Assembly: GCA_029246505.1 (NCBI GenBank) | Contig: JAQWNC010000018.1 | Span: 62,001-126,000 of the forward strand | Length of the DNA stretch: 64,000 bases | Reading direction: 5' to 3' | Origin: Arenicellaceae bacterium | Lineage (GTDB): Bacteria; Pseudomonadota; Gammaproteobacteria; Arenicellales; Arenicellaceae | In this document: piece by piece, positions 1 through 64,000 of the stretch | Numbering within the stretch: position 1 is the first letter of the stretch | Layout of the letters: each line of letters opens with the position of its first letter | Notes under the pieces: model-generated | Databases searched by the model: none | Told to the model about the DNA's origin: nothing | Seen by the model: only the letters and a program-made list of their open reading frames with translations | Program-made: the position numbers and the translations under genes

Positions 1-2195
1 CGGTCTTTCAAAACGTCCAGGTAAAAGCCCCCCATATCAACCACACAAAACTGATGCAGAGCTTGGTATATACGGTGAAAGCGGTACTCCTGATATGCTA
101 ATTGAATTTCGGCTTGTAAGGCGGCAGTTCGCCGTAACGCCCACTGGTCAAGCGAGATCAAGTCTTGATATGGCAACGATTCATCAACACTAAAACCCTC
201 TAGATTCCCCAGAAAGTATCTCGCAGTATTTCTAATTCTTCGATAGGAATCACCTACCCGCTTAATAACTTCTTCGGAAATAGTCATTTCCGAGCGATAA
301 TCGGTTGCCGCCACTAGCAGCCGAAGCACATCTGCACCTAGCGTATTAATAATCTCTTGAGGCGCTATGGTATTACCCACAGATTTCGACATTTTTCGGC
401 CATCTTTATCAACGGTAAAGCCATGCGTTAACACCGCTTTATAAGGCGCCTTTCCCGTCATTGCTACGGCGGTTAATAAACTTGATTGAAACCATCCACG
501 ATGCTGATCAGACCCTTCAAAATACAAATCAGCCGGACTCTGTAAATCTTCCGTGGTCCGCAATACTGTATCGTGCGTCACCCCAGAATCAAACCATACG
601 TCCAGCGTATCTGAGACTTTTTCGTATTTATCTGCATCTGCACCGAGCAGCTCGACATTTTTCAAGTCAAACCAGGCTTGGATACCTTGTTGTTCGATTT
701 TTTGAGCGACCTTCTCAATTAAATCCGGTGTGTCAGGATGCAATTCTCCAGTCTCTTTGGAGGTATAAAGAGCAATAGGTACACCCCAATTACGCTGACG
801 GGAAACACACCAATCAGGACGATTCTCAACCATCCCCTGTATGCGAGCCTTACCCCATTCGGGCATCCACTCAACATTTTCAATTTCTGCCATGGCGCCA
901 GCACGTAATCCATTAATCTCCATACCTATAAACCATTGCGCCGTAGCCCTGAAAATAATCGGTGACTTATGTCGCCAACAATGCGGATAACTGTGCAAAT
1001 ACTCCTCGGCCGCGAGCAGCACCTGTCTGTCTCTTAATAACTCAACAACGTTTGAATTCGCCTTGAATACGAACTGGCCAGCAAAATGCTCTGTAGACTT
1101 CAGAAACACACCTTCCGGGCCAACAGGATTAGTTACCGGCAATTCATAACGCTTACCGACCTGAAAATCATCAGCACCATGGGCAGGTGCGGTATGCACT
1201 GCACCTGTACCAGCCTCAGTCGTCACATGGTCGCCCAATATAACTGGCACTAGCCGATCATTGAAAGGGTGCTTTAGCAACAGGCCTTCAAGTTCAGACC
1301 CTGGCAAACGTTTTAATACAGTTGCATCATCGGCAAGCCCATATCGCTCCAATGCGGGTTCGCGTAAAGCATCCGCCAACACTAACAGGCCTTTACTCGT
1401 TTTCACCAAAGCATATTCAAGCTCTGGATTCAGACAAACGGCCTCGTTTGCCGGTAATGTCCAAGGAGTCGTTGTCCAGATCACGAAGGTCGCGTCATCA
1501 CAATCAGATTCTGACAAACCCGTTTTTGCGGCAAATTCCTTTGTATCTGCAGTGAATGCAACATCGATCGCGGGAGATGTTTTATCCTGATGTTCAACTT
1601 CAGCCTCAGCCAAAGCTGAGCGACAATCGGTACACCAATGCACCGGCATCAAACCATGATAAAGATGCCCGCCAGCGGCAATTTTACCGAGTGCACGAAC
1701 AATATTTGCCTCGGTTTCAAAGTTCATTGTCAAATATGGCTTATCCCAATCGCCAAAAATTCCTAGCCGGATAAAATCTGCCTTTTGTCCTTCGACTTGT
1801 TTAGCTGCATAACTCCTGCACAAAGCACGAAATTCGTCTTTACTAACTTTTACACCAGCTTTTCCATGCTTCTTCTCAACTTGATGTTCAATCGGTAATC
1901 CGTGGCAATCCCAAACCGGCACGTATGGCGCATCCATTCCCCCCATAGTTTGCGATTTGACGATGACGTCTTTAATAATCTTGTTAACCGCATGTCCAAT
2001 ATGAATATCACCATTCGCATAGGGTGGGCCATCGTGTAATACAAATTTTTTACCGTGTGCTCTCGCCTTACGAATTACATGATATATATCATCATGCTGC
2101 CATCGCTTCAGGGTTTCTGGCTCACGCTGAGGTAATCCCCCTTTCATGGGAAAGGACGTAACCGGTAAATTTAATGTACTTTTATACTGACTCAT
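1..2195 (-). CDS. ileS: Isoleucyl-tRNA synthetase, 3' end outside window
   Basis: This is a class I aminoacyl-tRNA synthetase that charges tRNA-Ile in the cytoplasm. The frame is open from an ATG at 2195 to the left edge, giving about 731 of the roughly 930-940 residues usual for the family. Visible signatures are the HIGH motif (GDIHIGHAV, near residue 60), the CP1 editing-domain motif [11 protein letters not shown], the WFDSG block and the KMSKS motif ([10 protein letters not shown]). The C-terminal anticodon-binding and zinc regions lie beyond the window. A second ATG five bases upstream (2200) runs into a stop after two codons, so 2195 is the start. ribF lies upstream in the same direction, the usual gammaproteobacterial order. 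The family assignment is certain. Confidence 0.97.
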
Positions 2196-2386
2196 CTCAT
2201 CACTAATTCTCGGCATTTTCTGTCTATTTATTTTACTCGGGATCCCGTTGGTTTTATTGAATTTCTATACGGCATTATTATTTACCTTATACATACCTGT
2301 TCCTTACTAGATGCGTACTTATGGTATTTGAGATTTATACATCAGTTAAACAACCGTTAAGATAAATACTATTACGAGGTTATATT

Positions 2387-3340
2387 TTAACGCTTTCTAA
2401 ATAATTTTTTCGCATGCTCTATGTCACTATTTATTTGCGTCACAAGCTCATCAAGTCCATCAAACTTATGTTCGTCACGCAGTCGTTCCACAAATCTTAC
2501 TTTCAAATTCTTACCGTACACATTCTTGTCAAAATCTAGAATATGCACTTCAAACCGCCGATCACGACCATTAACTGTTGGCCTAGTCCCAATATTAGCC
2601 ACCGCGTCTAGCCAATCGCACTCGCCAATCTTGCTAGTATCAGATTCCTCTATACAAACTACAGCGGCAAACACCCCGTTAATCGGCAAATACCGATCAC
2701 CTACGTCTACATTTGCGGTGGGAAAGCCAATCGTATGCCCCAACTGATCGCCCTTGAGTATCGGCCCACCTACGATAAATGGCCGTCCTAAATAATGCTC
2801 TGCGGTAGAAATATCTCCCGCATCTAAAGCCTGCCGAATAGCATTTGAGCTTACTCGCACACCCTTCATCTCAAAACTCTCGGTATCATTTACGGTAAAA
2901 CCAAGCTGCTGTCCGGCCCGCTGAAGATAGGCATAATCACCTTCGCGGTTGTGGCCAAATTTAAAATCATCACCGATCACCAGATGCCCTACGCCTAAAC
3001 CTTTTACCAGTGTAGAACGTACAAACTCATCCGGGTGTTGCTTGGCTATATGCTGATCAAAGCGAATACACAACACTTGCTCAATTCCCGCATCAAACAA
3101 AAGCTCGGCTCGCTCCTCAATCGAAGTCAATCGACCAACGGTATCTGACGGAGAAAAGTATTCACAAGGTAACGGTTCAAAGGTTATTACTGTCGATTTC
3201 AGCGCCCTTGCTTCTGACTCTTTAATCAATTCAGCTATGATGCGTTGATGTCCCAAATGCACACCATCGTAGTTGCCGATGGTCACGACTGAACCACGAT
3301 TCCCTTCAGCTAGATTTTCAACTCCTTCGATGATTTTCAT
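2387..3340 (-). CDS. ribF: Bifunctional riboflavin kinase / FAD synthetase
   Basis: The enzyme phosphorylates riboflavin to FMN and adenylates FMN to FAD. The N-terminal half is a nucleotidyltransferase domain with GNYDGVHLGHQ (near residue 28) and GDDFKFGHNREG. The C-terminal half is the flavokinase domain with GHTIGFPTANV and the NIGTRPTV block. At about 317 residues the length is normal. A TTG six codons upstream (3358) is possible. The ATG at 3340 is preferred because MKII is the usual family start and a GGGAAGG sequence lies just ahead of it. It sits between ileS and the DUF2203 gene on the same strand. Confidence 0.95.
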   Translation of the reverse strand: MKIIEGVENLAEGNRGSVVTIGNYDGVHLGHQRIIAELIKESEARALKSTVITFEPLPCEYFSPSDTVGRLTSIEERAELLFDAGIEQVLCIRFDQHIAKQHPDEFVRSTLVKGLGVGHLVIGDDFKFGHNREGDYAYLQRAGQQLGFTVNDTESFEMKGVRVSSNAIRQALDAGDISTAEHYLGRPFIVGGPILKGDQLGHTIGFPTANVDVGDRYLPINGVFAAVVCIEESDTSKIGECDWLDAVANIGTRPTVNGRDRRFEVHILDFDKNVYGKNLKVRFVERLRDEHKFDGLDELVTQINSDIEHAKKLFRKR

Positions 3341-3516
3341 AGCCTTCCCACGAAACAAGCGATTCTAACTGCAAGTAACAGTGCTGGCTATGACTAGATA
3401 CTAAACAGTGCAAATAGATTTTGGAGCCTGACAACGCAATCTTGTGATTCATATCTCAGCATAATTCAATAGTCTCAGACTAACTTCCAGTCAATGGTGA
3501 AAAATAACAGTGCCCG

Positions 3517-3942
3517 CTATCTATGCGAAAAGTGCGCCCAATCTGGATCCAATTCCTCGATTACTTCGTCCAACGAACGACGCTGATCAAAGCGTTGGTA
3601 ATACTCACGATAATAGCCAATGCGTATCTCAGGGTAGTGCCAACTGAGGTATCCCTCTCCAGTGTCAAAATCAACTTCCCATAAGCCCTCTACTACTAGC
3701 CCCAAGCGTCTAAGCTTATCCGCCCATTGTCGGACAACTAATTCGTATCGCGCCTCAACTGATTTTCTGCGCGGATCAGCAATTAGCATTCGTCGAAGTT
3801 TAAATTGAAATGGATACAATTCTGATTCGGCTTGCTTGGTTATTTTGACCACTGTTGGCAAAAGCTCGCGAGCCTCAGACAATGTAAAACACCGCGGCTG
3901 ATCGAGCGGCCCAATACTTATTGTTTGTGGTAAATGACTCAT
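3517..3942 (-). CDS. DUF2203-like conserved protein
   Basis: This encodes 141 residues with no signal peptide or membrane segment. The pattern FTLSEARELLP near residue 19, a charged helical middle, then GLVVEGLWEVDFDTGEGYLSW and a terminal aromatic/charged stretch matches my recollection of the DUF2203 family of small cytoplasmic proteins of unknown function. The start is an ATG. It is inserted between murJ and ribF on the same strand, so it may be cotranscribed with them. No catalytic motif is recognisable and I assign no role. The reading frame and overall family resemblance are clear; the function is unknown. Confidence 0.75.
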   Translation of the reverse strand: MSHLPQTISIGPLDQPRCFTLSEARELLPTVVKITKQAESELYPFQFKLRRMLIADPRRKSVEARYELVVRQWADKLRRLGLVVEGLWEVDFDTGEGYLSWHYPEIRIGYYREYYQRFDQRRSLDEVIEELDPDWAHFSHR

Positions 3943-3991
3943 TGGATCAGTCTATCTAATTACTACCCTTATTAAATTACAATTTGATTGT

Positions 3992-5533
3992 TTACATAGA
4001 TGGTTTTAACAACATCACGGTCGGACGTAAACCAAGCGCATACAATACACCAAAGTAAATGCCTATACCGCCCACAACTAATCTAAGCAGCCAAACTAAG
4101 CGCTCACCAACGTCTGCAGCAATCCACACGGAGGCGGGAGCACTCAACCACCATAAAAATACAGCCATTGCCAAACAAGCCAAAGATACTTTGCACGTGA
4201 AGGTTAACCAGCCAGGAAGTGGACGATAAATTTGGTCTCGCACTAATTGTCTATATAACAGCCCCGCATTCACCCATGCAGCCAACGATACGGAAAGTGC
4301 TAGGCCCACGTGGGCCAGGGATTGAACAAGAATTATGCTTAGGCCAATATTTACAAGCATTGCAATAACACCTATGCGCACGGGAGTTTTAATATCTTGC
4401 CGAGCATAAAAACCAGGCGCTAATACTTTCACCAGTATTATTCCGACCACGCCTATAGAATATGCGACCAAGGCATTAGCACTCATCGCTACATCATTTA
4501 CACTAAACACAGTGGAAAGCTGGTAAATACTCGAAACCAAGGGAGTGGCAAGCAGCATCAGCGCAATACAAGCGGGTAACGCAATCAATATCACCCAGCG
4601 TAACGCCCAATCTAAAAGATCACTAAATGCTTGGGCTGATCCGGATGAATGAACTTTTGCAAGGCTAGGTAAAACTACTGTAGCCAAAGCAATTCCGAAG
4701 ACGCCAATTGGGAACTCCATTAACCGATCAGAATAATATAGCCAGGACACGCTCCCTGTAACCAAAAAAGATGCTAACAAGGTGCCGATCAGCACATTTA
4801 TTTGCGCCACGGAAATCCCGAACATCGCTGGCACCATCAATTTAAACACACGTGTACTTGCCTCCTGCGAACCTAACTTAGGTTTAGGCAACAGCCCTCT
4901 GCGTAATAGAAATGGCATCTGAAAGACCAATTGCACAATTCCACCAAACAAAACCCCAAACGCCAAGGCCGATGCTGCACTTTGCATATTTGGTGCTAAC
5001 CATAGTGCGGCTAGAATCAGCGAAATATTTAGTAACACTGGGGTAAAAGCAGGTACAGCAAAATCTCCGGTAGTATTAAGCACTGCACCCGACATCGCGA
5101 CCATAGAAACACAAAATAAATATGGGAACATAATGCGAAGTGCATCAGTCGCCGCAATCAGTTTTTCCGGCTGTCCAATATAGCCATATGCAAATAGTTT
5201 CACTAGCCAAGGTGCAAATAAGGTTCCTGCCACGCTTAGTATGAAGACAACCAGACCCAACTGCCCAGCCATATGATTAACAAATTGGCGAGCTTGAATG
5301 TCGTCCTTTGCACGCAACTCTGTAAATACCGGTATAAACGCTTGCGAAAACGCTCCCTCACCAAATATACGTCTCAAAAAATTGGGAATGCGGAAGGCTA
5401 CAAAAAAGGCGTCAGCCATTACTCCGGTACCAATTATGTTAGCAATTACAACGTCACGCATTAATCCGCTAATGCGCGAAACGAAAGTCATAATGCCGAC
5501 CACAGCAGTCGATTTAAGTAGTTTTTTAGACAC
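3992..5533 (-). CDS. murJ: Lipid II flippase MurJ (MviN family)
   Basis: MurJ is the inner-membrane flippase that moves lipid-linked peptidoglycan precursor across the membrane. The 513 residues are hydrophobic throughout, consistent with about 14 transmembrane helices of the MOP superfamily. The N-terminal signature SRISGLMRDVVIANIIGTG and the following FRIPNFLRRIFGEGAFSQAF block are diagnostic. The start is GTG (GTG TCT AAA AAA). It is divergent from rpsT and upstream of the DUF2203 gene, ribF and ileS, the typical gammaproteobacterial neighbourhood. Confidence 0.96.
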   Translation of the reverse strand: MSKKLLKSTAVVGIMTFVSRISGLMRDVVIANIIGTGVMADAFFVAFRIPNFLRRIFGEGAFSQAFIPVFTELRAKDDIQARQFVNHMAGQLGLVVFILSVAGTLFAPWLVKLFAYGYIGQPEKLIAATDALRIMFPYLFCVSMVAMSGAVLNTTGDFAVPAFTPVLLNISLILAALWLAPNMQSAASALAFGVLFGGIVQLVFQMPFLLRRGLLPKPKLGSQEASTRVFKLMVPAMFGISVAQINVLIGTLLASFLVTGSVSWLYYSDRLMEFPIGVFGIALATVVLPSLAKVHSSGSAQAFSDLLDWALRWVILIALPACIALMLLATPLVSSIYQLSTVFSVNDVAMSANALVAYSIGVVGIILVKVLAPGFYARQDIKTPVRIGVIAMLVNIGLSIILVQSLAHVGLALSVSLAAWVNAGLLYRQLVRDQIYRPLPGWLTFTCKVSLACLAMAVFLWWLSAPASVWIAADVGERLVWLLRLVVGGIGIYFGVLYALGLRPTVMLLKPSM

Positions 5534-5669
5534 CTGCTACTAACCCACGATATTACTAGAAATAATTAGAATTTGAAGCGATTGTGCCAGACTTTCCAAG
5601 ATTTTGTGGACATCTGCTAAAACCTTCAAAAATAGGCCCAAAAAGACTATTTTTAAGGTCGTTTCTGGC

Positions 5670-5698
5670 TTGACAGACCAGTGCATTTTCTAGATAGT
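5670..5698 (+). promoter_or_regulatory. Probable sigma-70 promoter of rpsT
   Basis: A perfect -35 hexamer TTGACA is at 5670-5675. A -10-like region, TAGATAGT, follows 15-17 bases later at 5691-5698. It lies 40-70 bases upstream of the rpsT GTG start, with the ribosome-binding sequence AAGAGGA at 5727-5733 between them. The -10 box is a weak match and its exact register is uncertain. Confidence 0.5.
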
Positions 5699-5741
5699 TG
5701 CACCCTGATTTTCCGGTGGGAAGAACAAGAGGATTAACTAC

Positions 5742-6002
5742 GTGGCAAATTCACCACAAGCGAAAAAACGCGCAAGACAGAACGAAACTCGACGTTTGCT
5801 AAAAGCAGGGCAACGCTCAGCTTTACGCACCTCGATTAAGAATTTTTTAAAATCACTGGAAACTGGTGATTTGAAAGCATCTCGCACCTTGTATCAATTG
5901 GCCACCTCTGGCATTGATCGAGCTGTTTCAAAAGGATTGCATCACAAACATCGTGCTGCACGCCTTAAGAGCCGACTAAACAACCGACTTAGGTCCATAT
6001 AA
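5742..6002 (+). CDS. rpsT: 30S ribosomal protein S20
   Basis: S20 is a primary 16S rRNA-binding protein of the small subunit. The 86 residues start MANSPQAKKRARQNE and have the Lys/Arg-rich all-helical composition of the family. The length is exactly typical. The start is GTG at 5742 with a good Shine-Dalgarno sequence (AAGAGGA) eight bases upstream. A non-AUG start is common for rpsT. It is a single-gene unit divergent from murJ and convergent with proB. Confidence 0.97.
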   Translation: MANSPQAKKRARQNETRRLLKAGQRSALRTSIKNFLKSLETGDLKASRTLYQLATSGIDRAVSKGLHHKHRAARLKSRLNNRLRSI

Positions 6003-6118
6003 AGCTAAATTTCTGGGCTGGTTGTTTTACTGAAGCAAAGATTCGAACACATTCAAAGTATTCTGAACAAATCTCTGAATAGTAAAAGCAAGAAACCAAA
6101 AATCAGCCACGCTACTCG

Positions 6119-6910
6119 CTATTTATCTGCCTTCAGCTGGGTGCCCACATTTTTGCCCTGATGGATATCTAGCAATACATTTTCCATTAAGCCGTTAGCA
6201 ATCACCGTGGTTGCTCCATTGCGAGCAGCGTGTTCAGCAGCCTCTAGTTTAGTCACCATGCCGCCCCGACCTAAACGCGAACTGCTTCCGGCATAGGACT
6301 TTAATTTGGTATCGCCAGCCACCCCCTCAGATATCAGTTGCGCTTCAACATGCTCACGCGGGTCTCCATCATACAGGCCATTTTTATCGGTAAGAATAAC
6401 CAATAAATCCGCTACGACTAAGTCTGCGACCAAGGCAGCCAAATTATCATTATCACCAAACCGAATTTCCTCTGTCGCAACGGTATCATTTTCATTAACT
6501 ACTGGAATCACGCTCAGATCAATTAGTGCACCTAATGCAGCACCCGCGTTTTTACGACGCTCGGTATTTGCCAAATCAGCATGAGTTAATAGTACCTGCG
6601 CTATGGTTATGTCGTGCACGGCAAACTGGGTTTCATAAGCACGCACCAAAGCTGACTGCCCCACAGCTGCTGCGGCTTGCAAGCCCGGCATATCTTCAGG
6701 CCGGCTATTCCAACCTAGACGTGCTACCCCTGCAGCCACAGCCCCGCTAGATACCAAAAGCACCTCAATACCTATTTCCCTTAAGGCATCGATCTGCTCC
6801 GCTAGTTGGGCAATTAGCGGTAAATTAACGCCAGTTCCATCGGCGGTAAGCAAGGCACTACCAATCTTAATTACCCAACGACGTGACTGCCGTATTTCGG
6901 CCCGACTCAC
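6119..6910 (-). CDS. proB: Glutamate 5-kinase, short form without PUA domain
   Basis: The enzyme makes gamma-glutamyl phosphate in the first step of proline synthesis. The amino-acid-kinase fold is clear: VIKIGSALL at the N-terminus, LLVSSGAVAAG, NENDTVATEEIRFGDND, and the ATP-site block TDKNGLYDGDP. I choose the GTG at 6910 (MSRAEIRQ, 263 residues). It follows the obgE stop by four bases and has AGAGGA eight bases upstream. An ATG at 6934, inside the obgE end, has a much weaker site. The protein ends after the kinase domain, so the C-terminal PUA domain of the E. coli 367-residue enzyme is absent. No proA is adjacent. Confidence 0.93.
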   Translation of the reverse strand: MSRAEIRQSRRWVIKIGSALLTADGTGVNLPLIAQLAEQIDALREIGIEVLLVSSGAVAAGVARLGWNSRPEDMPGLQAAAAVGQSALVRAYETQFAVHDITIAQVLLTHADLANTERRKNAGAALGALIDLSVIPVVNENDTVATEEIRFGDNDNLAALVADLVVADLLVILTDKNGLYDGDPREHVEAQLISEGVAGDTKLKSYAGSSSRLGRGGMVTKLEAAEHAARNGATTVIANGLMENVLLDIHQGKNVGTQLKADK

Positions 6911-6914
6911 CGGA

Positions 6915-8027
6915 TTATTCCTCTTTTTTTCCATCGGCTGCATCCATATTTGCCTGAATATCCTGTGGGATCGACTGCAAAACTTCAACCTCTTTGTTAC
7001 GGTCTAATTCTTCCAAATAAATCATTATCTTGCCACATAGTTCATCACATCCTAACCCAGTAGCCGCAGAAATTGAAAATACTGGAGCTTCCCAATTTAA
7101 CGCCTGCACCAATTCCTTAACCCTTTGGTCTACCTCTTCATTCGGTAACACATCGGTTTTATTTATTACTAGCCAACGCTCCTGTCGAACTAGATCAGTA
7201 TCAAAAGAATCAGAATATTTACCCAGCTCAGCTTCAATCGATTGTATATCACTAACCAGATCAGCTTCATCGTTATCGTAAGGCGCAATATCTACCATGT
7301 GTAGCAACAATCTAGTACGTGCTAAGTGACGCAAAAATTGAATACCCAAACCGGCACCTTCGGCTGCCCCCGCGATAAGGCCTGGGATATCTGCCATTAC
7401 AAAATTACTCCCTACACCCAAACTAACCACACCCAATTCCGGATATAGCGTTGTGAACGGGTAATTAGCAATTTTAGGGCGCGCCTGAGACACGCTACCC
7501 AATAATGTTGATTTACCTGCATTAGGCAAGCCCAGCAAACCAACGTCTGCTAATACCTTAAGCTCAAGCTCCAATCGACGCTGCTCACCAGACTTACCCT
7601 TAGTCGTTTTACGTGGCGCCCGATTGGTGCTGGTCTTAAATCGAGTGTTCCCCTGCCCTCCCTTACCTCCCCAAGCAACTGCAACAGGCACCCCCATTAC
7701 CAGCATATCGGCAATTAACTCACCGGTAGCTTTATCGGAAACCAATGTTCCCAACGGTACGTTGATATAAACATCATCTCCACCTAAACCTGACTTTTCA
7801 CGGCCTGCACCGCCTTTACCACTGACAGCTCGGTAATCTCGTTGATAGCGAAAATCCGCCAAGGTGCTCAGGCTGTCATTTGCTAGCATATAAACATCAC
7901 CTCCTTTACCTCCGTCACCGCCATCTGGTCCGCCACGAGGAACGTTTTTTTCACGCCGAAAACTCAGACAACCATGGCCACCATTGCCGGCTTGAACAAT
8001 AATTTCCGCTTCATCTACAAATTTCAT
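6915..8027 (-). CDS. obgE: Obg-family GTPase (CgtA/ObgE)
   Basis: This is a ribosome-associated GTPase in 50S assembly. The 370 residues show the glycine-rich Obg fold ([24 protein letters not shown] at residues 22-45). The G domain follows, with P-loop [11 protein letters not shown] (near 166), switch/G3 [12 protein letters not shown] and G4 NKTDVL. A short acidic/basic tail follows, ending DGKKEE. The start is an ATG. It lies downstream of rplU and rpmA, separated from rpmA by a terminator hairpin, and runs into proB with a four-base gap. The arrangement rplU-rpmA-obgE-proB is standard. Confidence 0.97.
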
Positions 8028-8038
8028 GATTGGTCATA

Positions 8039-8074
8039 AAAAAACCCGCCTAGGGTTACCAGGGCGGGTTTTTT
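8039..8074 (-). terminator. Rho-independent terminator between rpmA and obgE
   Basis: A 12-base perfect inverted repeat has arms AAAAAACCCGCC (8039-8050) and GGCGGGTTTTTT (8063-8074) around a 12-base loop. On the minus strand it ends in a run of T residues. It is placed just after the rpmA stop and 12 bases before the obgE start. It is symmetrical enough to work in either direction. It probably partly uncouples abundant ribosomal-protein transcription from obgE-proB. Confidence 0.85.
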
Positions 8075-8094
8075 AAAAATCTCTCTAATCCGAA

Positions 8095-8352
8095 TTAACT
8101 GGTAACAATACTGACCATTTTACGATTTCTCGGGCCTTTTTGCTCGAACAGCACTTTGCCTTCGCTGAGTGCAAACAACGTAAAATCCTTCCCCATGCCA
8201 ACGTTTGTACCTGCGTGAAAATTACTGCCTCGCTGACGAACAATAATATTTCCCGCGGCAACCAATTGCCCAGCGTATCGCTTTACGCCAAGTCGCTTAC
8301 TTTCGGAATCGCGGCCGTTTCTAGTACTACCACCTGCTTTTTTATGTGCCAT
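8095..8352 (-). CDS. rpmA: 50S ribosomal protein L27
   Basis: L27 reaches the peptidyl-transferase centre with its N-terminal tail. The sequence [22 protein letters not shown] and the core [18 protein letters not shown] are unmistakable, and 85 residues is the normal length. There is no N-terminal extension of the Firmicutes cleaved type. It lies between rplU and the terminator ahead of obgE and is surely cotranscribed with rplU. Confidence 0.98.
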
Positions 8353-8403
8353 TTTTTATTTCCTCACCATAATTTGTTCGAATGGGTGTGACTAGACTTT
8401 AAC

Positions 8404-9054
8404 CTAACCTTTGGCCAGCGCCTTAGCCTGGTTAACCCAATCTTCACGTTCGATACGACCTTTAAAACTCAATTTCTCATCAAACTCTTCGATATCTGCT
8501 TTCTTCCAAGCTGCGATCTGCGCGAATGAAGTTACGCCTGCTGCGAGAAGCTTTTTCTCCAATGCAGGGCCAACACCACTCAATAACTTAAGATCATCTG
8601 CACTGCTAGATTTGGCAGCTACCTTTTTAACTGCTGTGGCCTTCGGTTTAGCTTTAGCCTTAGGAGCCGTTTTCTCCACAGCTATAGGAGCTTTTTCCGC
8701 CGGTGCCGTAACAGATTTTTTCGACGCTGCCTTTTTGGCAACCGCAGATCCACCAATGCTGGTTATCTCAATTTCTGTATAACCTTGACGGTGCCCCATA
8801 CGAGTTCGCGAATTTTGGCGACGTCGAAACTTAAGGATTTTTATCTTTTTGCGGCGCCCATGAGCGACCACTTCCGCCTGTACCGACTTTCCAGTTAACG
8901 AGTTACCCACCTCAACCTTATCGCCATCTGCGATCATCAGTACTTCATCGAGGCTGATATTGGAGCCTTCTTCAGCGTCAAGGTTCTCTAATTTCAATCT
9001 TTGTCCGACAGTCACTTTATACTGCTTGCCGCCGCTTTTTATAATTGCGTACAT
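8404..9054 (-). CDS. rplU: 50S ribosomal protein L21 fused to C-terminal helix-hairpin-helix domain
   Basis: Residues 1-102 are a complete L21 (MYAIIKSGGKQYKV, then KILKFRRRQNSRTRMGHRQGYTEIEI). L21 normally ends near residue 103. Here an Ala/Lys/Pro-rich linker (about 104-150) leads to a compact domain at 152-216 containing LKLLSGVGPALEKKLLAAGV, then FAQIAAW and a lysine-rich end. This is a helix-hairpin-helix module of the type I know as COG3743, found fused to L21 in many Alphaproteobacteria and less expected here. The module may bind RNA or DNA. The fusion is a single uninterrupted frame and rpmA follows 51 bases downstream. Confidence 0.95.
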   Translation of the reverse strand: MYAIIKSGGKQYKVTVGQRLKLENLDAEEGSNISLDEVLMIADGDKVEVGNSLTGKSVQAEVVAHGRRKKIKILKFRRRQNSRTRMGHRQGYTEIEITSIGGSAVAKKAASKKSVTAPAEKAPIAVEKTAPKAKAKPKATAVKKVAAKSSSADDLKLLSGVGPALEKKLLAAGVTSFAQIAAWKKADIEEFDEKLSFKGRIEREDWVNQAKALAKG

Positions 9055-9279
9055 TTTTTACCAACTCCGGATATAAAACCCTCGAAACCCATACGAAATG
9101 TACGACCTTCGATCAGGCGCGAGATTCTATAGAGCGCGCGCTTATAGGTCAACCAAACAGCCCATAATTCTAGATTAAATTCTGTAGTTTTGGTTTGTTT
9201 TTAACGCGCCCATTGCATGCGGCAGTTTTCACGGGCATTCTAGGCATTCTCGTTGCGTGTTTAGCGTATATTTAAATAT

Positions 9280-10305
9280 ATGAATATTAATAAAGCCTTA
9301 ATTGCCGAAGCGCAATCTAAGGCCATAGATATTAGTGCAAGCTTGGCATTGGTTGATGTCGAAATGCAGGCAGTCAATGCGGAAATTAATCGGCAAATAA
9401 CTTCTGATGTCGCATTAATTAACCAGTTAGGGGCCTACATTATCAATGCCGGTGGCAAACGATTGCGACCAGCAACTATATTATTGGCTGCTTGCGCAGG
9501 CCAAAAAGCCAGTGTTGCGGGTAACTCTACTGTGATATCGCTTGCCGTGATTATCGAGTTTATACATACGGCGACCTTACTGCACGATGACGTAGTTGAT
9601 GAGTCTTCTATGCGTCGCGGCAAAGAAACAGCCAATGAGTTATTCGGCAATGCCGCCAGCGTGCTAGTCGGTGACTTTCTCTATTCACGCTCATTCCAAA
9701 TGATGGTCTCAATAAACAGTATGCGCGTAATGGAAATACTATCGCATACCACAAACACTATCGCTGAAGGCGAAGTTATGCAGCTAATGAATATTGGCGT
9801 AGCAGAAACTTCTGAACAGGATTACTTCGAAACTATTCGACGTAAAACGGCCATCTTATTTGAAGCAGCTTCCTTGCTGGCCGCTGTCGCAACCAATCAA
9901 TCTCGCCCAATTGAACAAGCCATGCGTGACTATGGACTGCATTTGGGGATCGCGTTTCAACTAGTTGACGATGTTCTAGATTATACCGCTGACGCGAGCG
10001 AAATGGGTAAAAACGTTGGCGATGATTTAGCCGAAGGCAAACCGACGTTGCCGCTAATTCATGCCTTGGCTCGGGCGGAAGATAACGATCGCGACACAAT
10101 AATTGCCGCCATAGAAAATGCTGATCGCAGTACCTTTAATGACGTTCTCAAAATTATTGAATCTACCGGCGCTCTCGCCTACACCGCGCGCCAAGCAAGA
10201 GAACACGCTCAGCTAGCACAGAATGCCTTGGCCATCGTCCCGGAGTCAGTCTGGAAAAACGCCATGCTGGATATTGCGGCGTTTTCGGTCAACCGAACAC
10301 ACTAA
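9280..10305 (+). CDS. ispB: Polyprenyl (octaprenyl-type) diphosphate synthase
   Basis: This trans-prenyltransferase makes the long isoprenoid side chain of ubiquinone or menaquinone. Both aspartate-rich motifs are present: LLHDDVVDES (first, near residue 103) and FQLVDDVLDYT (second, near 228). The GGKRLRP substrate loop is also present. At 341 residues it is slightly longer than E. coli IspB because of an N-terminal extension of about 20 residues. The ATG at 9280 has no clear Shine-Dalgarno sequence, so an internal start is possible. It is divergent from rplU, the usual arrangement. Chain length cannot be read from the sequence. Confidence 0.93.
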   Translation: MNINKALIAEAQSKAIDISASLALVDVEMQAVNAEINRQITSDVALINQLGAYIINAGGKRLRPATILLAACAGQKASVAGNSTVISLAVIIEFIHTATLLHDDVVDESSMRRGKETANELFGNAASVLVGDFLYSRSFQMMVSINSMRVMEILSHTTNTIAEGEVMQLMNIGVAETSEQDYFETIRRKTAILFEAASLLAAVATNQSRPIEQAMRDYGLHLGIAFQLVDDVLDYTADASEMGKNVGDDLAEGKPTLPLIHALARAEDNDRDTIIAAIENADRSTFNDVLKIIESTGALAYTARQAREHAQLAQNALAIVPESVWKNAMLDIAAFSVNRTH

Positions 10306-10328
10306 GGACGGCTCGATCATCGGTTTAA

Positions 10329-11432
10329 CTATCCAATCAGACCGTAGTTTGCACCAAGAATTTCAATAATCTCTGACTTTGGATTGTCTGATAGCGTTAA
10401 CGGCTTACCGATAATTTTCTCAGCAATATCTCTGTAAGTTTCCGAAACCTCCATAATTACAGATTCAGGTAGCGCATTATTAGCTGCTAACGAAAAACGC
10501 TCATCCATCCTATTTTTATCAAGTAATACGCCTGGATCCGGAAAATAGGTCAATAACAGCTGTCGAAATGCTTCTTTGGATTTCTCGACCACACTACCTT
10601 TTGTATATTCATCCCCATCCCAAATTCTTGAAGAGTCCGGAGTCCCCACTTCATCCATATAAATCAATTTATCATTTCCGTTAGCATCGGTTACATAACC
10701 GAATTCAAACTTGGTATCTACAAATATCTGATCTAATTTAAATAACTCGTCGCTAATGATATTGAAACCTTCTTTTAGGAGGCGCTCGTAAAGGTCAATA
10801 TCCGACTGCGTTGCAAATTTAAACGCTAGATAGTTATCCCAAATATTCTGACGCGTTATATTCACGTCATCTTGTTCTGGTACGCCTGGAATACCAGTCA
10901 AAACCCCCTTGGTTGAAGGAGTAATTAGAAGCTCGGGTAATTTTTGATCTTTCTCAAGACCTTCGGCTATCCGTATGCCACAAAAATTACGCTCGCCTTT
11001 GGCGTAAGACCGCCACATAGAACCAGTAATATATTGGCGGCAAATCGCCTCAATCATCACTGGCCGAGCTTTTTGTACGATCCAAACGAAAGGGTGAGGT
11101 ATGTCCAGAATATGACTATCTGCAAGGGCCTTTTGTCGAAATAAATCGAACCAATGATTGGATATAGCATTGAGTGCAGCGCCCTTTCCGGGCACGCCAT
11201 TAATGCCGCCTTCTCCATGCCATATGCACTCAAAGGCAGAAATTCGATCACTGATAACCATGACCGCGAGCGGCGCATCAGCTGCGACGTCATAGCTATT
11301 TTCAGCAATCAACCGAGCGCTATCAGCTTCAGTTAGCCAGTATACAGCTCGGACTTTGCCGCTATGAACAGGATGGTCGGAACGGATTGGTAAATCGTTA
11401 TTCACGGCCAATACTTTATTGGAGAGACTCAT
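10329..11432 (-). CDS. purC: SAICAR synthase, long form
   Basis: The enzyme joins CAIR and aspartate in purine biosynthesis. Family marks are [11 protein letters not shown] near the N-terminus, [21 protein letters not shown], and the ATP-grasp-like end with DTKFEFG and [14 protein letters not shown]. At 367 residues it belongs to the longer variant rather than the E. coli form of about 237 residues. The start is ATG without an evident ribosome site. It is convergent with ispB, 23 bases away, and no other purine gene is adjacent. Confidence 0.93.
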
Positions 11433-11805
11433 AGTAATATCAGGTTGTTATTTAAAAGAAAGCATTAAACCTAAATGGTGCCTACAGCACTGTGCAAACC
11501 AATCAAGTTTATTTGATATTTAATCTCTGGCAATATATTGCTAAATTGGTCTTTATAAGCACTATTTACCAGTAACAAGTAGTATAAAGTACGGCCGATT
11601 GCTGGGGTAGTACTTACTGTAATCCAATATTATTTCGACACAACTAAATAACAAAAACTGATATGGACGCAGTGACTCAAAGAGTGCTTGGCATAGGTCT
11701 TTAGTGAGAATAAATCATCTTTATCGCAAGCTTATTTAGCGTGGCATCAGGTATGGCCACCTGTTTCGTTAAAACCAAAGTAAAAATTATATTGATGTTG
11801 CTATA
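11433..11805. other. Non-coding gap between purC and gcdH
   Basis: No convincing reading frame is present on either strand. At 11741-11763 two overlapping, mutually exclusive short hairpins can form: GTGGC with GCCAC (11741-11745 / 11756-11760) and CAGGT with ACCTG (11748-11752 / 11759-11763). They lie just downstream of gcdH but lack a T-run, so a terminator role is doubtful. The rest presumably holds the purC promoter. Confidence 0.4.
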
Positions 11806-12987
11806 CTAATAAAATGCCTGAATACCAGTTTGGGCACGACCTAAAATAAGCGCATGGATATCATTGGTGCCCTCATAAGTATTCACCGATTCTAGATTGA
11901 TAAGATGCCGCATGACGTGGAATTCATCGATTATGCCGTTCGCGCCATGCATGTCCCTGGATTGACGAGCAATATCCAGAGCTTTACCACAGTTGTTGCG
12001 CTTAATAAGAGAGATCATCTCCCGACTAGCTTGATTTGAGTCGAGAAGGCGCCCTACTTGCAATGCTGCAAGAAGCCCTAAAGAAATTTCGGTTTGCATA
12101 TCAGCCAATTTTTTTTGTATTAGCTGATTTGAAGCTAATGGCCGGCCAAATTGTTTTCTATCGAGCGAATATTGGCGAGCACTATGCCAACATGCTTCAG
12201 CTGCCCCCATTGTTCCCCAGGCGATTCCATATCGCGCCTTATTTAGGCAGCCAAAAGGACCTTTCAATCCTTTCACGTTCGGGAGGAGGTTTTCGGCTGG
12301 CACAAGAACGTTCTCCATGACTATCTCCCCGGTGATAGAGGCCAAAAGACTAAGCTTACCCTTAATCACGGGTGTAGTTAGTCCTTCCATATCCTTTTCC
12401 AGGATGAAGCCTCTAATTTCACCATTTAATTTCCCCCACACCACGAATACATCGGCAATAGGGGAATTGGTTATCCACATCTTCTGTCCATTAAGTAAGT
12501 AACCATCAGATGTCGTTTTTGCTTTGGTTAGCATGCTATCAGGATCTGAACCATGATCAGGTTCGGTGAGTCCAAAACAGCCAACTATCTGGCCACTCGC
12601 TAGTTTTGGCAAATATTTTTTACGTTGCTGCTCTGATCCGAAGGCAAAGATGGGATACATCACCAGTGAACTTTGTACACTCATCGCAGAGCGGTAACCG
12701 CTATCGACTCGTTCAACCTCGCGCGCGATTAGACCGTACGCAACATGATTAGCGCCTGCACACCCGTACTCGGTAGGCAAAGTAGAACCTAACAAACCGA
12801 GACTACCCATCTCCGACATTATGTCTCGATCAAACTCTTTGTTTCTAGTTGCATTAACAACGCGACTGAGCAATTTATCCTGTGAATATTGCTGCGCTGT
12901 AGCTTGTATTAATTTTTCTTCTTCGCTAAGTAATGAGGAAAAATTGAGAGGGTCTTGCCAAAAGAAAGGAATTAATTCATTGATCAT
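11806..12987 (-). CDS. gcdH: Glutaryl-CoA dehydrogenase-type acyl-CoA dehydrogenase
   Basis: This FAD enzyme would oxidise and decarboxylate glutaryl-CoA to crotonyl-CoA in lysine/tryptophan catabolism. The 393 residues show the acyl-CoA dehydrogenase signature [14 protein letters not shown], the substrate-side [30 protein letters not shown], and the catalytic-glutamate block [15 protein letters not shown] near the C-terminus, characteristic of the glutaryl-CoA subgroup. I choose the ATG at 12987; a TTG three codons upstream is possible. It lies 43 bases after a small outer-membrane-type gene on the same strand. No glutarate CoA-transferase is next to it. Confidence 0.9.
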
Positions 12988-13030
12988 TGTATTCAACTGA
13001 GATAGTTGCCTAACGTTACTCTAGCTGCAA

Positions 13031-13750
13031 TCACATTGGATGCGTCAGCCAAAGCCTAAATTCAGTATCCGGGGCTGCTTCAGATGCACCAAATAGGATA
13101 CCTGAAAAAATGGACCAGTTTGAAGTTAAAGAAGAACTATAAATTGGCCCAAGAGTATGTTTTTGCTCCTCGAGACTACCAATATTATTACTGTTTCCAA
13201 AATCGTTGAACATCTCTATCCCTAACGTACGGCTACTACCAAGGCTCTTGCTCAAGCTCCAGCGAGTTTGCAAGTTCAACCCGCCAGCACCATGATCACC
13301 AATATGAGTTGAAGCTAGGAATAATGCGCGCGCCTGCCACCCATTGTTAAAGTAAAACTGATTCGTCCAGTTTATACCAATCTGATTCGGCCGAACACCA
13401 TCTCGAAGGCGTGCATCAAAACGTATTCCAGTCCGATAGTTTGGATTATCTTCGCTAAATTCCCAAAACAGTTCGGCTTGCACAAAATCAAAGTCGAAAT
13501 CAGAATGAGAAGTCTTACGAGTCTGTCCAACAATTCGCCACATCCGATCACCATCCAAGGACTCTTCGTAATGGAATCGTTGTGCGAACCCAGTTTCGCC
13601 AGCACTATTATCTGGATTTACCACGCCTCTGTACTGAAATAACTTATGCTCTTCGTTCACCATTGGGGGAAAAACGCCACCGGTATTCTGAGCATGGCTC
13701 AACGTTACAAAAAGTAAGATCGAAAAACCAACACTAAGTTTCCTAGTCAT
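13031..13750 (-). CDS. Predicted secreted beta-rich (outer-membrane-type) protein
   Basis: The 239 residues begin with a good signal peptide (MTRKLSVGFSILLFVTLSHA, cleavage near 20). The mature part alternates polar and aromatic residues in short amphipathic stretches (FDFVQAELFWEF, YRTGIRFDARLR, WQARALFLAST, LNLQTRWSLS, WSIFSGILFGA), as expected for a small beta-barrel of 8-10 strands. The C-terminus ends in EFRLWLTHPM, without a canonical final phenylalanine. It lies just upstream of gcdH on the same strand. I do not recognise a named family, and substrate or role is unknown. Confidence 0.6.
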   Translation of the reverse strand: MTRKLSVGFSILLFVTLSHAQNTGGVFPPMVNEEHKLFQYRGVVNPDNSAGETGFAQRFHYEESLDGDRMWRIVGQTRKTSHSDFDFDFVQAELFWEFSEDNPNYRTGIRFDARLRDGVRPNQIGINWTNQFYFNNGWQARALFLASTHIGDHGAGGLNLQTRWSLSKSLGSSRTLGIEMFNDFGNSNNIGSLEEQKHTLGPIYSSSLTSNWSIFSGILFGASEAAPDTEFRLWLTHPM

Positions 13751-13894
13751 CGAGAACCCGTTTCTAAATCGTTAAGTTTGAAGCTTAGTAAACATTCGCA
13801 TGCTCAACTGCTGATGTTTTGTAGTAGATAAAAACATTGGGTATATAATTTAGTTTGGAGTCTTCGGTATTTTAGAGCGGATCTGAAAAGTAAA

Positions 13895-13987
13895 TGGCGG
13901 AGAGAGAGGGATTCGAACCCTCGATAGAGTTTTAAGCCCTATACTCCCTTAGCAGGGGAGCGCCTTCAGCCACTCGGCCACCTCTCC
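13895..13987 (-). tRNA. tRNA-Ser(GCU)
   Basis: The minus strand reads GGAGAGGTGGCCGAGTGGCT at the 5' end, with an anticodon stem CTCCC/GGGAG around loop CTGCTAA (anticodon GCU). A class-II variable arm (TATAGGGCTTAAAACTCTATC) and the T-arm GGTTCGAATCC follow. The acceptor end closes with the discriminator G and an encoded CCA at 13895-13897. The 93 bases are normal for tRNA-Ser. It lies downstream of csrA on the same strand, a standard gammaproteobacterial position. Confidence 0.97.
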
Positions 13988-14091
13988 GTTTTCTGTCTTA
14001 ATAATTTCTTTTTACCGATTAATCTTTTACCTGACAAACCTAGCCGCTGGACAAAAGACCAATCTCCTACCCCATAAATCGTTCCTTTCTA

Positions 14092-14346
14092 TCATTCGTT
14101 ACCAAACGGCTCATCGTCTTCGTAAAAATCCTCTTGCTCTTCGTTATCATCTACCTCGAGGACCTCGCCAGTCTTCAATGCCTCTTCTTTTTTAATACGC
14201 TGATAGATTTCTTCACGATGCACTGGCACATCGCGCGGAGCATCAATACCAATACGCACCTGATTCCCTTTCACACCTAATACAGTTACCCTAATATCAT
14301 CTCCGATATTCAGAGTTTCATTTGCTCGCCGAGTCAAAATAAGCAT
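14092..14346 (-). CDS. csrA: Carbon storage regulator, mRNA-binding CsrA
   Basis: CsrA is a dimeric RNA-binding post-transcriptional regulator recognising GGA motifs. Residues 1-60 are canonical ([24 protein letters not shown], then [16 protein letters not shown]). The 84-residue protein is longer than the roughly 61 of E. coli because of an acidic tail rich in Asp and Glu (about residues 61-84). The tail is of unknown significance. Arg44 of the RNA-binding surface (VPVHREE) is present. It lies between lysC and tRNA-Ser, the conserved alaS-lysC-csrA order. Confidence 0.96.
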
Positions 14347-14519
14347 TAATGTTTTCCCCTATCTTATTTTCCATATATTAACCAAAGCTAGATTGCGCTA
14401 ATTTGGCTAACAATATCAATTTTAAAAGTATGTCTGCATTGAAAAAAGTCGCACATCCGTCGCCTGCGATGCGCGTATTCTACACCCAAGGTATCCAAAG
14501 GTGAACAGAGGTTCAGTAG

Positions 14520-15740
14520 TTAAACTTCTGCTAGCCCAAATGCCTTATGTAGTGCGCGAACTGCCAACTCCAAATATCGATCATCGATAACAACAGAAAT
14601 CTTAATTTCAGAAGTAGATATCATCTGAATATTGATGCCTTCATCTGCAAGTGCTTTAAACATCGTGTCTGCCACACCGGAATGTGAACGCATACCAACC
14701 CCTACAACAGCAATTTTAGCAATGTTCGAATCACCTAAAACTTCAGCTGCTCCAAGTTCTTTCGCGGTGTTCTCTAATATTGTCTTACACGAGTCAAAAT
14801 CCTCACGAGGCACCGTAAACGTCATATCAGTCGCACCATCTGCCCCCAGATTTTGAATGATGATATCCACATTAATATTTGCACTAGAAATAGGCTCAAG
14901 TACACGGTGAGCGACTCCTGGCTGATCAGGAATACCCCGAATTGTTAGCTTCGCTTCATCTTTTTGGTATGCAATACCAGAAACAAGTGGTTGTTCCATG
15001 TGTTCTCCAGAATCATAAAATATCAGAGTGCCAGTATCTGGCTCAAAAGAGGACAGGACTCTGAGAGGGACCTTATATTTACCAGCAAACTCGACTGACC
15101 GTGACTGCAGCACTTTTGCTCCAGCACTAGCTAATTCCAGCATCTCTTCAAAAGTAATTCGATCCAGCCTACGGGCTTCGGGTTCAATTCTAGGATCAGT
15201 AGTATATATACCGTTTACGTCTGTATAAATTCGACATTCGTCAGCTTTTAACGTGGCCGCGAGAGCAACGGCGCTAGTATCCGAGCCACCCCTTCCAAGA
15301 GTAGTAATATTGCCATGTTCATCTGTACCTTGAAATCCAGCAACAATAACAATATTGCCCTGCTCTATTTCAGCCTGAATATTATGATCGTCAATCTCCC
15401 GAATCCGCGCTTTACCATAGACGTTATCAGTCAAAATTCGTACTTGAGCACCGGTAAACGATCGCGAGCCCAACCCGCGCTCTTCAAGCGCTATAGAAAG
15501 CAAAGCGATGGTCACTTGTTCACCGGTTGAAAGCAGCACATCCATCTCACGAGTGACTGGCGTGTCACTTAATTCCTTGGCCAACGCAACTAAACGATTG
15601 GTTTCTCCACTCATCGCAGAAACGACCACAACCAAAGATTCGCCACTCTCGTGCTTACCTTTAAGGTGATCAGCAACAGCATTTATTCTGTCAATAGTAC
15701 CAACAGAAGTGCCACCAAATTTTTCTACTATTAGTGTCAT
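14520..15740 (-). CDS. lysC: Aspartate kinase
   Basis: The enzyme phosphorylates aspartate at the start of lysine, threonine, methionine and diaminopimelate synthesis. The kinase domain shows VEKFGGTSVGT, FQGTDEHGNITTLGRGGSDTSA and YTDVNGIYTTDPR. The C-terminal 150 residues carry two ACT regulatory domains (LTIRGIPDQPGVAHRVLEPI and IAVVGVGMRSHSGVADTMF), consistent with feedback control by end products. At 406 residues it is the monofunctional alpha/beta type. The start is ATG. The 225 bases upstream show no lysine riboswitch that I can recognise. Confidence 0.95.
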   Translation of the reverse strand: MTLIVEKFGGTSVGTIDRINAVADHLKGKHESGESLVVVVSAMSGETNRLVALAKELSDTPVTREMDVLLSTGEQVTIALLSIALEERGLGSRSFTGAQVRILTDNVYGKARIREIDDHNIQAEIEQGNIVIVAGFQGTDEHGNITTLGRGGSDTSAVALAATLKADECRIYTDVNGIYTTDPRIEPEARRLDRITFEEMLELASAGAKVLQSRSVEFAGKYKVPLRVLSSFEPDTGTLIFYDSGEHMEQPLVSGIAYQKDEAKLTIRGIPDQPGVAHRVLEPISSANINVDIIIQNLGADGATDMTFTVPREDFDSCKTILENTAKELGAAEVLGDSNIAKIAVVGVGMRSHSGVADTMFKALADEGINIQMISTSEIKISVVIDDRYLELAVRALHKAFGLAEV

Positions 15741-15965
15741 GGTGCCTATGGTGAGAGACTTAACAGGTTTATCGAGTTAAGTTTTAGTCCGGTGCATAAA
15801 TAAGGCGATTAAAACTCTTTTAGTAGATTTTGTAAATCAACTAAATACAGTTATTTATGACTATATTTATAGTCTGGAGCTGCTAAAAATAAAATAAATC
15901 TGAACAAACAATAAAACGAACTACATGGACTAGAGAATGCTAGAACTCCGCATTGGCTGGAGTAT

Positions 15966-18575
15966 TCAGCTATTCTCCTTAGCCACTCCCCCACTTTCAA
16001 TCCAATCCTGAGCTACAGAAAGCACCATATCGAGTTTTGCACTATCGGGAATACCACCTTCTGCCATATCAGGTCGTCCACCACCGCGGCCACCCATAGT
16101 GGATGCAATATGCTGAATAAGCTTTCCTGCAGGGTATTGCTTGTTAATTGACTTGCTAGATCCTGCAATCATGCGGCCCTTGCCATCAGCATCGGTCACT
16201 AAAACAACAACCGCATTAGCCAGTTTATCTCGATAATAATCTATAAGTTCCCGTATTTCTGTAGAATCCATATCATCAACACGGGCAAGCAGGGCTCGCA
16301 CTTCACCAAAGTCTTGCACTCTATCATCCAAATTACTCCCGGTACTTCCACCCTTTTTAAGCTGTTTATTCTCTTTTTCCAGTTCCTTTATTCGGGTCTG
16401 CAGGGCAAACACTCTAGGCACTATTTGCTCGTTCGGAGCGCGTAGTAAAGAACTCATATCACTAACAAAGCTTCGCTGGGTATTCAGATACTCTAATGCT
16501 AAGAATCCAGTTAACGCCTCGATTCTACGCACACCTGCGGCAACTCCAGACTCTCCCACTACAACGAAGCAACCGATATCACCAGTTCGTGTTACGTGCG
16601 TACCCCCGCACAGTTCCAGCGAAAACTCCGACATACCAACAACACGTACCTTTTCTCCGTACTTCTCCCCAAATAGAGCTGCGGCACCAGCTTTATTGGC
16701 ATCGTCAATAGCCATAACTTGCGTATCAACGGGATGATTCGCTAAAATTTGAGCATTAACTAAATACTCTATTTCTCGAACTTGATCTGAACTAACCGCC
16801 TCGCCCTGGGCAAAATCAAAACGCAATCGGGTAGGGTCGACTAAAGAACCTTTTTGTTCAACATGATCACCTAAGACACGATTTAGCGCAGCGTGCAGCA
16901 AGTGAGTTGCGGAATGATTTGCTGCGGTTTGCAATCGTGACTCAGTTTTTACTATCGCAAACACCTTTTCGCCATTCTTTAAAGACCCAGATTCAAGCAT
17001 TCCAATATGGGTAAAAGTAGAGCTTCCAACTTTTTTAACGTCAGTAACATGAAATATAAATTCGCCGCAGCGTAATTCACCCTGATCACCGACCTGACCC
17101 CCACCTTCCGCATAAAATGGAGTTTTATCCAATACCACCTGAGCCTCGATACCATTAGAAAGTTCATCAACTGAACTCCCGTTTACAAAAAGCCCGACAA
17201 TAGATCCTTCTGACTCTAAATCGTTATAGCCAACGAAATCCGTAGCTACGATATTTTCATATACGCTTTCATCAACAGCAGCGAAATTATTACCTGCTCG
17301 AGCGCGCTCACGTTGACTATCCATTAAACGTTCAAACCCATCAATATCAACTGACTGCCCTTTTTCTCGCGCAACGTCAGCCGTCAAATCAACTGGAAAA
17401 CCATAAGTGTCATACAATAGAAAAGCCAGCTCACCAGAAACTGTATCAACAGAACTACCAGCCATTTTGGCATCAAATATTTTCAAACCTTGCTCAAGTG
17501 TTTCGGCGAAGCGTATTTCTTCTTTTTGCAACGCCTCCTTAATTCTGGGCTCACTTGCGGCTAGTTCCGGATAGGCATCCCCCATTTCTTTAACTAATAT
17601 GCCAACAATTTTGTAAAAAAATGGAATCTCTGCACCTATCTGCCGACCATGCCTAACAGCCCTCCTTATAATCCGACGCAGAACATATCCGCGCCCTTCG
17701 TTCGAAGGAAGCACACCATCAGCTATCATGAATGAACACGATCGTATGTGGTCGGCGATAACTCTTATCGATTGGTTGGTTACGTCTTTAACGTCAACGT
17801 ACTCAGTAACTGCCGCTGTAATACTAGCGAATAGGTCGATTTCGTAATTATTATGGACATGCTGCATAACCGCTGCAATACGCTCTAGGCCCATTCCTGT
17901 ATCTACAGACGGTTTTGGTAAGGGGTTTAAATCTCCGTTCGCAGTCCGGTTATACTGCATAAAAACTAGATTCCAGATTTCAATATAACGGTCACCGTCT
18001 TCTTCAGAAGTGCCCGGTGGCCCACCTAATACGCCCTCCCCATGGTCATAAAATATCTCACTGCAAGGCCCGCAAGGTCCAGTATCAGCCATCGACCAGA
18101 AATTATCTTTTGCACCAATTCTAGAAAATTGATTTTTTGAAATACCGATTTCTTCTAGCCAGATCTTTTCGGTTTCTAAATCTTTATCAAAAACAGTTAT
18201 CCATAACTTATCTGCAGGCAAGCCCAGCTCGACCGTCAAAAAGTCCCAAGCGAACTGGATGGCTTCTCGTTTAAAATAGTCCCCAAAACTGAAATTTCCA
18301 AGCATCTCGAAAAATGTATGGTGACGTGCTGTGTATCCTACATTCTCCAAATCATTATGTTTTCCGCCGGCACGCACGCATCGTTGCGAAGTCGTTGCTC
18401 GAACATAATCTCGCGGTTCAGTACCAAGAAACACACCCTTGAATGGTACCATTCCTGCATTTGTGAATAATAGGGTTGTATCTCCGGTCGGCACCAAAGA
18501 CCCACTGGCTACACGCTGGTGTCTTTCCCTCTCAAAAAATGCCAAAAACCGCTCTCGAATTTCAGATGTTTTCAT
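15966..18575 (-). CDS. alaS: Alanyl-tRNA synthetase
   Basis: This class II synthetase charges and proofreads tRNA-Ala. The 869 residues begin MKTSEIRERFLAFFERERHQRVASGSLVP. They contain class II motifs (RHHTFFEMLGNFSFGDYFK; PSVDTGMGLERIAAVMQ), the editing-domain zinc ligands HSATHLLHAAL and LCGGTHVTRTGDIG, and the C-terminal GGRGGGRPDMAEGG glycine-rich segment. The length matches the family. It is placed between recX and lysC in the conserved recA-recX-alaS order. Confidence 0.98.
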   Translation of the reverse strand: MKTSEIRERFLAFFERERHQRVASGSLVPTGDTTLLFTNAGMVPFKGVFLGTEPRDYVRATTSQRCVRAGGKHNDLENVGYTARHHTFFEMLGNFSFGDYFKREAIQFAWDFLTVELGLPADKLWITVFDKDLETEKIWLEEIGISKNQFSRIGAKDNFWSMADTGPCGPCSEIFYDHGEGVLGGPPGTSEEDGDRYIEIWNLVFMQYNRTANGDLNPLPKPSVDTGMGLERIAAVMQHVHNNYEIDLFASITAAVTEYVDVKDVTNQSIRVIADHIRSCSFMIADGVLPSNEGRGYVLRRIIRRAVRHGRQIGAEIPFFYKIVGILVKEMGDAYPELAASEPRIKEALQKEEIRFAETLEQGLKIFDAKMAGSSVDTVSGELAFLLYDTYGFPVDLTADVAREKGQSVDIDGFERLMDSQRERARAGNNFAAVDESVYENIVATDFVGYNDLESEGSIVGLFVNGSSVDELSNGIEAQVVLDKTPFYAEGGGQVGDQGELRCGEFIFHVTDVKKVGSSTFTHIGMLESGSLKNGEKVFAIVKTESRLQTAANHSATHLLHAALNRVLGDHVEQKGSLVDPTRLRFDFAQGEAVSSDQVREIEYLVNAQILANHPVDTQVMAIDDANKAGAAALFGEKYGEKVRVVGMSEFSLELCGGTHVTRTGDIGCFVVVGESGVAAGVRRIEALTGFLALEYLNTQRSFVSDMSSLLRAPNEQIVPRVFALQTRIKELEKENKQLKKGGSTGSNLDDRVQDFGEVRALLARVDDMDSTEIRELIDYYRDKLANAVVVLVTDADGKGRMIAGSSKSINKQYPAGKLIQHIASTMGGRGGGRPDMAEGGIPDSAKLDMVLSVAQDWIESGGVAKENS

Positions 18576-18636
18576 TAGTACTATCAGTTGGTGAACGTTA
18601 GCACCTCATAGTTGCGGTACTAACGGCGCTTAATTT

Positions 18637-19149
18637 TTAACCGCGCGTTGCATCACCTAATACGAAACGTATTTGATCAGTGTTGAAACCTCGAGATTGA
18701 AGAAAGCGTGCCTGCTTACACCACCCATTATAATCTCGGGGCCTATCTCCGCGATACCTTTTATTATGCGCACTAGTTGCGATTTCTCGCCAATCGATGC
18801 CTGAATCCTCTACTTGGCGCTGCATAATGTCTTCCAAACTAAATTTACCAGCATCTTTATATACACGTATAGGACCAAAGCAGCTTTGAACTCTAGTGCG
18901 TAACAACATCTCAATATATCTTTCATCAGAAAGATAACGTTCGTCAATTAAATCGCTAAGGGTTTGTTCAACCAAATATTCGCTAAACCCGGAAGCCAGC
19001 AAACGCGCATACATCTCCTGTACTGCGTATTCGCGCCTGGCTAACCAACGAAGCGCGCTTGCACGCGCCTTTACCGCATCTTCAAGACCAGAGTTTCTCT
19101 GCTCAGAGTGGTCGACTTCAGATTGTTGGACTTGGGTTTTTAATTCCAT
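18637..19149 (-). CDS. recX: RecX-type regulator of RecA
   Basis: RecX binds RecA filaments and limits their extension. The 170 residues contain the helical repeats typical of the family (ALRWLARREYAVQEMYARLLASGF, LIDERYLSDERYIEMLLRTRVQSCFGPIRV, and a C-terminal RYRGDRPRDYNGWCKQARFLQSRGF). A GTG two codons upstream (19155) could also serve as start, and neither has a strong ribosome site. It follows recA by about 65 bases on the same strand with no terminator between, so read-through from the recA SOS promoter is likely. Confidence 0.9.
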   Translation of the reverse strand: MELKTQVQQSEVDHSEQRNSGLEDAVKARASALRWLARREYAVQEMYARLLASGFSEYLVEQTLSDLIDERYLSDERYIEMLLRTRVQSCFGPIRVYKDAGKFSLEDIMQRQVEDSGIDWREIATSAHNKRYRGDRPRDYNGWCKQARFLQSRGFNTDQIRFVLGDATRG

Positions 19150-19219
19150 ACTCACAGGTTAAATGGTTTATTCAAAGTTATGAATATAATTTACTAACAA
19201 AGCTGGCAAGGGCTATCGC

Positions 19220-20338
19220 TTAAACTTTTTGCGCCGCAGTTTCCTTTACTTTTTCTACCGCCACAGTTTCCTTTATTTTTTCTATCGCCACTGTGTCCTT
19301 AACCGATTGATCAACATCAGTTTCTGTTATTAAGTCAACAGCGCCTTCACCCATACCTAAATTTGTACGAATTTGAGCTTCAATCACATCACTAATTTGT
19401 GGATTTTCTTTCAGGTATTCACGCACATTATCTTTGCCTTGACCAATACGATCTCCATTATAGCTATACCAGGCGCCAGCCTTATCGATAATGCCTTGGT
19501 CTACACCTAATGAAACGATCTCTCCATGACGCGATATTCCTTGATTATAAAGAATATCGAATTCGGTCTGCTTGAAAGGAGGTGCGACTTTGTTCTTAAC
19601 CACTTTAACTCGGGTTTGATTACCAACAATCTCGTCACCTTTTTTAATGGCGCCAATTCGTCGAATATCTAGGCGTACCGACGCATAAAATTTCAAAGCA
19701 TTTCCACCAGTGGTTGTTTCTGGATTACCGAACATCACCCCAATCTTCATGCGGATCTGGTTTATAAAAATCACCATGGTATTTGCGCGCTGAATGTTAG
19801 CGGTCAATTTACGTAATGCTTGCGACATTAGTCTCGCTTGCAAGCCCATATGTGAGGCGCCCATCTCCCCCTCTATCTCTGCTTTTGGAGTTAAGGCCGC
19901 AACTGAATCTACAACAATAACGTCGACCGCAGCGGAACGTACCAGCATATCGGCAATTTCAAGTGCTTGTTCACCGGTATCAGGTTGCGATACAAGCAGC
20001 TCATCTACATTTACACCCAAACGCCCAGCATAAGCCGGATCTAACGCATGTTCTGCATCGATAAAAGCAGCAGTACCACCCGCCTTTTGTGCCTCAGCAA
20101 TAACCTGTAGGGTTAACGTTGTTTTACCAGATGATTCCGGGCCATAAATTTCTACGACCCTACCACGTGGTAAGCCTCCTATCCCTAATGCAGCGTCTAG
20201 TCCAATCGATCCAGTTGAAACAGAGAGTACATCCTTGATATTACCCTCATCACCCATGCGCATTACGGTGCCTTTACCAAACTGGCGTTCTATTTGCGTT
20301 AATGCAGCATCGAGGGCTTTTTGTTTTGCATCGTCCAT
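19220..20338 (-). CDS. recA: Recombinase RecA with a repeat-containing C-terminal tail
   Basis: RecA drives strand exchange and LexA cleavage. The core is canonical: the Walker A motif GPESSGKTT, the DAEHALDP block, the L1/L2 region ([21 protein letters not shown], then [21 protein letters not shown]), and the [16 protein letters not shown] block. At 372 residues it is about 20 longer than E. coli RecA. The last 27 residues are three degenerate copies of a nine-residue unit (VKDTVAIEK / IKETVAVEK / VKETAAQKV). This replaces the usual strongly acidic tail with a mixed-charge one. A LexA-type box lies 48-63 bases upstream of the ATG. Confidence 0.98.
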
Positions 20339-20385
20339 TATTCATCTCCAAGAAAATCTATAAATAAAAACTTATTCGGTTATTA

Positions 20386-20401
20386 CTGTTAATTCATACA
20401 G
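20386..20401 (-). promoter_or_regulatory. LexA (SOS) box upstream of recA
   Basis: The sequence CTGTTAATTCATACAG fits the gammaproteobacterial LexA consensus CTG-N10-CAG exactly. It ends 48 bases before the recA ATG at 20338, the right position to overlap a recA promoter. Repression by LexA with DNA-damage induction of recA (and recX by read-through) follows from established SOS biology. No lexA gene is in the window. Confidence 0.85.
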
Positions 20402-20480
20402 TGGTTTTATTTAACCATTCATTTTACGTCGACACAAGTTTTTTGTATAAAAAACCTAAATACACCACGATTGTTGGCTA

Positions 20481-20978
20481 TCAACAAATTGATTTCAGCC
20501 GTTTAAGCATTAATTTTATCGCATATAGCGTTGCTGCCTTGCGTATTGCATCGCGATCCCCTGAAAAAACTTCGCAAACCGCAATCAATTCACCGTCAAT
20601 CTGACAAGCAAACCATACCGTACCAACCGGCTTTTCCGCGCTACCACCACCCGGACCCGCAATGCCAGTTATAGAAACACTAATGTCGGCGTTACTTTCG
20701 GCAATCGCACCACTTGCCATGACGCGTGCAACGGGTTCACTTACTGCTCCATACATATCAATCAGGGCCTCAGGTACACCCAAACACTCTTGCTTTGCTC
20801 GATTTGCATAGGTGACATAAGCACGATCAAACCAGGCAGAACTACCACCCAAAGACGTTAGTGCGGTAGACAACATCCCGCCAGTACAAGACTCGGCTGT
20901 CACAACTGTTAAGTTTTTCGCCACACAGAGCTCCGCTAGATTTTGCACTAACTCTGGAAGTAATCCCTTGTCAGCCAC
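20481..20978 (-). CDS. pncC: NMN amidohydrolase (CinA C-terminal family)
   Basis: The enzyme deamidates nicotinamide mononucleotide to NaMN in NAD recycling. The 165-residue protein is the stand-alone CinA C-terminal domain. It has VVTAESCTGGMLSTALTSLGGSSAWFDRAYVTYANRAK, GAVSEPVARVMASGA and ITGIAGPGGGSAEKPVGTVWFA. The GTG start at 20978 is preceded by a weak ribosome site. It precedes recA on the same strand, the conserved pncC-recA order. The LexA box lies between them, so recA has its own promoter. Confidence 0.94.
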   Translation of the reverse strand: MADKGLLPELVQNLAELCVAKNLTVVTAESCTGGMLSTALTSLGGSSAWFDRAYVTYANRAKQECLGVPEALIDMYGAVSEPVARVMASGAIAESNADISVSITGIAGPGGGSAEKPVGTVWFACQIDGELIAVCEVFSGDRDAIRKAATLYAIKLMLKRLKSIC

Positions 20979-21055
20979 TCATCTTACCCACTTTAAATGT
21001 CTATGCCTAATAAGGCTAATAATATCATCACGAATAAACTTGCATGCTGTTAGCG

Positions 21056-21829
21056 CTAATCAGAACTTGATAAACCCGATTGTCTTAGCCATTCAAACAG
21101 CACAATCCCGGTTGCAACTGAAACGTTCACACTGGGTACAGAACCCCTCATTGGGATGCTAATCATCTCATCACACACTAGCGCGGTAAGTGACTTAAGC
21201 CCAGCTCCTTCTGAGCCCATAACAAAGCACAAAGCACCTTGCAGTTTGGATTGATAGATATTTTGATCTGCTTTATCTGAACTACCCAATACCCAGACTC
21301 CTTCTTTCTTAAGCTGATCAAGTGCGCGAACTAAATTGGCGACTCGATATATCGGCAATGTTTCTGCGGCACCGCTTGCCACCTTACGAGCCACCTCAGT
21401 AAGTGGAGCCGTCTGATTTTTAGATACAATGATACCGTCAACACCTGCGGCCTCAGCTGTGCGTATACAGGCGCCTAAGTTATGCGGATCTTGGACGTGG
21501 TCTAGTGCCAAAAATACGGGCACACCGTTTGCCCCCATCGCGGTCTTTAAAAAATCTTTTAACTCCCGTTCACCAAGTTCCGATGCTGGCTTTACCCTAG
21601 CCAAAATGCCTTGATGTAATTGATCCCCACTCCAATCATTAAGGTGTCCCTTAGTCGTGGTCTGAACGTTAATTCCAACAGATTGAGCGCTAGCCAACAA
21701 ACCAGATAAGTTGTCACCTTGTTCATTGCTTACAAATAATTCCAGCACACGTTCAGGAGCTGCGTCGAGCAACCCCTTTACAGCGTGAACACCGTATACC
21801 ACGACTTCCTGTGACCTATTCTTTGCCAT
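21056..21829 (-). CDS. rlmB: 23S rRNA 2'-O-methyltransferase RlmB
   Basis: RlmB methylates G2251 of 23S rRNA. The protein has 257 residues. An N-terminal L30e-like substrate-binding domain (VVYGVHAVKGLLDAAPERVLELFVS) precedes a SPOUT knot domain with FLALDHVQDPHNLGACIRTAEAAGVDGII, a conserved CFVMGSEGAGL block, and ISIPMRGSVPSVNVSVATGIVLFE. These are the classic TrmH/RlmB motifs. It follows rnr by 28 bases on the same strand, the usual rnr-rlmB operon. The start is ATG. Confidence 0.96.
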   Translation of the reverse strand: MAKNRSQEVVVYGVHAVKGLLDAAPERVLELFVSNEQGDNLSGLLASAQSVGINVQTTTKGHLNDWSGDQLHQGILARVKPASELGERELKDFLKTAMGANGVPVFLALDHVQDPHNLGACIRTAEAAGVDGIIVSKNQTAPLTEVARKVASGAAETLPIYRVANLVRALDQLKKEGVWVLGSSDKADQNIYQSKLQGALCFVMGSEGAGLKSLTALVCDEMISIPMRGSVPSVNVSVATGIVLFEWLRQSGLSSSD

Positions 21830-21857
21830 TACTACTATTTACTGACGCCAACAATAG

Positions 21858-24104
21858 CTAGCGTTTATCTCGTTTTTTCTTTTTGTGTTTTCCACTTCTG
21901 TTTTTATTCCCACGCCGCTTTTCCTGTTTAACACCGATAAAGTCGAAATCAATCCTGGCCTTTTCCAAATCTGCTCGAGTAACAACAATTTTAACCGGAC
22001 TACCCAAACGATAAACTACTCCTGATCGCTCGCCAGTTAAAGTTCTAAAATTAGCATCAAACACCCAAAAATCGTTCCCCATATTGGTTACATGAACCAG
22101 ACCGTCAATAAACAAATCATCTAATTCTACAAACACGCCAAAATCGGTAACCGAGCTAACTGTCCCCTTAAATACATCACCAATCCTGTGTGTCATATAT
22201 TCGGTTTTTAACCACTGGATTGCTGCGCGCGTTGCATCTTCAGCACGGCGTTCCGTCATGGAGGTTTTATCACCAATCGCCTCGGCTGAAAAAGATGTTT
22301 TGTTAGCCTTTTTGGTTAGAACAGCGCGCAATTCTCTATGCACGTGCAAATCTGTATACCGCCTGATCGGCGAAGTAAAGTGCGTATAAGAATCAAAACC
22401 TAAAGCATAGTGACCTGTATTCTCCGTTGCGTAACGCGCTTGCTTCATACTGCGCAACAGTAGCGATTGAAAAAACCGCTCTTGTTCGTGGCCAACCATG
22501 CTGGCCAGCACTTCCGCGTAAGCGCTACTTTCAGGTATTTCAGATTCGCGCAGCCGAAAACCAAATAAACCAAGTATTCGTCTGGCCTCAGCCACTTTTA
22601 TTGGTTCTGGTGTTTCATGCACACGAAACACACCGTGTTCACTACGCATTTCAAGCTCATCTGCTGCGCAAATATTGGCCAGCAGCATCATTTCTTCAAT
22701 CAGGCGATGGGCATCATTTCGATGCCGCGCGACCACCGTTTCGATCTTGCGCTGATCGTTAAACATAACTAAGGCTTCAGGTATTTCGAACTCAATACTT
22801 CCGCCTTTTTGTCGATGCTGCCTCAGCTTCATCGATAATTCGTAAAGCAGTTTTATCGATGCGTGACATTCTTTTGGTGGCGCCTGATATGTTAGGCCCT
22901 CGTCTTTAGCAGACTCTTCCAACACGCCCAACCAATCGGCTACCTGGGTATAGGTCAATCGAGCCTTGGATCGCATTAGCGCAGGATAAAACCGGTATTT
23001 TTCTACCGCACCGCTTTCGTTAATCTTGATATCGCAAACAAAGCAATTTCGATTCACCTCCGGTTTCAGAGAACACAAACCATTGGACAGTACTTCGGGT
23101 AACATTGGTATAACGTGGCGCGGAAAATAAACAGAGTTACCTCGTTCAAATGCTTCCAGATCAAGCGCACTGCCTGGAGTTACATAGCTCGAAACGTCAG
23201 CAATCGCTACTACCAGTCGATAACCACTTTCCAGCTTTTCACAATAAACCGCATCGTCGAAATCTCGAGCATCTTCACCGTCAATGGTGACCAGCGGTAA
23301 GTCCCTTACATTTTCACGATCTTTTAAGTCACCGGGCTCACCAATAGACTCATACTGAAGAACCTCATCCAGTACTTCAGTCGGCCACTCATGCGGTAAA
23401 TCAAAATTACGCACCGCAATCTCAATTTCCATACCGGGATCTAAATACTCGCCCATTACTTCGAGCACCTTGGCAGTGGGCTCAAAGTCACGGGTTGGCT
23501 GATCGATAATCTCGATATTAACCACCTGCCCTTCGGTGGCTCCGTTACGATCTTCCGAGGCAATGTAGAAATCCTGATTAAAGCGTTGATCTAACGGCAC
23601 TACGAAACCCATTTGCCCATCTGTAAAATAGCGACCAGTAATATGTGTATTCTTGTGCTCTAGAACGCTAATAATGTCGCCAAATCGCTTGCCGCGACGA
23701 TCTTTTCCTGTAATTAGAATCTCTACACGGTCATTGTGCAAAACCAGCTGCATTGAGTGCTTGGGTAAATTTACTGAATCACCGCCTTCATCAAGCTTTA
23801 CAAACCCGTGCCCTTCAGCATACCCAACCACGGTACCTATCACTTGTTTTACGCTACCCGGAGCAGCCCATTTGTTTTTACTCACCCGAACAATTTGTTT
23901 GGTGTCAGCCATTTGCTCAAGGACCGTTACCAACTCTTGTCGGCCCGCCTTATCATCACGTGATAATGTTTGTGCTAAATACCGGGTAGAAACTGGGTCA
24001 TCCTTGGCATTCACAAGCTTAAGAATCGGTGCAGAGCTAAGCTTCCGCCGATCGCCAACCCCGCTATTTTTTCGGCCTTTAGAGCTCTTTTTCTTCGTTG
24101 ACAT
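21858..24104 (-). CDS. rnr: Ribonuclease R
   Basis: RNase R is a processive 3'-5' exoribonuclease acting on structured RNA. The 748 residues contain cold-shock domains in the N-terminal third (IGTVVGYAEGHGFVKL), the RNB catalytic domain with acidic cluster TIDGEDARDFDDAVYCE, and HFTSPIRRYTDLHVHREL. An S1 domain near 640-715 (GDVFKGTVSSVTDFGVFVELD) and a very basic tail of about 25 residues complete it. The start is ATG. It heads an rnr-rlmB operon and is divergent from tRNA-Leu. Confidence 0.96.
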   Translation of the reverse strand: MSTKKKSSKGRKNSGVGDRRKLSSAPILKLVNAKDDPVSTRYLAQTLSRDDKAGRQELVTVLEQMADTKQIVRVSKNKWAAPGSVKQVIGTVVGYAEGHGFVKLDEGGDSVNLPKHSMQLVLHNDRVEILITGKDRRGKRFGDIISVLEHKNTHITGRYFTDGQMGFVVPLDQRFNQDFYIASEDRNGATEGQVVNIEIIDQPTRDFEPTAKVLEVMGEYLDPGMEIEIAVRNFDLPHEWPTEVLDEVLQYESIGEPGDLKDRENVRDLPLVTIDGEDARDFDDAVYCEKLESGYRLVVAIADVSSYVTPGSALDLEAFERGNSVYFPRHVIPMLPEVLSNGLCSLKPEVNRNCFVCDIKINESGAVEKYRFYPALMRSKARLTYTQVADWLGVLEESAKDEGLTYQAPPKECHASIKLLYELSMKLRQHRQKGGSIEFEIPEALVMFNDQRKIETVVARHRNDAHRLIEEMMLLANICAADELEMRSEHGVFRVHETPEPIKVAEARRILGLFGFRLRESEIPESSAYAEVLASMVGHEQERFFQSLLLRSMKQARYATENTGHYALGFDSYTHFTSPIRRYTDLHVHRELRAVLTKKANKTSFSAEAIGDKTSMTERRAEDATRAAIQWLKTEYMTHRIGDVFKGTVSSVTDFGVFVELDDLFIDGLVHVTNMGNDFWVFDANFRTLTGERSGVVYRLGSPVKIVVTRADLEKARIDFDFIGVKQEKRRGNKNRSGKHKKKKRDKR

Positions 24105-24227
24105 CTTACGGTGAGGTAGTTACATTCTCGCGCCTAATGGATTGAGACGCCGGTGCTGCTAATGTGGCTAGGAATATCGCTAGATTACTCTGGATCACCC
24201 AGAATGTCTCACTCTAATCACCTAAAT

Positions 24228-24314
24228 GCCCAGGTGGCGGAATTGGTAGACGCGCTAGCTTCAGGTGCTAGTGATCGTAAGGTCGTGGAGGTTCAAGTCC
24301 TCTCCTGGGCACCA
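24228..24314 (+). tRNA. tRNA-Leu(CAG)
   Basis: The plus strand begins GCCCAGGTGGCGGAATTGGT. It has an anticodon stem CTAGC/GCTAG with loop TTCAGGT (anticodon CAG), a class-II variable arm, the T-arm GGTTCAAGTCC, and an acceptor CCTGGGC, discriminator A and encoded CCA ending at 24314. It is 87 bases long. A truncated tyrosine integrase begins 160 bases downstream, making this a likely attachment site. I did not find a second copy of the 3' end further along by eye. Confidence 0.97.
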
Positions 24315-24474
24315 TAATAAGATCCATCAGCATCCATTAAAGTCTTTACACTTAACAACCAACCTTTTGTTCCCTTGCTTTAAAGACTATTAGCATACAG
24401 CATTGTCTATTCACATCTGCATTTTTATGTAACACTGGATGTAACATTCATAAAATGTAAGCAAAACCACCTAA

Positions 24475-24738
24475 ATGCCAAAATTAATTACACCCCTCTC
24501 ATCAACACAAGTTCGAAAAGCTAAACCTAAATCTAGCGAGTACAGTTTAGCTGACGGAAAAGGACTGTACCTTCGCGTCAAACCACATGGCACTAAGCTC
24601 TGGTTATTCAATTACCAAAAACCCTATACCAAAAAACGCACTAACATCAGCATTGGTATGTTTCCTACTGTTACGCTTGCCCAAGCAAGGTCAACAAGGG
24701 AGAACTACAACTCACTACTTAATCCAGCAGAGTCATAA
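24475..24738 (+). pseudogene. Truncated tyrosine integrase (N-terminal fragment)
   Basis: The 87 codons match the N-terminal arm-binding domain (DUF4102-type) of P4-like tyrosine integrases: MPKLITPLSSTQVRKAKP, then YSLADGKGLYLRVKPHGTKLWLFNY, then KRTNISIGMFPTVTLAQAR. Functional members are about 400 residues long. This one stops at a TAA just after the first domain, and no core-binding or catalytic R-HxxR-Y region follows. It lies directly downstream of tRNA-Leu in the same direction, as expected for an element integrated into the tRNA 3' end. I read it as the relic of an integrated element. Confidence 0.85.
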
Positions 24739-25645
24739 GGATTCTCTCTTAGTCGTGCTTTGATATTATTTTCACTATGCTTACTACTTACCCAAAAAAC
24801 CTTATCGATTTTTTTCCTGCGCCTCTAAATCTACATTAAGATGATTAAATGCAAATGTTTCCGAAGCCATTGGGGATAGCTCGTTAGCGAGCAAAAGTTC
24901 AATATGGTTCATGTGGGCGTAAAATTTAAGGTCGAGCCGTAATTATATCTTTTTAAATCGCCTAATCCAGGACTTGGCGGCTTCCGGTAACTTGGGTTAT
25001 AAACTTCTTGCGTTAAATAATATACTAAAGGCTGTGGGAATAACGCTTCCAAATTATTTGCCTTAAGAATAAACAGATACCCATAATCTCAAGCCTTTCT
25101 AATAGGCTTGGGATACAAAGTGTAATCTACCTAGCTGGCGATTATTACACCTGTATACTTCTCGAAATATTTTGAAGCTTTTTGATATTTATGCTTTAGT
25201 GCTTAAGGCCATTTAGTCTAGATCAGAATTTGAAGATTATAGACGACGCTGAACTCTATATTACTCTGTCCATATCTTTATCATTTCGGCCAGAGGAACA
25301 AGCTAATTCATAATTGCATTAGTGCAAACAGTCCAAAATTTGATTCCGTTGCTAGGATCTAGTTACCCTGCATTTATGTATCGTTCAATGCCTATCAATA
25401 AAAACATTTTGGGTGCTGACTATTCTTAGCGTTTTGAGGTAGTCCCCACACTACACAGTTTAAGCATTGATCCTTAAGCAGGCACTAAAAACCCTATGCC
25501 TCACATACCAACATTTGTACCAACTTAAACTAAAAGGATCAGGTGGTACGTATAGAACCGAATTAGTCTTAAAAACCGAGCTCATCTGCGCCCGTGGTGG
25601 GTGACCAAATCGCAGGGTCCCTGCACTCTCACACTCGCGGCTTTT
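24739..25645. other. Non-coding stretch of probable decayed island DNA
   Basis: No reading frame of convincing length or composition is found in about 0.9 kb. The sequence is AT-rich with frequent stops in all frames, consistent with eroded genes. A 36-codon minus-strand frame starting near 24921 is too short to support. An 11-pair hairpin is at 25086-25114. A short palindrome GCAGGGTCCCTGC is near 25613. Confidence 0.4.
25086..25114. repeat. Hairpin-forming inverted repeat
   Basis: The arms are 25086-25096 (ATCTCAAGCCT) and 25104-25114 (AGGCTTGGGAT), separated by a seven-base loop. Ten positions pair in Watson-Crick fashion plus one T-G pair. No T-run follows on either strand, so it is not a standard terminator. 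It could be a relic element end or a transcript structure. Confidence 0.5.
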
Positions 25646-25730
25646 CTATCCGTTGCAATCGTTATAGTTGTAACGGATAGAATTCATTTGAAATCCTTAT
25701 AAACAAACGATTGTTACGTTGTAACGGATA
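25646..25730. promoter_or_regulatory. Repeated operator-like sites (CTATCCGTTRCAA) upstream of small operon
   Basis: Three copies of one element occur. CTATCCGTTGCAA at 25646-25658 is inverted relative to TTGTAACGGATAG at 25668-25680, a 13-base inverted repeat with one mismatch and a nine-base spacer. TTGTAACGGATA recurs at 25719-25730, 51 bases (about five helical turns) after the second copy. The third copy overlaps a small palindrome, GTTACGTTGTAAC, at 25713-25725. Phased repeats ahead of a small operon suggest binding sites for a dedicated regulator. No regulator gene is recognisable beside them. Confidence 0.6.
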
Positions 25731-25807
25731 AATACTAGGGCAGAGTAGAGAATAAAAATCTTCGTGTTGAGGTGTATAGGAGAGATTATGCCTCAGGAAA
25801 CCTTTGC

Positions 25808-26080
25808 ATGAAAAATACTAGTAGCTCGGTTATCAAAATTAGTACCAGGCGATACCAATGGCTGGTGCCGAATAACTGTGAATATCTAAAATTGTTAATT
25901 ATTCAGGAGAACCTAAGTGCAACCGACCTTAGATTTGCAAGCCCACGAGACTGCAATGGTTTTATTAGACAACTATTCCTGTTAGCGCTTGAAGACGAGC
26001 AAAAGAATGTGACGCCGTCTTGCCTCGCGGTTTTTGCAAGAGCGCTAGCCAAACACAATTTTGAACAAACTACCCTTTAG
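25808..26080 (+). CDS. Unknown small protein, first gene of island operon
   Basis: From the ATG at 25808 this encodes 90 residues without signal peptide or membrane segment. A basic N-terminus (KNTSSSVIKISTRRYQWLVP) is followed by a predicted helical part. I do not recognise a family. AGGA lies nine bases upstream. A seven-codon frame (MPQETFA, 25788-25811) with a very strong AGGAGAG site ends in an ATGA overlap with this start, suggesting coupling. Alternatively, the longer family start was lost by a frameshift. The next small gene begins ten bases downstream. Confidence 0.5.
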   Translation: MKNTSSSVIKISTRRYQWLVPNNCEYLKLLIIQENLSATDLRFASPRDCNGFIRQLFLLALEDEQKNVTPSCLAVFARALAKHNFEQTTL

Positions 26081-26090
26081 AGAAATACGA

Positions 26091-26345
26091 ATGATTAAAG
26101 TAAAACAACCCGCAATACAAACAAAAATTGAAGATTGCGATTTTGATGAGCTAATGGCGAGCCTATTCGCCTTAGTAACCCACCACAGTTTGACCAATCA
26201 CGGATGCACATTATCCGCCATCGTAGAGCACCTTGATGAGCTATGCCGACACCCTGACATCGAACTGTATCCGAAACAACTCAGGGTTTTAATAAAAATG
26301 CGCCAGCTTTGGCTAACCCATCTATTTCAGCAAGCGACAACGTGA
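26091..26345 (+). CDS. Unknown small acidic protein, second gene of island operon
   Basis: The ATG at 26091 gives 84 residues (MIKVKQPAIQTKIEDCDFDELMASLFALV, then an all-helical end with LYPKQLRVLIKMRQLWLTHLF). AGAG precedes the start by about seven bases. No known domain is recognised; size and context resemble accessory genes of integrated elements. It lies ten bases after the preceding small gene, so the two are likely cotranscribed and under the control of the repeated sites at 25646-25730. It is convergent with the following membrane-protein gene. Confidence 0.5.
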   Translation: MIKVKQPAIQTKIEDCDFDELMASLFALVTHHSLTNHGCTLSAIVEHLDELCRHPDIELYPKQLRVLIKMRQLWLTHLFQQATT

Positions 26346-26478
26346 TATCTACATTAGGCCTATCAGTCCAAAATTTTAACGCGCCGGTGACTAATACGAG
26401 CCACCCGGAATAGTCACCGACCGATGTTTATTGTTCGAACTATAGCTGGGCTATCGTGTATCAAGGATGGTTGCGCCC

Positions 26479-27840
26479 TTAGTAAGTATAAGATGACTCG
26501 ACACTATTTAGGTTGTAGAACAAAGAGACACATTGGTTGATCCAATGGTTTTTATCCTCAGTTACCAGGAAATGTAAACTCGAACTTACCCGAGGAATCT
26601 TGCTTGTTATCGGAATCAACATATCTTTGCCCGAACTGTCTGCGAGCGTTTGGCGCACATCGCTTATCGAGTAGTAAAAACCTTTGGCATCGCCTGAAGC
26701 AATATCTACAATCAAATTTCGATTATTCACTGCAAGCAATACGAGTACGCCCAAAAGTGACATAGAATACTTAATGTATTTATGGGCATTCTCGCTAGGC
26801 CGTAAAAAATGGAATGTTGAAATTATGATTGGCCAGCTGACAACAATCACGAACAAAGATAGATTATGCGCCCTACCTGGGCCAGGAGCACCTATTGCTA
26901 TTATTAAGATGAGTATTATTGCAAATGGGTAACCGAAGGAAAATGCAGTAATCAGATGCCGTGCCGTTTTCGAAATATCGATCTCTACGATTTCTGATGA
27001 TTTGTGGAAAATTTCTCTGATGCCGGGGATATATGAAATCAAATACATCGCCAATGCTGGTAAGAGCAGGCCTCTAGCTCCATAGAGCATCACCTCCTTA
27101 AATATTTCTATGAGCGCAAGACTCTCTTCTACTCGCGTTGCACGTTCTTCATTTCCCGGGGCTAGAATACTAAGCCCAGTACCCACCGCCATTAATACTA
27201 ATATTGGGACAAGATATTTTCGATCTTGCCAGAAAATATAGATCCCTATCATGAAAAACCACAGCGCAATCACAAACAGCTCGGCCAAACCGCATGCAAT
27301 ACACGAAATGATCAACAACAGACCAAATCGCCCGTATTGTATTGTTCCTTCTGCTTTGGAAAGGGCGAAGGCCAGGAAGATACTCCCCGTGGTCAACGCA
27401 TAACCAACGGTATAGTAGGCAAAACCAGTCGCCCAAAATATCAGATCGCCGATTGAGCTGGCGATAGATATAAAAATAAATGATGACAAAAATGTCAGTG
27501 TTATACGCGTCTTGAAAGTGGGGACTATCATACTCGCGCTAAACCAGCTACCGAGGAAAATCGACAAGAGTGAAATTGGAATGGTTAGCCAATAGTAATT
27601 GTCAATTCCAATCATTCTATAAAATATATATGTCAACGCGCTAGACGACCACCGTCCAGTTAATGTGGCCCACTCATGTGCCACATGTTGCCAAATATTA
27701 TTGAACCCACCTGCTGTATAAGCCAGACAGTAATCATCAAGAACAGGCTGGGTGTAATATCCCAAATATAGACACGCCAGCATTAACAATATAAATGCAC
27801 TACAGATTATTATTGATGGTTTTTTTGCGAAATTATTCAT
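26479..27840 (-). CDS. Polytopic membrane protein, DUF6056-like
   Basis: The 453 residues form about ten to twelve hydrophobic segments. After the first helix (IIICSAFILLMLACLYLGYY) the first external loop carries PVLDDYCLAY and, further on, GRWSSSALTYIFYRM. A DD or DE pair in this loop recalls GT-C fold glycosyltransferases, and the whole resembles the DUF6056 family of bacterial membrane proteins. Catalytic function is not demonstrated. No lipid-carrier or GtrA/GtrB-type partner is adjacent. The start is ATG. It lies in the decayed accessory region yet is intact over its full length. Confidence 0.6.
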   Translation of the reverse strand: MNNFAKKPSIIICSAFILLMLACLYLGYYTQPVLDDYCLAYTAGGFNNIWQHVAHEWATLTGRWSSSALTYIFYRMIGIDNYYWLTIPISLLSIFLGSWFSASMIVPTFKTRITLTFLSSFIFISIASSIGDLIFWATGFAYYTVGYALTTGSIFLAFALSKAEGTIQYGRFGLLLIISCIACGLAELFVIALWFFMIGIYIFWQDRKYLVPILVLMAVGTGLSILAPGNEERATRVEESLALIEIFKEVMLYGARGLLLPALAMYLISYIPGIREIFHKSSEIVEIDISKTARHLITAFSFGYPFAIILILIIAIGAPGPGRAHNLSLFVIVVSWPIIISTFHFLRPSENAHKYIKYSMSLLGVLVLLAVNNRNLIVDIASGDAKGFYYSISDVRQTLADSSGKDMLIPITSKIPRVSSSLHFLVTEDKNHWINQCVSLFYNLNSVESSYTY

Positions 27841-27895
27841 AATTTAAGCACCTATAAGTGATTAAAAATATTTTTGTAATGAGATCAGAGAGGTA

Positions 27896-28586
27896 TTAAG
27901 TGGCTGTAAAGGCAACCGGGGAAATTCTACCGCCACCCTTGAAACTACTAACATACCAATCGTTACTCTGAAAAAAATCCGTTTCGCTTCCAAAAGCCGC
28001 CCGAAAATTATTGAGTCCACCAATGTGCACTTTAGCATTGCTGAATGCTGCAACCTCCTGATCCGCAGCACTCCCTTCCGTGACCAATGCGGGCGCAACG
28101 GCAGCCCACCAATCATCATAATCATGGTTTCCAGGAGCAACTCCAAAGGGGATGCTAGCATCGCTTATAAGCTGGCAGCCCTGTATAGCATTAGGTATCT
28201 CAAAATTCCATCTGGCCGGATGAAACGCTCAAAGCCCATCTCATCTCAAAATCTTGAATCGAGTCGATCCCCCGTACAGCATGGTAAAGGTCTGAATTAC
28301 TACTTACGTGCTACCAAACGTCACCTACCGAAGCGACAAATACGACATTCCCTCCATCTGAAACAGCACGGCCAGCAATGTACTCCATCTGTTCGATGAA
28401 GATTTCACTACTGTCGATCGCGAATCCTTCTGCCTTCTGTCGAGTAAAATCGACAACATTCTGAGTATCTGGAATTACGACAATAGTAAACCGCTTATCA
28501 GTCAGGATTGTGCTGTTAGTCTGGCAAACGTATGCACTGAAGCAAAAGGCGGCCAACAATAGGCCTTTCATAAATCTTTTTATCAT
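27896..28586 (-). pseudogene. Disrupted secreted metallophosphoesterase
   Basis: The upstream frame encodes a signal peptide (MKGLLLAAFCFSAYVCQ) followed by FTIVVIPDTQNVV and, later, VVFVASVGDVW, which ends at a stop near 28311. These correspond to the first metal motifs of calcineurin-like phosphoesterases. The downstream part continues in another frame with IPFGVAPGNHDYDDWW, the GNHD metal motif, and then IGGLNNFRAAFGSETDFFQSNDWYVSSFKGGG up to a stop at 27896. The motifs are split by a nonsense change and a frameshift. The C-terminal half of the family is missing. I conclude it is a broken gene. Confidence 0.8.
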
Positions 28587-28886
28587 TATGCTAATACTCG
28601 GTAATTTGAGGATAGTTGTCCTAATCACCTCACTATACTCAGTAATCCACTTGAGTGCATAGCCAGCATATAATCGAATGACCGTTCTGGGCAATAAGTA
28701 GTCATTCGCGTGTTTAAATTAGTTATCTAAAACCTAACACTTATAGGGCGCTTTTTAAAACGTAGTAAGTATGAGAAGGGGTACCACCCCCTATTCGAAT
28801 ACAAACCGTTTTTAGACCCCGCCCCTTCATTTACAGACCCTCATCCCTTAATTTAACGTGAACGAAGCTATTTAGGGGTAATTACA
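28587..28886. other. Intergenic stretch between two broken hydrolase genes
   Basis: No gene is supported. The only structure noted is a small inverted repeat, AGGGGT and ACCCCCT around an ACC loop, at 28777-28792. The upstream region of the divergent phosphoesterase and beta-lactamase-fold relics presumably lay here. Confidence 0.35.
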
Positions 28887-29769
28887 ATGACAGTGTCTCC
28901 GGCCAAGGACTATCTGCAAATCACAACTGGAAATGCGGATGCCGGTTTTATTCCCAAAGTACATCCGACTACAGGGGTGCCTACCCCCTACCCTTGTTAA
29001 TCGAACATCAATTCTCGCCCGTATAATTGAACATCTCAAAGCAGACACGGTATTTTTAACCCATTTGCACTCTGATTATTTTGTCGGCCTGCCCGAAATT
29101 TATTTAAACGGGCGTGCTCAAGGTCGTGCAACCCCTATACGCGTGTTTGGGCCGCAACGCACAAAAGATATGATGGACCATCTTAGACTCCCTTCCGACG
29201 CCGATATCCGGTTCCGTAGCATAGAAGACAAATCCTTTGGCAGACCGCAAAATATCCAGGGAGCTGAAGTCATGGCTTTGGACATAGAAGAAGGGATTGT
29301 ATTACAAAAAGATGGCGTCGCGGTCTCGGCGTTTCTGGTTGAGCATAAGCATGTCAAACCAGCATTTGGCTATCGCATTGATTACATAGGTCGATCGATC
29401 ATGGTTTCGGGAGACACGGAGCCATTAGAAAATCTGGTTAAACACGCCGCTGGTGTAGATATCTTGATTCACGAAGTTATGTCACCTGCGCTGATTCAAC
29501 TGCTTGAAAAATAATTTCATGAGAAAGAATCAATCGTTAGTTTCATTACCAGTATTCAAACCAAACCGGAAGAAGCTGCTATCGTGTTCCAAAAAGTAAA
29601 ACCTAAGCTAGCGGTTTTTATCACACGAGCGGCACAGACCAACAAAATGCCGACCTGTTGCAGGCTGTTTCGAAAACCTACAACGGCAAGATGGTTGTGG
29701 GTGATGACTTGATGGAAATCGAGGACGGCAAATAGATCAAAGTTATTGAGCAAACCGAACTTCAAAGGT
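28887..29769 (+). pseudogene. Disrupted metallo-beta-lactamase-fold hydrolase
   Basis: Pieces of one gene lie in order but in different frames. An N-terminal piece from 28887 ends GVPTPYPC and a stop. The main piece (to 29514) has ADTVFLTHLHSDYFVGLPEIYLNG, VSAFLVEHKHVKPAFGYRID and SIMVSGDTEP. An in-frame TAA at 29512 is followed by EEAAIVFQKVKPKLAVF. Finally, a shifted frame encodes NADLLQAVSKTYNGKMVVGDDLMEIE. The metal motif HxHxDH reads HLHSDY, so its last histidine is replaced. Several frame breaks plus a lost ligand indicate a dead gene of the RNase Z-like/arylsulfatase-like MBL family. Confidence 0.8.
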
Positions 29770-29797
29770 AGTCGGCTCTGCCATTAAAAAAATCAAT

Positions 29798-29826
29798 ATA
29801 ACAGTCATTATAGTAATGACTGTTAT
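29798..29826. repeat. Perfect 13-base palindrome with 3-base loop
   Basis: ATAACAGTCATTA at 29798-29810 is followed by TAG and its exact reverse complement at 29814-29826. On the minus strand the stem is followed after five bases by a run of seven T, so a minus-strand terminator is possible. Equally it could be an operator. It sits just downstream of the broken MBL-fold gene. Confidence 0.6.
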
Positions 29827-30104
29827 CGTCTCCTAAACGAACACATACAGCGGAACTAATGGGTAACGTCCTTCTAAATACTACTCATTCGCTATTTAGT
29901 GTATTAAGAAATAACCAAGAAAAGACGATTGAAGTTAAGTTCTGAAATCAGTACTCAGCCCTTTAAAGCATCGTTCACGGATAACCATATTTTAAGGGGT
30001 AACTTTCATGATCACTGTAGCGAACTCTCTCTAAGTTGAGGGTTGACCGCTAGGCACTATCGGGTATTATTGATTGAAATGCATAAATCAATCGGAGATT
30101 CGTG
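29827..30104. other. Upstream region of the secreted hydrolase gene
   Basis: No reading frame is supported here. A seven-base inverted repeat, ATTGATT (30069-30075) and AATCAAT (30086-30092), lies immediately before the GGAG ribosome site of the hydrolase gene and could be a regulatory or leader structure. I see no clear promoter hexamers. Confidence 0.35.
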
Positions 30105-31310
30105 ATGAACAGGAAAAAATTATTACCTGGTGTGCTTGTAATGTTTATAGCGCTAGCCCTCATTAATTCCGCCGACGCACAAAGTTGGGGCCCCCGCAGC
30201 CTCGAAGAACTCAAACAGGAAACACTTCGGCGGGCCAGCAAGAATCTTGGTCCAATTACCGGAGTTATCACGGAAGATGCAGAACGTGCAATGGCAGATT
30301 TTGATCGTCTAGATCAGGACCGGTGGGCAGAAGTTTGGGTGCGCAACGGTAATGACTATATGGCACGCGCTATGGAAATATCTGGCGACGAAGCACGTGA
30401 ATTATACTACAACGCATGGCGTAACTTTAACGTGGGCCGTTGGCCGACTGAACGGCACTCGGATGGTAAGCGCGAGTCATACGAAAGCGGGTTACAGGCT
30501 TTTAACGAGTACGGCAAACTTTTAGATCCGCCGGTCGAAACAGTGCATATTCCATTCGAAGGCTCGGAACTAGTCGCCTACCTTAGAATTCCAACATCTG
30601 AAGGACCGGTACCCCTGATAATCGGTATTAATGGGCTAGACTCGCGCAAAGAAGATGTGATCGCCGGTGCAGATCGTTACATTGCAAATGGGGTTGGTGT
30701 GTTCGCAATGGACATGCCTGGAACCGGGCAGTCTCCAGTACTGATAGATGTCGGATCTGAACGGGTATTTTCGACAGCGCTTGACTATCTTGCGACACGC
30801 GAAGACGTCGATGCGGATCGAATCGGTATTCAAGGCCGAAGTTGGAGCGGTTATTGGGCCGCATTGGTCGCGTATCTCGAGCCAGACCGAATTCAAGGCG
30901 CGGCAATTCACGGAGTTGGCGTTCACGGGTACTACCAACCGGAATGGCAGGAGCATGCAATTTTGAGCGAAGAATATTTGTTCGACCTGTTTCCTGCTCG
31001 TGCAACGGTCTACGACACCAAAACAATGGAAGAGTTTCTTGCCTATGGCCCGAGGTTGTCCCTGGTTGAACGGGGATTGATCGACCAACCATCAGCTCCG
31101 ATGCTGTTGGTTAATGGTGAACTCGACTCTCAGCAACCGATTGCTGATTTATACCTCATGATGCGAAACGGTGACCCCAAACAGGCCTGGGTTAACCCGG
31201 TTGGCGGACATATGGGCCGATCAGAGGAATGGCCGATGGGCCGTATTCTCTCGCAGGTTGTTGAACCATGGTTGATGCGGCAGGTCGGTGTCGAGCCAAA
31301 ACTGCGCTAA
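30105..31310 (+). CDS. Secreted alpha/beta hydrolase (FrsA/DUF1100-like esterase)
   Basis: A signal peptide (MNRKKLLPGVLVMFIALALINSADA) leads to a 375-residue mature part. The N-terminal helical cap region precedes a hydrolase core with the nucleophile elbow GRSWSGYWA (GxSxG), the acid in NGELDSQQP and the histidine in VGGHMGRS near the C-terminus. Layout and length resemble FrsA-like and 2,6-dihydropseudooxynicotine hydrolase-like enzymes that cleave esters or C-C bonds. The substrate is unknown. The ATG at 30105 has GGAG seven bases upstream; the GTG just before it is less likely. A 2-oxoglutarate oxygenase follows 30 bases downstream, suggesting one operon. Confidence 0.8.
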   Translation: MNRKKLLPGVLVMFIALALINSADAQSWGPRSLEELKQETLRRASKNLGPITGVITEDAERAMADFDRLDQDRWAEVWVRNGNDYMARAMEISGDEARELYYNAWRNFNVGRWPTERHSDGKRESYESGLQAFNEYGKLLDPPVETVHIPFEGSELVAYLRIPTSEGPVPLIIGINGLDSRKEDVIAGADRYIANGVGVFAMDMPGTGQSPVLIDVGSERVFSTALDYLATREDVDADRIGIQGRSWSGYWAALVAYLEPDRIQGAAIHGVGVHGYYQPEWQEHAILSEEYLFDLFPARATVYDTKTMEEFLAYGPRLSLVERGLIDQPSAPMLLVNGELDSQQPIADLYLMMRNGDPKQAWVNPVGGHMGRSEEWPMGRILSQVVEPWLMRQVGVEPKLR

Positions 31311-31340
31311 GTTGTCACATCAGCCTTTTGCCGAGCACCC

Positions 31341-32309
31341 GTGACCGAAATACCTACGCTCGATCTTGGACCCTATCTTGCAGGAGATACCGGCGCTCTC
31401 GAAGCGCTAGCGTTTACGCTACGTAAAGTTCAGGAAACAATCGGGTTCTATGTCGTAATAAACCACGGCGTGCCACAGGAGCTGATCGAGCAAGCATACG
31501 CTGGGCTAAGGGAATTTTTCGCGCTGCCAATCGAGGAAAAGCTAAAATTGCGCATCGACAAAAAGTCAGTTGGTTATATTCCCGCCAAGTCGACTGTCTA
31601 TGTAACCTCCACTATTAACATCAATACTCAACCGGACCTTAACGAGACTATCACGCTCGCGCGCGAGCGTCCGATAGATGATCCAGCGATACAGCAGGGA
31701 CTACGCTTTGTAGGTCCTAATTCCTGGCCAAAAGATCTCCCGGAGTTTCGTGATGCGATGCTCGCCTATCAGAGCCCTTTATCAGATCTTGGTTCTGCGT
31801 TGCTGCCCCTCTACGCTAGGGCGCTGGGCTTGCCTAAAGATTACTTCGCCGAATTCTTTACTGAACCGATGTGGTGGACACGGAACTCTTATTATCCGGC
31901 GGTCGAACCAGAAGAGAATCAATATGGTATTTCGCCTCACTCAGATCATAGCTTCATTACGCTGTTACCGCTGTCAGATGTTCCGGGCCTCGAGATTCTG
32001 TTACCGAATGGTGAGTGGTTACCGGCCTTACCCACAAATGGTGGAATCCTCGTCAATACAGGTGAATTCCTTAACCGCTGGACAAATGGGCGATTTCTCG
32101 CGACCCCTCATCGGGTCGTTACCCCCTCCCGCGATCGTTATTCCATGGCTATGTTCTTTAACCCCAATGCGGATACCCTCGCCACTCCGCTCGAGACATG
32201 TGTGTCAATTGAACACCCAACTGCTTACGATCCGGTCACAATGCTTGATTACATGAGTTGGTACATTGACAAAAACTATAAACGCGAATCTGGTGGCCGT
32301 CAGGACTAA
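31341..32309 (+). CDS. 2-oxoglutarate/Fe(II) oxygenase, isopenicillin N synthase-like
   Basis: The 322-residue protein has the N-terminal DIOX_N region (IPTLDLGPYL, then IGFYVVINHGVPQELIEQAY). In the C-terminal double-stranded beta-helix the iron ligands are H and D of SPHSDHSFITLL and H of TPHRVV, with the 2-oxoglutarate-binding arginine in RYSMAMFF. It belongs to the plant/microbial DIOX superfamily with broad oxidative roles. The start is GTG at 31341. It lies 30 bases behind the secreted hydrolase and is convergent with the TRAP transporter genes. The substrate cannot be predicted. Confidence 0.85.
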   Translation: MTEIPTLDLGPYLAGDTGALEALAFTLRKVQETIGFYVVINHGVPQELIEQAYAGLREFFALPIEEKLKLRIDKKSVGYIPAKSTVYVTSTININTQPDLNETITLARERPIDDPAIQQGLRFVGPNSWPKDLPEFRDAMLAYQSPLSDLGSALLPLYARALGLPKDYFAEFFTEPMWWTRNSYYPAVEPEENQYGISPHSDHSFITLLPLSDVPGLEILLPNGEWLPALPTNGGILVNTGEFLNRWTNGRFLATPHRVVTPSRDRYSMAMFFNPNADTLATPLETCVSIEHPTAYDPVTMLDYMSWYIDKNYKRESGGRQD

Positions 32310-32425
32310 TCGGAAACTCATAGATCGAGACTTTCAATCAATGCAGTTAGCGCCAGAATTGACAGAACGTATTTGCACATGTAATGACCTAAAACGCTGG
32401 CAATCCGATTATGGCAAATTTGCTA

Positions 32426-34333
32426 CTAGCTTGAATTTCTCCGGCTCGCACAGTAATTCCGCAAAATCAATATCAGAACCAATGCTATGCCAACAATCCG
32501 AAGCCAAGTCTCCGGCACTAACAATAAACCGATCGCTGCTAGTCCGACAAATACATAAGGTAGCGTAACCACGTCGAATAAAAATCGTTCGCTTAACATG
32601 GCTATAGCCACAATCAGACTAAGCGTTACACCAGCTGCAAACAAGACATCACCCCAACCATTTTCACCGCCCAATAACAAAGGCATGTACGCCATCATTA
32701 ACGGAATCACAAATAGACCGCTGGCAAGTTTAAATGCCTCCACCGCCGACCGCATTGGCGGCGCACCAGCAATACCAGCCCCAGCGAAGGCAGCCAACGC
32801 AATAGGCGGAGTGATATTGGATGTTTGCGATAACCAAAAAATAATCATGTGAGCGGTAATGAGTGCCAAGCCTAACTCTTGCAGTGCTGGTGCAGTCATT
32901 ACTGACAACACGATATATGCTGCTGTGACAGGTAGTCCCATACCCAGTATTAAAGCGGCAAAGGCGACCAACCCCAGCCCCAGCCAAAGTTTTCCTCCGC
33001 TTAGCGCGACAACCGATTCTGTAAACTGTAGACCTATACCCGTTTGTCCTATTACTCCCACTACAATACCTGCTATCGCGCATGCTACCGATATTGGCAC
33101 CGCCATGGTTGCACCCTGGTATAACGCTTTCCCAATGGCGGCCCAGCCAACCCGTGTATGAACCCGTAGCAGGCCTGCTATAGCAACCGCCATGCAACCC
33201 ACCACCCCTACCAGTGCTGGCGAGTAATCTTGCATTAGCAAAAATATAATTAACACCAATGGCAGAACGAAATGCACACCTTGTTTTAATATTTGGCGCG
33301 CAGCTATTGTGTCTGTCATACCCTTAAAACTACCTTTAACCGCCATAATATGGACATACAGCAATACGGAAAGAAAAAACAGGATCGCAGGAATGAGCGA
33401 CATCCAAACAATATCGCTGTAAGGGACTCTGGTAAATTCTGCCATTACGAAGGCACCAGCACCCATAATTGGCGGCATGATTTGGCCGCCCGTTGAGGCT
33501 GCAGCTTCTATGCCAGCAGCCTGAGTGGGCTTGTAACCAAGTTGTTTCATCATCGGAATGGTGAGCGAGCCAGTTGATACGGTATTGGCAATCGCACTAC
33601 CAGATATCGACCCCATCATTGCCGACGCAAGCACGCTTGCTTTCGCCGGCCCTCCGCGATAATGGCCTGCGGCTGCAAACGAAAGATCAATAAAGAATTT
33701 TCCGGCACCGGTGGCTTGCAAGAAAGCGCCGAATAACACAAAGCTGAACACTGCGCCTGCCGCAATACCTATAGGTGCTCCGTAGAGCCCGGCTGCGCTG
33801 AACACCTGAAAGCGAATGATTCTCTCGAAACTGAAGCCTCGCGTGGCTAAAACATCTGGCAAATAGTTTCCAAACGCGCCATAAAGAATAAAAACCAGTC
33901 CGATTATAGTCATCACCAGCCCGACTGAACGTCGAGCCATTTCCAGCGTAGCCGCGATCATGATCAAACCCGCTACGTGATCCACCGCCGACAAACCATT
34001 TAATAGATGGTCGAGTCCTTGGTAGTTAAACCCGAGAATACGCGTAGACGACCACAAAACCATAGCTACCGAGAATAGATCCAAACAGCGCAAGCGCCCC
34101 GCTAGCGGGTATACGAAAAAGCCGACACAAAGAATCCAAGATAAGTGTAAAGGCCTAAAATAGGTCGCGGGCATTAATCCCAAAATATGCTCCATGGGCA
34201 GAATCCCCACTGGGATGAAACCTGCTAGCGGCCGCCAGATTTGGAATATCGATAGGGCTACAGCCACACCAAATACTACACGACTCGAAGGTACCAACCA
34301 ATGATCAAGCAAGCGATTAAACGTCTGAATCAT
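32426..34333 (-). CDS. TRAP transporter fused permease (DctQM fusion, TAXI type)
   Basis: This is an inner-membrane secondary transporter for organic anions. The 635 residues join a small four-helix DctQ-like part (about 1-130) with a large DctM-like part of 12 or more helices. Family signatures are AMMGSISGSAIANTVSTGSLTIPMMK, AAASTGGQIMPPIMGAGAFVMAEF, and LGMGLPVTAAYIVLSVM. The fused form is typical of TRAP systems that use TAXI binding proteins, and such a gene overlaps it by 17 bases upstream. The start is ATG at 34333. The substrate is unknown. Confidence 0.92.
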   Translation of the reverse strand: MIQTFNRLLDHWLVPSSRVVFGVAVALSIFQIWRPLAGFIPVGILPMEHILGLMPATYFRPLHLSWILCVGFFVYPLAGRLRCLDLFSVAMVLWSSTRILGFNYQGLDHLLNGLSAVDHVAGLIMIAATLEMARRSVGLVMTIIGLVFILYGAFGNYLPDVLATRGFSFERIIRFQVFSAAGLYGAPIGIAAGAVFSFVLFGAFLQATGAGKFFIDLSFAAAGHYRGGPAKASVLASAMMGSISGSAIANTVSTGSLTIPMMKQLGYKPTQAAGIEAAASTGGQIMPPIMGAGAFVMAEFTRVPYSDIVWMSLIPAILFFLSVLLYVHIMAVKGSFKGMTDTIAARQILKQGVHFVLPLVLIIFLLMQDYSPALVGVVGCMAVAIAGLLRVHTRVGWAAIGKALYQGATMAVPISVACAIAGIVVGVIGQTGIGLQFTESVVALSGGKLWLGLGLVAFAALILGMGLPVTAAYIVLSVMTAPALQELGLALITAHMIIFWLSQTSNITPPIALAAFAGAGIAGAPPMRSAVEAFKLASGLFVIPLMMAYMPLLLGGENGWGDVLFAAGVTLSLIVAIAMLSERFLFDVVTLPYVFVGLAAIGLLLVPETWLRIVGIALVLILILRNYCASRRNSS

Positions 34334-35273
34334 CTACGCAAGGAGCATCTGGACTCGCCAGATATCGTAATGTGCCAGGGTGCAGTGGCACTGCTTTTAG
34401 CTGATGGATATTTTCGAGCGTGGTTTCCTTGGCAGCTAGAGTCACTTTAACCAGCTGTTCCCGCTCACGGTAGATCGTACATGTAAGCTGGTAAGCCGTG
34501 TCCTCGGCCATATCGCTATGCACAACAACCACTGTCCAAACTCCTAAGGTCTGCACGTCATGATCAATTTTATCGTAGGTGCTAGCGGGTATATGATAAC
34601 CGCTATAGGCGGGGAATTTTCTAACTATCGCACTCAACTCCCGCTCAGACAGTGGTATCAGGCGTAAATCTCGAGTTACCGCTAATTCGGTAACGGCGGC
34701 CACCCCTAACCCCCCGAAAATGAATCCTGCATCAATTACTCCGTCTTTGAGTGCTGTGGTGGTTTCTCCAAAGCCAAGGTAATTTGGAGCAAAATCATTC
34801 AGTGACATACCTACTCCAGAAATAATATTCTCCGCTGCTGAAGCCGTCCCTGAGCCTGCCGCACCTAACGACACTCGCTTACCAACTAAATCGCTTAGCT
34901 CCTCGATACCACTCCGTTCAAGCGCCATAATATGCACTATGTTTGGGTAGGCAGTGAACAAAACTCTTAACGGCATAGGTTCTGAGAATTTACCTTGCCC
35001 CAAATAGGCATCAGTTACCACGTCACCCATGGCGATACCGATTTCACTTTCATGTCGCGAAACCTGAATGACATTAATAACCGACCCTCCAGTCACCTCT
35101 GCCTTGGCATTGATACCCTCAATCTGGTTTGACCATATGGATGCCATACTGCCACCAAACGGATAATAAAGCCCCCCAGTCGTAGCCGTTGCAATTGCAA
35201 AAGTTGATGGCTCTTCGCTGTCGTCAGCACATCCACAAACCGCGACCATTAACAGATAGGCTGCCCATTTCAT
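34317..35273 (-). CDS. TAXI-family TRAP substrate-binding lipoprotein
   Basis: This is the periplasmic binding component of the TRAP system. The start MKWAAYLLMVAVCGCADD gives a short lipoprotein signal (VCGC, lipid anchor on the second Cys) with GGAG six to seven bases upstream. A TTG four codons earlier is less likely. The mature part has ATATTGGLYYPFGGSMASIW, VTGGSVINVIQV, LVGKRVSLGAAGSGTASAAENII, all typical of the TAXI family. It runs 318 residues and overlaps the permease gene by 17 bases, indicating coupled expression. Confidence 0.9.
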   Translation of the reverse strand: MKWAAYLLMVAVCGCADDSEEPSTFAIATATTGGLYYPFGGSMASIWSNQIEGINAKAEVTGGSVINVIQVSRHESEIGIAMGDVVTDAYLGQGKFSEPMPLRVLFTAYPNIVHIMALERSGIEELSDLVGKRVSLGAAGSGTASAAENIISGVGMSLNDFAPNYLGFGETTTALKDGVIDAGFIFGGLGVAAVTELAVTRDLRLIPLSERELSAIVRKFPAYSGYHIPASTYDKIDHDVQTLGVWTVVVVHSDMAEDTAYQLTCTIYREREQLVKVTLAAKETTLENIHQLKAVPLHPGTLRYLASPDAPCVDDSDV

Positions 35274-35324
35274 AACAAGCTCCAACCGATCAAAACACTT
35301 CTTTTAACATCAAATTCATTAAAG

Positions 35325-36530
35325 TTATGCATTAGTATCTTTTACCACGGCGTCGGTAAATAACTGGTCAATTCGCTGAGGCTCGAAACCCAGCTCTTGC
35401 AGGATTTCGCGTGTGTGTTGACCAAGCTTTGGAGGCTTGTGTTTAACCCCGAATGTAGCTGAGCGTTGCATGCGAATCGGCGTTGAAATACCCCGGTAAT
35501 CATCTGCTTCGAGCACGCAACCCCTCGTAGTGACTTGTTTACTTGCCAACACTTCACTTACCGTTCTCACCGGCCCTGCGGCCAAGCCGATTCTTAGCAA
35601 TTGATCTGCTAGCTCTTCCCCATCCCAATCTTTCAAAGACCCCACTAGTATAGAACGCAAAGCGGTCTTATAGTGAACGCGTTTCGCATTGCTGCCAAAA
35701 CGTGGATCATCAGCCACTGAGTCAATTTTTAGATGGGCGCACAGTGACCGGAAAGCTGGGTCGTTCCCTATGCCGAGGTAGATTTCGCAGGTACGCGTTG
35801 GAAACTTATCATAAGGGCTGATATTTGGATGTGCATTACCCGAAGGAACCGGATCAGAACCTGACATTAAAAAATTCGCCGCATGCGGATGTAATATCGA
35901 CAACGCTGTATCGAAAAGCGCGACATCGATGAGTTGGCCGACGCCTGAATGCATACGCTCATTTAGCGCCATGAGAATTCCAACTGCAGCATACAAGCCG
36001 CATGATATATCAATGATGGGAATGCCCATACGTAGCGGAGTAGAATTCTCCTCACCGTTAATAGACATAAGCCCACTCATTGCCTGAATTACCGCGTCGT
36101 AACCGGGCAAGCCACCCAAGGGACCATTTTCGCCGAACCCCGATATTTTGCAGTAAACAAGCGAGGGAAATTGGGCTTTAAGCACATCTTCATAGCCCAA
36201 GCCCCATTTCTCCATGGTACCCGGCTTGAAATTCTCGATCAGAACATCAGCAGACTCGATCAACTTGTGCAGTACATCCCTACCATCGCTAGCAGCAAGA
36301 TCTATTACAATAGAACGCTTGTTTCGGTTTAACCCTGTGAAATACGCGGCAGCACCATCCTGAAGCGGCGGCCCCCAATAGCGTGTGTCGTCGCCAATCG
36401 GTGCCTCTACCTTGACAACTTCAGCACCGTGATCGGCAAGAACTTGGGTACAATATGGCCCCGCCAACACGCGAGATAAATCCAAAACTGTCAAACCACC
36501 AATGGCATAATTCAAGTTATTTACCGTCAT
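35325..36530 (-). CDS. Class III (CaiB/BaiF) CoA-transferase
   Basis: Members move CoA between carboxylic acids through an enzyme-bound anhydride. The 401 residues show LTVLDLSRVLAGPYCTQVLADHGAEVVKVE, LNRNKRSIVIDL, ADVLIENFKPGTMEKWGLGY and the catalytic-aspartate block GYDAVIQAMSGLMS. The ATG at 36530 is preferred over an upstream start at 36596, whose extra 22 residues are hydrophobic and atypical. It lies upstream of the TAXI and TRAP genes on the same strand. The likely meaning is uptake of an organic acid followed by activation to its CoA ester; the identity of the acid is unknown. Confidence 0.9.
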   Translation of the reverse strand: MTVNNLNYAIGGLTVLDLSRVLAGPYCTQVLADHGAEVVKVEAPIGDDTRYWGPPLQDGAAAYFTGLNRNKRSIVIDLAASDGRDVLHKLIESADVLIENFKPGTMEKWGLGYEDVLKAQFPSLVYCKISGFGENGPLGGLPGYDAVIQAMSGLMSINGEENSTPLRMGIPIIDISCGLYAAVGILMALNERMHSGVGQLIDVALFDTALSILHPHAANFLMSGSDPVPSGNAHPNISPYDKFPTRTCEIYLGIGNDPAFRSLCAHLKIDSVADDPRFGSNAKRVHYKTALRSILVGSLKDWDGEELADQLLRIGLAAGPVRTVSEVLASKQVTTRGCVLEADDYRGISTPIRMQRSATFGVKHKPPKLGQHTREILQELGFEPQRIDQLFTDAVVKDTNA

Positions 36531-36615
36531 CAGTAGTTCAAATATTGTTAGTAGAATTCCCAGTATGCACGTTAGGTTCCAGAAATCTAACAGCAATCGG
36601 TATCCATATCAGACT

Positions 36616-37526
36616 TTATTGATCTTGCACGGACTGATAGGCGGCGTTAATGATCGCTCTCGAACCTCGAGGCCCTGCCCATCTACCATCATAATCTGCT
36701 TTAGGATTCGCAGCGATGACCTGCTCTGACGTCATACCTTCATCACCCAAAGCGCTCACTCGATTATGCATATCCTGAATCACATCTCGAAACTCGATCA
36801 TATCTTCTCGATCTCCTATCGGACCATATCCTGGAATAATCTTTATATCAGGGCCGGCGTGTTCAATTCCCGCATTAAGCGACTCAAGTAAACCGAGATA
36901 ACTTCCGTTCCTACTGGAGTCGATTATTGGATAGTGACCTACAAAAACGTCTTCCATATGAATCACATTCGACTTTTTAAAATAGACCATCACGTCTTCG
37001 TCGGTATGAACCGCTACAATATGAAAAGCCTCTACTTCCTCTCCATTGAAATGGAACGTAATTCGATCGGCAAAAGTCACAATGGGTAAAGCCAATGAAT
37101 CTGCCGGCTCTCCTTGAGGGGGATTCTCAAGCCGGTCTCGTACCGTATCATGCGCAACCAATAGCGTCTCCAACTCGGCAAATTTGGCATTACCATCTGC
37201 GTGATCACGGTGGGAAGGGTATCGATCAAGCATCTGATCGGCTCCTCAGAGACCTCACGAATCGCGGTAATGACCCTATCTGAAAGTTCTTCAAAATCAC
37301 TGTCCACCATCAGAATACCACCAACGCCTACGGAAAAGCCCATGTTGACGATGACAGCACCCACAACATTGTAGATATTTTCCGACACATGCTCCGGGGT
37401 AGCCACCTCGACATAATCAAAATTTTGAATTCGTGCCCCTTGGCGTGGTGACTGCGCAGGAACTGGCGAAGCCATACTAGCGATTAGAGAGGCCGCTAAT
37501 AATGCCACGTGTACTGATTTAATCAC
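36616..37526 (-). pseudogene. Frameshifted secreted metallo-beta-lactamase-fold hydrolase
   Basis: The first frame (start 37526) has a signal peptide (MIKSVHVALLAASLIASMASPVPA), HVSENIYNVVGAVIVNMGFSVGVGGILMVDS and EEPIRCLIDT. The second frame (to 36616) resumes with SHRDHADGNAKFAEL, the HxHxDH metal motif, and continues to the C-terminus. The two join across a shift of one base near 37215-37230. In the second part the usual GHGP zinc motif reads PGYGP, losing a histidine. Either the gene is dying or there is a sequence error; the lost histidine favours decay. It lies just upstream of the CoA-transferase on the same strand. Confidence 0.75.
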
Positions 37527-37694
37527 GCCTCAGTTCCTGAATGCTACAGCACAGCTTGGTCTGTGCAATAAAATGTCCTATTACTCTTTTAATAAATAAC
37601 ATTATTTTTTACTCCAGTAATTTTCTTAGATGATTACTTTTATGCTTGATTAGTAATTGCAGAATCATCCGATCCAGATCCGTGCTCAAGCTAC

Positions 37695-38495
37695 CTACTT
37701 AAAGCTATGCTCGGCTGCAGGGAATCGGGAGTCCTTCACAGAGGCTACATAATCTTCAATTGCGCCATCTATATTGTCATTATCCAGCATAAAATTGCGG
37801 CTAAATTTGGGGCTTTGCTTAGGGTATATACCAAGCATGTCTTGCAGCACCAGTACTTGACCATCGCAGTGCACCCCTGCGCCAATTCCAATAGTAGGAA
37901 TGTCCAGGCTTTCAGAAATATTTTTCGCCAAACTAGCTGGGACCGCTTCAAGCACAATCATTGAAGCACCAGCCTCTTGTTGAGCCGCCGCATCATTCTT
38001 TAATCGTTTGGCCGATTCAGGCTCACGCCCCTGAACCTTGAACCCTCCAAGCTGATGTACTGATTGAGGGGTAAGTCCAATATGCCCGCACACAGGAATA
38101 CCACGCGAGGTAATGTGGTCAATTGTCTCGGCCATTAACTCCCCTCCCTCAAGCTTAACCATATGGGCACGCCCAGCTTGCATCAAGCGAACAGAATTAG
38201 TCCACGCTTGCTCAACGCTGGCTTGATAAGCACCGAATGGCAAATCTGCAATAATCATTGCTCGCTCAACACCACGCGACACACAGCGACAATGATAAGC
38301 GCAATCATCAATTGTGACTGGCACGGGAGTATCGTAGCCCTGAATTACCATGCCTAGCGAATCACCTACCAGGATAACGTCAACACCAGATTGGTCGACC
38401 AAGTGCCCAAAGCTATAATCATAAGCCGTAAGCATAGCGATTTTTTCACCAGCAGCCTTCATGCTGGCAAGCGTACTAACAGTAACTGGCTTCAT
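37695..38495 (-). CDS. panB: Ketopantoate hydroxymethyltransferase
   Basis: The enzyme makes ketopantoate from ketoisovalerate in pantothenate/CoA synthesis. The 266 residues contain [81 protein letters not shown] and [22 protein letters not shown]. It overlaps the upstream kinase gene by four bases (ATGA), so translation is coupled. panC, usually next, is not here; accessory genes follow instead. Confidence 0.97.
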
Positions 38496-39199
38496 AAAGC
38501 CTCAACTAAAGGGTTAAAAAAGTGTCGTCCACTACGTGTAGTCGCTATCTGCTCTACCAGTGCCTGATAATGCTCTTCGCGCTCGACAAAGTTCATTTCC
38601 GACGCGTTGATAATTAGTAACGGCGACTCAACGTATCGGTGAAAATAGGCTGTATAAGCATCTGACAGTTTACGTAAATAATCCGGATGAATATCTGCTT
38701 CGTATTTAACTCCACGTTTTCTCACGCGCGACATTAATACGTCTGGACTAGCCTGCAAATAAATAACTAAATCGGGCGTGGGTACATCTATCTTGAGGTT
38801 TGAATAGACTTGCTGATAAAGACGAAATTCATCATCATCCAACGTTACCTGAGCGAACAAATAATCTTTCTCAAGCAGAAAATCAGCTACCCTTCCTCGC
38901 GAAAACATATCATCTTGCTTCAGCTCCTGTAGCTGTTTTATGCGTTGAAATATAAAATACAACTGAGTGGGTAAGGCATTATGCTTTGGTGCGCGATAAA
39001 AACGCTCTAAAAAAGGATTCTCATTTGGACGTTCCAGCACCATTTCGTAACCTAGGGTATCCGCCAACTTGCGTGTCAAACTAGTTTTCCCAACACCTAT
39101 AGCACCTTCGACAACAATGTACTTAGGCGCATCCACGATCAATAGTTTTGGTGTGGATCCGGCTAGCTCGAAACCTATCGGTGAAGATTCATTTGTCAC
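38492..39199 (-). CDS. Deoxynucleoside kinase-family protein
   Basis: The 235 residues carry a P-loop [15 protein letters not shown] and the DRx-like segment [19 protein letters not shown]. The LID region [18 protein letters not shown] belongs to the dCK/dGK-type deoxynucleoside kinase family that phosphorylates salvage deoxynucleosides. The start is GTG at 39199, preceded by a charged N-terminal extension. Its stop overlaps the panB start in an ATGA; a kinase of this type before panB occurs in several gammaproteobacteria. The exact nucleoside is unknown. Confidence 0.85.
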
Positions 39200-39284
39200 G
39201 GTATATCCTAATTTCCAATTTAAGTTGTTAATCTAAAACACGCTCTGGTCAATCGAGCTGGACATATTTCTATCACGGTATATC
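39196..39284. repeat. 12-base direct repeat in divergent promoter region
   Basis: TCACGGTATATC occurs at 39196-39207 and again at 39273-39284, 77 bases apart. The interval lies between the divergent kinase-panB and ispZ-bolA units. The first copy overlaps the GTG start assigned to the kinase. It may be a binding site pair or chance; the role is inferred only from position. Confidence 0.35.
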
Positions 39285-39399
39285 ATTCGCTATCCGCTAT
39301 AGCAGTGCAGAATTATATTCGGGAAAACCTTGGCAGTTACACCTGCTAAACAGAACCGTTCGCTTAATTCTAAACATAAACACAATTATTTGAAAACAC

Positions 39400-40017
39400 A
39401 TGAAAGTCTTATTCGACCTGTTACCCGCACTGTTATTTTTCATCGTTCTAAAAATGTACGATGTATTTGCAGCTACTGCCGTAGCTATGGCCGCTGGATT
39501 AATACAAATCACCTGGCTAAAAATACAAGACAAGCTTGAAATTATACACATTCTAACCACTGTGATGATTGTCGTTTTCGGTGGCTTGACCCTATATTTA
39601 CAAGACCCGTTCTACTTCAAGCTAAAACCCAGTGTCATTTATTGGGCCTTCACCATCATTTTATTTGGCACTCAATGGTTTGGCGCCAAACCAGGGATAC
39701 AGTACCTGATGGAATCAGGTCTTACTTTGCCAGCCGAGGGTTGGCGCACCATGAATACGGCTTGGGCTTTGTTCTTTCTGGTTATGGGGTTTGTAAATAT
39801 ATACGTAGCCTATTATTACGGCGCACATTTGTCAGAAGACGTGCAAACCGAGCGATGGGCAGCGTTTAAGCTATTTGGATTCCTTCCGATCACAATGATT
39901 TTTGCGATCACTTTGATGCTTTTGATGTCGCGAAAATACGATATTTTGCCTGATAATCTAGCGACCAACCCTCCCTCTGCAGATGATGTGGCTGGCGAAG
40001 AGTCAAACACCGACTAA
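39400..40017 (+). CDS. yciB: Septation protein A / YciB-family inner-membrane protein
   Basis: YciB (IspZ) is an inner-membrane protein linked to cell envelope synthesis and septation. The 205 residues begin MKVLFDLLPALLFFIVLKMYDVFAATAVAM. They continue with LTLYLQDPFYFKLKPSVIYWAF, WRTMNTAWALFFLVMGFVNIYVAY and a helix near the end, giving about five membrane segments. A hydrophilic C-terminal tail of about 20 residues follows. The ATG starts directly upstream of a BolA-family gene (16 bases), a common pairing. Confidence 0.92.
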   Translation: MKVLFDLLPALLFFIVLKMYDVFAATAVAMAAGLIQITWLKIQDKLEIIHILTTVMIVVFGGLTLYLQDPFYFKLKPSVIYWAFTIILFGTQWFGAKPGIQYLMESGLTLPAEGWRTMNTAWALFFLVMGFVNIYVAYYYGAHLSEDVQTERWAAFKLFGFLPITMIFAITLMLLMSRKYDILPDNLATNPPSADDVAGEESNTD

Positions 40018-40033
40018 CCAAATCCCGTAATTT

Positions 40034-40300
40034 ATGTCCCACCGAATCCAAAAAATGACAGAGCGATTGCACGCCGCGCTGACTATCAAAGAATTAAATA
40101 TTGAGGACCAAAGCCATTTGCATGCTGGACATGCAGGAGCAAAAGATGGCCTAGGTCATTATGATTTGACCATATCAGCGAATGAGTTCTTGGGATTACG
40201 ACAGCTACGCTGCCATCAACTCATCTATCAAGCGCTTGGCGATATGATGCAAACAGACATTCATGCACTCGCCATCAACGCGTCTGAGTCTCAGGTCTAA
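40034..40300 (+). CDS. BolA-family protein
   Basis: The 88-residue protein has the class II KH-like BolA fold pattern: LNIEDQSHLHAGHAGAKDGLGHYDLTISANEF, then LRQLRCHQLIYQALGDMMQTDIHALAINA. The histidine in the LHAGHAG region and the RHQLIY segment are the family marks; relatives partner with monothiol glutaredoxins in iron-sulfur handling. It follows yciB by 16 bases in the same direction. The start is ATG with no strong ribosome site visible. Confidence 0.9.
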   Translation: MSHRIQKMTERLHAALTIKELNIEDQSHLHAGHAGAKDGLGHYDLTISANEFLGLRQLRCHQLIYQALGDMMQTDIHALAINASESQV

Positions 40301-40383
40301 ACCCGCTTATAAACCAAGATATAAACTGAGCTAGTGACCTCTGTTGATCAGCCAGGGAAGTTAACCTGGTATTTAGCCCGCCG

Positions 40384-40968
40384 CTACCCTGCTTGATTTA
40401 GATTTGGATATCGAAGCAATAGTCGGTCCATTCTTTTCGTTGCTTCATGCCACTCGGGTAATATTTTCAAGGCTTCAGTGTAGTCGTTGTAAGCGAGATC
40501 AGCTTTGCCAGAATTTTCATATGCCATACCTCTATTTAAATACACCACATGAAGTTTGGTCTTTTCGTATTTCATTGCCAGATTATATTGCTCAATTGCA
40601 TCGTCAAACTCACGAATCATAAACATAATATTACCCTTGTTTAGATACGCAACACCGACATCTGACATCATACCCAGAGCACGCTCGTAATCGCTAAGAG
40701 CCAGGTCATACTCTTTCGAAGCCGAATAAATCACACCTCGATTAATAAAAGTTGCAGTACGATCTCGCAAGTTCAAGGATACGTTATCCAACGCGTAAGT
40801 GCAGTTGCTTGTATCCTGAATACTGGCTATTTTCCACAAGACACTATTCCTCGCATTGTCATAGCATTGCCTCGCATACCCTTCTCCACCGACAACAAAT
40901 ACAGACTGACCGAAAGCATTAGAAACAGAAGCAAAAATGATAAGAACCAGAAAAATAGTGTTGCGCAT
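40384..40968 (-). CDS. Secreted tetratricopeptide-repeat protein
   Basis: The 194 residues start with a signal peptide (MRNTIFLVLIIFASVSNAFG). Three or more TPR units follow: ATFINRGVIYSASKEYDLALSDYERAL, GVAYLNKGNIMFMIREFDDAIEQYNLAM, VVYLNRGMAYENSGKADLAYNDYTEAL. Two cysteines occur in the region before the repeats. It is probably a periplasmic protein-protein interaction scaffold. It is convergent with the BolA gene and lies 24 bases behind the alpha/beta hydrolase gene on the same strand. Confidence 0.8.
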   Translation of the reverse strand: MRNTIFLVLIIFASVSNAFGQSVFVVGGEGYARQCYDNARNSVLWKIASIQDTSNCTYALDNVSLNLRDRTATFINRGVIYSASKEYDLALSDYERALGMMSDVGVAYLNKGNIMFMIREFDDAIEQYNLAMKYEKTKLHVVYLNRGMAYENSGKADLAYNDYTEALKILPEWHEATKRMDRLLLRYPNLNQAG

Positions 40969-40991
40969 AATAATCCCCTATCGATAAAACT

Positions 40992-41771
40992 TTAATTCAA
41001 GTGGCTTTGTAGTAATTCTAACAATATTTCAGGCTTATCAGCTTGAATCCAATGTCCGGCATCGTCAACTGAAATAAATTCTGAATTTGGAAAATAATGT
41101 CTAACCACTGGCCCAGCTGAGGCTTTAATATAATCTGAATTTTCACCATAAATCATAGCGACTTTGCCCTCATAGTGACGCGCTTCGACCAGTTCAGCGG
41201 GAAAACCAATAATATCTTCCATATACTCAATAAGGACTGGAAGATTTAACCGCCACGCAAGTTCGCCGCCGCCAGTAACTACGTTCTGCATAATGAAAAG
41301 TCGGGTTGAATCATCCGGTATCCCATGCTTGAGTTTTGCTTCAACCTCAGAACGCAAGCTACACTTTGCCATATCAATGGCCAGCATAGCATTCAAAATT
41401 TCTGTGTAACTATGAGTATAAGTAACTGGCGCGATATCCAGTACCGCTAGCGACTTCACATGCTCAGAATAAAGTAGTGCGGTCACCATTGCCGCCTTGC
41501 CTCCCATGCTGTGTCCAATAATATCTGCTTGCTTAAGCCCGGCTGAGTCCATGAAGCGCACCAAATCCATCGCCATCGCCTCATAACTCATAATATCCAT
41601 ATGCGGAGATTTACCGTGGTTGCGCATATCAACGGTATACACCTTTCGCTTGTCGGCTAGTTTTCTCGCCATCGCCCGCCAATTGACCGAAGAGCCAAAT
41701 AAACCATGTACTATAACTAACGGTGCGGAAGGGCTACCAGCCTCACCAAACTCTTGAAAATAGAGCGCCAT
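40992..41771 (-). CDS. Alpha/beta-fold hydrolase (YbfF-like esterase)
   Basis: The 259 residues show the oxyanion-hole segment VIVHGLFGSSVNWRAMA, the nucleophile elbow IIGHSMGGKAAM (Ser near 94), a likely acid in VAMIYGENSDYI and the histidine DDAGHWIQADKPE. Length and motif spacing match the cytoplasmic YbfF/esterase group acting on short-chain or CoA esters. The start is ATG at 41771. It is divergent from the TSUP permease gene. The substrate is unknown. Confidence 0.87.
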   Translation of the reverse strand: MALYFQEFGEAGSPSAPLVIVHGLFGSSVNWRAMARKLADKRKVYTVDMRNHGKSPHMDIMSYEAMAMDLVRFMDSAGLKQADIIGHSMGGKAAMVTALLYSEHVKSLAVLDIAPVTYTHSYTEILNAMLAIDMAKCSLRSEVEAKLKHGIPDDSTRLFIMQNVVTGGGELAWRLNLPVLIEYMEDIIGFPAELVEARHYEGKVAMIYGENSDYIKASAGPVVRHYFPNSEFISVDDAGHWIQADKPEILLELLQSHLN

Positions 41772-41862
41772 AAATCACTGTTTTAAAATTATCGATATGA
41801 TACAGAGCATGCCTAGCAAACTAAACATCGTCAATACTAGTTAATAACCATAGAATACGCGA

Positions 41863-42615
41863 ATGAGCATTGAGTTATTGATTTTATTCTTCGTTGGTTG
41901 TGTCGGAGGCTTTTTAAACGTCATGGCTGGCGGGGGCTCGTTGCTTACAGTTCCCATCATGATTTTTATGGGGATTCCGGGCCCAGTCGCAAACGGCACA
42001 AACCGAATTGCAATCATTGTGCAAAACATCGCTGCAGTATCGGCATTTGCGAAACAAGGATTTGCCAACTTCAAACTCAGCTTAAGTCTTGCTATAGCTG
42101 CAATTCCGGGAGCTGTTACAGGTGCATGGGTTGCGGCAAATCTGCCAGAGCAAGACTTTAATACTATGCTCGCTGTCATAATGGGCATCGTAATGATTGT
42201 GATGTCGATAAAACCCACTAAAAAAAGTACGCAATCTAACCGCGAGCATATTCCTTCAAAAAACCAATTAATTGCAGGCCATGTGCTGATGATGGGCGCA
42301 GGTTTTTGGGGAGGTTTTATTCAGATCGGCGTGGGCTTTATTATGATGCCGATACTGCACAGAGTTATGGGGCTAGATTTGGTTACAACCAATAGCCATA
42401 AAGTATTCATAGCGCTGGTTTACACCACAGTAGCCCTATTGGTATTTGCAACTCAGTTACAACTGTATTGGATGCACGGCATTGTCCTAGGGATAGGAAT
42501 GGCTGCTGGGGGTGTATATGGAGCTCGCTTTCAAATTAATAAAGGCGAAAAGTCAATAAAGTGGGTGCTTAATCTCGTATTGGTCGGCTTTATAGTCAAA
42601 CTGCTATTCTTCTAA
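41863..42615 (+). CDS. TSUP (TauE/SafE) family sulfite/organic-anion exporter
   Basis: This is an inner-membrane protein of 250 residues with about seven or eight hydrophobic segments. The family repeat appears twice: GCVGGFLNVMAGGGSLLTVPIMIFMGIPGPVANGTNR near the N-terminus and GFWGGFIQIGVGFIMMPILHRVMGLDLVTTNSHK in the second half. Known members export sulfite or sulfonates. The ATG at 41863 is used. It is a single gene between the alpha/beta hydrolase (divergent) and dnaJ (convergent), with no sulfur metabolism genes nearby. Confidence 0.9.
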   Translation: MSIELLILFFVGCVGGFLNVMAGGGSLLTVPIMIFMGIPGPVANGTNRIAIIVQNIAAVSAFAKQGFANFKLSLSLAIAAIPGAVTGAWVAANLPEQDFNTMLAVIMGIVMIVMSIKPTKKSTQSNREHIPSKNQLIAGHVLMMGAGFWGGFIQIGVGFIMMPILHRVMGLDLVTTNSHKVFIALVYTTVALLVFATQLQLYWMHGIVLGIGMAAGGVYGARFQINKGEKSIKWVLNLVLVGFIVKLLFF

Positions 42616-42718
42616 TTTCTTCTCGTTTAGTACTTTTCAAACTTACTTCGCACTTACTTATTTATAGTTTTATAGTTTACGATATTCCTACAGTATGGCT
42701 GGCTAGTATGCCAAGCCG

Positions 42719-43834
42719 TCAAGAGACTATCTCGTCAAAAAAGCCCTTTATTTTATCTGCCCATGAACACTCCTTTGGGCTATGTTTGCTGCCACCTAAG
42801 TGAATCGATTCCTGCAATTGATCCAATAAATCTTTTTGCTCCTTAGTTAAATTCACCGGTGTCTCAGCAGATATTTTGCAATACAAGTCTCCGGTATGAC
42901 CGTGCCGAACATTGGTAACGCCTTTGCTCCGTAATCGGAATACTTTACTGGATTGCGTCCCCGCGGGAATTTTAAGCTTGGCCCGACCATCAAGAGTCGG
43001 TACTTCTAACTCACCTCCCAAAGCCAATATTGCAAATGCAATGGGTACATCACAGTGCAGATCGTCACCCTCTCGCTGGAATAGTTTATGCGGCTTAAGT
43101 GAAACCTGAACAAATAGATCCCCGGACTGAACTCCTGCGCCACCGCTTTCACCTTCACCGGTTAAACGAACTTGATCGCCTTCATCCACGCCCGCAGGTA
43201 TTTTCACTGACAAAGTACGAGTTTTACGTACCTGTCCTTGACCACTACATGGACGACAAGGATCATCAATTATGGTGCCTTGCCCTCTACATGCTGGGCA
43301 AGCTTGCTGTACTGAGAAAAAACCCTGCGTCATTCTTACTTGACCACGGCCGGTGCAAGTATCACAAGTTTTAGGTTTTGATCCCGCTGTTGCTCCAGAG
43401 CCTTTGCAAGACTCGCAATTCTCCATTCGCGGTATTTCTATTTTCTTTTCAATACCACGAACCGCTTCTTCTAGGCCAAGTTCCATACGATAGCGCAAAT
43501 CTGATCCGCGCCGCTGCCGGCTGCGGCCTCCTCCGCCGCCAAAGATATCTCCAAAGATATCCCCAAATACGTCGCCAAAGCCTTCGCCGCTTGGGCCGCC
43601 GGCAGAAGGATCAACCCCTGCGTGTCCAAACTGATCATATGCCACCCGCTTTTGGGTATCTGCGAGAACCTCGAAGGCTTCCTTAGCCTCTTTAAATTTC
43701 ACTTCAGCCTCAGAATCCCCTTCATTCCGATCCGGGTAATGTTTCATCGCGAGGCGGCGATAAGCCTTCTTAAGATCGCTTTCGTCAACCCCTCGTTCGA
43801 CTCCAAGTACCTCGTAATAATCGCGTTTAGACAT
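42719..43834 (-). CDS. dnaJ: Chaperone DnaJ
   Basis: DnaJ is the co-chaperone that delivers substrates to DnaK and stimulates its ATPase. The J domain has the HPD triad replaced in context as [11 protein letters not shown] (near residue 32). Then come a Gly/Phe-rich linker ([14 protein letters not shown]), four CxxCxGxG zinc repeats ([32 protein letters not shown]) and the C-terminal substrate domains. At 371 residues the length is standard. It is downstream of dnaK; a terminator-like hairpin lies in the 144-base gap. Confidence 0.97.
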
Positions 43835-43867
43835 TGTCGTTTCGTTAATAACTTGAAGCTGTTGTTA

Positions 43868-43898
43868 AAAATGGCTGCTTTACAGAGGCAGCCATTTA
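43868..43898 (-). terminator. Terminator-like hairpin between dnaK and dnaJ
   Basis: On the minus strand AAATGGCTGC pairs with GCAGCCATTT (arms 43888-43897 and 43869-43878) around a nine-base loop, followed by a run of five T. It lies 34 bases before the dnaJ start, so it should attenuate transcription from dnaK into dnaJ and keep DnaJ below DnaK. Confidence 0.7.
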
Positions 43899-43978
43899 CT
43901 TGAAACATTAAATTTGGCGTTTATAACAAGCAATATCTAAAGACTGCTAAAAATGCCATATTATTGTTCACCAATTGA

Positions 43979-45898
43979 TTAGGCATCCTTTTCCGAATCG
44001 TCTACGTCTACCTCAGAACCATCGACTTCCTCAAATTCCGCATCAACCACACCATCGTCAGGAGCGGCTTCAACATCACCATCTTCGCTGTACATTTGCT
44101 CAGCCAACTTGTGACTGGCAGTCGCCAAAGTAGTAGTTTTTTCGTTAATGGCTTCTACGTCGTCACCCTTTAGAGCTTCCTCTAACTCTGTTGACGCCGC
44201 CTCAATAGCATCTCTTTCTGACGCTTCAACCTTATCGCCCATTTCTTCCAAAGATTTACGTACACCATTAAGCATGCCTTCCGCCTGGTTTCTGGCTTCA
44301 ACCAACTCACGCACTTTACGATCTTCCTCAGCGTGCGCTTCGGCATCAGTAATCATTGCTTCAATTTCTTCATCCGACAAGCCAGAGCTAGACTTAATAA
44401 CAATCTTATTCTCTTTACCGGTTGCTTTGTCTTTAGCAGAAACGTGCATTATGCCGTTCGCATCGATATCAAATGTTACATCAACCTGAGGCATTCCTCG
44501 CGGTGCAGGAGGTATGTCACTCAAATCAAATCGACCCAATGATTTATTGCCAGAAGCTACTTCACGTTCACCCTGCAAAACATGTACGGTCACCGCAGTC
44601 TGATTATCTTCTGCAGTTGAGAAAACCTGGCTCGCCTTGGTCGGAATAGTTGTATTTTTTTCGATAAGTTTAGTCATCACACCACCCATGGTTTCAATAC
44701 CCAAAGAGAGCGGTGTAACGTCTAATAGCAGCACATCTTTAACATCACCGCCTAGCACACCACCTTGAATCGCGGCTCCAGTAGCTACAGCCTCATCAGG
44801 ATTTACGTCACTGCGCGTTTCCTTACCAAAAAACGTTTCAACGGTTTCCTTTACTTTAGGCATACGGGTTTGACCGCCAACTAAAATAACTTCATCGACT
44901 TCAGCAGCCGATAAACCCGCGTCTTTTAATGCCATCTTACAAGGCGCAATCGTCCGCTCGACCAATTCGCCAACTAGAGATTCCAACTTAGCGCGACTGA
45001 GCTTCAGAACTAAATGCTTTGGCCCGCTGGCATCTGCAGTTATATATGGCAAATTTACTTCAGTCTGTGAACTTGAAGAAAGTTCTATTTTGGCCTTTTC
45101 AGCAGCTTCTTTTAGACGCTGCATAGCCAATGGGTCGCCCCGCAAATCCATACTTTGGTCTTTCTTAAATTCATCAGCAAGGTAATCCATGATCGTGCGA
45201 TCAAAATCTTCACCACCAAGAAAGGTATCACCATTTGTAGAGAGCACTTCAAACTGATGCTCACCGTCGATCGTGGCAATTTCAATTATCGACACATCAA
45301 AAGTACCACCACCTAAATCATAAACCGCAACCTTGCGGTCACCAGACTGCTTATCCAGACCATAAGCTAAAGCGGCTGCCGTTGGTTCATTAATAATACG
45401 CTTAACTTCCAAGCCGGCAATCTTGCCTGCATCTTTGGTCGCTTGACGCTGTGAGTCATTAAAATATGCGGGCACAGTTACTACTGCTTCCGTAACTTCG
45501 TAACCAAGAAAATCTTCCGCAGTTTTTTTCATTTTCTGCAATATACGAGCAGAAACTTCGGGTGGAGACATTTGCTTGCCGTTTACTTCAACCCAGGCAT
45601 CACCATTTTTTGCCTTAACAATCTTGTAAGGCATCACATCTAAATCACGCTGCACTACCTTTTCATTAAATTTTCGCCCAATCAATCGCTTAAACGCAAA
45701 TAACGTATTTTCCGGGTTAGTAACGGCCTGCCTTTTTGCTGCCTGGCCAACCAAGACTTCGTCGTCTTTTGCAAATGCTACAACTGACGGCGTGGTACGA
45801 TCACCTTCGCTATTTTCTATAACGCGTGCTTCACCACCATCCATTACTGCTACGCAAGAGTTGGTAGTACCCAAATCAATTCCAATAATTTTTGACAT
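43979..45898 (-). CDS. dnaK: Chaperone DnaK (Hsp70)
   Basis: DnaK is the ATP-dependent chaperone binding unfolded polypeptides. The 639-residue protein starts [18 protein letters not shown], with [26 protein letters not shown] and the linker [20 protein letters not shown]. The substrate-binding beta domain and helical lid follow, with an acidic tail ending in many Asp/Glu. The start is ATG. A sigma-32-type promoter lies about 80 bases upstream, and an inverted repeat sits in the leader. Confidence 0.98.
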
Positions 45899-45933
45899 TA
45901 CTAATGCCTCTATATTCGTGTGTCGTTGTTATT

Positions 45934-45957
45934 CAAGAACGTTCTAAAAAGTTCTTG
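45934..45957 (-). repeat. Inverted repeat in dnaK leader
   Basis: CAAGAAC and GTTCTTG (45934-45940, 45951-45957) are perfect inverted arms with a ten-base loop. An overlapping ten-base palindrome AGAACGTTCT is at 45936-45945. The element lies between the heat-shock promoter and the dnaK ribosome-binding region, so it would be transcribed in the 5' leader. It is not the CIRCE sequence. Confidence 0.6.
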
Positions 45958-45977
45958 GCTTAAGTTTTATAAAAAAT

Positions 45978-46005
45978 ATATGGGGTCGCCGAGTCCGGTA
46001 TCAAG
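45978..46005 (-). promoter_or_regulatory. Sigma-32 heat-shock promoter of dnaK
   Basis: Minus-strand -35 CTTGATA (45999-46005), a 13-base spacer and -10 CCCCATAT (45978-45985) match the sigma-32 consensus CTTGAAA-N13-CCCCATnT closely. The promoter lies in the grpE-dnaK gap, about 80 bases ahead of the dnaK ATG, so dnaK has its own heat-shock start. Confidence 0.85.
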
Positions 46006-46064
46006 TAGCAATATGAATTGATTAATAACCCACTGTGTATTAACTATCGAGCCCAAATAATAGC

Positions 46065-46703
46065 TCACTTAGCCACTACAACCATCGCTGCACGCAGTAA
46101 TCGATCATGAAGTTTATAGCCAGGCTGTATAACGGTTATTATGCAACCGACCTCTATTTCACCACCTTCGATCATACTCATTGCCTGATGTATTTCAGGG
46201 TCAAGTTTATCCCCAACTTCGGCATCAATCGCTTTAACGCCAAACCGCTCCAGCACACCATCTAATTGGCGCAAGGTGAGCTCTAATCCTTCGGCCATCT
46301 TAGCCGCGACGGCATCAGTCTGACCATCAGTAAGCTCTACACCGCTAGCGAGTCTCAGACTATCCCGAACATTTAGTATTTCTTTGGCAAAGCCCTCAAT
46401 GGCGAATTTTCGGCCACTAGTCACTTCATTCGTCGCTCGCTTACGTATATTTTCAGCTTCTGCGTGAGCACGAACATACCGATCTTTTAACTCTGCAACC
46501 TGATGCTCGAGAGCTGCAACGCGCTCTGGAGTGATCGAGTGTTCATTTTCCGCTGAAGATCGCTGGTCTTGCTGGGACTCAAAATCAACGCTTTGCTCTA
46601 AAATCTCTTCCGAGCTTTCTTCGGAACTCGCTTCAACCGATTCTTTAGGCTGAATGTCTGCACTTCCCATTTCCGGGCTTTTACTCTCTGAATTATTACT
46701 CAT
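46065..46703 (-). CDS. grpE: Nucleotide exchange factor GrpE
   Basis: GrpE releases ADP from DnaK. The first 65 residues are acidic and low-complexity. The long coiled coil follows (ALEHQVAELKDRYVRAHAEAENIRKRATNEVTSGRKFAIEGFAKEIL). The C-terminal beta domain has PEIHQAMSMIEGGEIEVGCIITVIQPGYKLHDRLLRAAMVVVAK. At 212 residues it is slightly long because of the acidic head. The start is ATG. It follows hrcA and precedes dnaK, with a sigma-32-type promoter 46 bases upstream. Confidence 0.97.
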   Translation of the reverse strand: MSNNSESKSPEMGSADIQPKESVEASSEESSEEILEQSVDFESQQDQRSSAENEHSITPERVAALEHQVAELKDRYVRAHAEAENIRKRATNEVTSGRKFAIEGFAKEILNVRDSLRLASGVELTDGQTDAVAAKMAEGLELTLRQLDGVLERFGVKAIDAEVGDKLDPEIHQAMSMIEGGEIEVGCIITVIQPGYKLHDRLLRAAMVVVAK

Positions 46704-46748
46704 AGTCGCTTGGGTTGTACGTAGTTCTGTATGTACCTAATTAGCGAG

Positions 46749-46776
46749 AGATGGGGCCGCTATGGAAGAAAACAAG
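46749..46776 (-). promoter_or_regulatory. Sigma-32 heat-shock promoter of grpE
   Basis: Minus-strand -35 CTTGTTT (46770-46776), a 13-base spacer and -10 CCCCATCT (46749-46756) match the sigma-32 consensus. The -10 box ends 46 bases upstream of the grpE ATG, between grpE and hrcA. The spacing equals that of the dnaK promoter, which supports both calls. Confidence 0.8.
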
Positions 46777-46883
46777 TTCGCAAGCGAATTTTTCAGCCAC
46801 TGTAAGCAACGGATTTTTTGGCCGACGATGGCAAGATAAGCTGGGAAAATTAGCCTTTAATCGTCCATAATCGAAGCTTAAGA

Positions 46884-47927
46884 TTAGACTGACTTAGTCG
46901 ATAAAGCATTGCTTAATAACTTAGAAGTTACGTTCACGACTGAAATTACCTGCCCATAAGACATGCGGGTTGGGCCGACTACACCCAAGGTTCCTATCAC
47001 CTCACCATCAGACTCATAGGGTGCCGTAATCACACTGCAATCACCAAGTGATTCATAACCAGACTCTTCCCCAATAAAAATACTTACGCCGGACACTTTC
47101 ATACTCCGGTCCAGCAAATCTAGTAAATCCTGTTTTGCCCTCAAAGTATTAAACAGTTTCTGTAATTTATCGATTTGACACAACTCAGGAACATTGAGGA
47201 GGTTTTCTTCACCACTCAGCACAACTTCACCACCATCATTCTCTTCTTCAGCAAGTAATTGCGAAGCCATGGTCGTCGAAGTTTGCACCATACTATGCAT
47301 TTTCTCCCCCGCGCTACGCATTTCTAGTACTAACTTTTTACGTACCTCAGCAAGTGTCGAACCGCCATGCAAGTCGTTAAAATAATTAGCCGCCTCGACC
47401 AATTCACTGGGCATATATTCTCGCTCTGTTAGCAATACACGATTTTGAACCCGCCCGTCAGCAGTCACTAATATGGCCAATACTCGCTTATCACTTAACG
47501 ATACAAATTCCACTTGTTTTAAACGACTAACGGTTTGACCAGGCAACATAACAACCCCGGCAAACTGTGTCATTTGAGAAAGCATTGTTGAAGCACGAGC
47601 TAACAAAGTAGAGGGATCAGTGTCTTCCGACAATGAAGACTCAACTACCTTCAACGGGGATTTCTCTAGGGTATCTACTTTGAGCAAACTGTCGACAAAT
47701 AATCTATAGCCCATCGCCGTTGGTATTCGTCCTGCAGAGGTATGTGGAGCTGAAATCAGCCCCAACTCCTCCAAGTCAGACATTACATTTCGAATCGTCG
47801 CCGGACTTAACTCAAGCTTAGAATGGCGTGCGAGGGTTCGGGAACCCACTGGTTCACCTTGCTCAATATACATTCGAATCAAAGAATTGAGTAAGTGGGT
47901 ATTGCGACTATCCAACTCGAGACTCAT
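46884..47927 (-). CDS. hrcA: Heat-inducible transcription repressor HrcA
   Basis: HrcA represses chaperone genes by binding CIRCE elements. The 347 residues carry the winged-helix head (LLNSLIRMYIEQGEPVGSRTLARHSKLELSPATIRNVMSDLEELGLISAPHTSAGRIPTAMGYRLFVDSLL) and the GAF-like C-terminal domain ending in a GVVGPTRMSYGQVISVVNVTSKLLS block. All are typical. The start is ATG. It heads the hrcA-grpE-dnaK-dnaJ cluster and is divergent from nadK. No CIRCE sequence (TTAGCACTC-N9-GAGTGCTAA) is seen upstream of any gene of the cluster. Confidence 0.96.
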   Translation of the reverse strand: MSLELDSRNTHLLNSLIRMYIEQGEPVGSRTLARHSKLELSPATIRNVMSDLEELGLISAPHTSAGRIPTAMGYRLFVDSLLKVDTLEKSPLKVVESSLSEDTDPSTLLARASTMLSQMTQFAGVVMLPGQTVSRLKQVEFVSLSDKRVLAILVTADGRVQNRVLLTEREYMPSELVEAANYFNDLHGGSTLAEVRKKLVLEMRSAGEKMHSMVQTSTTMASQLLAEEENDGGEVVLSGEENLLNVPELCQIDKLQKLFNTLRAKQDLLDLLDRSMKVSGVSIFIGEESGYESLGDCSVITAPYESDGEVIGTLGVVGPTRMSYGQVISVVNVTSKLLSNALSTKSV

Positions 47928-48166
47928 ATAAACAGGCCAGTTTAAAGAAAAAGATAATTAATGAATTAGTACCTAACGCTAACAATCGGCCAGGCAGAAT
48001 ATTGGCGTTTTCAATAACAACATTTATAGGCCAACATCTGCTCCACGTCCATTAAAATTTGACTAATAAATTATTCCTAATTATCAGTTAGACTGGACAT
48101 GATTTCGCAGACTGGCACAATCGTCTTCCGAGGGTTACATTCAGGCATAATAGAACGATAAATTCA

Positions 48167-49036
48167 ATGCATTATAAAAATATCGCTGTTTTTGGCAAGT
48201 ATCAGGACAAAAGCGTCACGGCTCATGTCGCGGAGCTGGTTACCTTTCTGGTCGAGCAGAAAATAAATGTATACCTTGGCGCCACCACTGCCAAGACTAA
48301 AGTATTGGATAAGTTACCGGTAAAATGTATTGCAGACGAAGACCTTAAAAACCGTATAGAACTAGGTATTGTGCTTGGCGGGGACGGCACCCTGCTAAGC
48401 GTTGCGCGCAAACTTGCACCACTTGGAATACCCATAATAGGAGTTAATCTTGGTCAGCTAGGTTTCCTCACTGATGTCCCTATTACGTCAATGAACCAAG
48501 ATATAATTAAAATCCTGCGGGGTGTGCATACAGAAGAGCAGCGCATGATGCTGTTACTTGAAGTGGTACGTGATGGAGAGCTGGTAGCAAGTGGCCACGC
48601 GCTCAACGACATTGTCATTTCACGCCATAATGCCGATCGCTTAATAGCATGGAGCGCGCAGGTAAATGGAAAACTAGTTATTTCCGCGCGATCTGATGGG
48701 GTGATAGTGTCGACCCCGACTGGCTCAACAGCCTACGCACTATCTGCCGGTGGCCCGATCCTGGACCCCCAGTTGGATGCCGTAGCGCTGGTACCTATTT
48801 GCCCGCACACTCTATCCAATCGACCTATTGCTTTGCGGGCGAATAGCGTGATCGAATTTGACGTTACCGACATTGAACAAGCTGATGCGCATGTATCCGC
48901 TGATGGACAGCGCCTTTGTGATCTGCGAAGCAACGAGGTAATCCGTGTAACTCGTTCACCACATTCTCTCAAGCTAATTAAAATGACTGAAAGTGATCAC
49001 TATGAAACGCTGCGTGAAAAACTTGGCTGGGGCTAA
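48167..49036 (+). CDS. nadK: NAD kinase
   Basis: The enzyme phosphorylates NAD to NADP. In 289 residues it shows the family GGDG motif (GIVLGGDGTLLSVARKL, near 66), GVNLGQLGFLTDVP, the nucleotide-binding NDIVISR and the conserved SDGVIVSTPTGSTAYALSAGGPI block. The ATG at 48167 has no strong ribosome site. recN starts ten bases after its stop, the standard nadK-recN pair, so the two are probably one transcript. Confidence 0.97.
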   Translation: MHYKNIAVFGKYQDKSVTAHVAELVTFLVEQKINVYLGATTAKTKVLDKLPVKCIADEDLKNRIELGIVLGGDGTLLSVARKLAPLGIPIIGVNLGQLGFLTDVPITSMNQDIIKILRGVHTEEQRMMLLLEVVRDGELVASGHALNDIVISRHNADRLIAWSAQVNGKLVISARSDGVIVSTPTGSTAYALSAGGPILDPQLDAVALVPICPHTLSNRPIALRANSVIEFDVTDIEQADAHVSADGQRLCDLRSNEVIRVTRSPHSLKLIKMTESDHYETLREKLGWG

Positions 49037-49045
49037 GTAATTGAA

Positions 49046-50725
49046 ATGCTGCAGCAATTAATTATCTCAAATTTCGCAACCATCGAATCACTCAATCTCG
49101 AGTTTAATCATGGCTTTAGCGTTATAACCGGTGAAACTGGCGCAGGCAAATCTATCATGCTAGACGCACTGACTTTACTTATGGGCGCGCGCTCTGAAAC
49201 TCGTCTAATACGTCATGGGAAAGACAGCTGTAACATCTCTGCAGTTTTTACCACTACTCCTGATAGCCCTGCATCTAAATGGTTAACCGCACAAGGAATA
49301 TATAATGATGGTACTTGCATAATCCGACGAGTACTAAATCGAATCTCGCAAGACAACAAGTGCTTCATTAATGACCAACCTGTGACTGTTACGTCGCTTG
49401 GAGATCTGGGCCAGCACCTAATCGATATTCATGGCCAGAAAGATCATCAGGCTTTGTTAAAACTTCCGGCGCAACGCGCGTCTATCGACCGTCGAGCCGG
49501 GCATGAGCCTATCTTGATCAAGATGCGGGAAACATTCCGCGAAATGGCGACCGTGAGACAGAGCTTGCAACAAATGGCAAGTAGTCAACAAGCTGTAGCA
49601 GATAGAATAGAACTGTTGTTGTTCCAGGTAAACGAACTTGATGAATTCACACCGCTAGAACAACAGTTCAATGCGTTAGAACAAGACTATAAACGGCTCG
49701 CAAATGCAGCCGAACTTGGTGAAGGTATGCTGCAAGTTGCAGACCTATTGGCTGGTGACTCAGACAACTCATGCAACTACGCAATTACCACAGCAATCAG
49801 CGTATTAAACCGAATTCAACGGTACGATGATCAACTCCGACCACATACCTTTCAACTACAAAGTAGTAGCGATCAGTTACACGAGATCGCCAACGAAATG
49901 CGTCGACATTCAGAGTCTACCTCTGCTGACCCAGAATCTTTTGCAAAAATCGAATCCCGCTTAAACCAGTGGATTAATTTATCTAGGAAGCATCGAATTG
50001 CAGAAGTCGATCTACCAGATTTGCATCAAAAACTAGCCGAAGAACTCGGTAGTTTACAGCAAGCCCACACTGCGCCTGAAAGCCTACAATTAAGACTTAG
50101 TGAACTTGAAAAAAACTATATCCAACTTGCAAATCAAGTGATGAACAATAGAATCGAAGCCTCAAGCTCGCTCTGCGAAGCAGTATCTGAGCAAATGCAG
50201 TTGCTCGGTATGACGGGTGGCCGTCTTGAAGTTGAGATACACGAATTACCCGAAGAGCGTTACAGCGAAAATGGTATAGAACATCTGGAATTTATGGTAA
50301 CTACTAACCCTGGTATGCCACCGGGTTCGCTACGAAAAACGGCTTCAGGTGGAGAACTATCTCGCATTAGCTTGGCAATTGAAGTCGCCGCTGAAGGCGC
50401 TAGTCTAAAACCGACAATGATGTTTGATGAAGTAGATGCCGGTGTTGGGGGAGAAATTGCCGAAATTGTCGGAGACCGATTACGCAGCATTGGTAACAAC
50501 GCACAGGTAATTTCTGTAACCCATTTGCCGCAAGTTGCTGCCCAAGGCCACCATCATTTTCGAGTCAAAAAAATAACAGATTTAGAAGCCAGCACCGTGC
50601 ATACGAATGTACGACAACTTACTGGCGAACAACGAAGAGCAGAAATTGCTCGCATGCTTGGTGGTCGCGACATCACCAATACAACATTGGCGCATGCGCA
50701 AGAATTACTTAGTAAGGCTATTTAG
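49046..50725 (+). CDS. recN: DNA repair protein RecN
   Basis: This SMC-like ATPase acts in double-strand break repair. The 559-residue protein starts MLQQLIISNFATIESLNLEFNHGFSVITGETGAGKSIMLDALTLLMGARS (Walker A near 31). Long coiled coils follow in the middle, and the C-terminal signature and Walker B region has TASGGELSRISLAIEVAA and PTMMFDEVDAGVGGEIAE. No LexA box is visible in the short gap to nadK, so SOS control, if any, would act upstream of nadK. Confidence 0.96.
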   Translation: MLQQLIISNFATIESLNLEFNHGFSVITGETGAGKSIMLDALTLLMGARSETRLIRHGKDSCNISAVFTTTPDSPASKWLTAQGIYNDGTCIIRRVLNRISQDNKCFINDQPVTVTSLGDLGQHLIDIHGQKDHQALLKLPAQRASIDRRAGHEPILIKMRETFREMATVRQSLQQMASSQQAVADRIELLLFQVNELDEFTPLEQQFNALEQDYKRLANAAELGEGMLQVADLLAGDSDNSCNYAITTAISVLNRIQRYDDQLRPHTFQLQSSSDQLHEIANEMRRHSESTSADPESFAKIESRLNQWINLSRKHRIAEVDLPDLHQKLAEELGSLQQAHTAPESLQLRLSELEKNYIQLANQVMNNRIEASSSLCEAVSEQMQLLGMTGGRLEVEIHELPEERYSENGIEHLEFMVTTNPGMPPGSLRKTASGGELSRISLAIEVAAEGASLKPTMMFDEVDAGVGGEIAEIVGDRLRSIGNNAQVISVTHLPQVAAQGHHHFRVKKITDLEASTVHTNVRQLTGEQRRAEIARMLGGRDITNTTLAHAQELLSKAI

Positions 50726-50728
50726 CTA

Positions 50729-51199
50729 ATGTTGACTCCAAGAAATACCACGGTTCGGCCTGCCGAACCGGATGATATTGCTGCCATCTCCGCATTAATC
50801 AGCTATTACGCAGAACTGGGCAACTTATTGCCTCGGTCAAAAAGTCAAATTACTCAAAACCTGGAGTATTTTATCGTGGCTGAAATAGACCGCAATATTG
50901 TCGGCTGTGCATCATTTGAGCTGTTTACGCCAGATTTAGGTGAAATTCGAAGCTTAATGGTATCCGCTGATTATCAACGTCTAGGTATAGCCTCTAATTT
51001 GCTTAATACACTTATTGATCGCGCTCGCAGTATGAGTGTTAAACGAGTTATGGCTTTGACCTATGTGCCAGAATTATTCCACAAGCACACTTTTCACACC
51101 GTCGACAAATCGGTTTTCCCTGAAAAAGTTTGGGGAATCTGCGTAAATTGTTATAAATTCCACAATTGCGATGAGATCGCCGTATTACTGGAACTTTAG
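50729..51199 (+). CDS. GNAT acetyltransferase, short N-acetylglutamate synthase-like
   Basis: The 156 residues form a GNAT fold. They have LGEIRSLMVSADYQRLGIASNLLNTLIDRARSM (acetyl-CoA loop Q/RxxGxA) and the ending LTYVPELFHKHTFHTVDKSVFPEKVWGICVNCYKFHNCDEIA. That ending, with its cysteine pattern VWxxCxxCxxFxxCDE, is characteristic of the acetyltransferase domain of arginine-pathway N-acetylglutamate synthases. Here the domain stands alone without an amino-acid-kinase part. The ATG lies three bases after the recN stop. The arginine role is inferred from family resemblance only. Confidence 0.75.
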   Translation: MLTPRNTTVRPAEPDDIAAISALISYYAELGNLLPRSKSQITQNLEYFIVAEIDRNIVGCASFELFTPDLGEIRSLMVSADYQRLGIASNLLNTLIDRARSMSVKRVMALTYVPELFHKHTFHTVDKSVFPEKVWGICVNCYKFHNCDEIAVLLEL

Positions 51200-51330
51200 G
51201 AATCGCTGCTTTTTCCTACATAAGCGTTAGGCTATCGCATAATACCGGCAACAAATACTTAATATACCGTGCCTTACCCTTCCAAATTAACAACAACAAT
51301 TTTGACCGCATCACCAAGAGTACAAACGAC

Positions 51331-51780
51331 ATGAAACAAAGAATTCTGCTTACAGCCCTTATTTCCCTCACTTTGAGTCTTGGTGCTTGTCTTCGGCCTT
51401 ATCAGGCAGATATTCAGCAAGGTAACCTAATCACGAATGACGACCTGTCACGAATTAAATTAGGTATGAGCCAACGCGAAATCGAATTTTTACTAGGTAC
51501 TCCAATGGTTGCAGACCCATTCCATAAAGACCGTTGGGACTACTTTTATTCGTATAAAGATCAAAGAACTCGTGATACGGAGGTCCGCCAGCTAAGCGTA
51601 ATTTTCAATTTAGGTGAACTTAGCGAATTGCGGGGTTATGTAACACTGGATGACCTAGAAAATCTGGAACCCAGCGATGAAGATCTACATGTTGGTGGTA
51701 CCGTCGTGACCAGACCTACGCAGAGGAAATATGGTTTGTTTGAACGTGCAGCAGAAGCTTTTAGGAGCGACGACGAATAG
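51331..51780 (+). CDS. bamE: Outer-membrane assembly lipoprotein BamE
   Basis: BamE is a small lipoprotein of the BAM complex that inserts outer-membrane barrels. The 149 residues begin MKQRILLTALISLTLSLGACLRPY (lipobox LGAC). The SmpA/OmlA core follows, with GNLITNDDLSRIKLGMSQREIEFLLGTPMVADPFHKDRWDYFYSY. E. coli BamE is about 113 residues; the extra length is a C-terminal charged tail. It is convergent with rnfH, the classic bamE / rnfH-ratA arrangement. Confidence 0.95.
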   Translation: MKQRILLTALISLTLSLGACLRPYQADIQQGNLITNDDLSRIKLGMSQREIEFLLGTPMVADPFHKDRWDYFYSYKDQRTRDTEVRQLSVIFNLGELSELRGYVTLDDLENLEPSDEDLHVGGTVVTRPTQRKYGLFERAAEAFRSDDE

Positions 51781-51801
51781 TGGAGTCTGTATCTCGACTA
51801 A

Positions 51802-52125
51802 CTATTTTCTAATAGTAGACTGACCCATCACTTTCCCTTGTTTGACGAGCTCTCGTCGAACATCCTTAAAGTCTGCCTTCAATGGTCGATACAGCTCCAC
51901 CCGGTCTCCTTTGCGCAACAAGTAGTCAAACGATACTGTTTGGCCAAAAACACCTAAATTAAGAGCACTTTCGTGCCCCATAACCGAAGCGTATTGGATA
52001 TCTAGACCACTTATACGGACAGCATCAATAGCCGAGCTGCCTTTTGGTACCAGTACTTGTTTAAGCCACTGCTGCTCACTGGTTGCAAATACGACTTCTA
52101 TTTTAATATCTAAAGTGCTTACCAT
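51802..52125 (-). CDS. rnfH: RnfH-family ubiquitin-like protein
   Basis: This is a small beta-grasp protein of the RnfH family (UPF0125), whose molecular role is unclear. The 107 residues contain IKIEVVFATSEQQWLKQVLVPKGSSAIDAVRISGL, GVFGQTVSFDYLLRKGDRVELYRPLKADFKDVRRE, exact family signatures. The ATG is at 52125. It follows ratA by 30 bases on the same strand and is convergent with bamE. Confidence 0.93.
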   Translation of the reverse strand: MVSTLDIKIEVVFATSEQQWLKQVLVPKGSSAIDAVRISGLDIQYASVMGHESALNLGVFGQTVSFDYLLRKGDRVELYRPLKADFKDVRRELVKQGKVMGQSTIRK

Positions 52126-52155
52126 TTTCTATCTAATCAACTTTAAGCTGAGCAA

Positions 52156-52620
52156 TTAGCCCTCACCGTAAACGCAGTCTGCGCGTCTAGTGAATGCAGT
52201 AAATTGAAGGTCTATTATTTCGCCAAACGCAGGGCTCAATATTGGCCGTAGCAAAATATTAGAAACCTCGAACTCCATATTAAGCTGGACTTTACTGGCC
52301 TCGGGACTTAGCTCGTCAAACCTCCATCGACCGACTAGTTTACTAAATGGCCCGTCAACCAGTTGCATGTCGATTGCGCGAACGGTACCGCTGCCATCAG
52401 CACTAATCCTATTGGTATTAACGTTACGAGTGGTAAAATGCTTGTTAATACCCTTATAAGCAATACCTACAGTCGCCACGATATTATTACCTTGTAAAGA
52501 ATCAATGGTCGCAACATCACACCAATTCAAAAATACCGGGTACTGTGTAATATCTGTCACCAAACAATACATTTGCTCGGCTGAATAACCAACTAAAGCC
52601 GAACGTGACACCGTCGGCAT
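52156..52620 (-). CDS. ratA: RatA/Coq10-family START-domain protein
   Basis: The 154 residues belong to the polyketide cyclase/START family that includes RatA (E. coli YfjG) and the ubiquinone-binding Coq10. Marks are SRSALVGYSAEQMYCLVTDITQYPVFLNWCD near the N-terminus and GRWRFDELSPEASKVQLNMEFEVSN later. The bacterial role has been described both as ribosome-subunit association inhibitor and as ubiquinone chaperone. Context (rnfH, bamE, smpB) is that of ratA. The start codon overlaps the stop of the upstream transporter gene by one base. Confidence 0.92.
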   Translation of the reverse strand: MPTVSRSALVGYSAEQMYCLVTDITQYPVFLNWCDVATIDSLQGNNIVATVGIAYKGINKHFTTRNVNTNRISADGSGTVRAIDMQLVDGPFSKLVGRWRFDELSPEASKVQLNMEFEVSNILLRPILSPAFGEIIDLQFTAFTRRADCVYGEG

Positions 52621-54002
52621 TAGTTACCGAATATCAAATAAATCATTACGATTGACACTCCAATTGGAGCGACATAGCAAACCGAAGCAATCCACCACTT
52701 CTCGGTCGTTCCACTCAGCCCTAACTCTTCCTTAATAGCCGCTCTAGGCATTATCCACCCACAGAAAACAGCAATTAGTATGCCGCCTATCGGCAGCATA
52801 ATTATTGATGTCAGTATGTCGATAGCATCAAAAAAACCACCCGTTTTCGACAGCCCTGCAAATTCAAACTCAAAAGCTAATTCATTGAACGAAAACACTG
52901 TCAATAAGCCAACCAACCAAGTGAGGCCGCCAACCACAAATACTGATGTCGCCCGTGAAACTCCTTTTTCTACCACCCACGCAACCGCCGGTTCAATCAA
53001 GGATATGGCTGACGTCCAAGCCGCGAATGCGAGCAAAACAAAAAATATCGTACCCCAAAAAGTGCCGCCTGGCATCTGACCAAATGCAATCGGCAACGTC
53101 TCAAAAATGAGTGATGGACCAGCAGCTGGTTCCAACCCATTACTAAAAACAATCGGAAAAATGATAAGCCCGGCCAATATAGCCACTGCAGTATCCGCAA
53201 TTACTATCGGAACAGCAGCCGTCGCAATACTGATATTTTTAGGCAGATAGGCGCCATAAACCATAATGGCGCCCATTGCTAGGCTTAAAGTAAAAAACGC
53301 ATGCCCCATTGCAGAAATAAACACTCCATCGGTTAGCTTGGAGAAATCTGCAGAGAACATAAAATCCACACCAGCTTGAAAATCTGCAACGGTAATTGCG
53401 TAATACAATAACAACCCAAGCAAAGCCATAAGCGCCGGCATCAAGTATCTGACCGCCACCTCCAAGCCTCGTTCCACCCCACGAACCAAAACAATCATTA
53501 CCATCAACATAAATACGCTATGCCAAATAATAAGTTGTAGCGGGTCGGCGACCAATACACCAAATTGCCCCTGAATCTGATCACTGGGTAAATCAACAAA
53601 GTTACCCAGTGCGGTTTTAAATATATAAACCAAAGTCCAGCCAGCAATGACGCTGTAATAGGACAGAATAAGGAAACCAGCCAGCATCCCTAACCAACCA
53701 ATTACCACCCAAAATTTGCTGGCGTTGGCCTCTGAAATTAACTTTTTCATCGTATTCACCGGGCTTTGCCTGCCGCGACGACCAAGTGATATTTCTGCCA
53801 TCAGTACCGGCAGGCCTATCAACGCTATACAAACCAAATAAACAATAACGAATGCACCACCGCCACTTTTACCGGCCATATAAGGAAATTTCCAAATATT
53901 ACCAAGCCCAACAGCCGAACCGGTTGCCGCCATAACAAATATCCATCGCGACGACCATTGGCCGTGGCGCGTTAATTTACTTTCACTGCTGTTATCTGAC
54001 AT
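52620..54002 (-). CDS. NSS-family sodium-dependent transporter
   Basis: This is a LeuT-fold inner-membrane symporter for amino acids or related compounds. The 460 residues begin with the diagnostic WSSRWIFVMAATGSAVGLGNIWKFPYMAGKSGGGAFVIVYLVCIALIGLPVLMAEISLGRRG and have about 11-12 hydrophobic segments. Helix 6 has the unwound stretch AMGHAFFTLSLAMGAIMVYGAYL. The start is ATG. It sits between smpB (divergent) and ratA, with a one-base overlap to ratA, which is an unusual insertion into the ratA-smpB neighbourhood. The substrate cannot be told. Confidence 0.92.
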   Translation of the reverse strand: MSDNSSESKLTRHGQWSSRWIFVMAATGSAVGLGNIWKFPYMAGKSGGGAFVIVYLVCIALIGLPVLMAEISLGRRGRQSPVNTMKKLISEANASKFWVVIGWLGMLAGFLILSYYSVIAGWTLVYIFKTALGNFVDLPSDQIQGQFGVLVADPLQLIIWHSVFMLMVMIVLVRGVERGLEVAVRYLMPALMALLGLLLYYAITVADFQAGVDFMFSADFSKLTDGVFISAMGHAFFTLSLAMGAIMVYGAYLPKNISIATAAVPIVIADTAVAILAGLIIFPIVFSNGLEPAAGPSLIFETLPIAFGQMPGGTFWGTIFFVLLAFAAWTSAISLIEPAVAWVVEKGVSRATSVFVVGGLTWLVGLLTVFSFNELAFEFEFAGLSKTGGFFDAIDILTSIIMLPIGGILIAVFCGWIMPRAAIKEELGLSGTTEKWWIASVCYVAPIGVSIVMIYLIFGN

Positions 54003-54118
54003 CTATGCCCTGATCAAGTTATAGAGTTAGTGGTCTGTCGAAAGCGTATTCAACAGGGTTTGTTGGTAGGCAAAATTGGAGATTTGTGTTTGAATCGCAC
54101 CCCCCCGCGGGGCCTATT

Positions 54119-54601
54119 ATGTCTAAAGCCAAAAAAACTGCAAACTTAAACACGATCGCTACTAACAAGCGGGCGCGGTTTGAATACCATCTTGAAGAAG
54201 ACTTCGAAGCCGGTCTTGCGCTCGAAGGTTGGGAAGTCAAGGCGCTTCGTGAAGGTCGGGCGCAAATCACCGAAAGCTATGTAGGTCTACAAAAAGGGGA
54301 GGTCTTTTTATATGGAGCCCATTTTACACCGCTTTTAAGCGCGTCAACACATGTGAATCCTGACCCTACGCGGAGTCGCAAACTACTCTTACACCAACAC
54401 CAAATCAGTCGCTTGATTGGTGCAACTGAGCGCAAAGGTTACACCATCGTGCCGGTTAATCTGTACTGGTCGCGCGGGCGCGCCAAATTGAAAATTGCTC
54501 TGGCAAAAGGCAAAAAGCAGCACGATAAGCGGGCAAGTATTAAAGAACGTGATTGGAAGCGGGACCAGTCACGTATTTTGAAGGGCGGCCGATCCGACTA
54601 G
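54119..54601 (+). CDS. smpB: SsrA-binding protein SmpB
   Basis: SmpB binds tmRNA and rescues stalled ribosomes. The ATG at 54119 gives 160 residues, the normal length: [42 protein letters not shown], then [24 protein letters not shown] and the basic C-terminal tail [26 protein letters not shown] 11 codons upstream gives an extra Pro-rich stretch and is not favoured. It is divergent from the NSS transporter. No tmRNA gene was recognised nearby. Confidence 0.95.
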
Positions 54602-54613
54602 CCCGCAGAGTTT

Positions 54614-55102
54614 CTACTTATATCGTATTCCCAAAATAGTATAGAGCTTCTCTATACCACCAATATTAACTTTCACCTCAGCGTCCAGTGGTTTGCCAAG
54701 CAAACTTTTTGCTAACGGTGAATCGACGCTAATAAAATCACGTACGGCATCCGTTTCATCCGAGCCCACAATTCGGTATTCAAACTCCTTGTCGTCAACT
54801 TCTAGCTCAACCCAGGCACCAAAAAACACTTTATCAGTGCTGCCTACACGATCTACCAGCTTTAAGTCCGGTGTACGTTTTTGTAAATAGCGGATGCGCC
54901 GATCAATTTCAGCCTGCTGTTTTTTACGGTATATATACTCAGCATTTTCAGAACGATCTCCTTCAGCCGCGGCAGCTGATAGCGCTTCATTAACGCCCTT
55001 ACGCTTTGCCCATAAGTCGGCTAACTCCTTTTCCAGGGCGCGATAACCTTCAGGAGTGATGTACGGAGAAGATTTTTTTGTGGGTGGACGCCATCGGCCC
55101 AT
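54614..55102 (-). CDS. greB: Transcription elongation factor GreB
   Basis: GreB reactivates backtracked RNA polymerase by stimulating transcript cleavage. The N-terminal coiled coil (YITPEGYRALEKELADLWAKRKGVNEALSAAAAEGDRSENAEYIYRKKQQAEIDRRIRYLQKR) carries the acidic tip GDRSENAEY. The C-terminal FKBP-like domain has VFFGAWVELEVDDKEFEYRIVGSDE and ISVDSPLAKSLLGK. The short basic head and the KKQQAEID pattern suggest GreB rather than GreA. The start is ATG. It lies between smpB and oxyR. Confidence 0.93.
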   Translation of the reverse strand: MGRWRPPTKKSSPYITPEGYRALEKELADLWAKRKGVNEALSAAAAEGDRSENAEYIYRKKQQAEIDRRIRYLQKRTPDLKLVDRVGSTDKVFFGAWVELEVDDKEFEYRIVGSDETDAVRDFISVDSPLAKSLLGKPLDAEVKVNIGGIEKLYTILGIRYK

Positions 55103-55134
55103 ATTACTGTTTCCGAACGGGTAAGGTTAGTGAA

Positions 55135-56025
55135 CTAAAGCAGTGGTGCAGTGGTGTTGGCAACCAAATCTGCAATCGCATCTGTGAGCGTACCACGAGA
55201 ACTAGATGGCCGCCTTAGCAAAACTATTTCTCTTGTTGGTTGCGGTTCTTCAAATGGTCGATAAGCAATCGACGCATAGCCAGGAGCCGGTTTTGCAAGA
55301 CTTGGTAACACCGTAATACCCGAACCTTGTGCCACCATATGTTCAAGTGTGTTTAAGCTAGTCGCTCTAAAATGCTGGTCTTCGTTCGCTCCCGCTCTAA
55401 AACAGTAGCCCAAAGCTTGATCTCGCAAACAATGACCATCTTCCAGCATTAATACTGTTTGTCCATCCAGGCACGATTGGGCAGCAGGTTCAGTAGCAGC
55501 TAGCTCGTGACCAAACGGCATAGCAAGTAACATTGGTTCGTCATACAAATGAATGGATTCGTACTGCTGCATGCCGTCTAGCCTTGCGAGTATTCCACAA
55601 TCAAGCTTTCCGTTATTTAGTTTAAGTAAGAGATCCTGAGTTTTTAGCTCGTATAAAAATAATTCCAGATTTGGCAATTTTCTTCCAATCGCGGGAACAA
55701 TATGTGGCAGTAAATACGGACCAACAGTAGGAATTAAACCAACATGAAACTCGCCGCTAAAAGCATCTGTGGCTTCTTTAGCTATCGCTTTTAGCGTCTT
55801 AACCTCTTGTAAAACTTTAAGCGCCTGCTCAAAAATTTGCTCGCCTTGAGTAGTAAAAATAACATTACGCGTCGAACGTTCTATCATTTCAATACCAAGC
55901 TCATCCTCCATCTTGCGAATCTGTCCACTCAAGGTAGGTTGGCTAACAAAACACTTTTCTGCCGCTTTAGTAAAATGTTGTAGTTCGTGTACTGCGACCA
56001 AATATTCGAGATCTCTTAAGTTCAC
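55135..56025 (-). CDS. oxyR: LysR-type redox regulator OxyR
   Basis: OxyR is a hydrogen-peroxide-sensing transcription factor. The 296 residues start MNLRDLEYLVAVHELQHFTKAAEKCFVSQPTLSGQIRKMEDELGIEMIER (GTG start). The sensing cysteines lie in GHCLRDQALGYC (near 199 and 208), the spacing of the OxyR disulfide. It lies 101 bases downstream of the peroxiredoxin gene on the same strand, so regulator and target are neighbours. A candidate OxyR box is upstream of that gene. Confidence 0.93.
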   Translation of the reverse strand: MNLRDLEYLVAVHELQHFTKAAEKCFVSQPTLSGQIRKMEDELGIEMIERSTRNVIFTTQGEQIFEQALKVLQEVKTLKAIAKEATDAFSGEFHVGLIPTVGPYLLPHIVPAIGRKLPNLELFLYELKTQDLLLKLNNGKLDCGILARLDGMQQYESIHLYDEPMLLAMPFGHELAATEPAAQSCLDGQTVLMLEDGHCLRDQALGYCFRAGANEDQHFRATSLNTLEHMVAQGSGITVLPSLAKPAPGYASIAYRPFEEPQPTREIVLLRRPSSSRGTLTDAIADLVANTTAPLL

Positions 56026-56126
56026 TTTATCTCCGCTTAGAAAGCATTAATGCCCCGTGACCGATTAGAGGAGGAGGAATGCCGACCACAAAGCATAACT
56101 CTTTGTTTATTAGTTAATGGCTTCTC

Positions 56127-56873
56127 TTACGCCGCTTTTTGCAGGAATACCTTTAGCCATTTTGCCAACGCCTCAGAATCACCGATATGTTGACCATCAG
56201 CAAACACCTGAGGCACTGTTGCTTGACCGGTGATCGCTTTAAGCGATACAGAAGTAGCATCCGTTCCCAAAATAATTTCTTCGAAACCAATACTAGCCGC
56301 CTCGAGCGATTGCTTTGCTTTTGCGCAGAACCCACAACCAGGTTTAGTAAATATGGCTACGGAAGCCGGTACCGAAGCATCAGGGTTCAAATATCTAAGC
56401 ATAGTATCGGCATCAGATACTTCGAAAGGATCTCCTAGTTTATCTGGCTCAATAAACATTTTTTCGATTACGCCATCTCGCACCACCATAGAGTAACGCC
56501 AAGAACGTTTACCAAATCCCAAGTCGTCTTTCGATACCAACATACCCATACCATCAGTAAATTCTCCGTTACCATCAGGTAGCACAGTAATATTCTGAGC
56601 CTCTTGATCTACTTTCCAGGCATTCATCACAAATGTATCGTTTACACTTACACATACAATTTCATCAATGCCTTCCTTAAAAAATACAGGAGCCAGTTCG
56701 TTGTAGCGCGGCAAGTGGGTGGATGAACAGGTAGGAGTAAACGCGCCAGGAAGTGAAAATACGATGACGCTCTTACCTTTAAAAATATCATCAGAACTTA
56801 CGTCTTCCCATGCATCGCCTTTACGCGTACGAAAAGTGGCTAAGGGGACTGCTTGATTTTCTTTGCTAACCAA
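56127..56873 (-). CDS. Peroxiredoxin-glutaredoxin fusion (Prx5 hybrid)
   Basis: This is a thiol peroxidase reducing hydrogen peroxide with glutathione through its own glutaredoxin domain. Residues 1-160 are a Prx5-type domain ([20 protein letters not shown], peroxidatic Cys in PTCSS). Residues 165-248 are glutaredoxin with active site [12 protein letters not shown] and [16 protein letters not shown]. The best start is TTG at 56873 with GAGG nine bases upstream; another TTG at 56888 has no such site. It is followed by oxyR. Hybrids of this kind are known from Haemophilus and other gammaproteobacteria. Confidence 0.93.
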
Positions 56874-56884
56874 TATTATTGCCC

Positions 56885-56921
56885 TCAATTAATAACTATA
56901 TAATTCATAGTGTGAACATAT
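56885..56921 (-). promoter_or_regulatory. Candidate OxyR binding site upstream of peroxiredoxin-glutaredoxin gene
   Basis: The minus strand has CTAT-N7-ATAG at 56896-56910, the central pair of the four-part OxyR motif (ATAG..CTAT-N7-ATAG..CTAT). The outer left tetramer is ATAT (one change from ATAG) at the right spacing; the outer right tetramer is a poor match. It lies only 12-48 bases before the start codon, which leaves little space for a downstream promoter and lowers confidence in an activating role. Confidence 0.45.
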
Positions 56922-57136
56922 TATGAGTATTTTATATTTATTTGTTTAATCGTTTATATTTATATCATTAATTAGTTTTATCTATTAATAATCCTTGACG
57001 CATTCTCGGTATCTTTATGAAATTGAGAGGTATTGGTTGCCATAACTCTGGCCAGAAATAGCTAAAACTGCTACCTTACGCACCGATATTCAGGGCTTCA
57101 TTTGCCCGAAAAACTAGTCACTTCACCCCATACCAG

Positions 57137-59158
57137 ATGCGCAAAATACTCGTAACCTCCGCACTACCATACGCTAATGGTCCGATCCATCTCGGACATA
57201 TGGTTGAACACATACAAACAGATATATGGCGGCGCTTTCAAAAAGCACGTGGCCACGATATACGAGGGATCTGTGCAGATGATGCTCATGGTACCCCGAT
57301 AATGCTCCGAGCTCGAAAAGAAGGTATTGAAGCGACCGAACTAATCGATCGCATGTGGCAAGAGCACAATGCCGACTTTAAGGACTTTTTTGTTGAGTAC
57401 GATAATTTCTACACCACACACTCGCCTGAGAATAAGGCCATCAGTTCTGAAATTTACCTTGCGCTGAAAGACGCAGGTGATATTGAAACTAAAACCATAG
57501 AGCAAGCCTATGACGAAAGTGCAGGCATGTTCTTACCCGACCGTTTTATCAAAGGTACTTGCCCTAACTGCAAAACTGATGACCAGTACGGTGATAATTG
57601 TGAGGCCTGCGGTGCAACCTATAGCACTGACCAAATCATCAATCCGGTATCTGCGCTATCAGGCGAAAAGCCAACGTCAAAAGAAACTGAACATTTCTTT
57701 TTTAAACTTAAAAACCATCAAGCTATGCTTGAAAAGTGGGTTCGTTCAGGCACTTTACAAGATGGCATAGCCAACAAAATAAGCGAATGGTTTGAGGCCG
57801 GTTTGCAAGATTGGGATATTAGCCGTGACGCGCCCTACTTTGGTTTTGAAATTCCGGATGCACCCGGAAAATATTTTTATGTGTGGTTAGACGCTCCAAT
57901 CGGCTATATGGCCAGCCACAAAAACTATTGTGAAAGAGTTGGCGAAGACTACGATGCTTTCTGGAGCAAGGATAGCGAAACAGAGCTGTACCACTTCATC
58001 GGTAAAGATATTGCTTACTTTCACACGCTGTTTTGGCCAGCGATGCTGGCTGGAGCAGGTAAGCGCCTGCCAAATGGCGTATATGCGCATGGTTTTCTTA
58101 CCGTAGGCGGGACCAAGATGTCTAAGTCACGTGGCACCTTCATCAAAGCTCGCACCTACTTAAACCAGTTATCTCCTGAGTACCTTAGATATTATTATGC
58201 TGCTAAGCTTGGCAGCGGCATTGATGATATAGACCTCAATCTGGAGGACTTTGCCCAACGTGTGAATTCTGATTTGATTGGTAAGTTAGTGAATATTGCC
58301 TCCCGTTGTTCTGGATTCATCAACAAGCGATTTGACAGCCAATTAGCAGGCAAACTATACGACCCAGAACTATTTGCTCAATTTACCAGCGCCAGCGAAG
58401 CTATCGCCGAACGTTTCGAGGCACGCGAATATAGCGCGGCAATCCGGCAAATAATGGCTTTTGCGGACAGAGCTAATCAGTTCGTCGATGAGCATAAACC
58501 TTGGGTCGTGATAAAAGAAGAAGGTAAATTGGATGAAGTGCAGGCCGTATGCACACAGGGGCTCAATCTGTACCGAATACTAATCTCCTGGCTACAGCCC
58601 GTTTTGCCACAATTAGCAGCTGATAGCGGGTCATTCCTGAACACGGACTTGAGTCTATTTCCAGACTCTAATACTGAAGCACTTCTAAACCACGAAATTA
58701 ATAAGTTCAAGCCCTTGATGACGCGTATTGAGCCGGAGAGCATTGAAAAAATGACTGAAGAAACTAAACTGGATGTCGCTGCTGAATCCACACCAACGCC
58801 TACCGGCCCATTGGCAGACGACCCGATAAATGACGAAATAAACTATGACGATTTTGCAAAAATTGACTTGCGCATCGCTAAAATTATTAAAGCCGAGCAT
58901 GTAGAAGGTGCAGACAAACTGCTGCAACTTACTCTAGATATTGGTGGCGAAACCCGTAATGTCTTTGCCGGTATTAAATCTGCTTACGACCCCGCTGATC
59001 TCGAAGGAAATCTAACCGTAATGGTAGCCAATCTGGCGCCACGCAAAATGCGTTTTGGAATGTCTGAAGGAATGCTACTCGCCGCCGGGCCCGGTGGATC
59101 AGATCTATTTGTTCTATCACCTGATGATGGCGCGCAGCCGGGTATGCGGGTTAAGTAA
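57137..59158 (+). CDS. metG: Methionyl-tRNA synthetase
   Basis: This class I synthetase charges tRNA-Met. In 673 residues it has the HIGH-like motif [17 protein letters not shown] (near 13), a four-cysteine zinc knuckle ([21 protein letters not shown]) and KMSKS in [14 protein letters not shown]-terminal tRNA-binding EMAP-II-like domain runs from about 570 ([44 protein letters not shown]). The start is ATG. The rnfB-like gene follows 35 bases downstream on the same strand. Confidence 0.98.
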
Positions 59159-59193
59159 GACTTCATTTACAACTGGCAGAAGGGTACTTTAGA

Positions 59194-59841
59194 TTGACAC
59201 ACAGTTGGCAAGAAATTGACAAGTGGCTACCGCAAACCCAATGCACCCGCTGTGGTTACCCAAATTGTAAAGAATACGCTCAAGCCGTCTCAAGCGGTAC
59301 TGTCGACATTAATCGCTGCCCACCAGGTGGCGATGTTACCATTCGTGGTTTGGCGAGCCTGCTCGGCAAAATAGGTAAGCCGCTAGCTAAAGATTTAGCC
59401 AATTATGCAGGCAAGCAATTAGCTCAGATTGATGAAGATATCTGCATAGGTTGTGTGATTTGTATTCAGGCCTGTCCGGTTGATGCCATTAGCGGCGCCG
59501 CTAAACAAATCCATACCGTAATAAGCGACGAATGTACCGGTTGCGAGTTATGTATTCTACCTTGCCCGGTTGATTGCATCAGCCTAGTACCGGTAGAGTC
59601 TGCCCAATTAACAACTCCATTTGCTTCCGACAACCGCTGGCCTGACCACACCTCAAAACAAGTGCAGCGTGCCCGTGAGCAAACTTATGCTCGCCACGAT
59701 CGGTTGCAGTTACTGATTAAAGAAAAATCTGCCGCTAAGCGTTTAAAGGACATTCGCAAAAATGCAAAGCCTGGCCAATTAAAAAGTGAAATCACCGCTG
59801 CGGTCGCAAGAGTAAAAGCCAAACAAAACCCATCCAAATGA
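59194..59841 (+). CDS. rnfB: RnfB-like ferredoxin without membrane anchor
   Basis: The 215 residues begin directly with the 4Fe-4S domain of RnfB ([25 protein letters not shown], then INRCPPGG). Two ferredoxin motifs follow ([16 protein letters not shown] and [16 protein letters not shown]) and a Lys-rich helical tail. The N-terminal membrane helix of classical RnfB/RsxB is missing. No rnfA, C, D, G or E genes are near, so it may be a soluble electron carrier. The start is TTG at 59194. Its stop overlaps the nth start in an ATGA, so translation is coupled; rnfB-nth pairing is common. Confidence 0.88.
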
Positions 59842-60473
59842 ATAAGCAAATAAGAACAGAGATCTTTTCACGGTGGCGAAATGCGAATCCGAAGCCCACG
59901 ACAGAGCTCAACTACCATTCACCGTTCGAACTGTTAATTGCCGTTATTCTATCTGCTCAGGCTACCGATATTGGAGTAAACAAGGCCACAGATAAACTAT
60001 ACCCGGTAGCCAATACCCCTGAAAGTATCGCTGCATTGGGCGTAGCAGGCCTAAGCGACTACATAAAAACAATTGGGCTATATAACAGCAAAGCAAAAAA
60101 CGTTATCAAAACCTGTCACATGCTAATTGATTTACATGATAGCAAAGTGCCCGACGACCGCAAAGCACTAGAGGCATTACCCGGTGTTGGCAGAAAAACT
60201 GCAAATGTGGTATTAAATACGGCCTTTGGCCACCCTACCATTGCGGTTGATACACATATTTTTCGTGTCTCGAATCGTACAAAAATCGCCCCCGGTAAAG
60301 ACGTAGTCGAAGTAGAGCAGCGGTTACTGCGAGTAGTGCCTGAAGGATTTATGATCGATGCCCACCACTGGATAATATTGCATGGCCGCTATACTTGTAT
60401 GGCTCGCAAACCAAAGTGCCCTGAATGCACTATTAACGACTTGTGCGAGTACCGACAAAAGGTCACTACCTAG
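59838..60473 (+). CDS. nth: Endonuclease III
   Basis: This DNA glycosylase/AP lyase removes oxidised pyrimidines. The 211 residues contain the helix-hairpin-helix [38 protein letters not shown], with the catalytic lysine in GRKTANV and the aspartate in VDTHIFR. The iron-sulfur cluster cysteines are in [24 protein letters not shown]. The ATG at 59838 overlaps the rnfB stop by four bases. The length matches the family. Confidence 0.97.
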
Positions 60474-60574
60474 TTAAAATACCATAACCACATGGCCCTA
60501 GATTACATGCACATCAGGCATTCGATAGCGTGTAAGATGCCATTCTTCGACTAACAGTGATTGAAGTTGTTTTT

Positions 60575-62128
60575 ATGAACTTATCTTACGCTAGATACAC
60601 CGGCTCGACCGCATTAACTATCATGTTATTGGTCAGCAGCCAGCCGTTAAAAGCGGTCGAAGACTTTGATGACTTTTGGGTAGCCCCCACCGCGATTAAC
60701 GTAAATAATTCTAGCAAATCAGGTCCCTTCGAAGTTAAAACAAGTTGGGTTAACAAACTTGCTGATCGTTCCTCCCAATTGCTTCATCGAGATAGTGTTA
60801 TTTCAACTTTCGCTTCAACCAGCAACGGATTCAATACGTTCGCATTTGCTTCCAGCTACTCCGAACAAGAAAGTAGCGCGGCCATTGGCATACGAGTAGG
60901 TTCACTGAGCTTTTACGCCAATTCTGGTAGTGGTGAATCGTACTCACATAACAATACCAACTATTCTGGTATTGACCCCTATGCGTATCATGGAGGCAAT
61001 ATAGTTGACTACCAATACACAGGCGCTTCTATGGGCTTTGCCACAGGCAAATATTCACAGTTGCAAGCGGGACGAACAACCGTAACTGCAGATCGCCTTG
61101 AAGATCGGCATTCAAGCTTTATTGATTTTTCCAATAATAGGATGTTTGCCCGATACACTTATGTAGAGCGTGGTAGTGATTACGTCGGTTATGGCCTTGA
61201 CGCGGGCATTAAAATTGGCCGTGTAGATCTAGCGTACCAAGAGTTAACAAGCCGCTATGATGTTTCCACACGTCGAATTCGATTTAACTGGAAACAGGGT
61301 CAACAAAACTCGTTCTGGTTCGACCTATCAGCCCATCGAAACGCCGCTTTCGAAGCATATTCTGATTCCAGCATAATGATTAGTTGGCAACACTCGCTAG
61401 GAGGAAATAACCTGGCCAGTTACGCCACCGATGACGAACCCGATGAACCCCAACAACGAGGCACAATGGACCGCGGCGTGCTGATTGGTGGAGCCGTTGC
61501 TGCCGGCGCTGTAGTGCTAAGTTCAGGTAGTGGCGGGCAAGACAGCGCTGATCGCGCTCCTCCTGACACCACACAATCAGCCCCGCAACCAGCGGATGAT
61601 CCCACTATTCTTGACATCTCTGATACGAGTATTGATGAGATGATGTCTGCGATATTTGATTTGGCTAACCAGAATTTCACCGATAACTCGCAAACCACAG
61701 AACCAGACCAGAATAGTATAGGCACTGAGGGAAACCCTCAATTAGATCCAGCCCAACACGATTCAGCCCGTTCACGATTTAATAGCATCAACCCCATATC
61801 TGTAGCCGAGAATAGAGAGTATGGTGGATACGTATATCAAACAGCTGATGGCAGTTTCGCCACCACTAACCCAATAGGTGGTGATGCACAATCTGTATCA
61901 TTAGGGGACCCAAATTTTTCGGTGCCCAATGGTACTACTGCACGCGCGTCTTACCATACCCACGGAGCCTATGATCCCCAATTTGCAAGTGAAGAGTTTT
62001 CTAACACCGATCTTGAAGGTGATCGAGTTCACAATATTGATGGTTACCTCGCAACTCCAATGGGTACATTTTTGTACCACGACGTGACAACCGGACAGAT
62101 AAGTAACTTAGGAACTGTAAATAACTGA
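60575..62128 (+). CDS. Exported beta-rich protein with C-terminal DUF4329-like domain
   Basis: From the ATG at 60575 (517 residues; a GTG six codons upstream is possible) a signal peptide ends near ...SSQPLKA. Residues about 30-285 alternate in the manner of outer-membrane beta-strands (NTFAFASSYS, AAIGIRVGSLSFYA, GASMGFATGKYSQLQAG, GYGLDAGIKIGRVDLAYQEL, SSIMISWQHSL). A Gly/Ala hydrophobic stretch (GVLIGGAVAAGAVVLSSGSGG) and an acidic disordered linker follow. The last 120 residues (PISVAENREYGGYVYQ, ARASYHTHGAYDPQF, SNTDLEGD, IDGYLATPMGTFLY) resemble DUF4329, a domain also found at the ends of RHS-type toxins. E, HxH and SxxD occur in JAMM-like order, suggesting a metal site. It is coupled to the next gene. 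Confidence 0.65.
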   Translation: MNLSYARYTGSTALTIMLLVSSQPLKAVEDFDDFWVAPTAINVNNSSKSGPFEVKTSWVNKLADRSSQLLHRDSVISTFASTSNGFNTFAFASSYSEQESSAAIGIRVGSLSFYANSGSGESYSHNNTNYSGIDPYAYHGGNIVDYQYTGASMGFATGKYSQLQAGRTTVTADRLEDRHSSFIDFSNNRMFARYTYVERGSDYVGYGLDAGIKIGRVDLAYQELTSRYDVSTRRIRFNWKQGQQNSFWFDLSAHRNAAFEAYSDSSIMISWQHSLGGNNLASYATDDEPDEPQQRGTMDRGVLIGGAVAAGAVVLSSGSGGQDSADRAPPDTTQSAPQPADDPTILDISDTSIDEMMSAIFDLANQNFTDNSQTTEPDQNSIGTEGNPQLDPAQHDSARSRFNSINPISVAENREYGGYVYQTADGSFATTNPIGGDAQSVSLGDPNFSVPNGTTARASYHTHGAYDPQFASEEFSNTDLEGDRVHNIDGYLATPMGTFLYHDVTTGQISNLGTVNN

Positions 62129-62625
62129 TGCTTTTAAGATCACTATGTAGCATCTTCATGGCTTTTCAGATTGGATTATTTAGTGGAGCTATTATGGCCG
62201 ATGTTGATGAAATGCTTTTGGAAGCTACGGATTACGTAAATAGTTTGGCTAGCGACTGTGTGTATTTGGATGGATATATCTGTCAGGCTGAGGGGCCAAA
62301 ACCAGGCGAAAGTTCTCGTGTTTATGCGCATGCGACGGATGACACTGGCACTTTGCCAGCGCTGCTGGTGCAAGCCTGGCCTGCAGCCCATGCCCATTTT
62401 TTGGCCGACGAAAATCTCAGTGACCAACAAAAGCAGCTAATGCACTATCGAATCGGCTTTAGTAAACAAGGGAACGAAGTAATTGTACTATTCCGACCAT
62501 TGTTCTTGCCTCAAATGCAAAATGGCAAAGTAGCGGGGAAAATGCGAGCAACCATCGGCAAGGAAATCCAAATAAACGTAGACCTAAACACCTTGAAAGT
62601 TACCCGTTCTATCTACGGAAAATAA
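62128..62625 (+). CDS. Predicted periplasmic partner of the DUF4329-like protein
   Basis: The 165 residues begin with a signal peptide (MLLRSLCSIFMAFQIGLFSGAIMA). A mature part of about 140 residues follows, with two cysteines close together (ASDCVYLDGYICQAE) that could form a disulfide. Its end, EIQINVDLNTLKVTRSIYGK, looks like the terminal beta-hairpin of cystatin- or NTF2-like folds. I do not recognise a named family. Its ATG overlaps the preceding stop (TGATG), so the two are made together. This context would fit an immunity or inhibitor protein for the upstream domain; that is inference only. Confidence 0.6.
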   Translation: MLLRSLCSIFMAFQIGLFSGAIMADVDEMLLEATDYVNSLASDCVYLDGYICQAEGPKPGESSRVYAHATDDTGTLPALLVQAWPAAHAHFLADENLSDQQKQLMHYRIGFSKQGNEVIVLFRPLFLPQMQNGKVAGKMRATIGKEIQINVDLNTLKVTRSIYGK

Positions 62626-62847
62626 TTGACTATCTAGCGAATTTTCATAAACCGGTCAATTTTTATGGTAATCAGTTGTTCTTCAAGGGTGGTAAAATCG
62701 AGAATCACAGAGTCGCACATACTGCCCAAGTAGAAGCCTATCTTTAAATTCGCATTTAACTTAGTTAATCGTAACAGCCATCTCGAACACTGATACTAAT
62801 ATGCGCAAGCGAACCTCACCATAGACCGATAAAGTTCTCATAGACCG

Positions 62848-63840
62848 TTGCCTCTAATATCAGTCCTAATGCCAGTACGCAACGCTGGAGATTTTCTTAA
62901 GCAATCTGTGACGAGCGTATTACTGCAAACCCATAAAAATATAAAACTCATCATCGTTGACGACCACTCAACTGATGACTCCATCCAAATACTAGCACCA
63001 GACCCTAGAATCAAAATACTCAAGAATCCGGGGGATGGAATAGTTCAGGCCCTAAACCACGGCCTGGAATACGCCTTAGCAGAAGTAGATTGTGAATATA
63101 TTGCGCGTATGGACGCCGACGATATCGCCCATCGACAGAGACTAGAAAAACAATTGGCTTACCAAAGAGATAATCCAGATATCGACATCATCGGTGCTAA
63201 AGTCCAAATGTTTGGAGAAAACCTCGGCGACGGCTACCGCCACTATGAACAATGGATTAATTCGCTGGTAGAACCAGAAGATATATCACTTAATATTTTT
63301 ATAGAAAGCCCGATCCCACATCCAACCGCTTTCGCACATAAAAGCGTATGGCAAAAACTTGGAGGGTATCTGGACCACACGTGGCCTGAGGACTATGACT
63401 TGTGGCTCAGAGCTCATTTACTGAATATGCGTTTTGGTAAACCCCAAGAAGTCCTCCTTGATTGGCGCGACCACGAACCCAGACTTTCTAGAAAGGATGA
63501 TCGTTATGCTAAAAAATATTTTTATCACGCAAAAATATACTATTTGGCGAAGCAAGATATCACCAAACAATTTCGCATCTGGGGCACAGGTCCTACTGCT
63601 ATGCTAGTCCACGACCAACTCATCGAACACAAAGTTGAAGTGACCAGTTTTATCGATATTTCAGAAAAAATGATTGGTCGAAAAAAACGTAATAAAGACG
63701 TTATTAGTGGTTGGGGGCTTATAAAAACCACAGAATTTTTACTTATCGCGGTGGCCTCACGTGGCGCACGAAACGAGATCCGAGAATACTTAAATTCTCA
63801 AGGATTTAGCGAAGGCTCCGATTATCTTTGCGTAGCCTAA
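62848..63840 (+). CDS. Family 2 glycosyltransferase
   Basis: The 330 residues start with TTG (PLISVLMPVRNAGDFLKQSVTSVLLQTHKNIKLIIVDDHSTDDS). The GT-A fold DXD motif is MDADDIAHRQRLEKQL (near 90), then PHPTAFAHKSVWQKLGGY and WPEDYDLWLRAHL. A C-terminal part of about 90 residues (FRIWGTGPTAMLVHDQLIEHKVEVTSFIDI, LLIAVASRGARNEIREYLNSQGF) forms a Rossmann-like module often attached to this GT2 subgroup. Ribosome site and start are weak, so a slightly later start is possible. The likely role is surface polysaccharide synthesis; the sugar is unknown. Confidence 0.88.
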   Translation: MPLISVLMPVRNAGDFLKQSVTSVLLQTHKNIKLIIVDDHSTDDSIQILAPDPRIKILKNPGDGIVQALNHGLEYALAEVDCEYIARMDADDIAHRQRLEKQLAYQRDNPDIDIIGAKVQMFGENLGDGYRHYEQWINSLVEPEDISLNIFIESPIPHPTAFAHKSVWQKLGGYLDHTWPEDYDLWLRAHLLNMRFGKPQEVLLDWRDHEPRLSRKDDRYAKKYFYHAKIYYLAKQDITKQFRIWGTGPTAMLVHDQLIEHKVEVTSFIDISEKMIGRKKRNKDVISGWGLIKTTEFLLIAVASRGARNEIREYLNSQGFSEGSDYLCVA

Positions 63841-64000
63841 ATTATCGGCTCGAACCCATAAAGAGTTTCAGGGTTATCAACCAATATTTTCTTACGTAGC
63901 CGCTCATCGCTGACCCAATCAGCGAGCATATCCATTAACTTTCCATCATTCGGCATGTTGCCCTTAAAAATCGGATGAGGCCAATCAGTCCCCCAAATAA
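63837..64000 (-). CDS. C-terminal end of an amidohydrolase-family protein, 5' end outside window
   Basis: The minus strand is open from the right edge to a TAG at 63837-63839 and encodes IWGTDWPHPIFKGN, then LADWVSDERLRKKILVDNPETLYGFEPII. The WGTDWPHP metal-site block followed by an LVDNPxxLYGF end is typical of amidohydrolase_2 enzymes such as 2-pyrone-4,6-dicarboxylate lactonase. Only about 54 residues are visible. It overlaps the end of the convergent glycosyltransferase gene by four bases. Confidence 0.82.
   Translation of the reverse strand, partial: IWGTDWPHPIFKGNMPNDGKLMDMLADWVSDERLRKKILVDNPETLYGFEPII

What the first reader, a model, noticed from the sequence alone, without database searches (positions are those of the whole stretch)
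60575..62625. Coupled exported pair: envelope beta-rich protein with DUF4329-like tip plus periplasmic partner
The first gene joins a signal peptide, about 250 residues of barrel-like beta strands, a Gly/Ala hydrophobic hinge, an acidic linker and a C-terminal DUF4329-like domain with E, HTH and SNTD in JAMM-like order. DUF4329-like domains are otherwise known to me at the tips of RHS toxins. The second gene starts on the last base of the first (TGATG) and encodes a secreted, two-cysteine protein with a cystatin/NTF2-like end, as immunity proteins often have. Together they look like a non-RHS, outer-membrane-anchored effector or protease with its inhibitor, an architecture I do not know as a described system.
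Basis: partly seen in the sequence, partly recalled or inferred. Interest (0 to 1): 0.75.

Follow-up and report, generated by a model that had tools for sequence, protein, structure and literature searches.

The report
Barrel-anchored JAMM protein with secreted partner
A little-known marine bacterium makes an outer-membrane barrel that carries a metalloprotease-type domain best known from bacterial toxins, and the next gene makes a small secreted protein shaped like a protease inhibitor; the pairing looks more like a domesticated enzyme with its regulator than a weapon.

Summary
Gene 1 (60575-62128) encodes a signal peptide, a predicted 14-strand outer-membrane barrel, a conserved Gly/Ala helix plus SSGS-D-R motif, and a C-terminal DUF4329/Tox-JAB-2 domain. 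All five JAMM residues are invariant in 59 aligned sequences. Gene 2 (62128-62625) overlaps it by one base and encodes a secreted protein with two conserved Cys and a cystatin/PepSY-like C-terminal half.

In every locus examined, the partner follows a DUF4329 gene. In one deltaproteobacterial MAG a partner homologue sits in the immunity slot of an RHS-DUF4329 toxin, so an inhibitor role is plausible.

The weapon reading is weak. The barrel never carries another tip. The tip is the most conserved part, the barrel the least. All parts are under purifying selection. About half of the relatives, including a paralogue in this genome, keep an intact JAMM site with no partner beside them.

Best reading: a conserved envelope JAMM metalloenzyme of Arenicella-like marine gammaproteobacteria, with a cystatin-fold regulator shared with polymorphic toxin-immunity systems. 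Binding, catalysis and membrane sidedness are untested. I found no description of this architecture in the held literature: a new variant of a known kind.

The parts
60575..62128 (+). Gene 1: exported barrel-DUF4329 (JAMM/JAB-like) protein, 517 aa
   Evidence: ORF; Pfam DUF4329 E=2.4e-27; relatives in 47 of 100 related genomes
60575..60658 (+). Signal peptide of gene 1 (about aa 1-28, by eye)
   Evidence: Read from the sequence MNLSYARYTGSTALTIMLLVSSQPLKA|VED; no predictor run
60725..61393 (+). Predicted 14-strand outer-membrane beta-barrel (aa 51-273)
   Evidence: AlphaFold2 model; VIA-align: CymA Z 13.4, rmsd 4.1, 205 aligned, model range 50-273; OmpG Z 12.2, OmpF, BamA; alternating hydropathy, mean +0.48 and -0.65 on the two faces (faces assigned by hydropathy)
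61478..61555 (+). Gly/Ala hydrophobic helix and SSGS...D323...R327 motif (aa 302-327)
   Evidence: S317 95%, D323 98%, G318 88%, R327 86% conserved in 59 rows; helix 298-315 in the model
61587..61684 (+). In-frame copy of the 3' end of cmk inside the linker (98 bp), specific to this species
   Evidence: Local alignment to L008 7549-7648; same reading frame; absent from gene 1 of the nearest relative L059
61760..62104 (+). DUF4329 / Tox-JAB-2 domain (aa 396-510)
   Evidence: Pfam PF14220; pLDDT mostly above 90; related members match Prok-JAB, best E=9.7e-5
61817..62011 (+). JAMM-type residues E415 (61817-61819), H461 (61955-61957), H463 (61961-61963), S476 (62000-62002), D479 (62009-62011)
   Evidence: Invariant in alignments of 34, 59 and 25 sequences
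62128..62625 (+). Gene 2: exported partner, 165 aa
   Evidence: ORF; relatives in 26 of 109 genomes of the order
62257..62283 (+). Conserved C44-x4-GY-x-C52 motif (probable disulfide)
   Evidence: Conserved in most relatives; missing in L106, L114, L124 and L153
62329..62622 (+). Cystatin/PepSY-like half of the partner (aa 68-165)
   Evidence: AlphaFold2 pLDDT mostly above 90; VIA-align to designed cystatin fold 4r80 Z 8.8, rmsd 3.7, 72 aligned; cystatin D Z 6.6; vibriolysin 3nqz residues 125-202 Z 6.5; Foldseek alone gave nothing significant

Best explanation
Gene 1 is an outer-membrane-anchored metalloenzyme. A signal peptide exports it (inferred), a 14-strand barrel holds it in the outer membrane (predicted), a conserved Gly/Ala helix and SSGS-D-R segment probably packs against or inside the barrel (inferred), and the C-terminal DUF4329 domain carries a complete JAMM metal site (sequence shown, activity inferred). 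Gene 2 starts on the last base of gene 1, is exported, and folds into a cystatin/PepSY-like domain that most likely binds and restrains or regulates the DUF4329 domain in the periplasm (inferred). The module is kept by purifying selection as a normal envelope component of these bacteria rather than as a variable weapon. Its tip and partner types are shared with RHS toxin-immunity systems, so one was probably recruited from the other; the direction is unknown.
For: Barrel. JAMM residues invariant; Prok-JAB profile matches in 6 of 25 members, best E=9.7e-5; a viral 'JAB domain-containing protein' among fold matches (X2KRF1, E 0.09, prob 0.96). Coupling: all 31 partner homologues in fetched loci, and those in four further genomes, lie directly downstream of a DUF4329 ORF on the same strand; three genomes carry two complete pairs; no other neighbour recurs widely outside one clade. 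Partner as inhibitor: cystatin, PepSY and metalloprotease-precursor structures among the matches, and a partner homologue after an RHS-DUF4329 protein in L153. Not a variable weapon: barrel domain found only with DUF4329 and no other tip; dN/dS by NG86 about 0.10-0.19 in barrel, helix, DUF4329 and partner; mean pairwise distance DUF4329 0.69, partner 1.42, barrel 2.58.
Against: Roughly half of the relatives lack the partner yet keep the JAMM site, so the partner cannot be essential in general. No complex was predicted. Distances of partner and DUF4329 correlate only weakly (r=0.19, permutation p=0.07). Partner and Imm-NTF2-2 profiles do not match. The cystatin match is modest and Foldseek alone gave no significant hit. 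JAB domains of this clade were proposed to be nucleases rather than peptidases (PMC3482391).
Confidence: 0.5

Rival explanations
1. Interbacterial effector with immunity protein: the barrel displays DUF4329 on the cell or on vesicles, it damages neighbours, and the partner protects the producer.
For: DUF4329 is Tox-JAB-2 in polymorphic toxins (PMC3482391). A partner homologue sits in the immunity position of an RHS-DUF4329 locus (L153). RHS-DUF4329 loci elsewhere have small proteins with signal-peptide-like N-termini downstream. The genes overlap by one base.
Against: Gene with intact DUF4329 but no detectable partner in 28 of 54 DUF4329-bearing genomes of the order. No tip exchange. The tip is the most conserved part. 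Purifying selection on both genes. Stable chromosomal context in the partner-less clade.
Confidence: 0.23
2. Inverse-autotransporter-like display: the Gly/Ala helix threads through the barrel so that DUF4329 sits on the cell surface as a tethered enzyme, and gene 2 is a periplasmic chaperone or inhibitor used before export.
For: Barrel N-terminal and passenger C-terminal. Intimin and invasin barrels are among the best matches, Z 12.2-12.4, with model ranges 82-325 that reach the helix. The helix and motif are conserved even where no partner exists.
Against: Predicted 14 strands against 12 in intimin/invasin (own knowledge). OmpA-like periplasmic placement is equally compatible.
Confidence: 0.14
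3. The DUF4329 domain is not a peptidase: it is a nuclease or a non-catalytic binding domain, and the barrel-partner pair has a structural or transport role.
For: Nuclease activity was proposed for toxin JAB domains (PMC3482391), and DUF4329 effectors are listed as RNases in two T6SS surveys (PMC7216683, PMC10469887).
Against: A nuclease fixed to the outer membrane would rarely meet nucleic acid (inference). Invariance of all five JAMM residues argues for metal-dependent catalysis of some kind.
Confidence: 0.13

Closest known systems
Tox-JAB-2 / DUF4329 tips of RHS polymorphic toxins with Imm-NTF2-2
   Same: Same Pfam domain with the same JAMM residues; small downstream partner with a signal-peptide-like N-terminus; one RHS-DUF4329 locus (L153) even has the same partner family
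   Different: No RHS repeats here; the tip is fused to an outer-membrane barrel; no tip exchange; partner often absent; partner not related to Imm-NTF2-2 by profile
Inverse autotransporters (intimin, invasin; type Ve)
   Same: N-terminal outer-membrane barrel, C-terminal domain after a linker; fold matches
   Different: Predicted 14 strands; hydrophobic Gly/Ala helix; a JAMM domain instead of Ig-like adhesin domains; surface exposure untested
OmpA-type proteins (barrel plus periplasmic domain)
   Same: Barrel first, soluble domain second, the arrangement expected if DUF4329 faces the periplasm
   Different: OmpA has 8 strands and a peptidoglycan-binding domain (own knowledge); here a JAMM domain with a dedicated exported partner
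Cystatins, PepSY domains and metalloprotease prodomains
   Same: Partner residues 68-165 take the cystatin/PepSY-like fold, a fold of protease inhibitors and propeptides (own knowledge)
   Different: Separate protein with an extra N-terminal helix and Cys motif; no sequence match to Pfam; inhibition untested

Membership tests
DUF4329 (PF14220) | Profile score above the curated cut-off | tested here: met
   95.6 bits against 28.6
JAB/JAMM superfamily | E, HxH, S, D metal-site residues | tested here: met
   Invariant in 34, 59 and 25 sequences
JAB/JAMM superfamily | Profile match to a JAB family | tested here: inconclusive
   6 of 25 DUF4329 members match Prok-JAB, best 9.7e-5; the window's own domain does not
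JAB/JAMM superfamily | JAB fold | tested here: inconclusive
   Searches with the whole model were dominated by the barrel; a viral JAB protein among weaker matches; the domain was not folded alone
JAB/JAMM superfamily | Metal-dependent hydrolysis | not testable with these tools
   Needs biochemistry
RHS polymorphic toxin | RHS repeats before the tip | tested here: not met
   Only DUF4329 found in 34 family members
RHS polymorphic toxin | Conserved N-terminal part with exchangeable tips | tested here: not met
   Barrel domain seen only with DUF4329 in 109 genomes; the apparent exception was an aspartate-kinase-like ORF, a false hit
RHS polymorphic toxin | Toxin accompanied by an immunity gene | tested here: not met
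   30 of 59 loci have the partner next door; 26 of 54 genomes. An unrelated immunity gene elsewhere in the genome is not excluded
Imm-NTF2-2 immunity family (PF15631) | Profile match | tested here: not met
   No match at E<=1; hhalign probability 1.1 against three members
Cystatin/PepSY-like fold (partner) | Helix packed on a curved antiparallel sheet, structural match | tested here: inconclusive
   Z 8.8 to a designed cystatin fold, 6.6 to cystatin D, 6.4-7.4 to PepSY-type proteins; Foldseek alone not significant
Outer-membrane beta-barrel | Antiparallel transmembrane barrel with one hydrophobic face | tested here: met
   Structure searches and hydropathy alternation, all on a predicted model; membrane location not tested experimentally
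Inverse autotransporter (type Ve) | C-terminal passenger exposed on the surface | not testable with these tools
   Fold matches to intimin/invasin barrels only

The most novel reading that the evidence does not exclude
A toxin-immunity type module became a standing envelope system: a 14-strand barrel threads its own C-terminal JAMM protease to the cell surface through a conserved Gly/Ala helix (a new inverse-autotransporter-like type), while an exported cystatin-fold inhibitor keeps the protease silent until export.
Probability: 0.1. Interest if true: 0.8.

Novelty: new variant of a known kind. Interest (0 to 1): 0.5.

Why it matters
JAMM enzymes are known mostly as cytoplasmic peptidases acting on ubiquitin-like proteins, and DUF4329 mostly as an untested RHS toxin tip. 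A conserved outer-membrane JAMM protein with a cystatin-fold partner would move this chemistry into the bacterial envelope. It would also give a case where toxin-immunity parts serve a standing physiological role, and a tractable system to find out what the Tox-JAB-2 domain actually does.

Tried and rejected
Pfam, NCBIfam and PHROGs gave no credible family for the partner. A scan of viral contigs found no relative. The partner was not found in plasmids, nor L153's partner in phages. The DUF4329 DNA did not match E. coli genomes and its protein hit phages only once, weakly. A profile of DUF4329 found no solved relative. The partner profile found no solved relative. A class-wide and a phylum-wide sample showed the partner to be rare outside this order. 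A barrel-only protein suspected in G095 was an aspartate-kinase-like ORF. Mirror-tree comparison was uninformative because barrel distances are near saturation. Gene neighbourhood gave no functional hint beyond the partner. The partner alignment was too diverse for a genome-contig scan, so the gene 1 alignment was used instead.

Full report
WHAT IS THERE. Two genes lie at the reported place. Gene 1 (60575-62128) encodes 517 aa and gene 2 (62128-62625) 165 aa; the stop of the first and the start of the second share one base. Upstream are a rnf/rsxB-type ferredoxin gene and an nth-like gene; downstream is a glycosyltransferase-like gene (named from sequence by eye). The genome (G000, 2.6 Mb, 97.5% complete) belongs with Arenicella-type marine gammaproteobacteria: its nearest relatives in the collection are SI074_bin90 and uncultured Arenicella MAGs.

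GENE 1 ARCHITECTURE. Pfam finds only DUF4329, at aa 396-510, E=2.4e-27. AlphaFold2 with 59 sequences gave mean pLDDT 80 and pTM 0.75, with both folded parts mostly above 85: antiparallel strands at 41-273, a helix at 298-315, a low-confidence linker, and the DUF4329 domain from about 388. Foldseek's list is dominated by transmembrane barrels (bacterial porins, FimD usher, LptD, invasin, and mitochondrial VDAC/TOM), although scores are modest. VIA-align gives CymA Z 13.4 with rmsd 4.1 over 205 residues, model range 50-273, which holds 14 predicted strands; OmpG Z 12.2; intimin/invasin Z 12.2-12.4 with a range reaching residue 325. Strand residues alternate between hydrophobic and polar faces (the faces were assigned by hydropathy, so this is a consistency check). 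The Gly/Ala segment is followed by SSGS, D323 and R327, which are 73-98% conserved across the family, including members without the partner.

THE DUF4329 DOMAIN. E415, H461, H463, S476 and D479 are invariant in alignments of 34, 59 and 25 sequences. Six of 25 diverse members match Pfam Prok-JAB, best E=9.7e-5, though the window's own domain does not. Published analysis had already assigned DUF4329 as Tox-JAB-2, a JAB-family tip of polymorphic toxins with the immunity family Imm-NTF2-2, and had suggested nuclease rather than peptidase activity (PMC3482391). In the held library only five papers mention DUF4329, and none of the passages I read concerns a barrel protein. The biochemical activity is unknown.

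THE PARTNER. Its family has conserved C-x4-GY-x-C, W, HY and G positions. AlphaFold2 gave mean pLDDT 84. Foldseek found nothing significant; its best row was YpmB, a PepSY-type protein. The structural second look put residues 68-165 on the cystatin/PepSY fold: a designed cystatin fold Z 8.8 (rmsd 3.7, 72 aligned), a YpeB C-terminal domain 7.2, cystatin D 6.6, vibriolysin 3nqz 6.5. By the tool's own note a Z under 8 can be chance, so only the top two rows exceed that; the agreement of many cystatin/PepSY rows is what counts. NTF2-like rows are lower (about 4.3-4.9). It has no sequence link to Imm-NTF2-2.

IS THE PAIR REAL. Among fetched loci, all 31 partner homologues lie directly downstream of a DUF4329 ORF on the same strand, as do those of four further genome records. 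In 109 genomes of the order, DUF4329 occurs in 54, the barrel domain in 52 (53 less one false hit) and the partner in 26, always in a genome that has DUF4329. Three genomes carry two full pairs. Two related contigs show a DUF4329 gene, the partner and a second DUF4329 gene overlapping in a row (L144, L149). Outside one clade no other neighbour recurs widely. The partner is rare beyond the order: five of 369 class-level genomes including the window's own, and only the window's own among 398 phylum-level genomes.

TOXIN OR NOT. Evidence for a link to toxin-immunity systems: in L153, a deltaproteobacterial MAG, an RHS-repeat protein with a DUF4329 tip (five RHS repeats) is followed 42 bp later by a partner homologue (HMM E=2e-26) and then by a further RHS-like stretch (read from the sequence). 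Five other DUF4329 proteins that are long or RHS-like (L158, L163, L164, L168, L176) have small downstream ORFs, most with signal-peptide-like or lipoprotein-like N-termini; three of these match Imm-NTF2-2 above its cut-off. Evidence against a weapon here: the barrel is never seen with another tip; the tip is the most conserved and the barrel the least conserved part; dN/dS against the closest relative is about 0.14 for the barrel, 0.10 for DUF4329 and 0.10 for the partner (from the dN and dS); and on a tree of 61 proteins partner presence changes about nine times, with one clade almost wholly partner-less (18 of 19 rows). This genome itself has a partner-less paralogue with the JAMM site intact. 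If the partner were an obligatory antidote, the lineages with no partner anywhere in the genome would be hard to explain, although an unrelated antidote elsewhere is not excluded.

HOW IT MOST LIKELY WORKS. Shown: the sequence architecture, invariance of the JAMM residues, the tight gene coupling, and the partner's independent link to DUF4329 in an RHS locus. Predicted: the barrel and the cystatin-like fold. Inferred: outer-membrane location, metal-dependent hydrolysis, binding of the partner to the DUF4329 domain, and periplasmic regulation. Because gene 2 is exported and the RHS-side partners also appear to be exported, the periplasm is the most likely meeting place, which favours an OmpA-like arrangement; a threaded, surface-exposed arrangement is not excluded. 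Whether the toxin systems borrowed from the barrel family or the reverse cannot be told.

NOVELTY. Each element has known relatives; the combination (outer-membrane barrel + Tox-JAB-2 + cystatin-fold partner) I did not find described in the library. I rate it a new variant of a known kind, of moderate interest.

Noticed in passing
window 61587-61684; L008 7549-7648: A 98-bp fragment of the 3' end of cmk (cytidylate kinase) lies in frame inside gene 1's linker in this species and is absent from the nearest relative's gene 1; a recent capture of a gene fragment.
   Followed up: partly
L006 6453-7841 (G000:C20): A second barrel-DUF4329 gene in the same genome, about 50% identical, JAMM site intact, no partner beside it; the next genes downstream look like fabA and fabB.
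   Followed up: yes
L153 2-1975: RHS-repeat protein with a DUF4329 tip followed by a partner-family gene lacking the Cys motif, then another RHS-like stretch: a natural link between RHS toxins and this partner family.
   Followed up: partly
L144 1-2116; L149 2-2711: Three overlapping genes: DUF4329 protein, partner, then a second, diverged barrel-DUF4329 protein, each overlapping the next by 4 bp.
   Followed up: partly
L160, L162, L166, L167, L170, L172-L175, L177, L178: Short DUF4329 proteins, mostly with signal-peptide-like N-termini, in Rhodobacteraceae and relatives, without barrel and without this partner; L167 has two in a row.
   Followed up: no
L229 1635-3347 (G062:C157): A 570-aa protein with a signal-peptide-like N-terminus, a weak DUF4329 match and no barrel, in a genome of the same order.
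   Followed up: no
L079-L081, L085 and related loci such as L113, L115, L127: In the partner-less clade gene 1 sits in a stable context, just upstream of an FAD-dependent oxidoreductase and near a sarcosine-oxidase-alpha-like gene (named by eye), which points to a resident chromosomal gene.
   Followed up: partly
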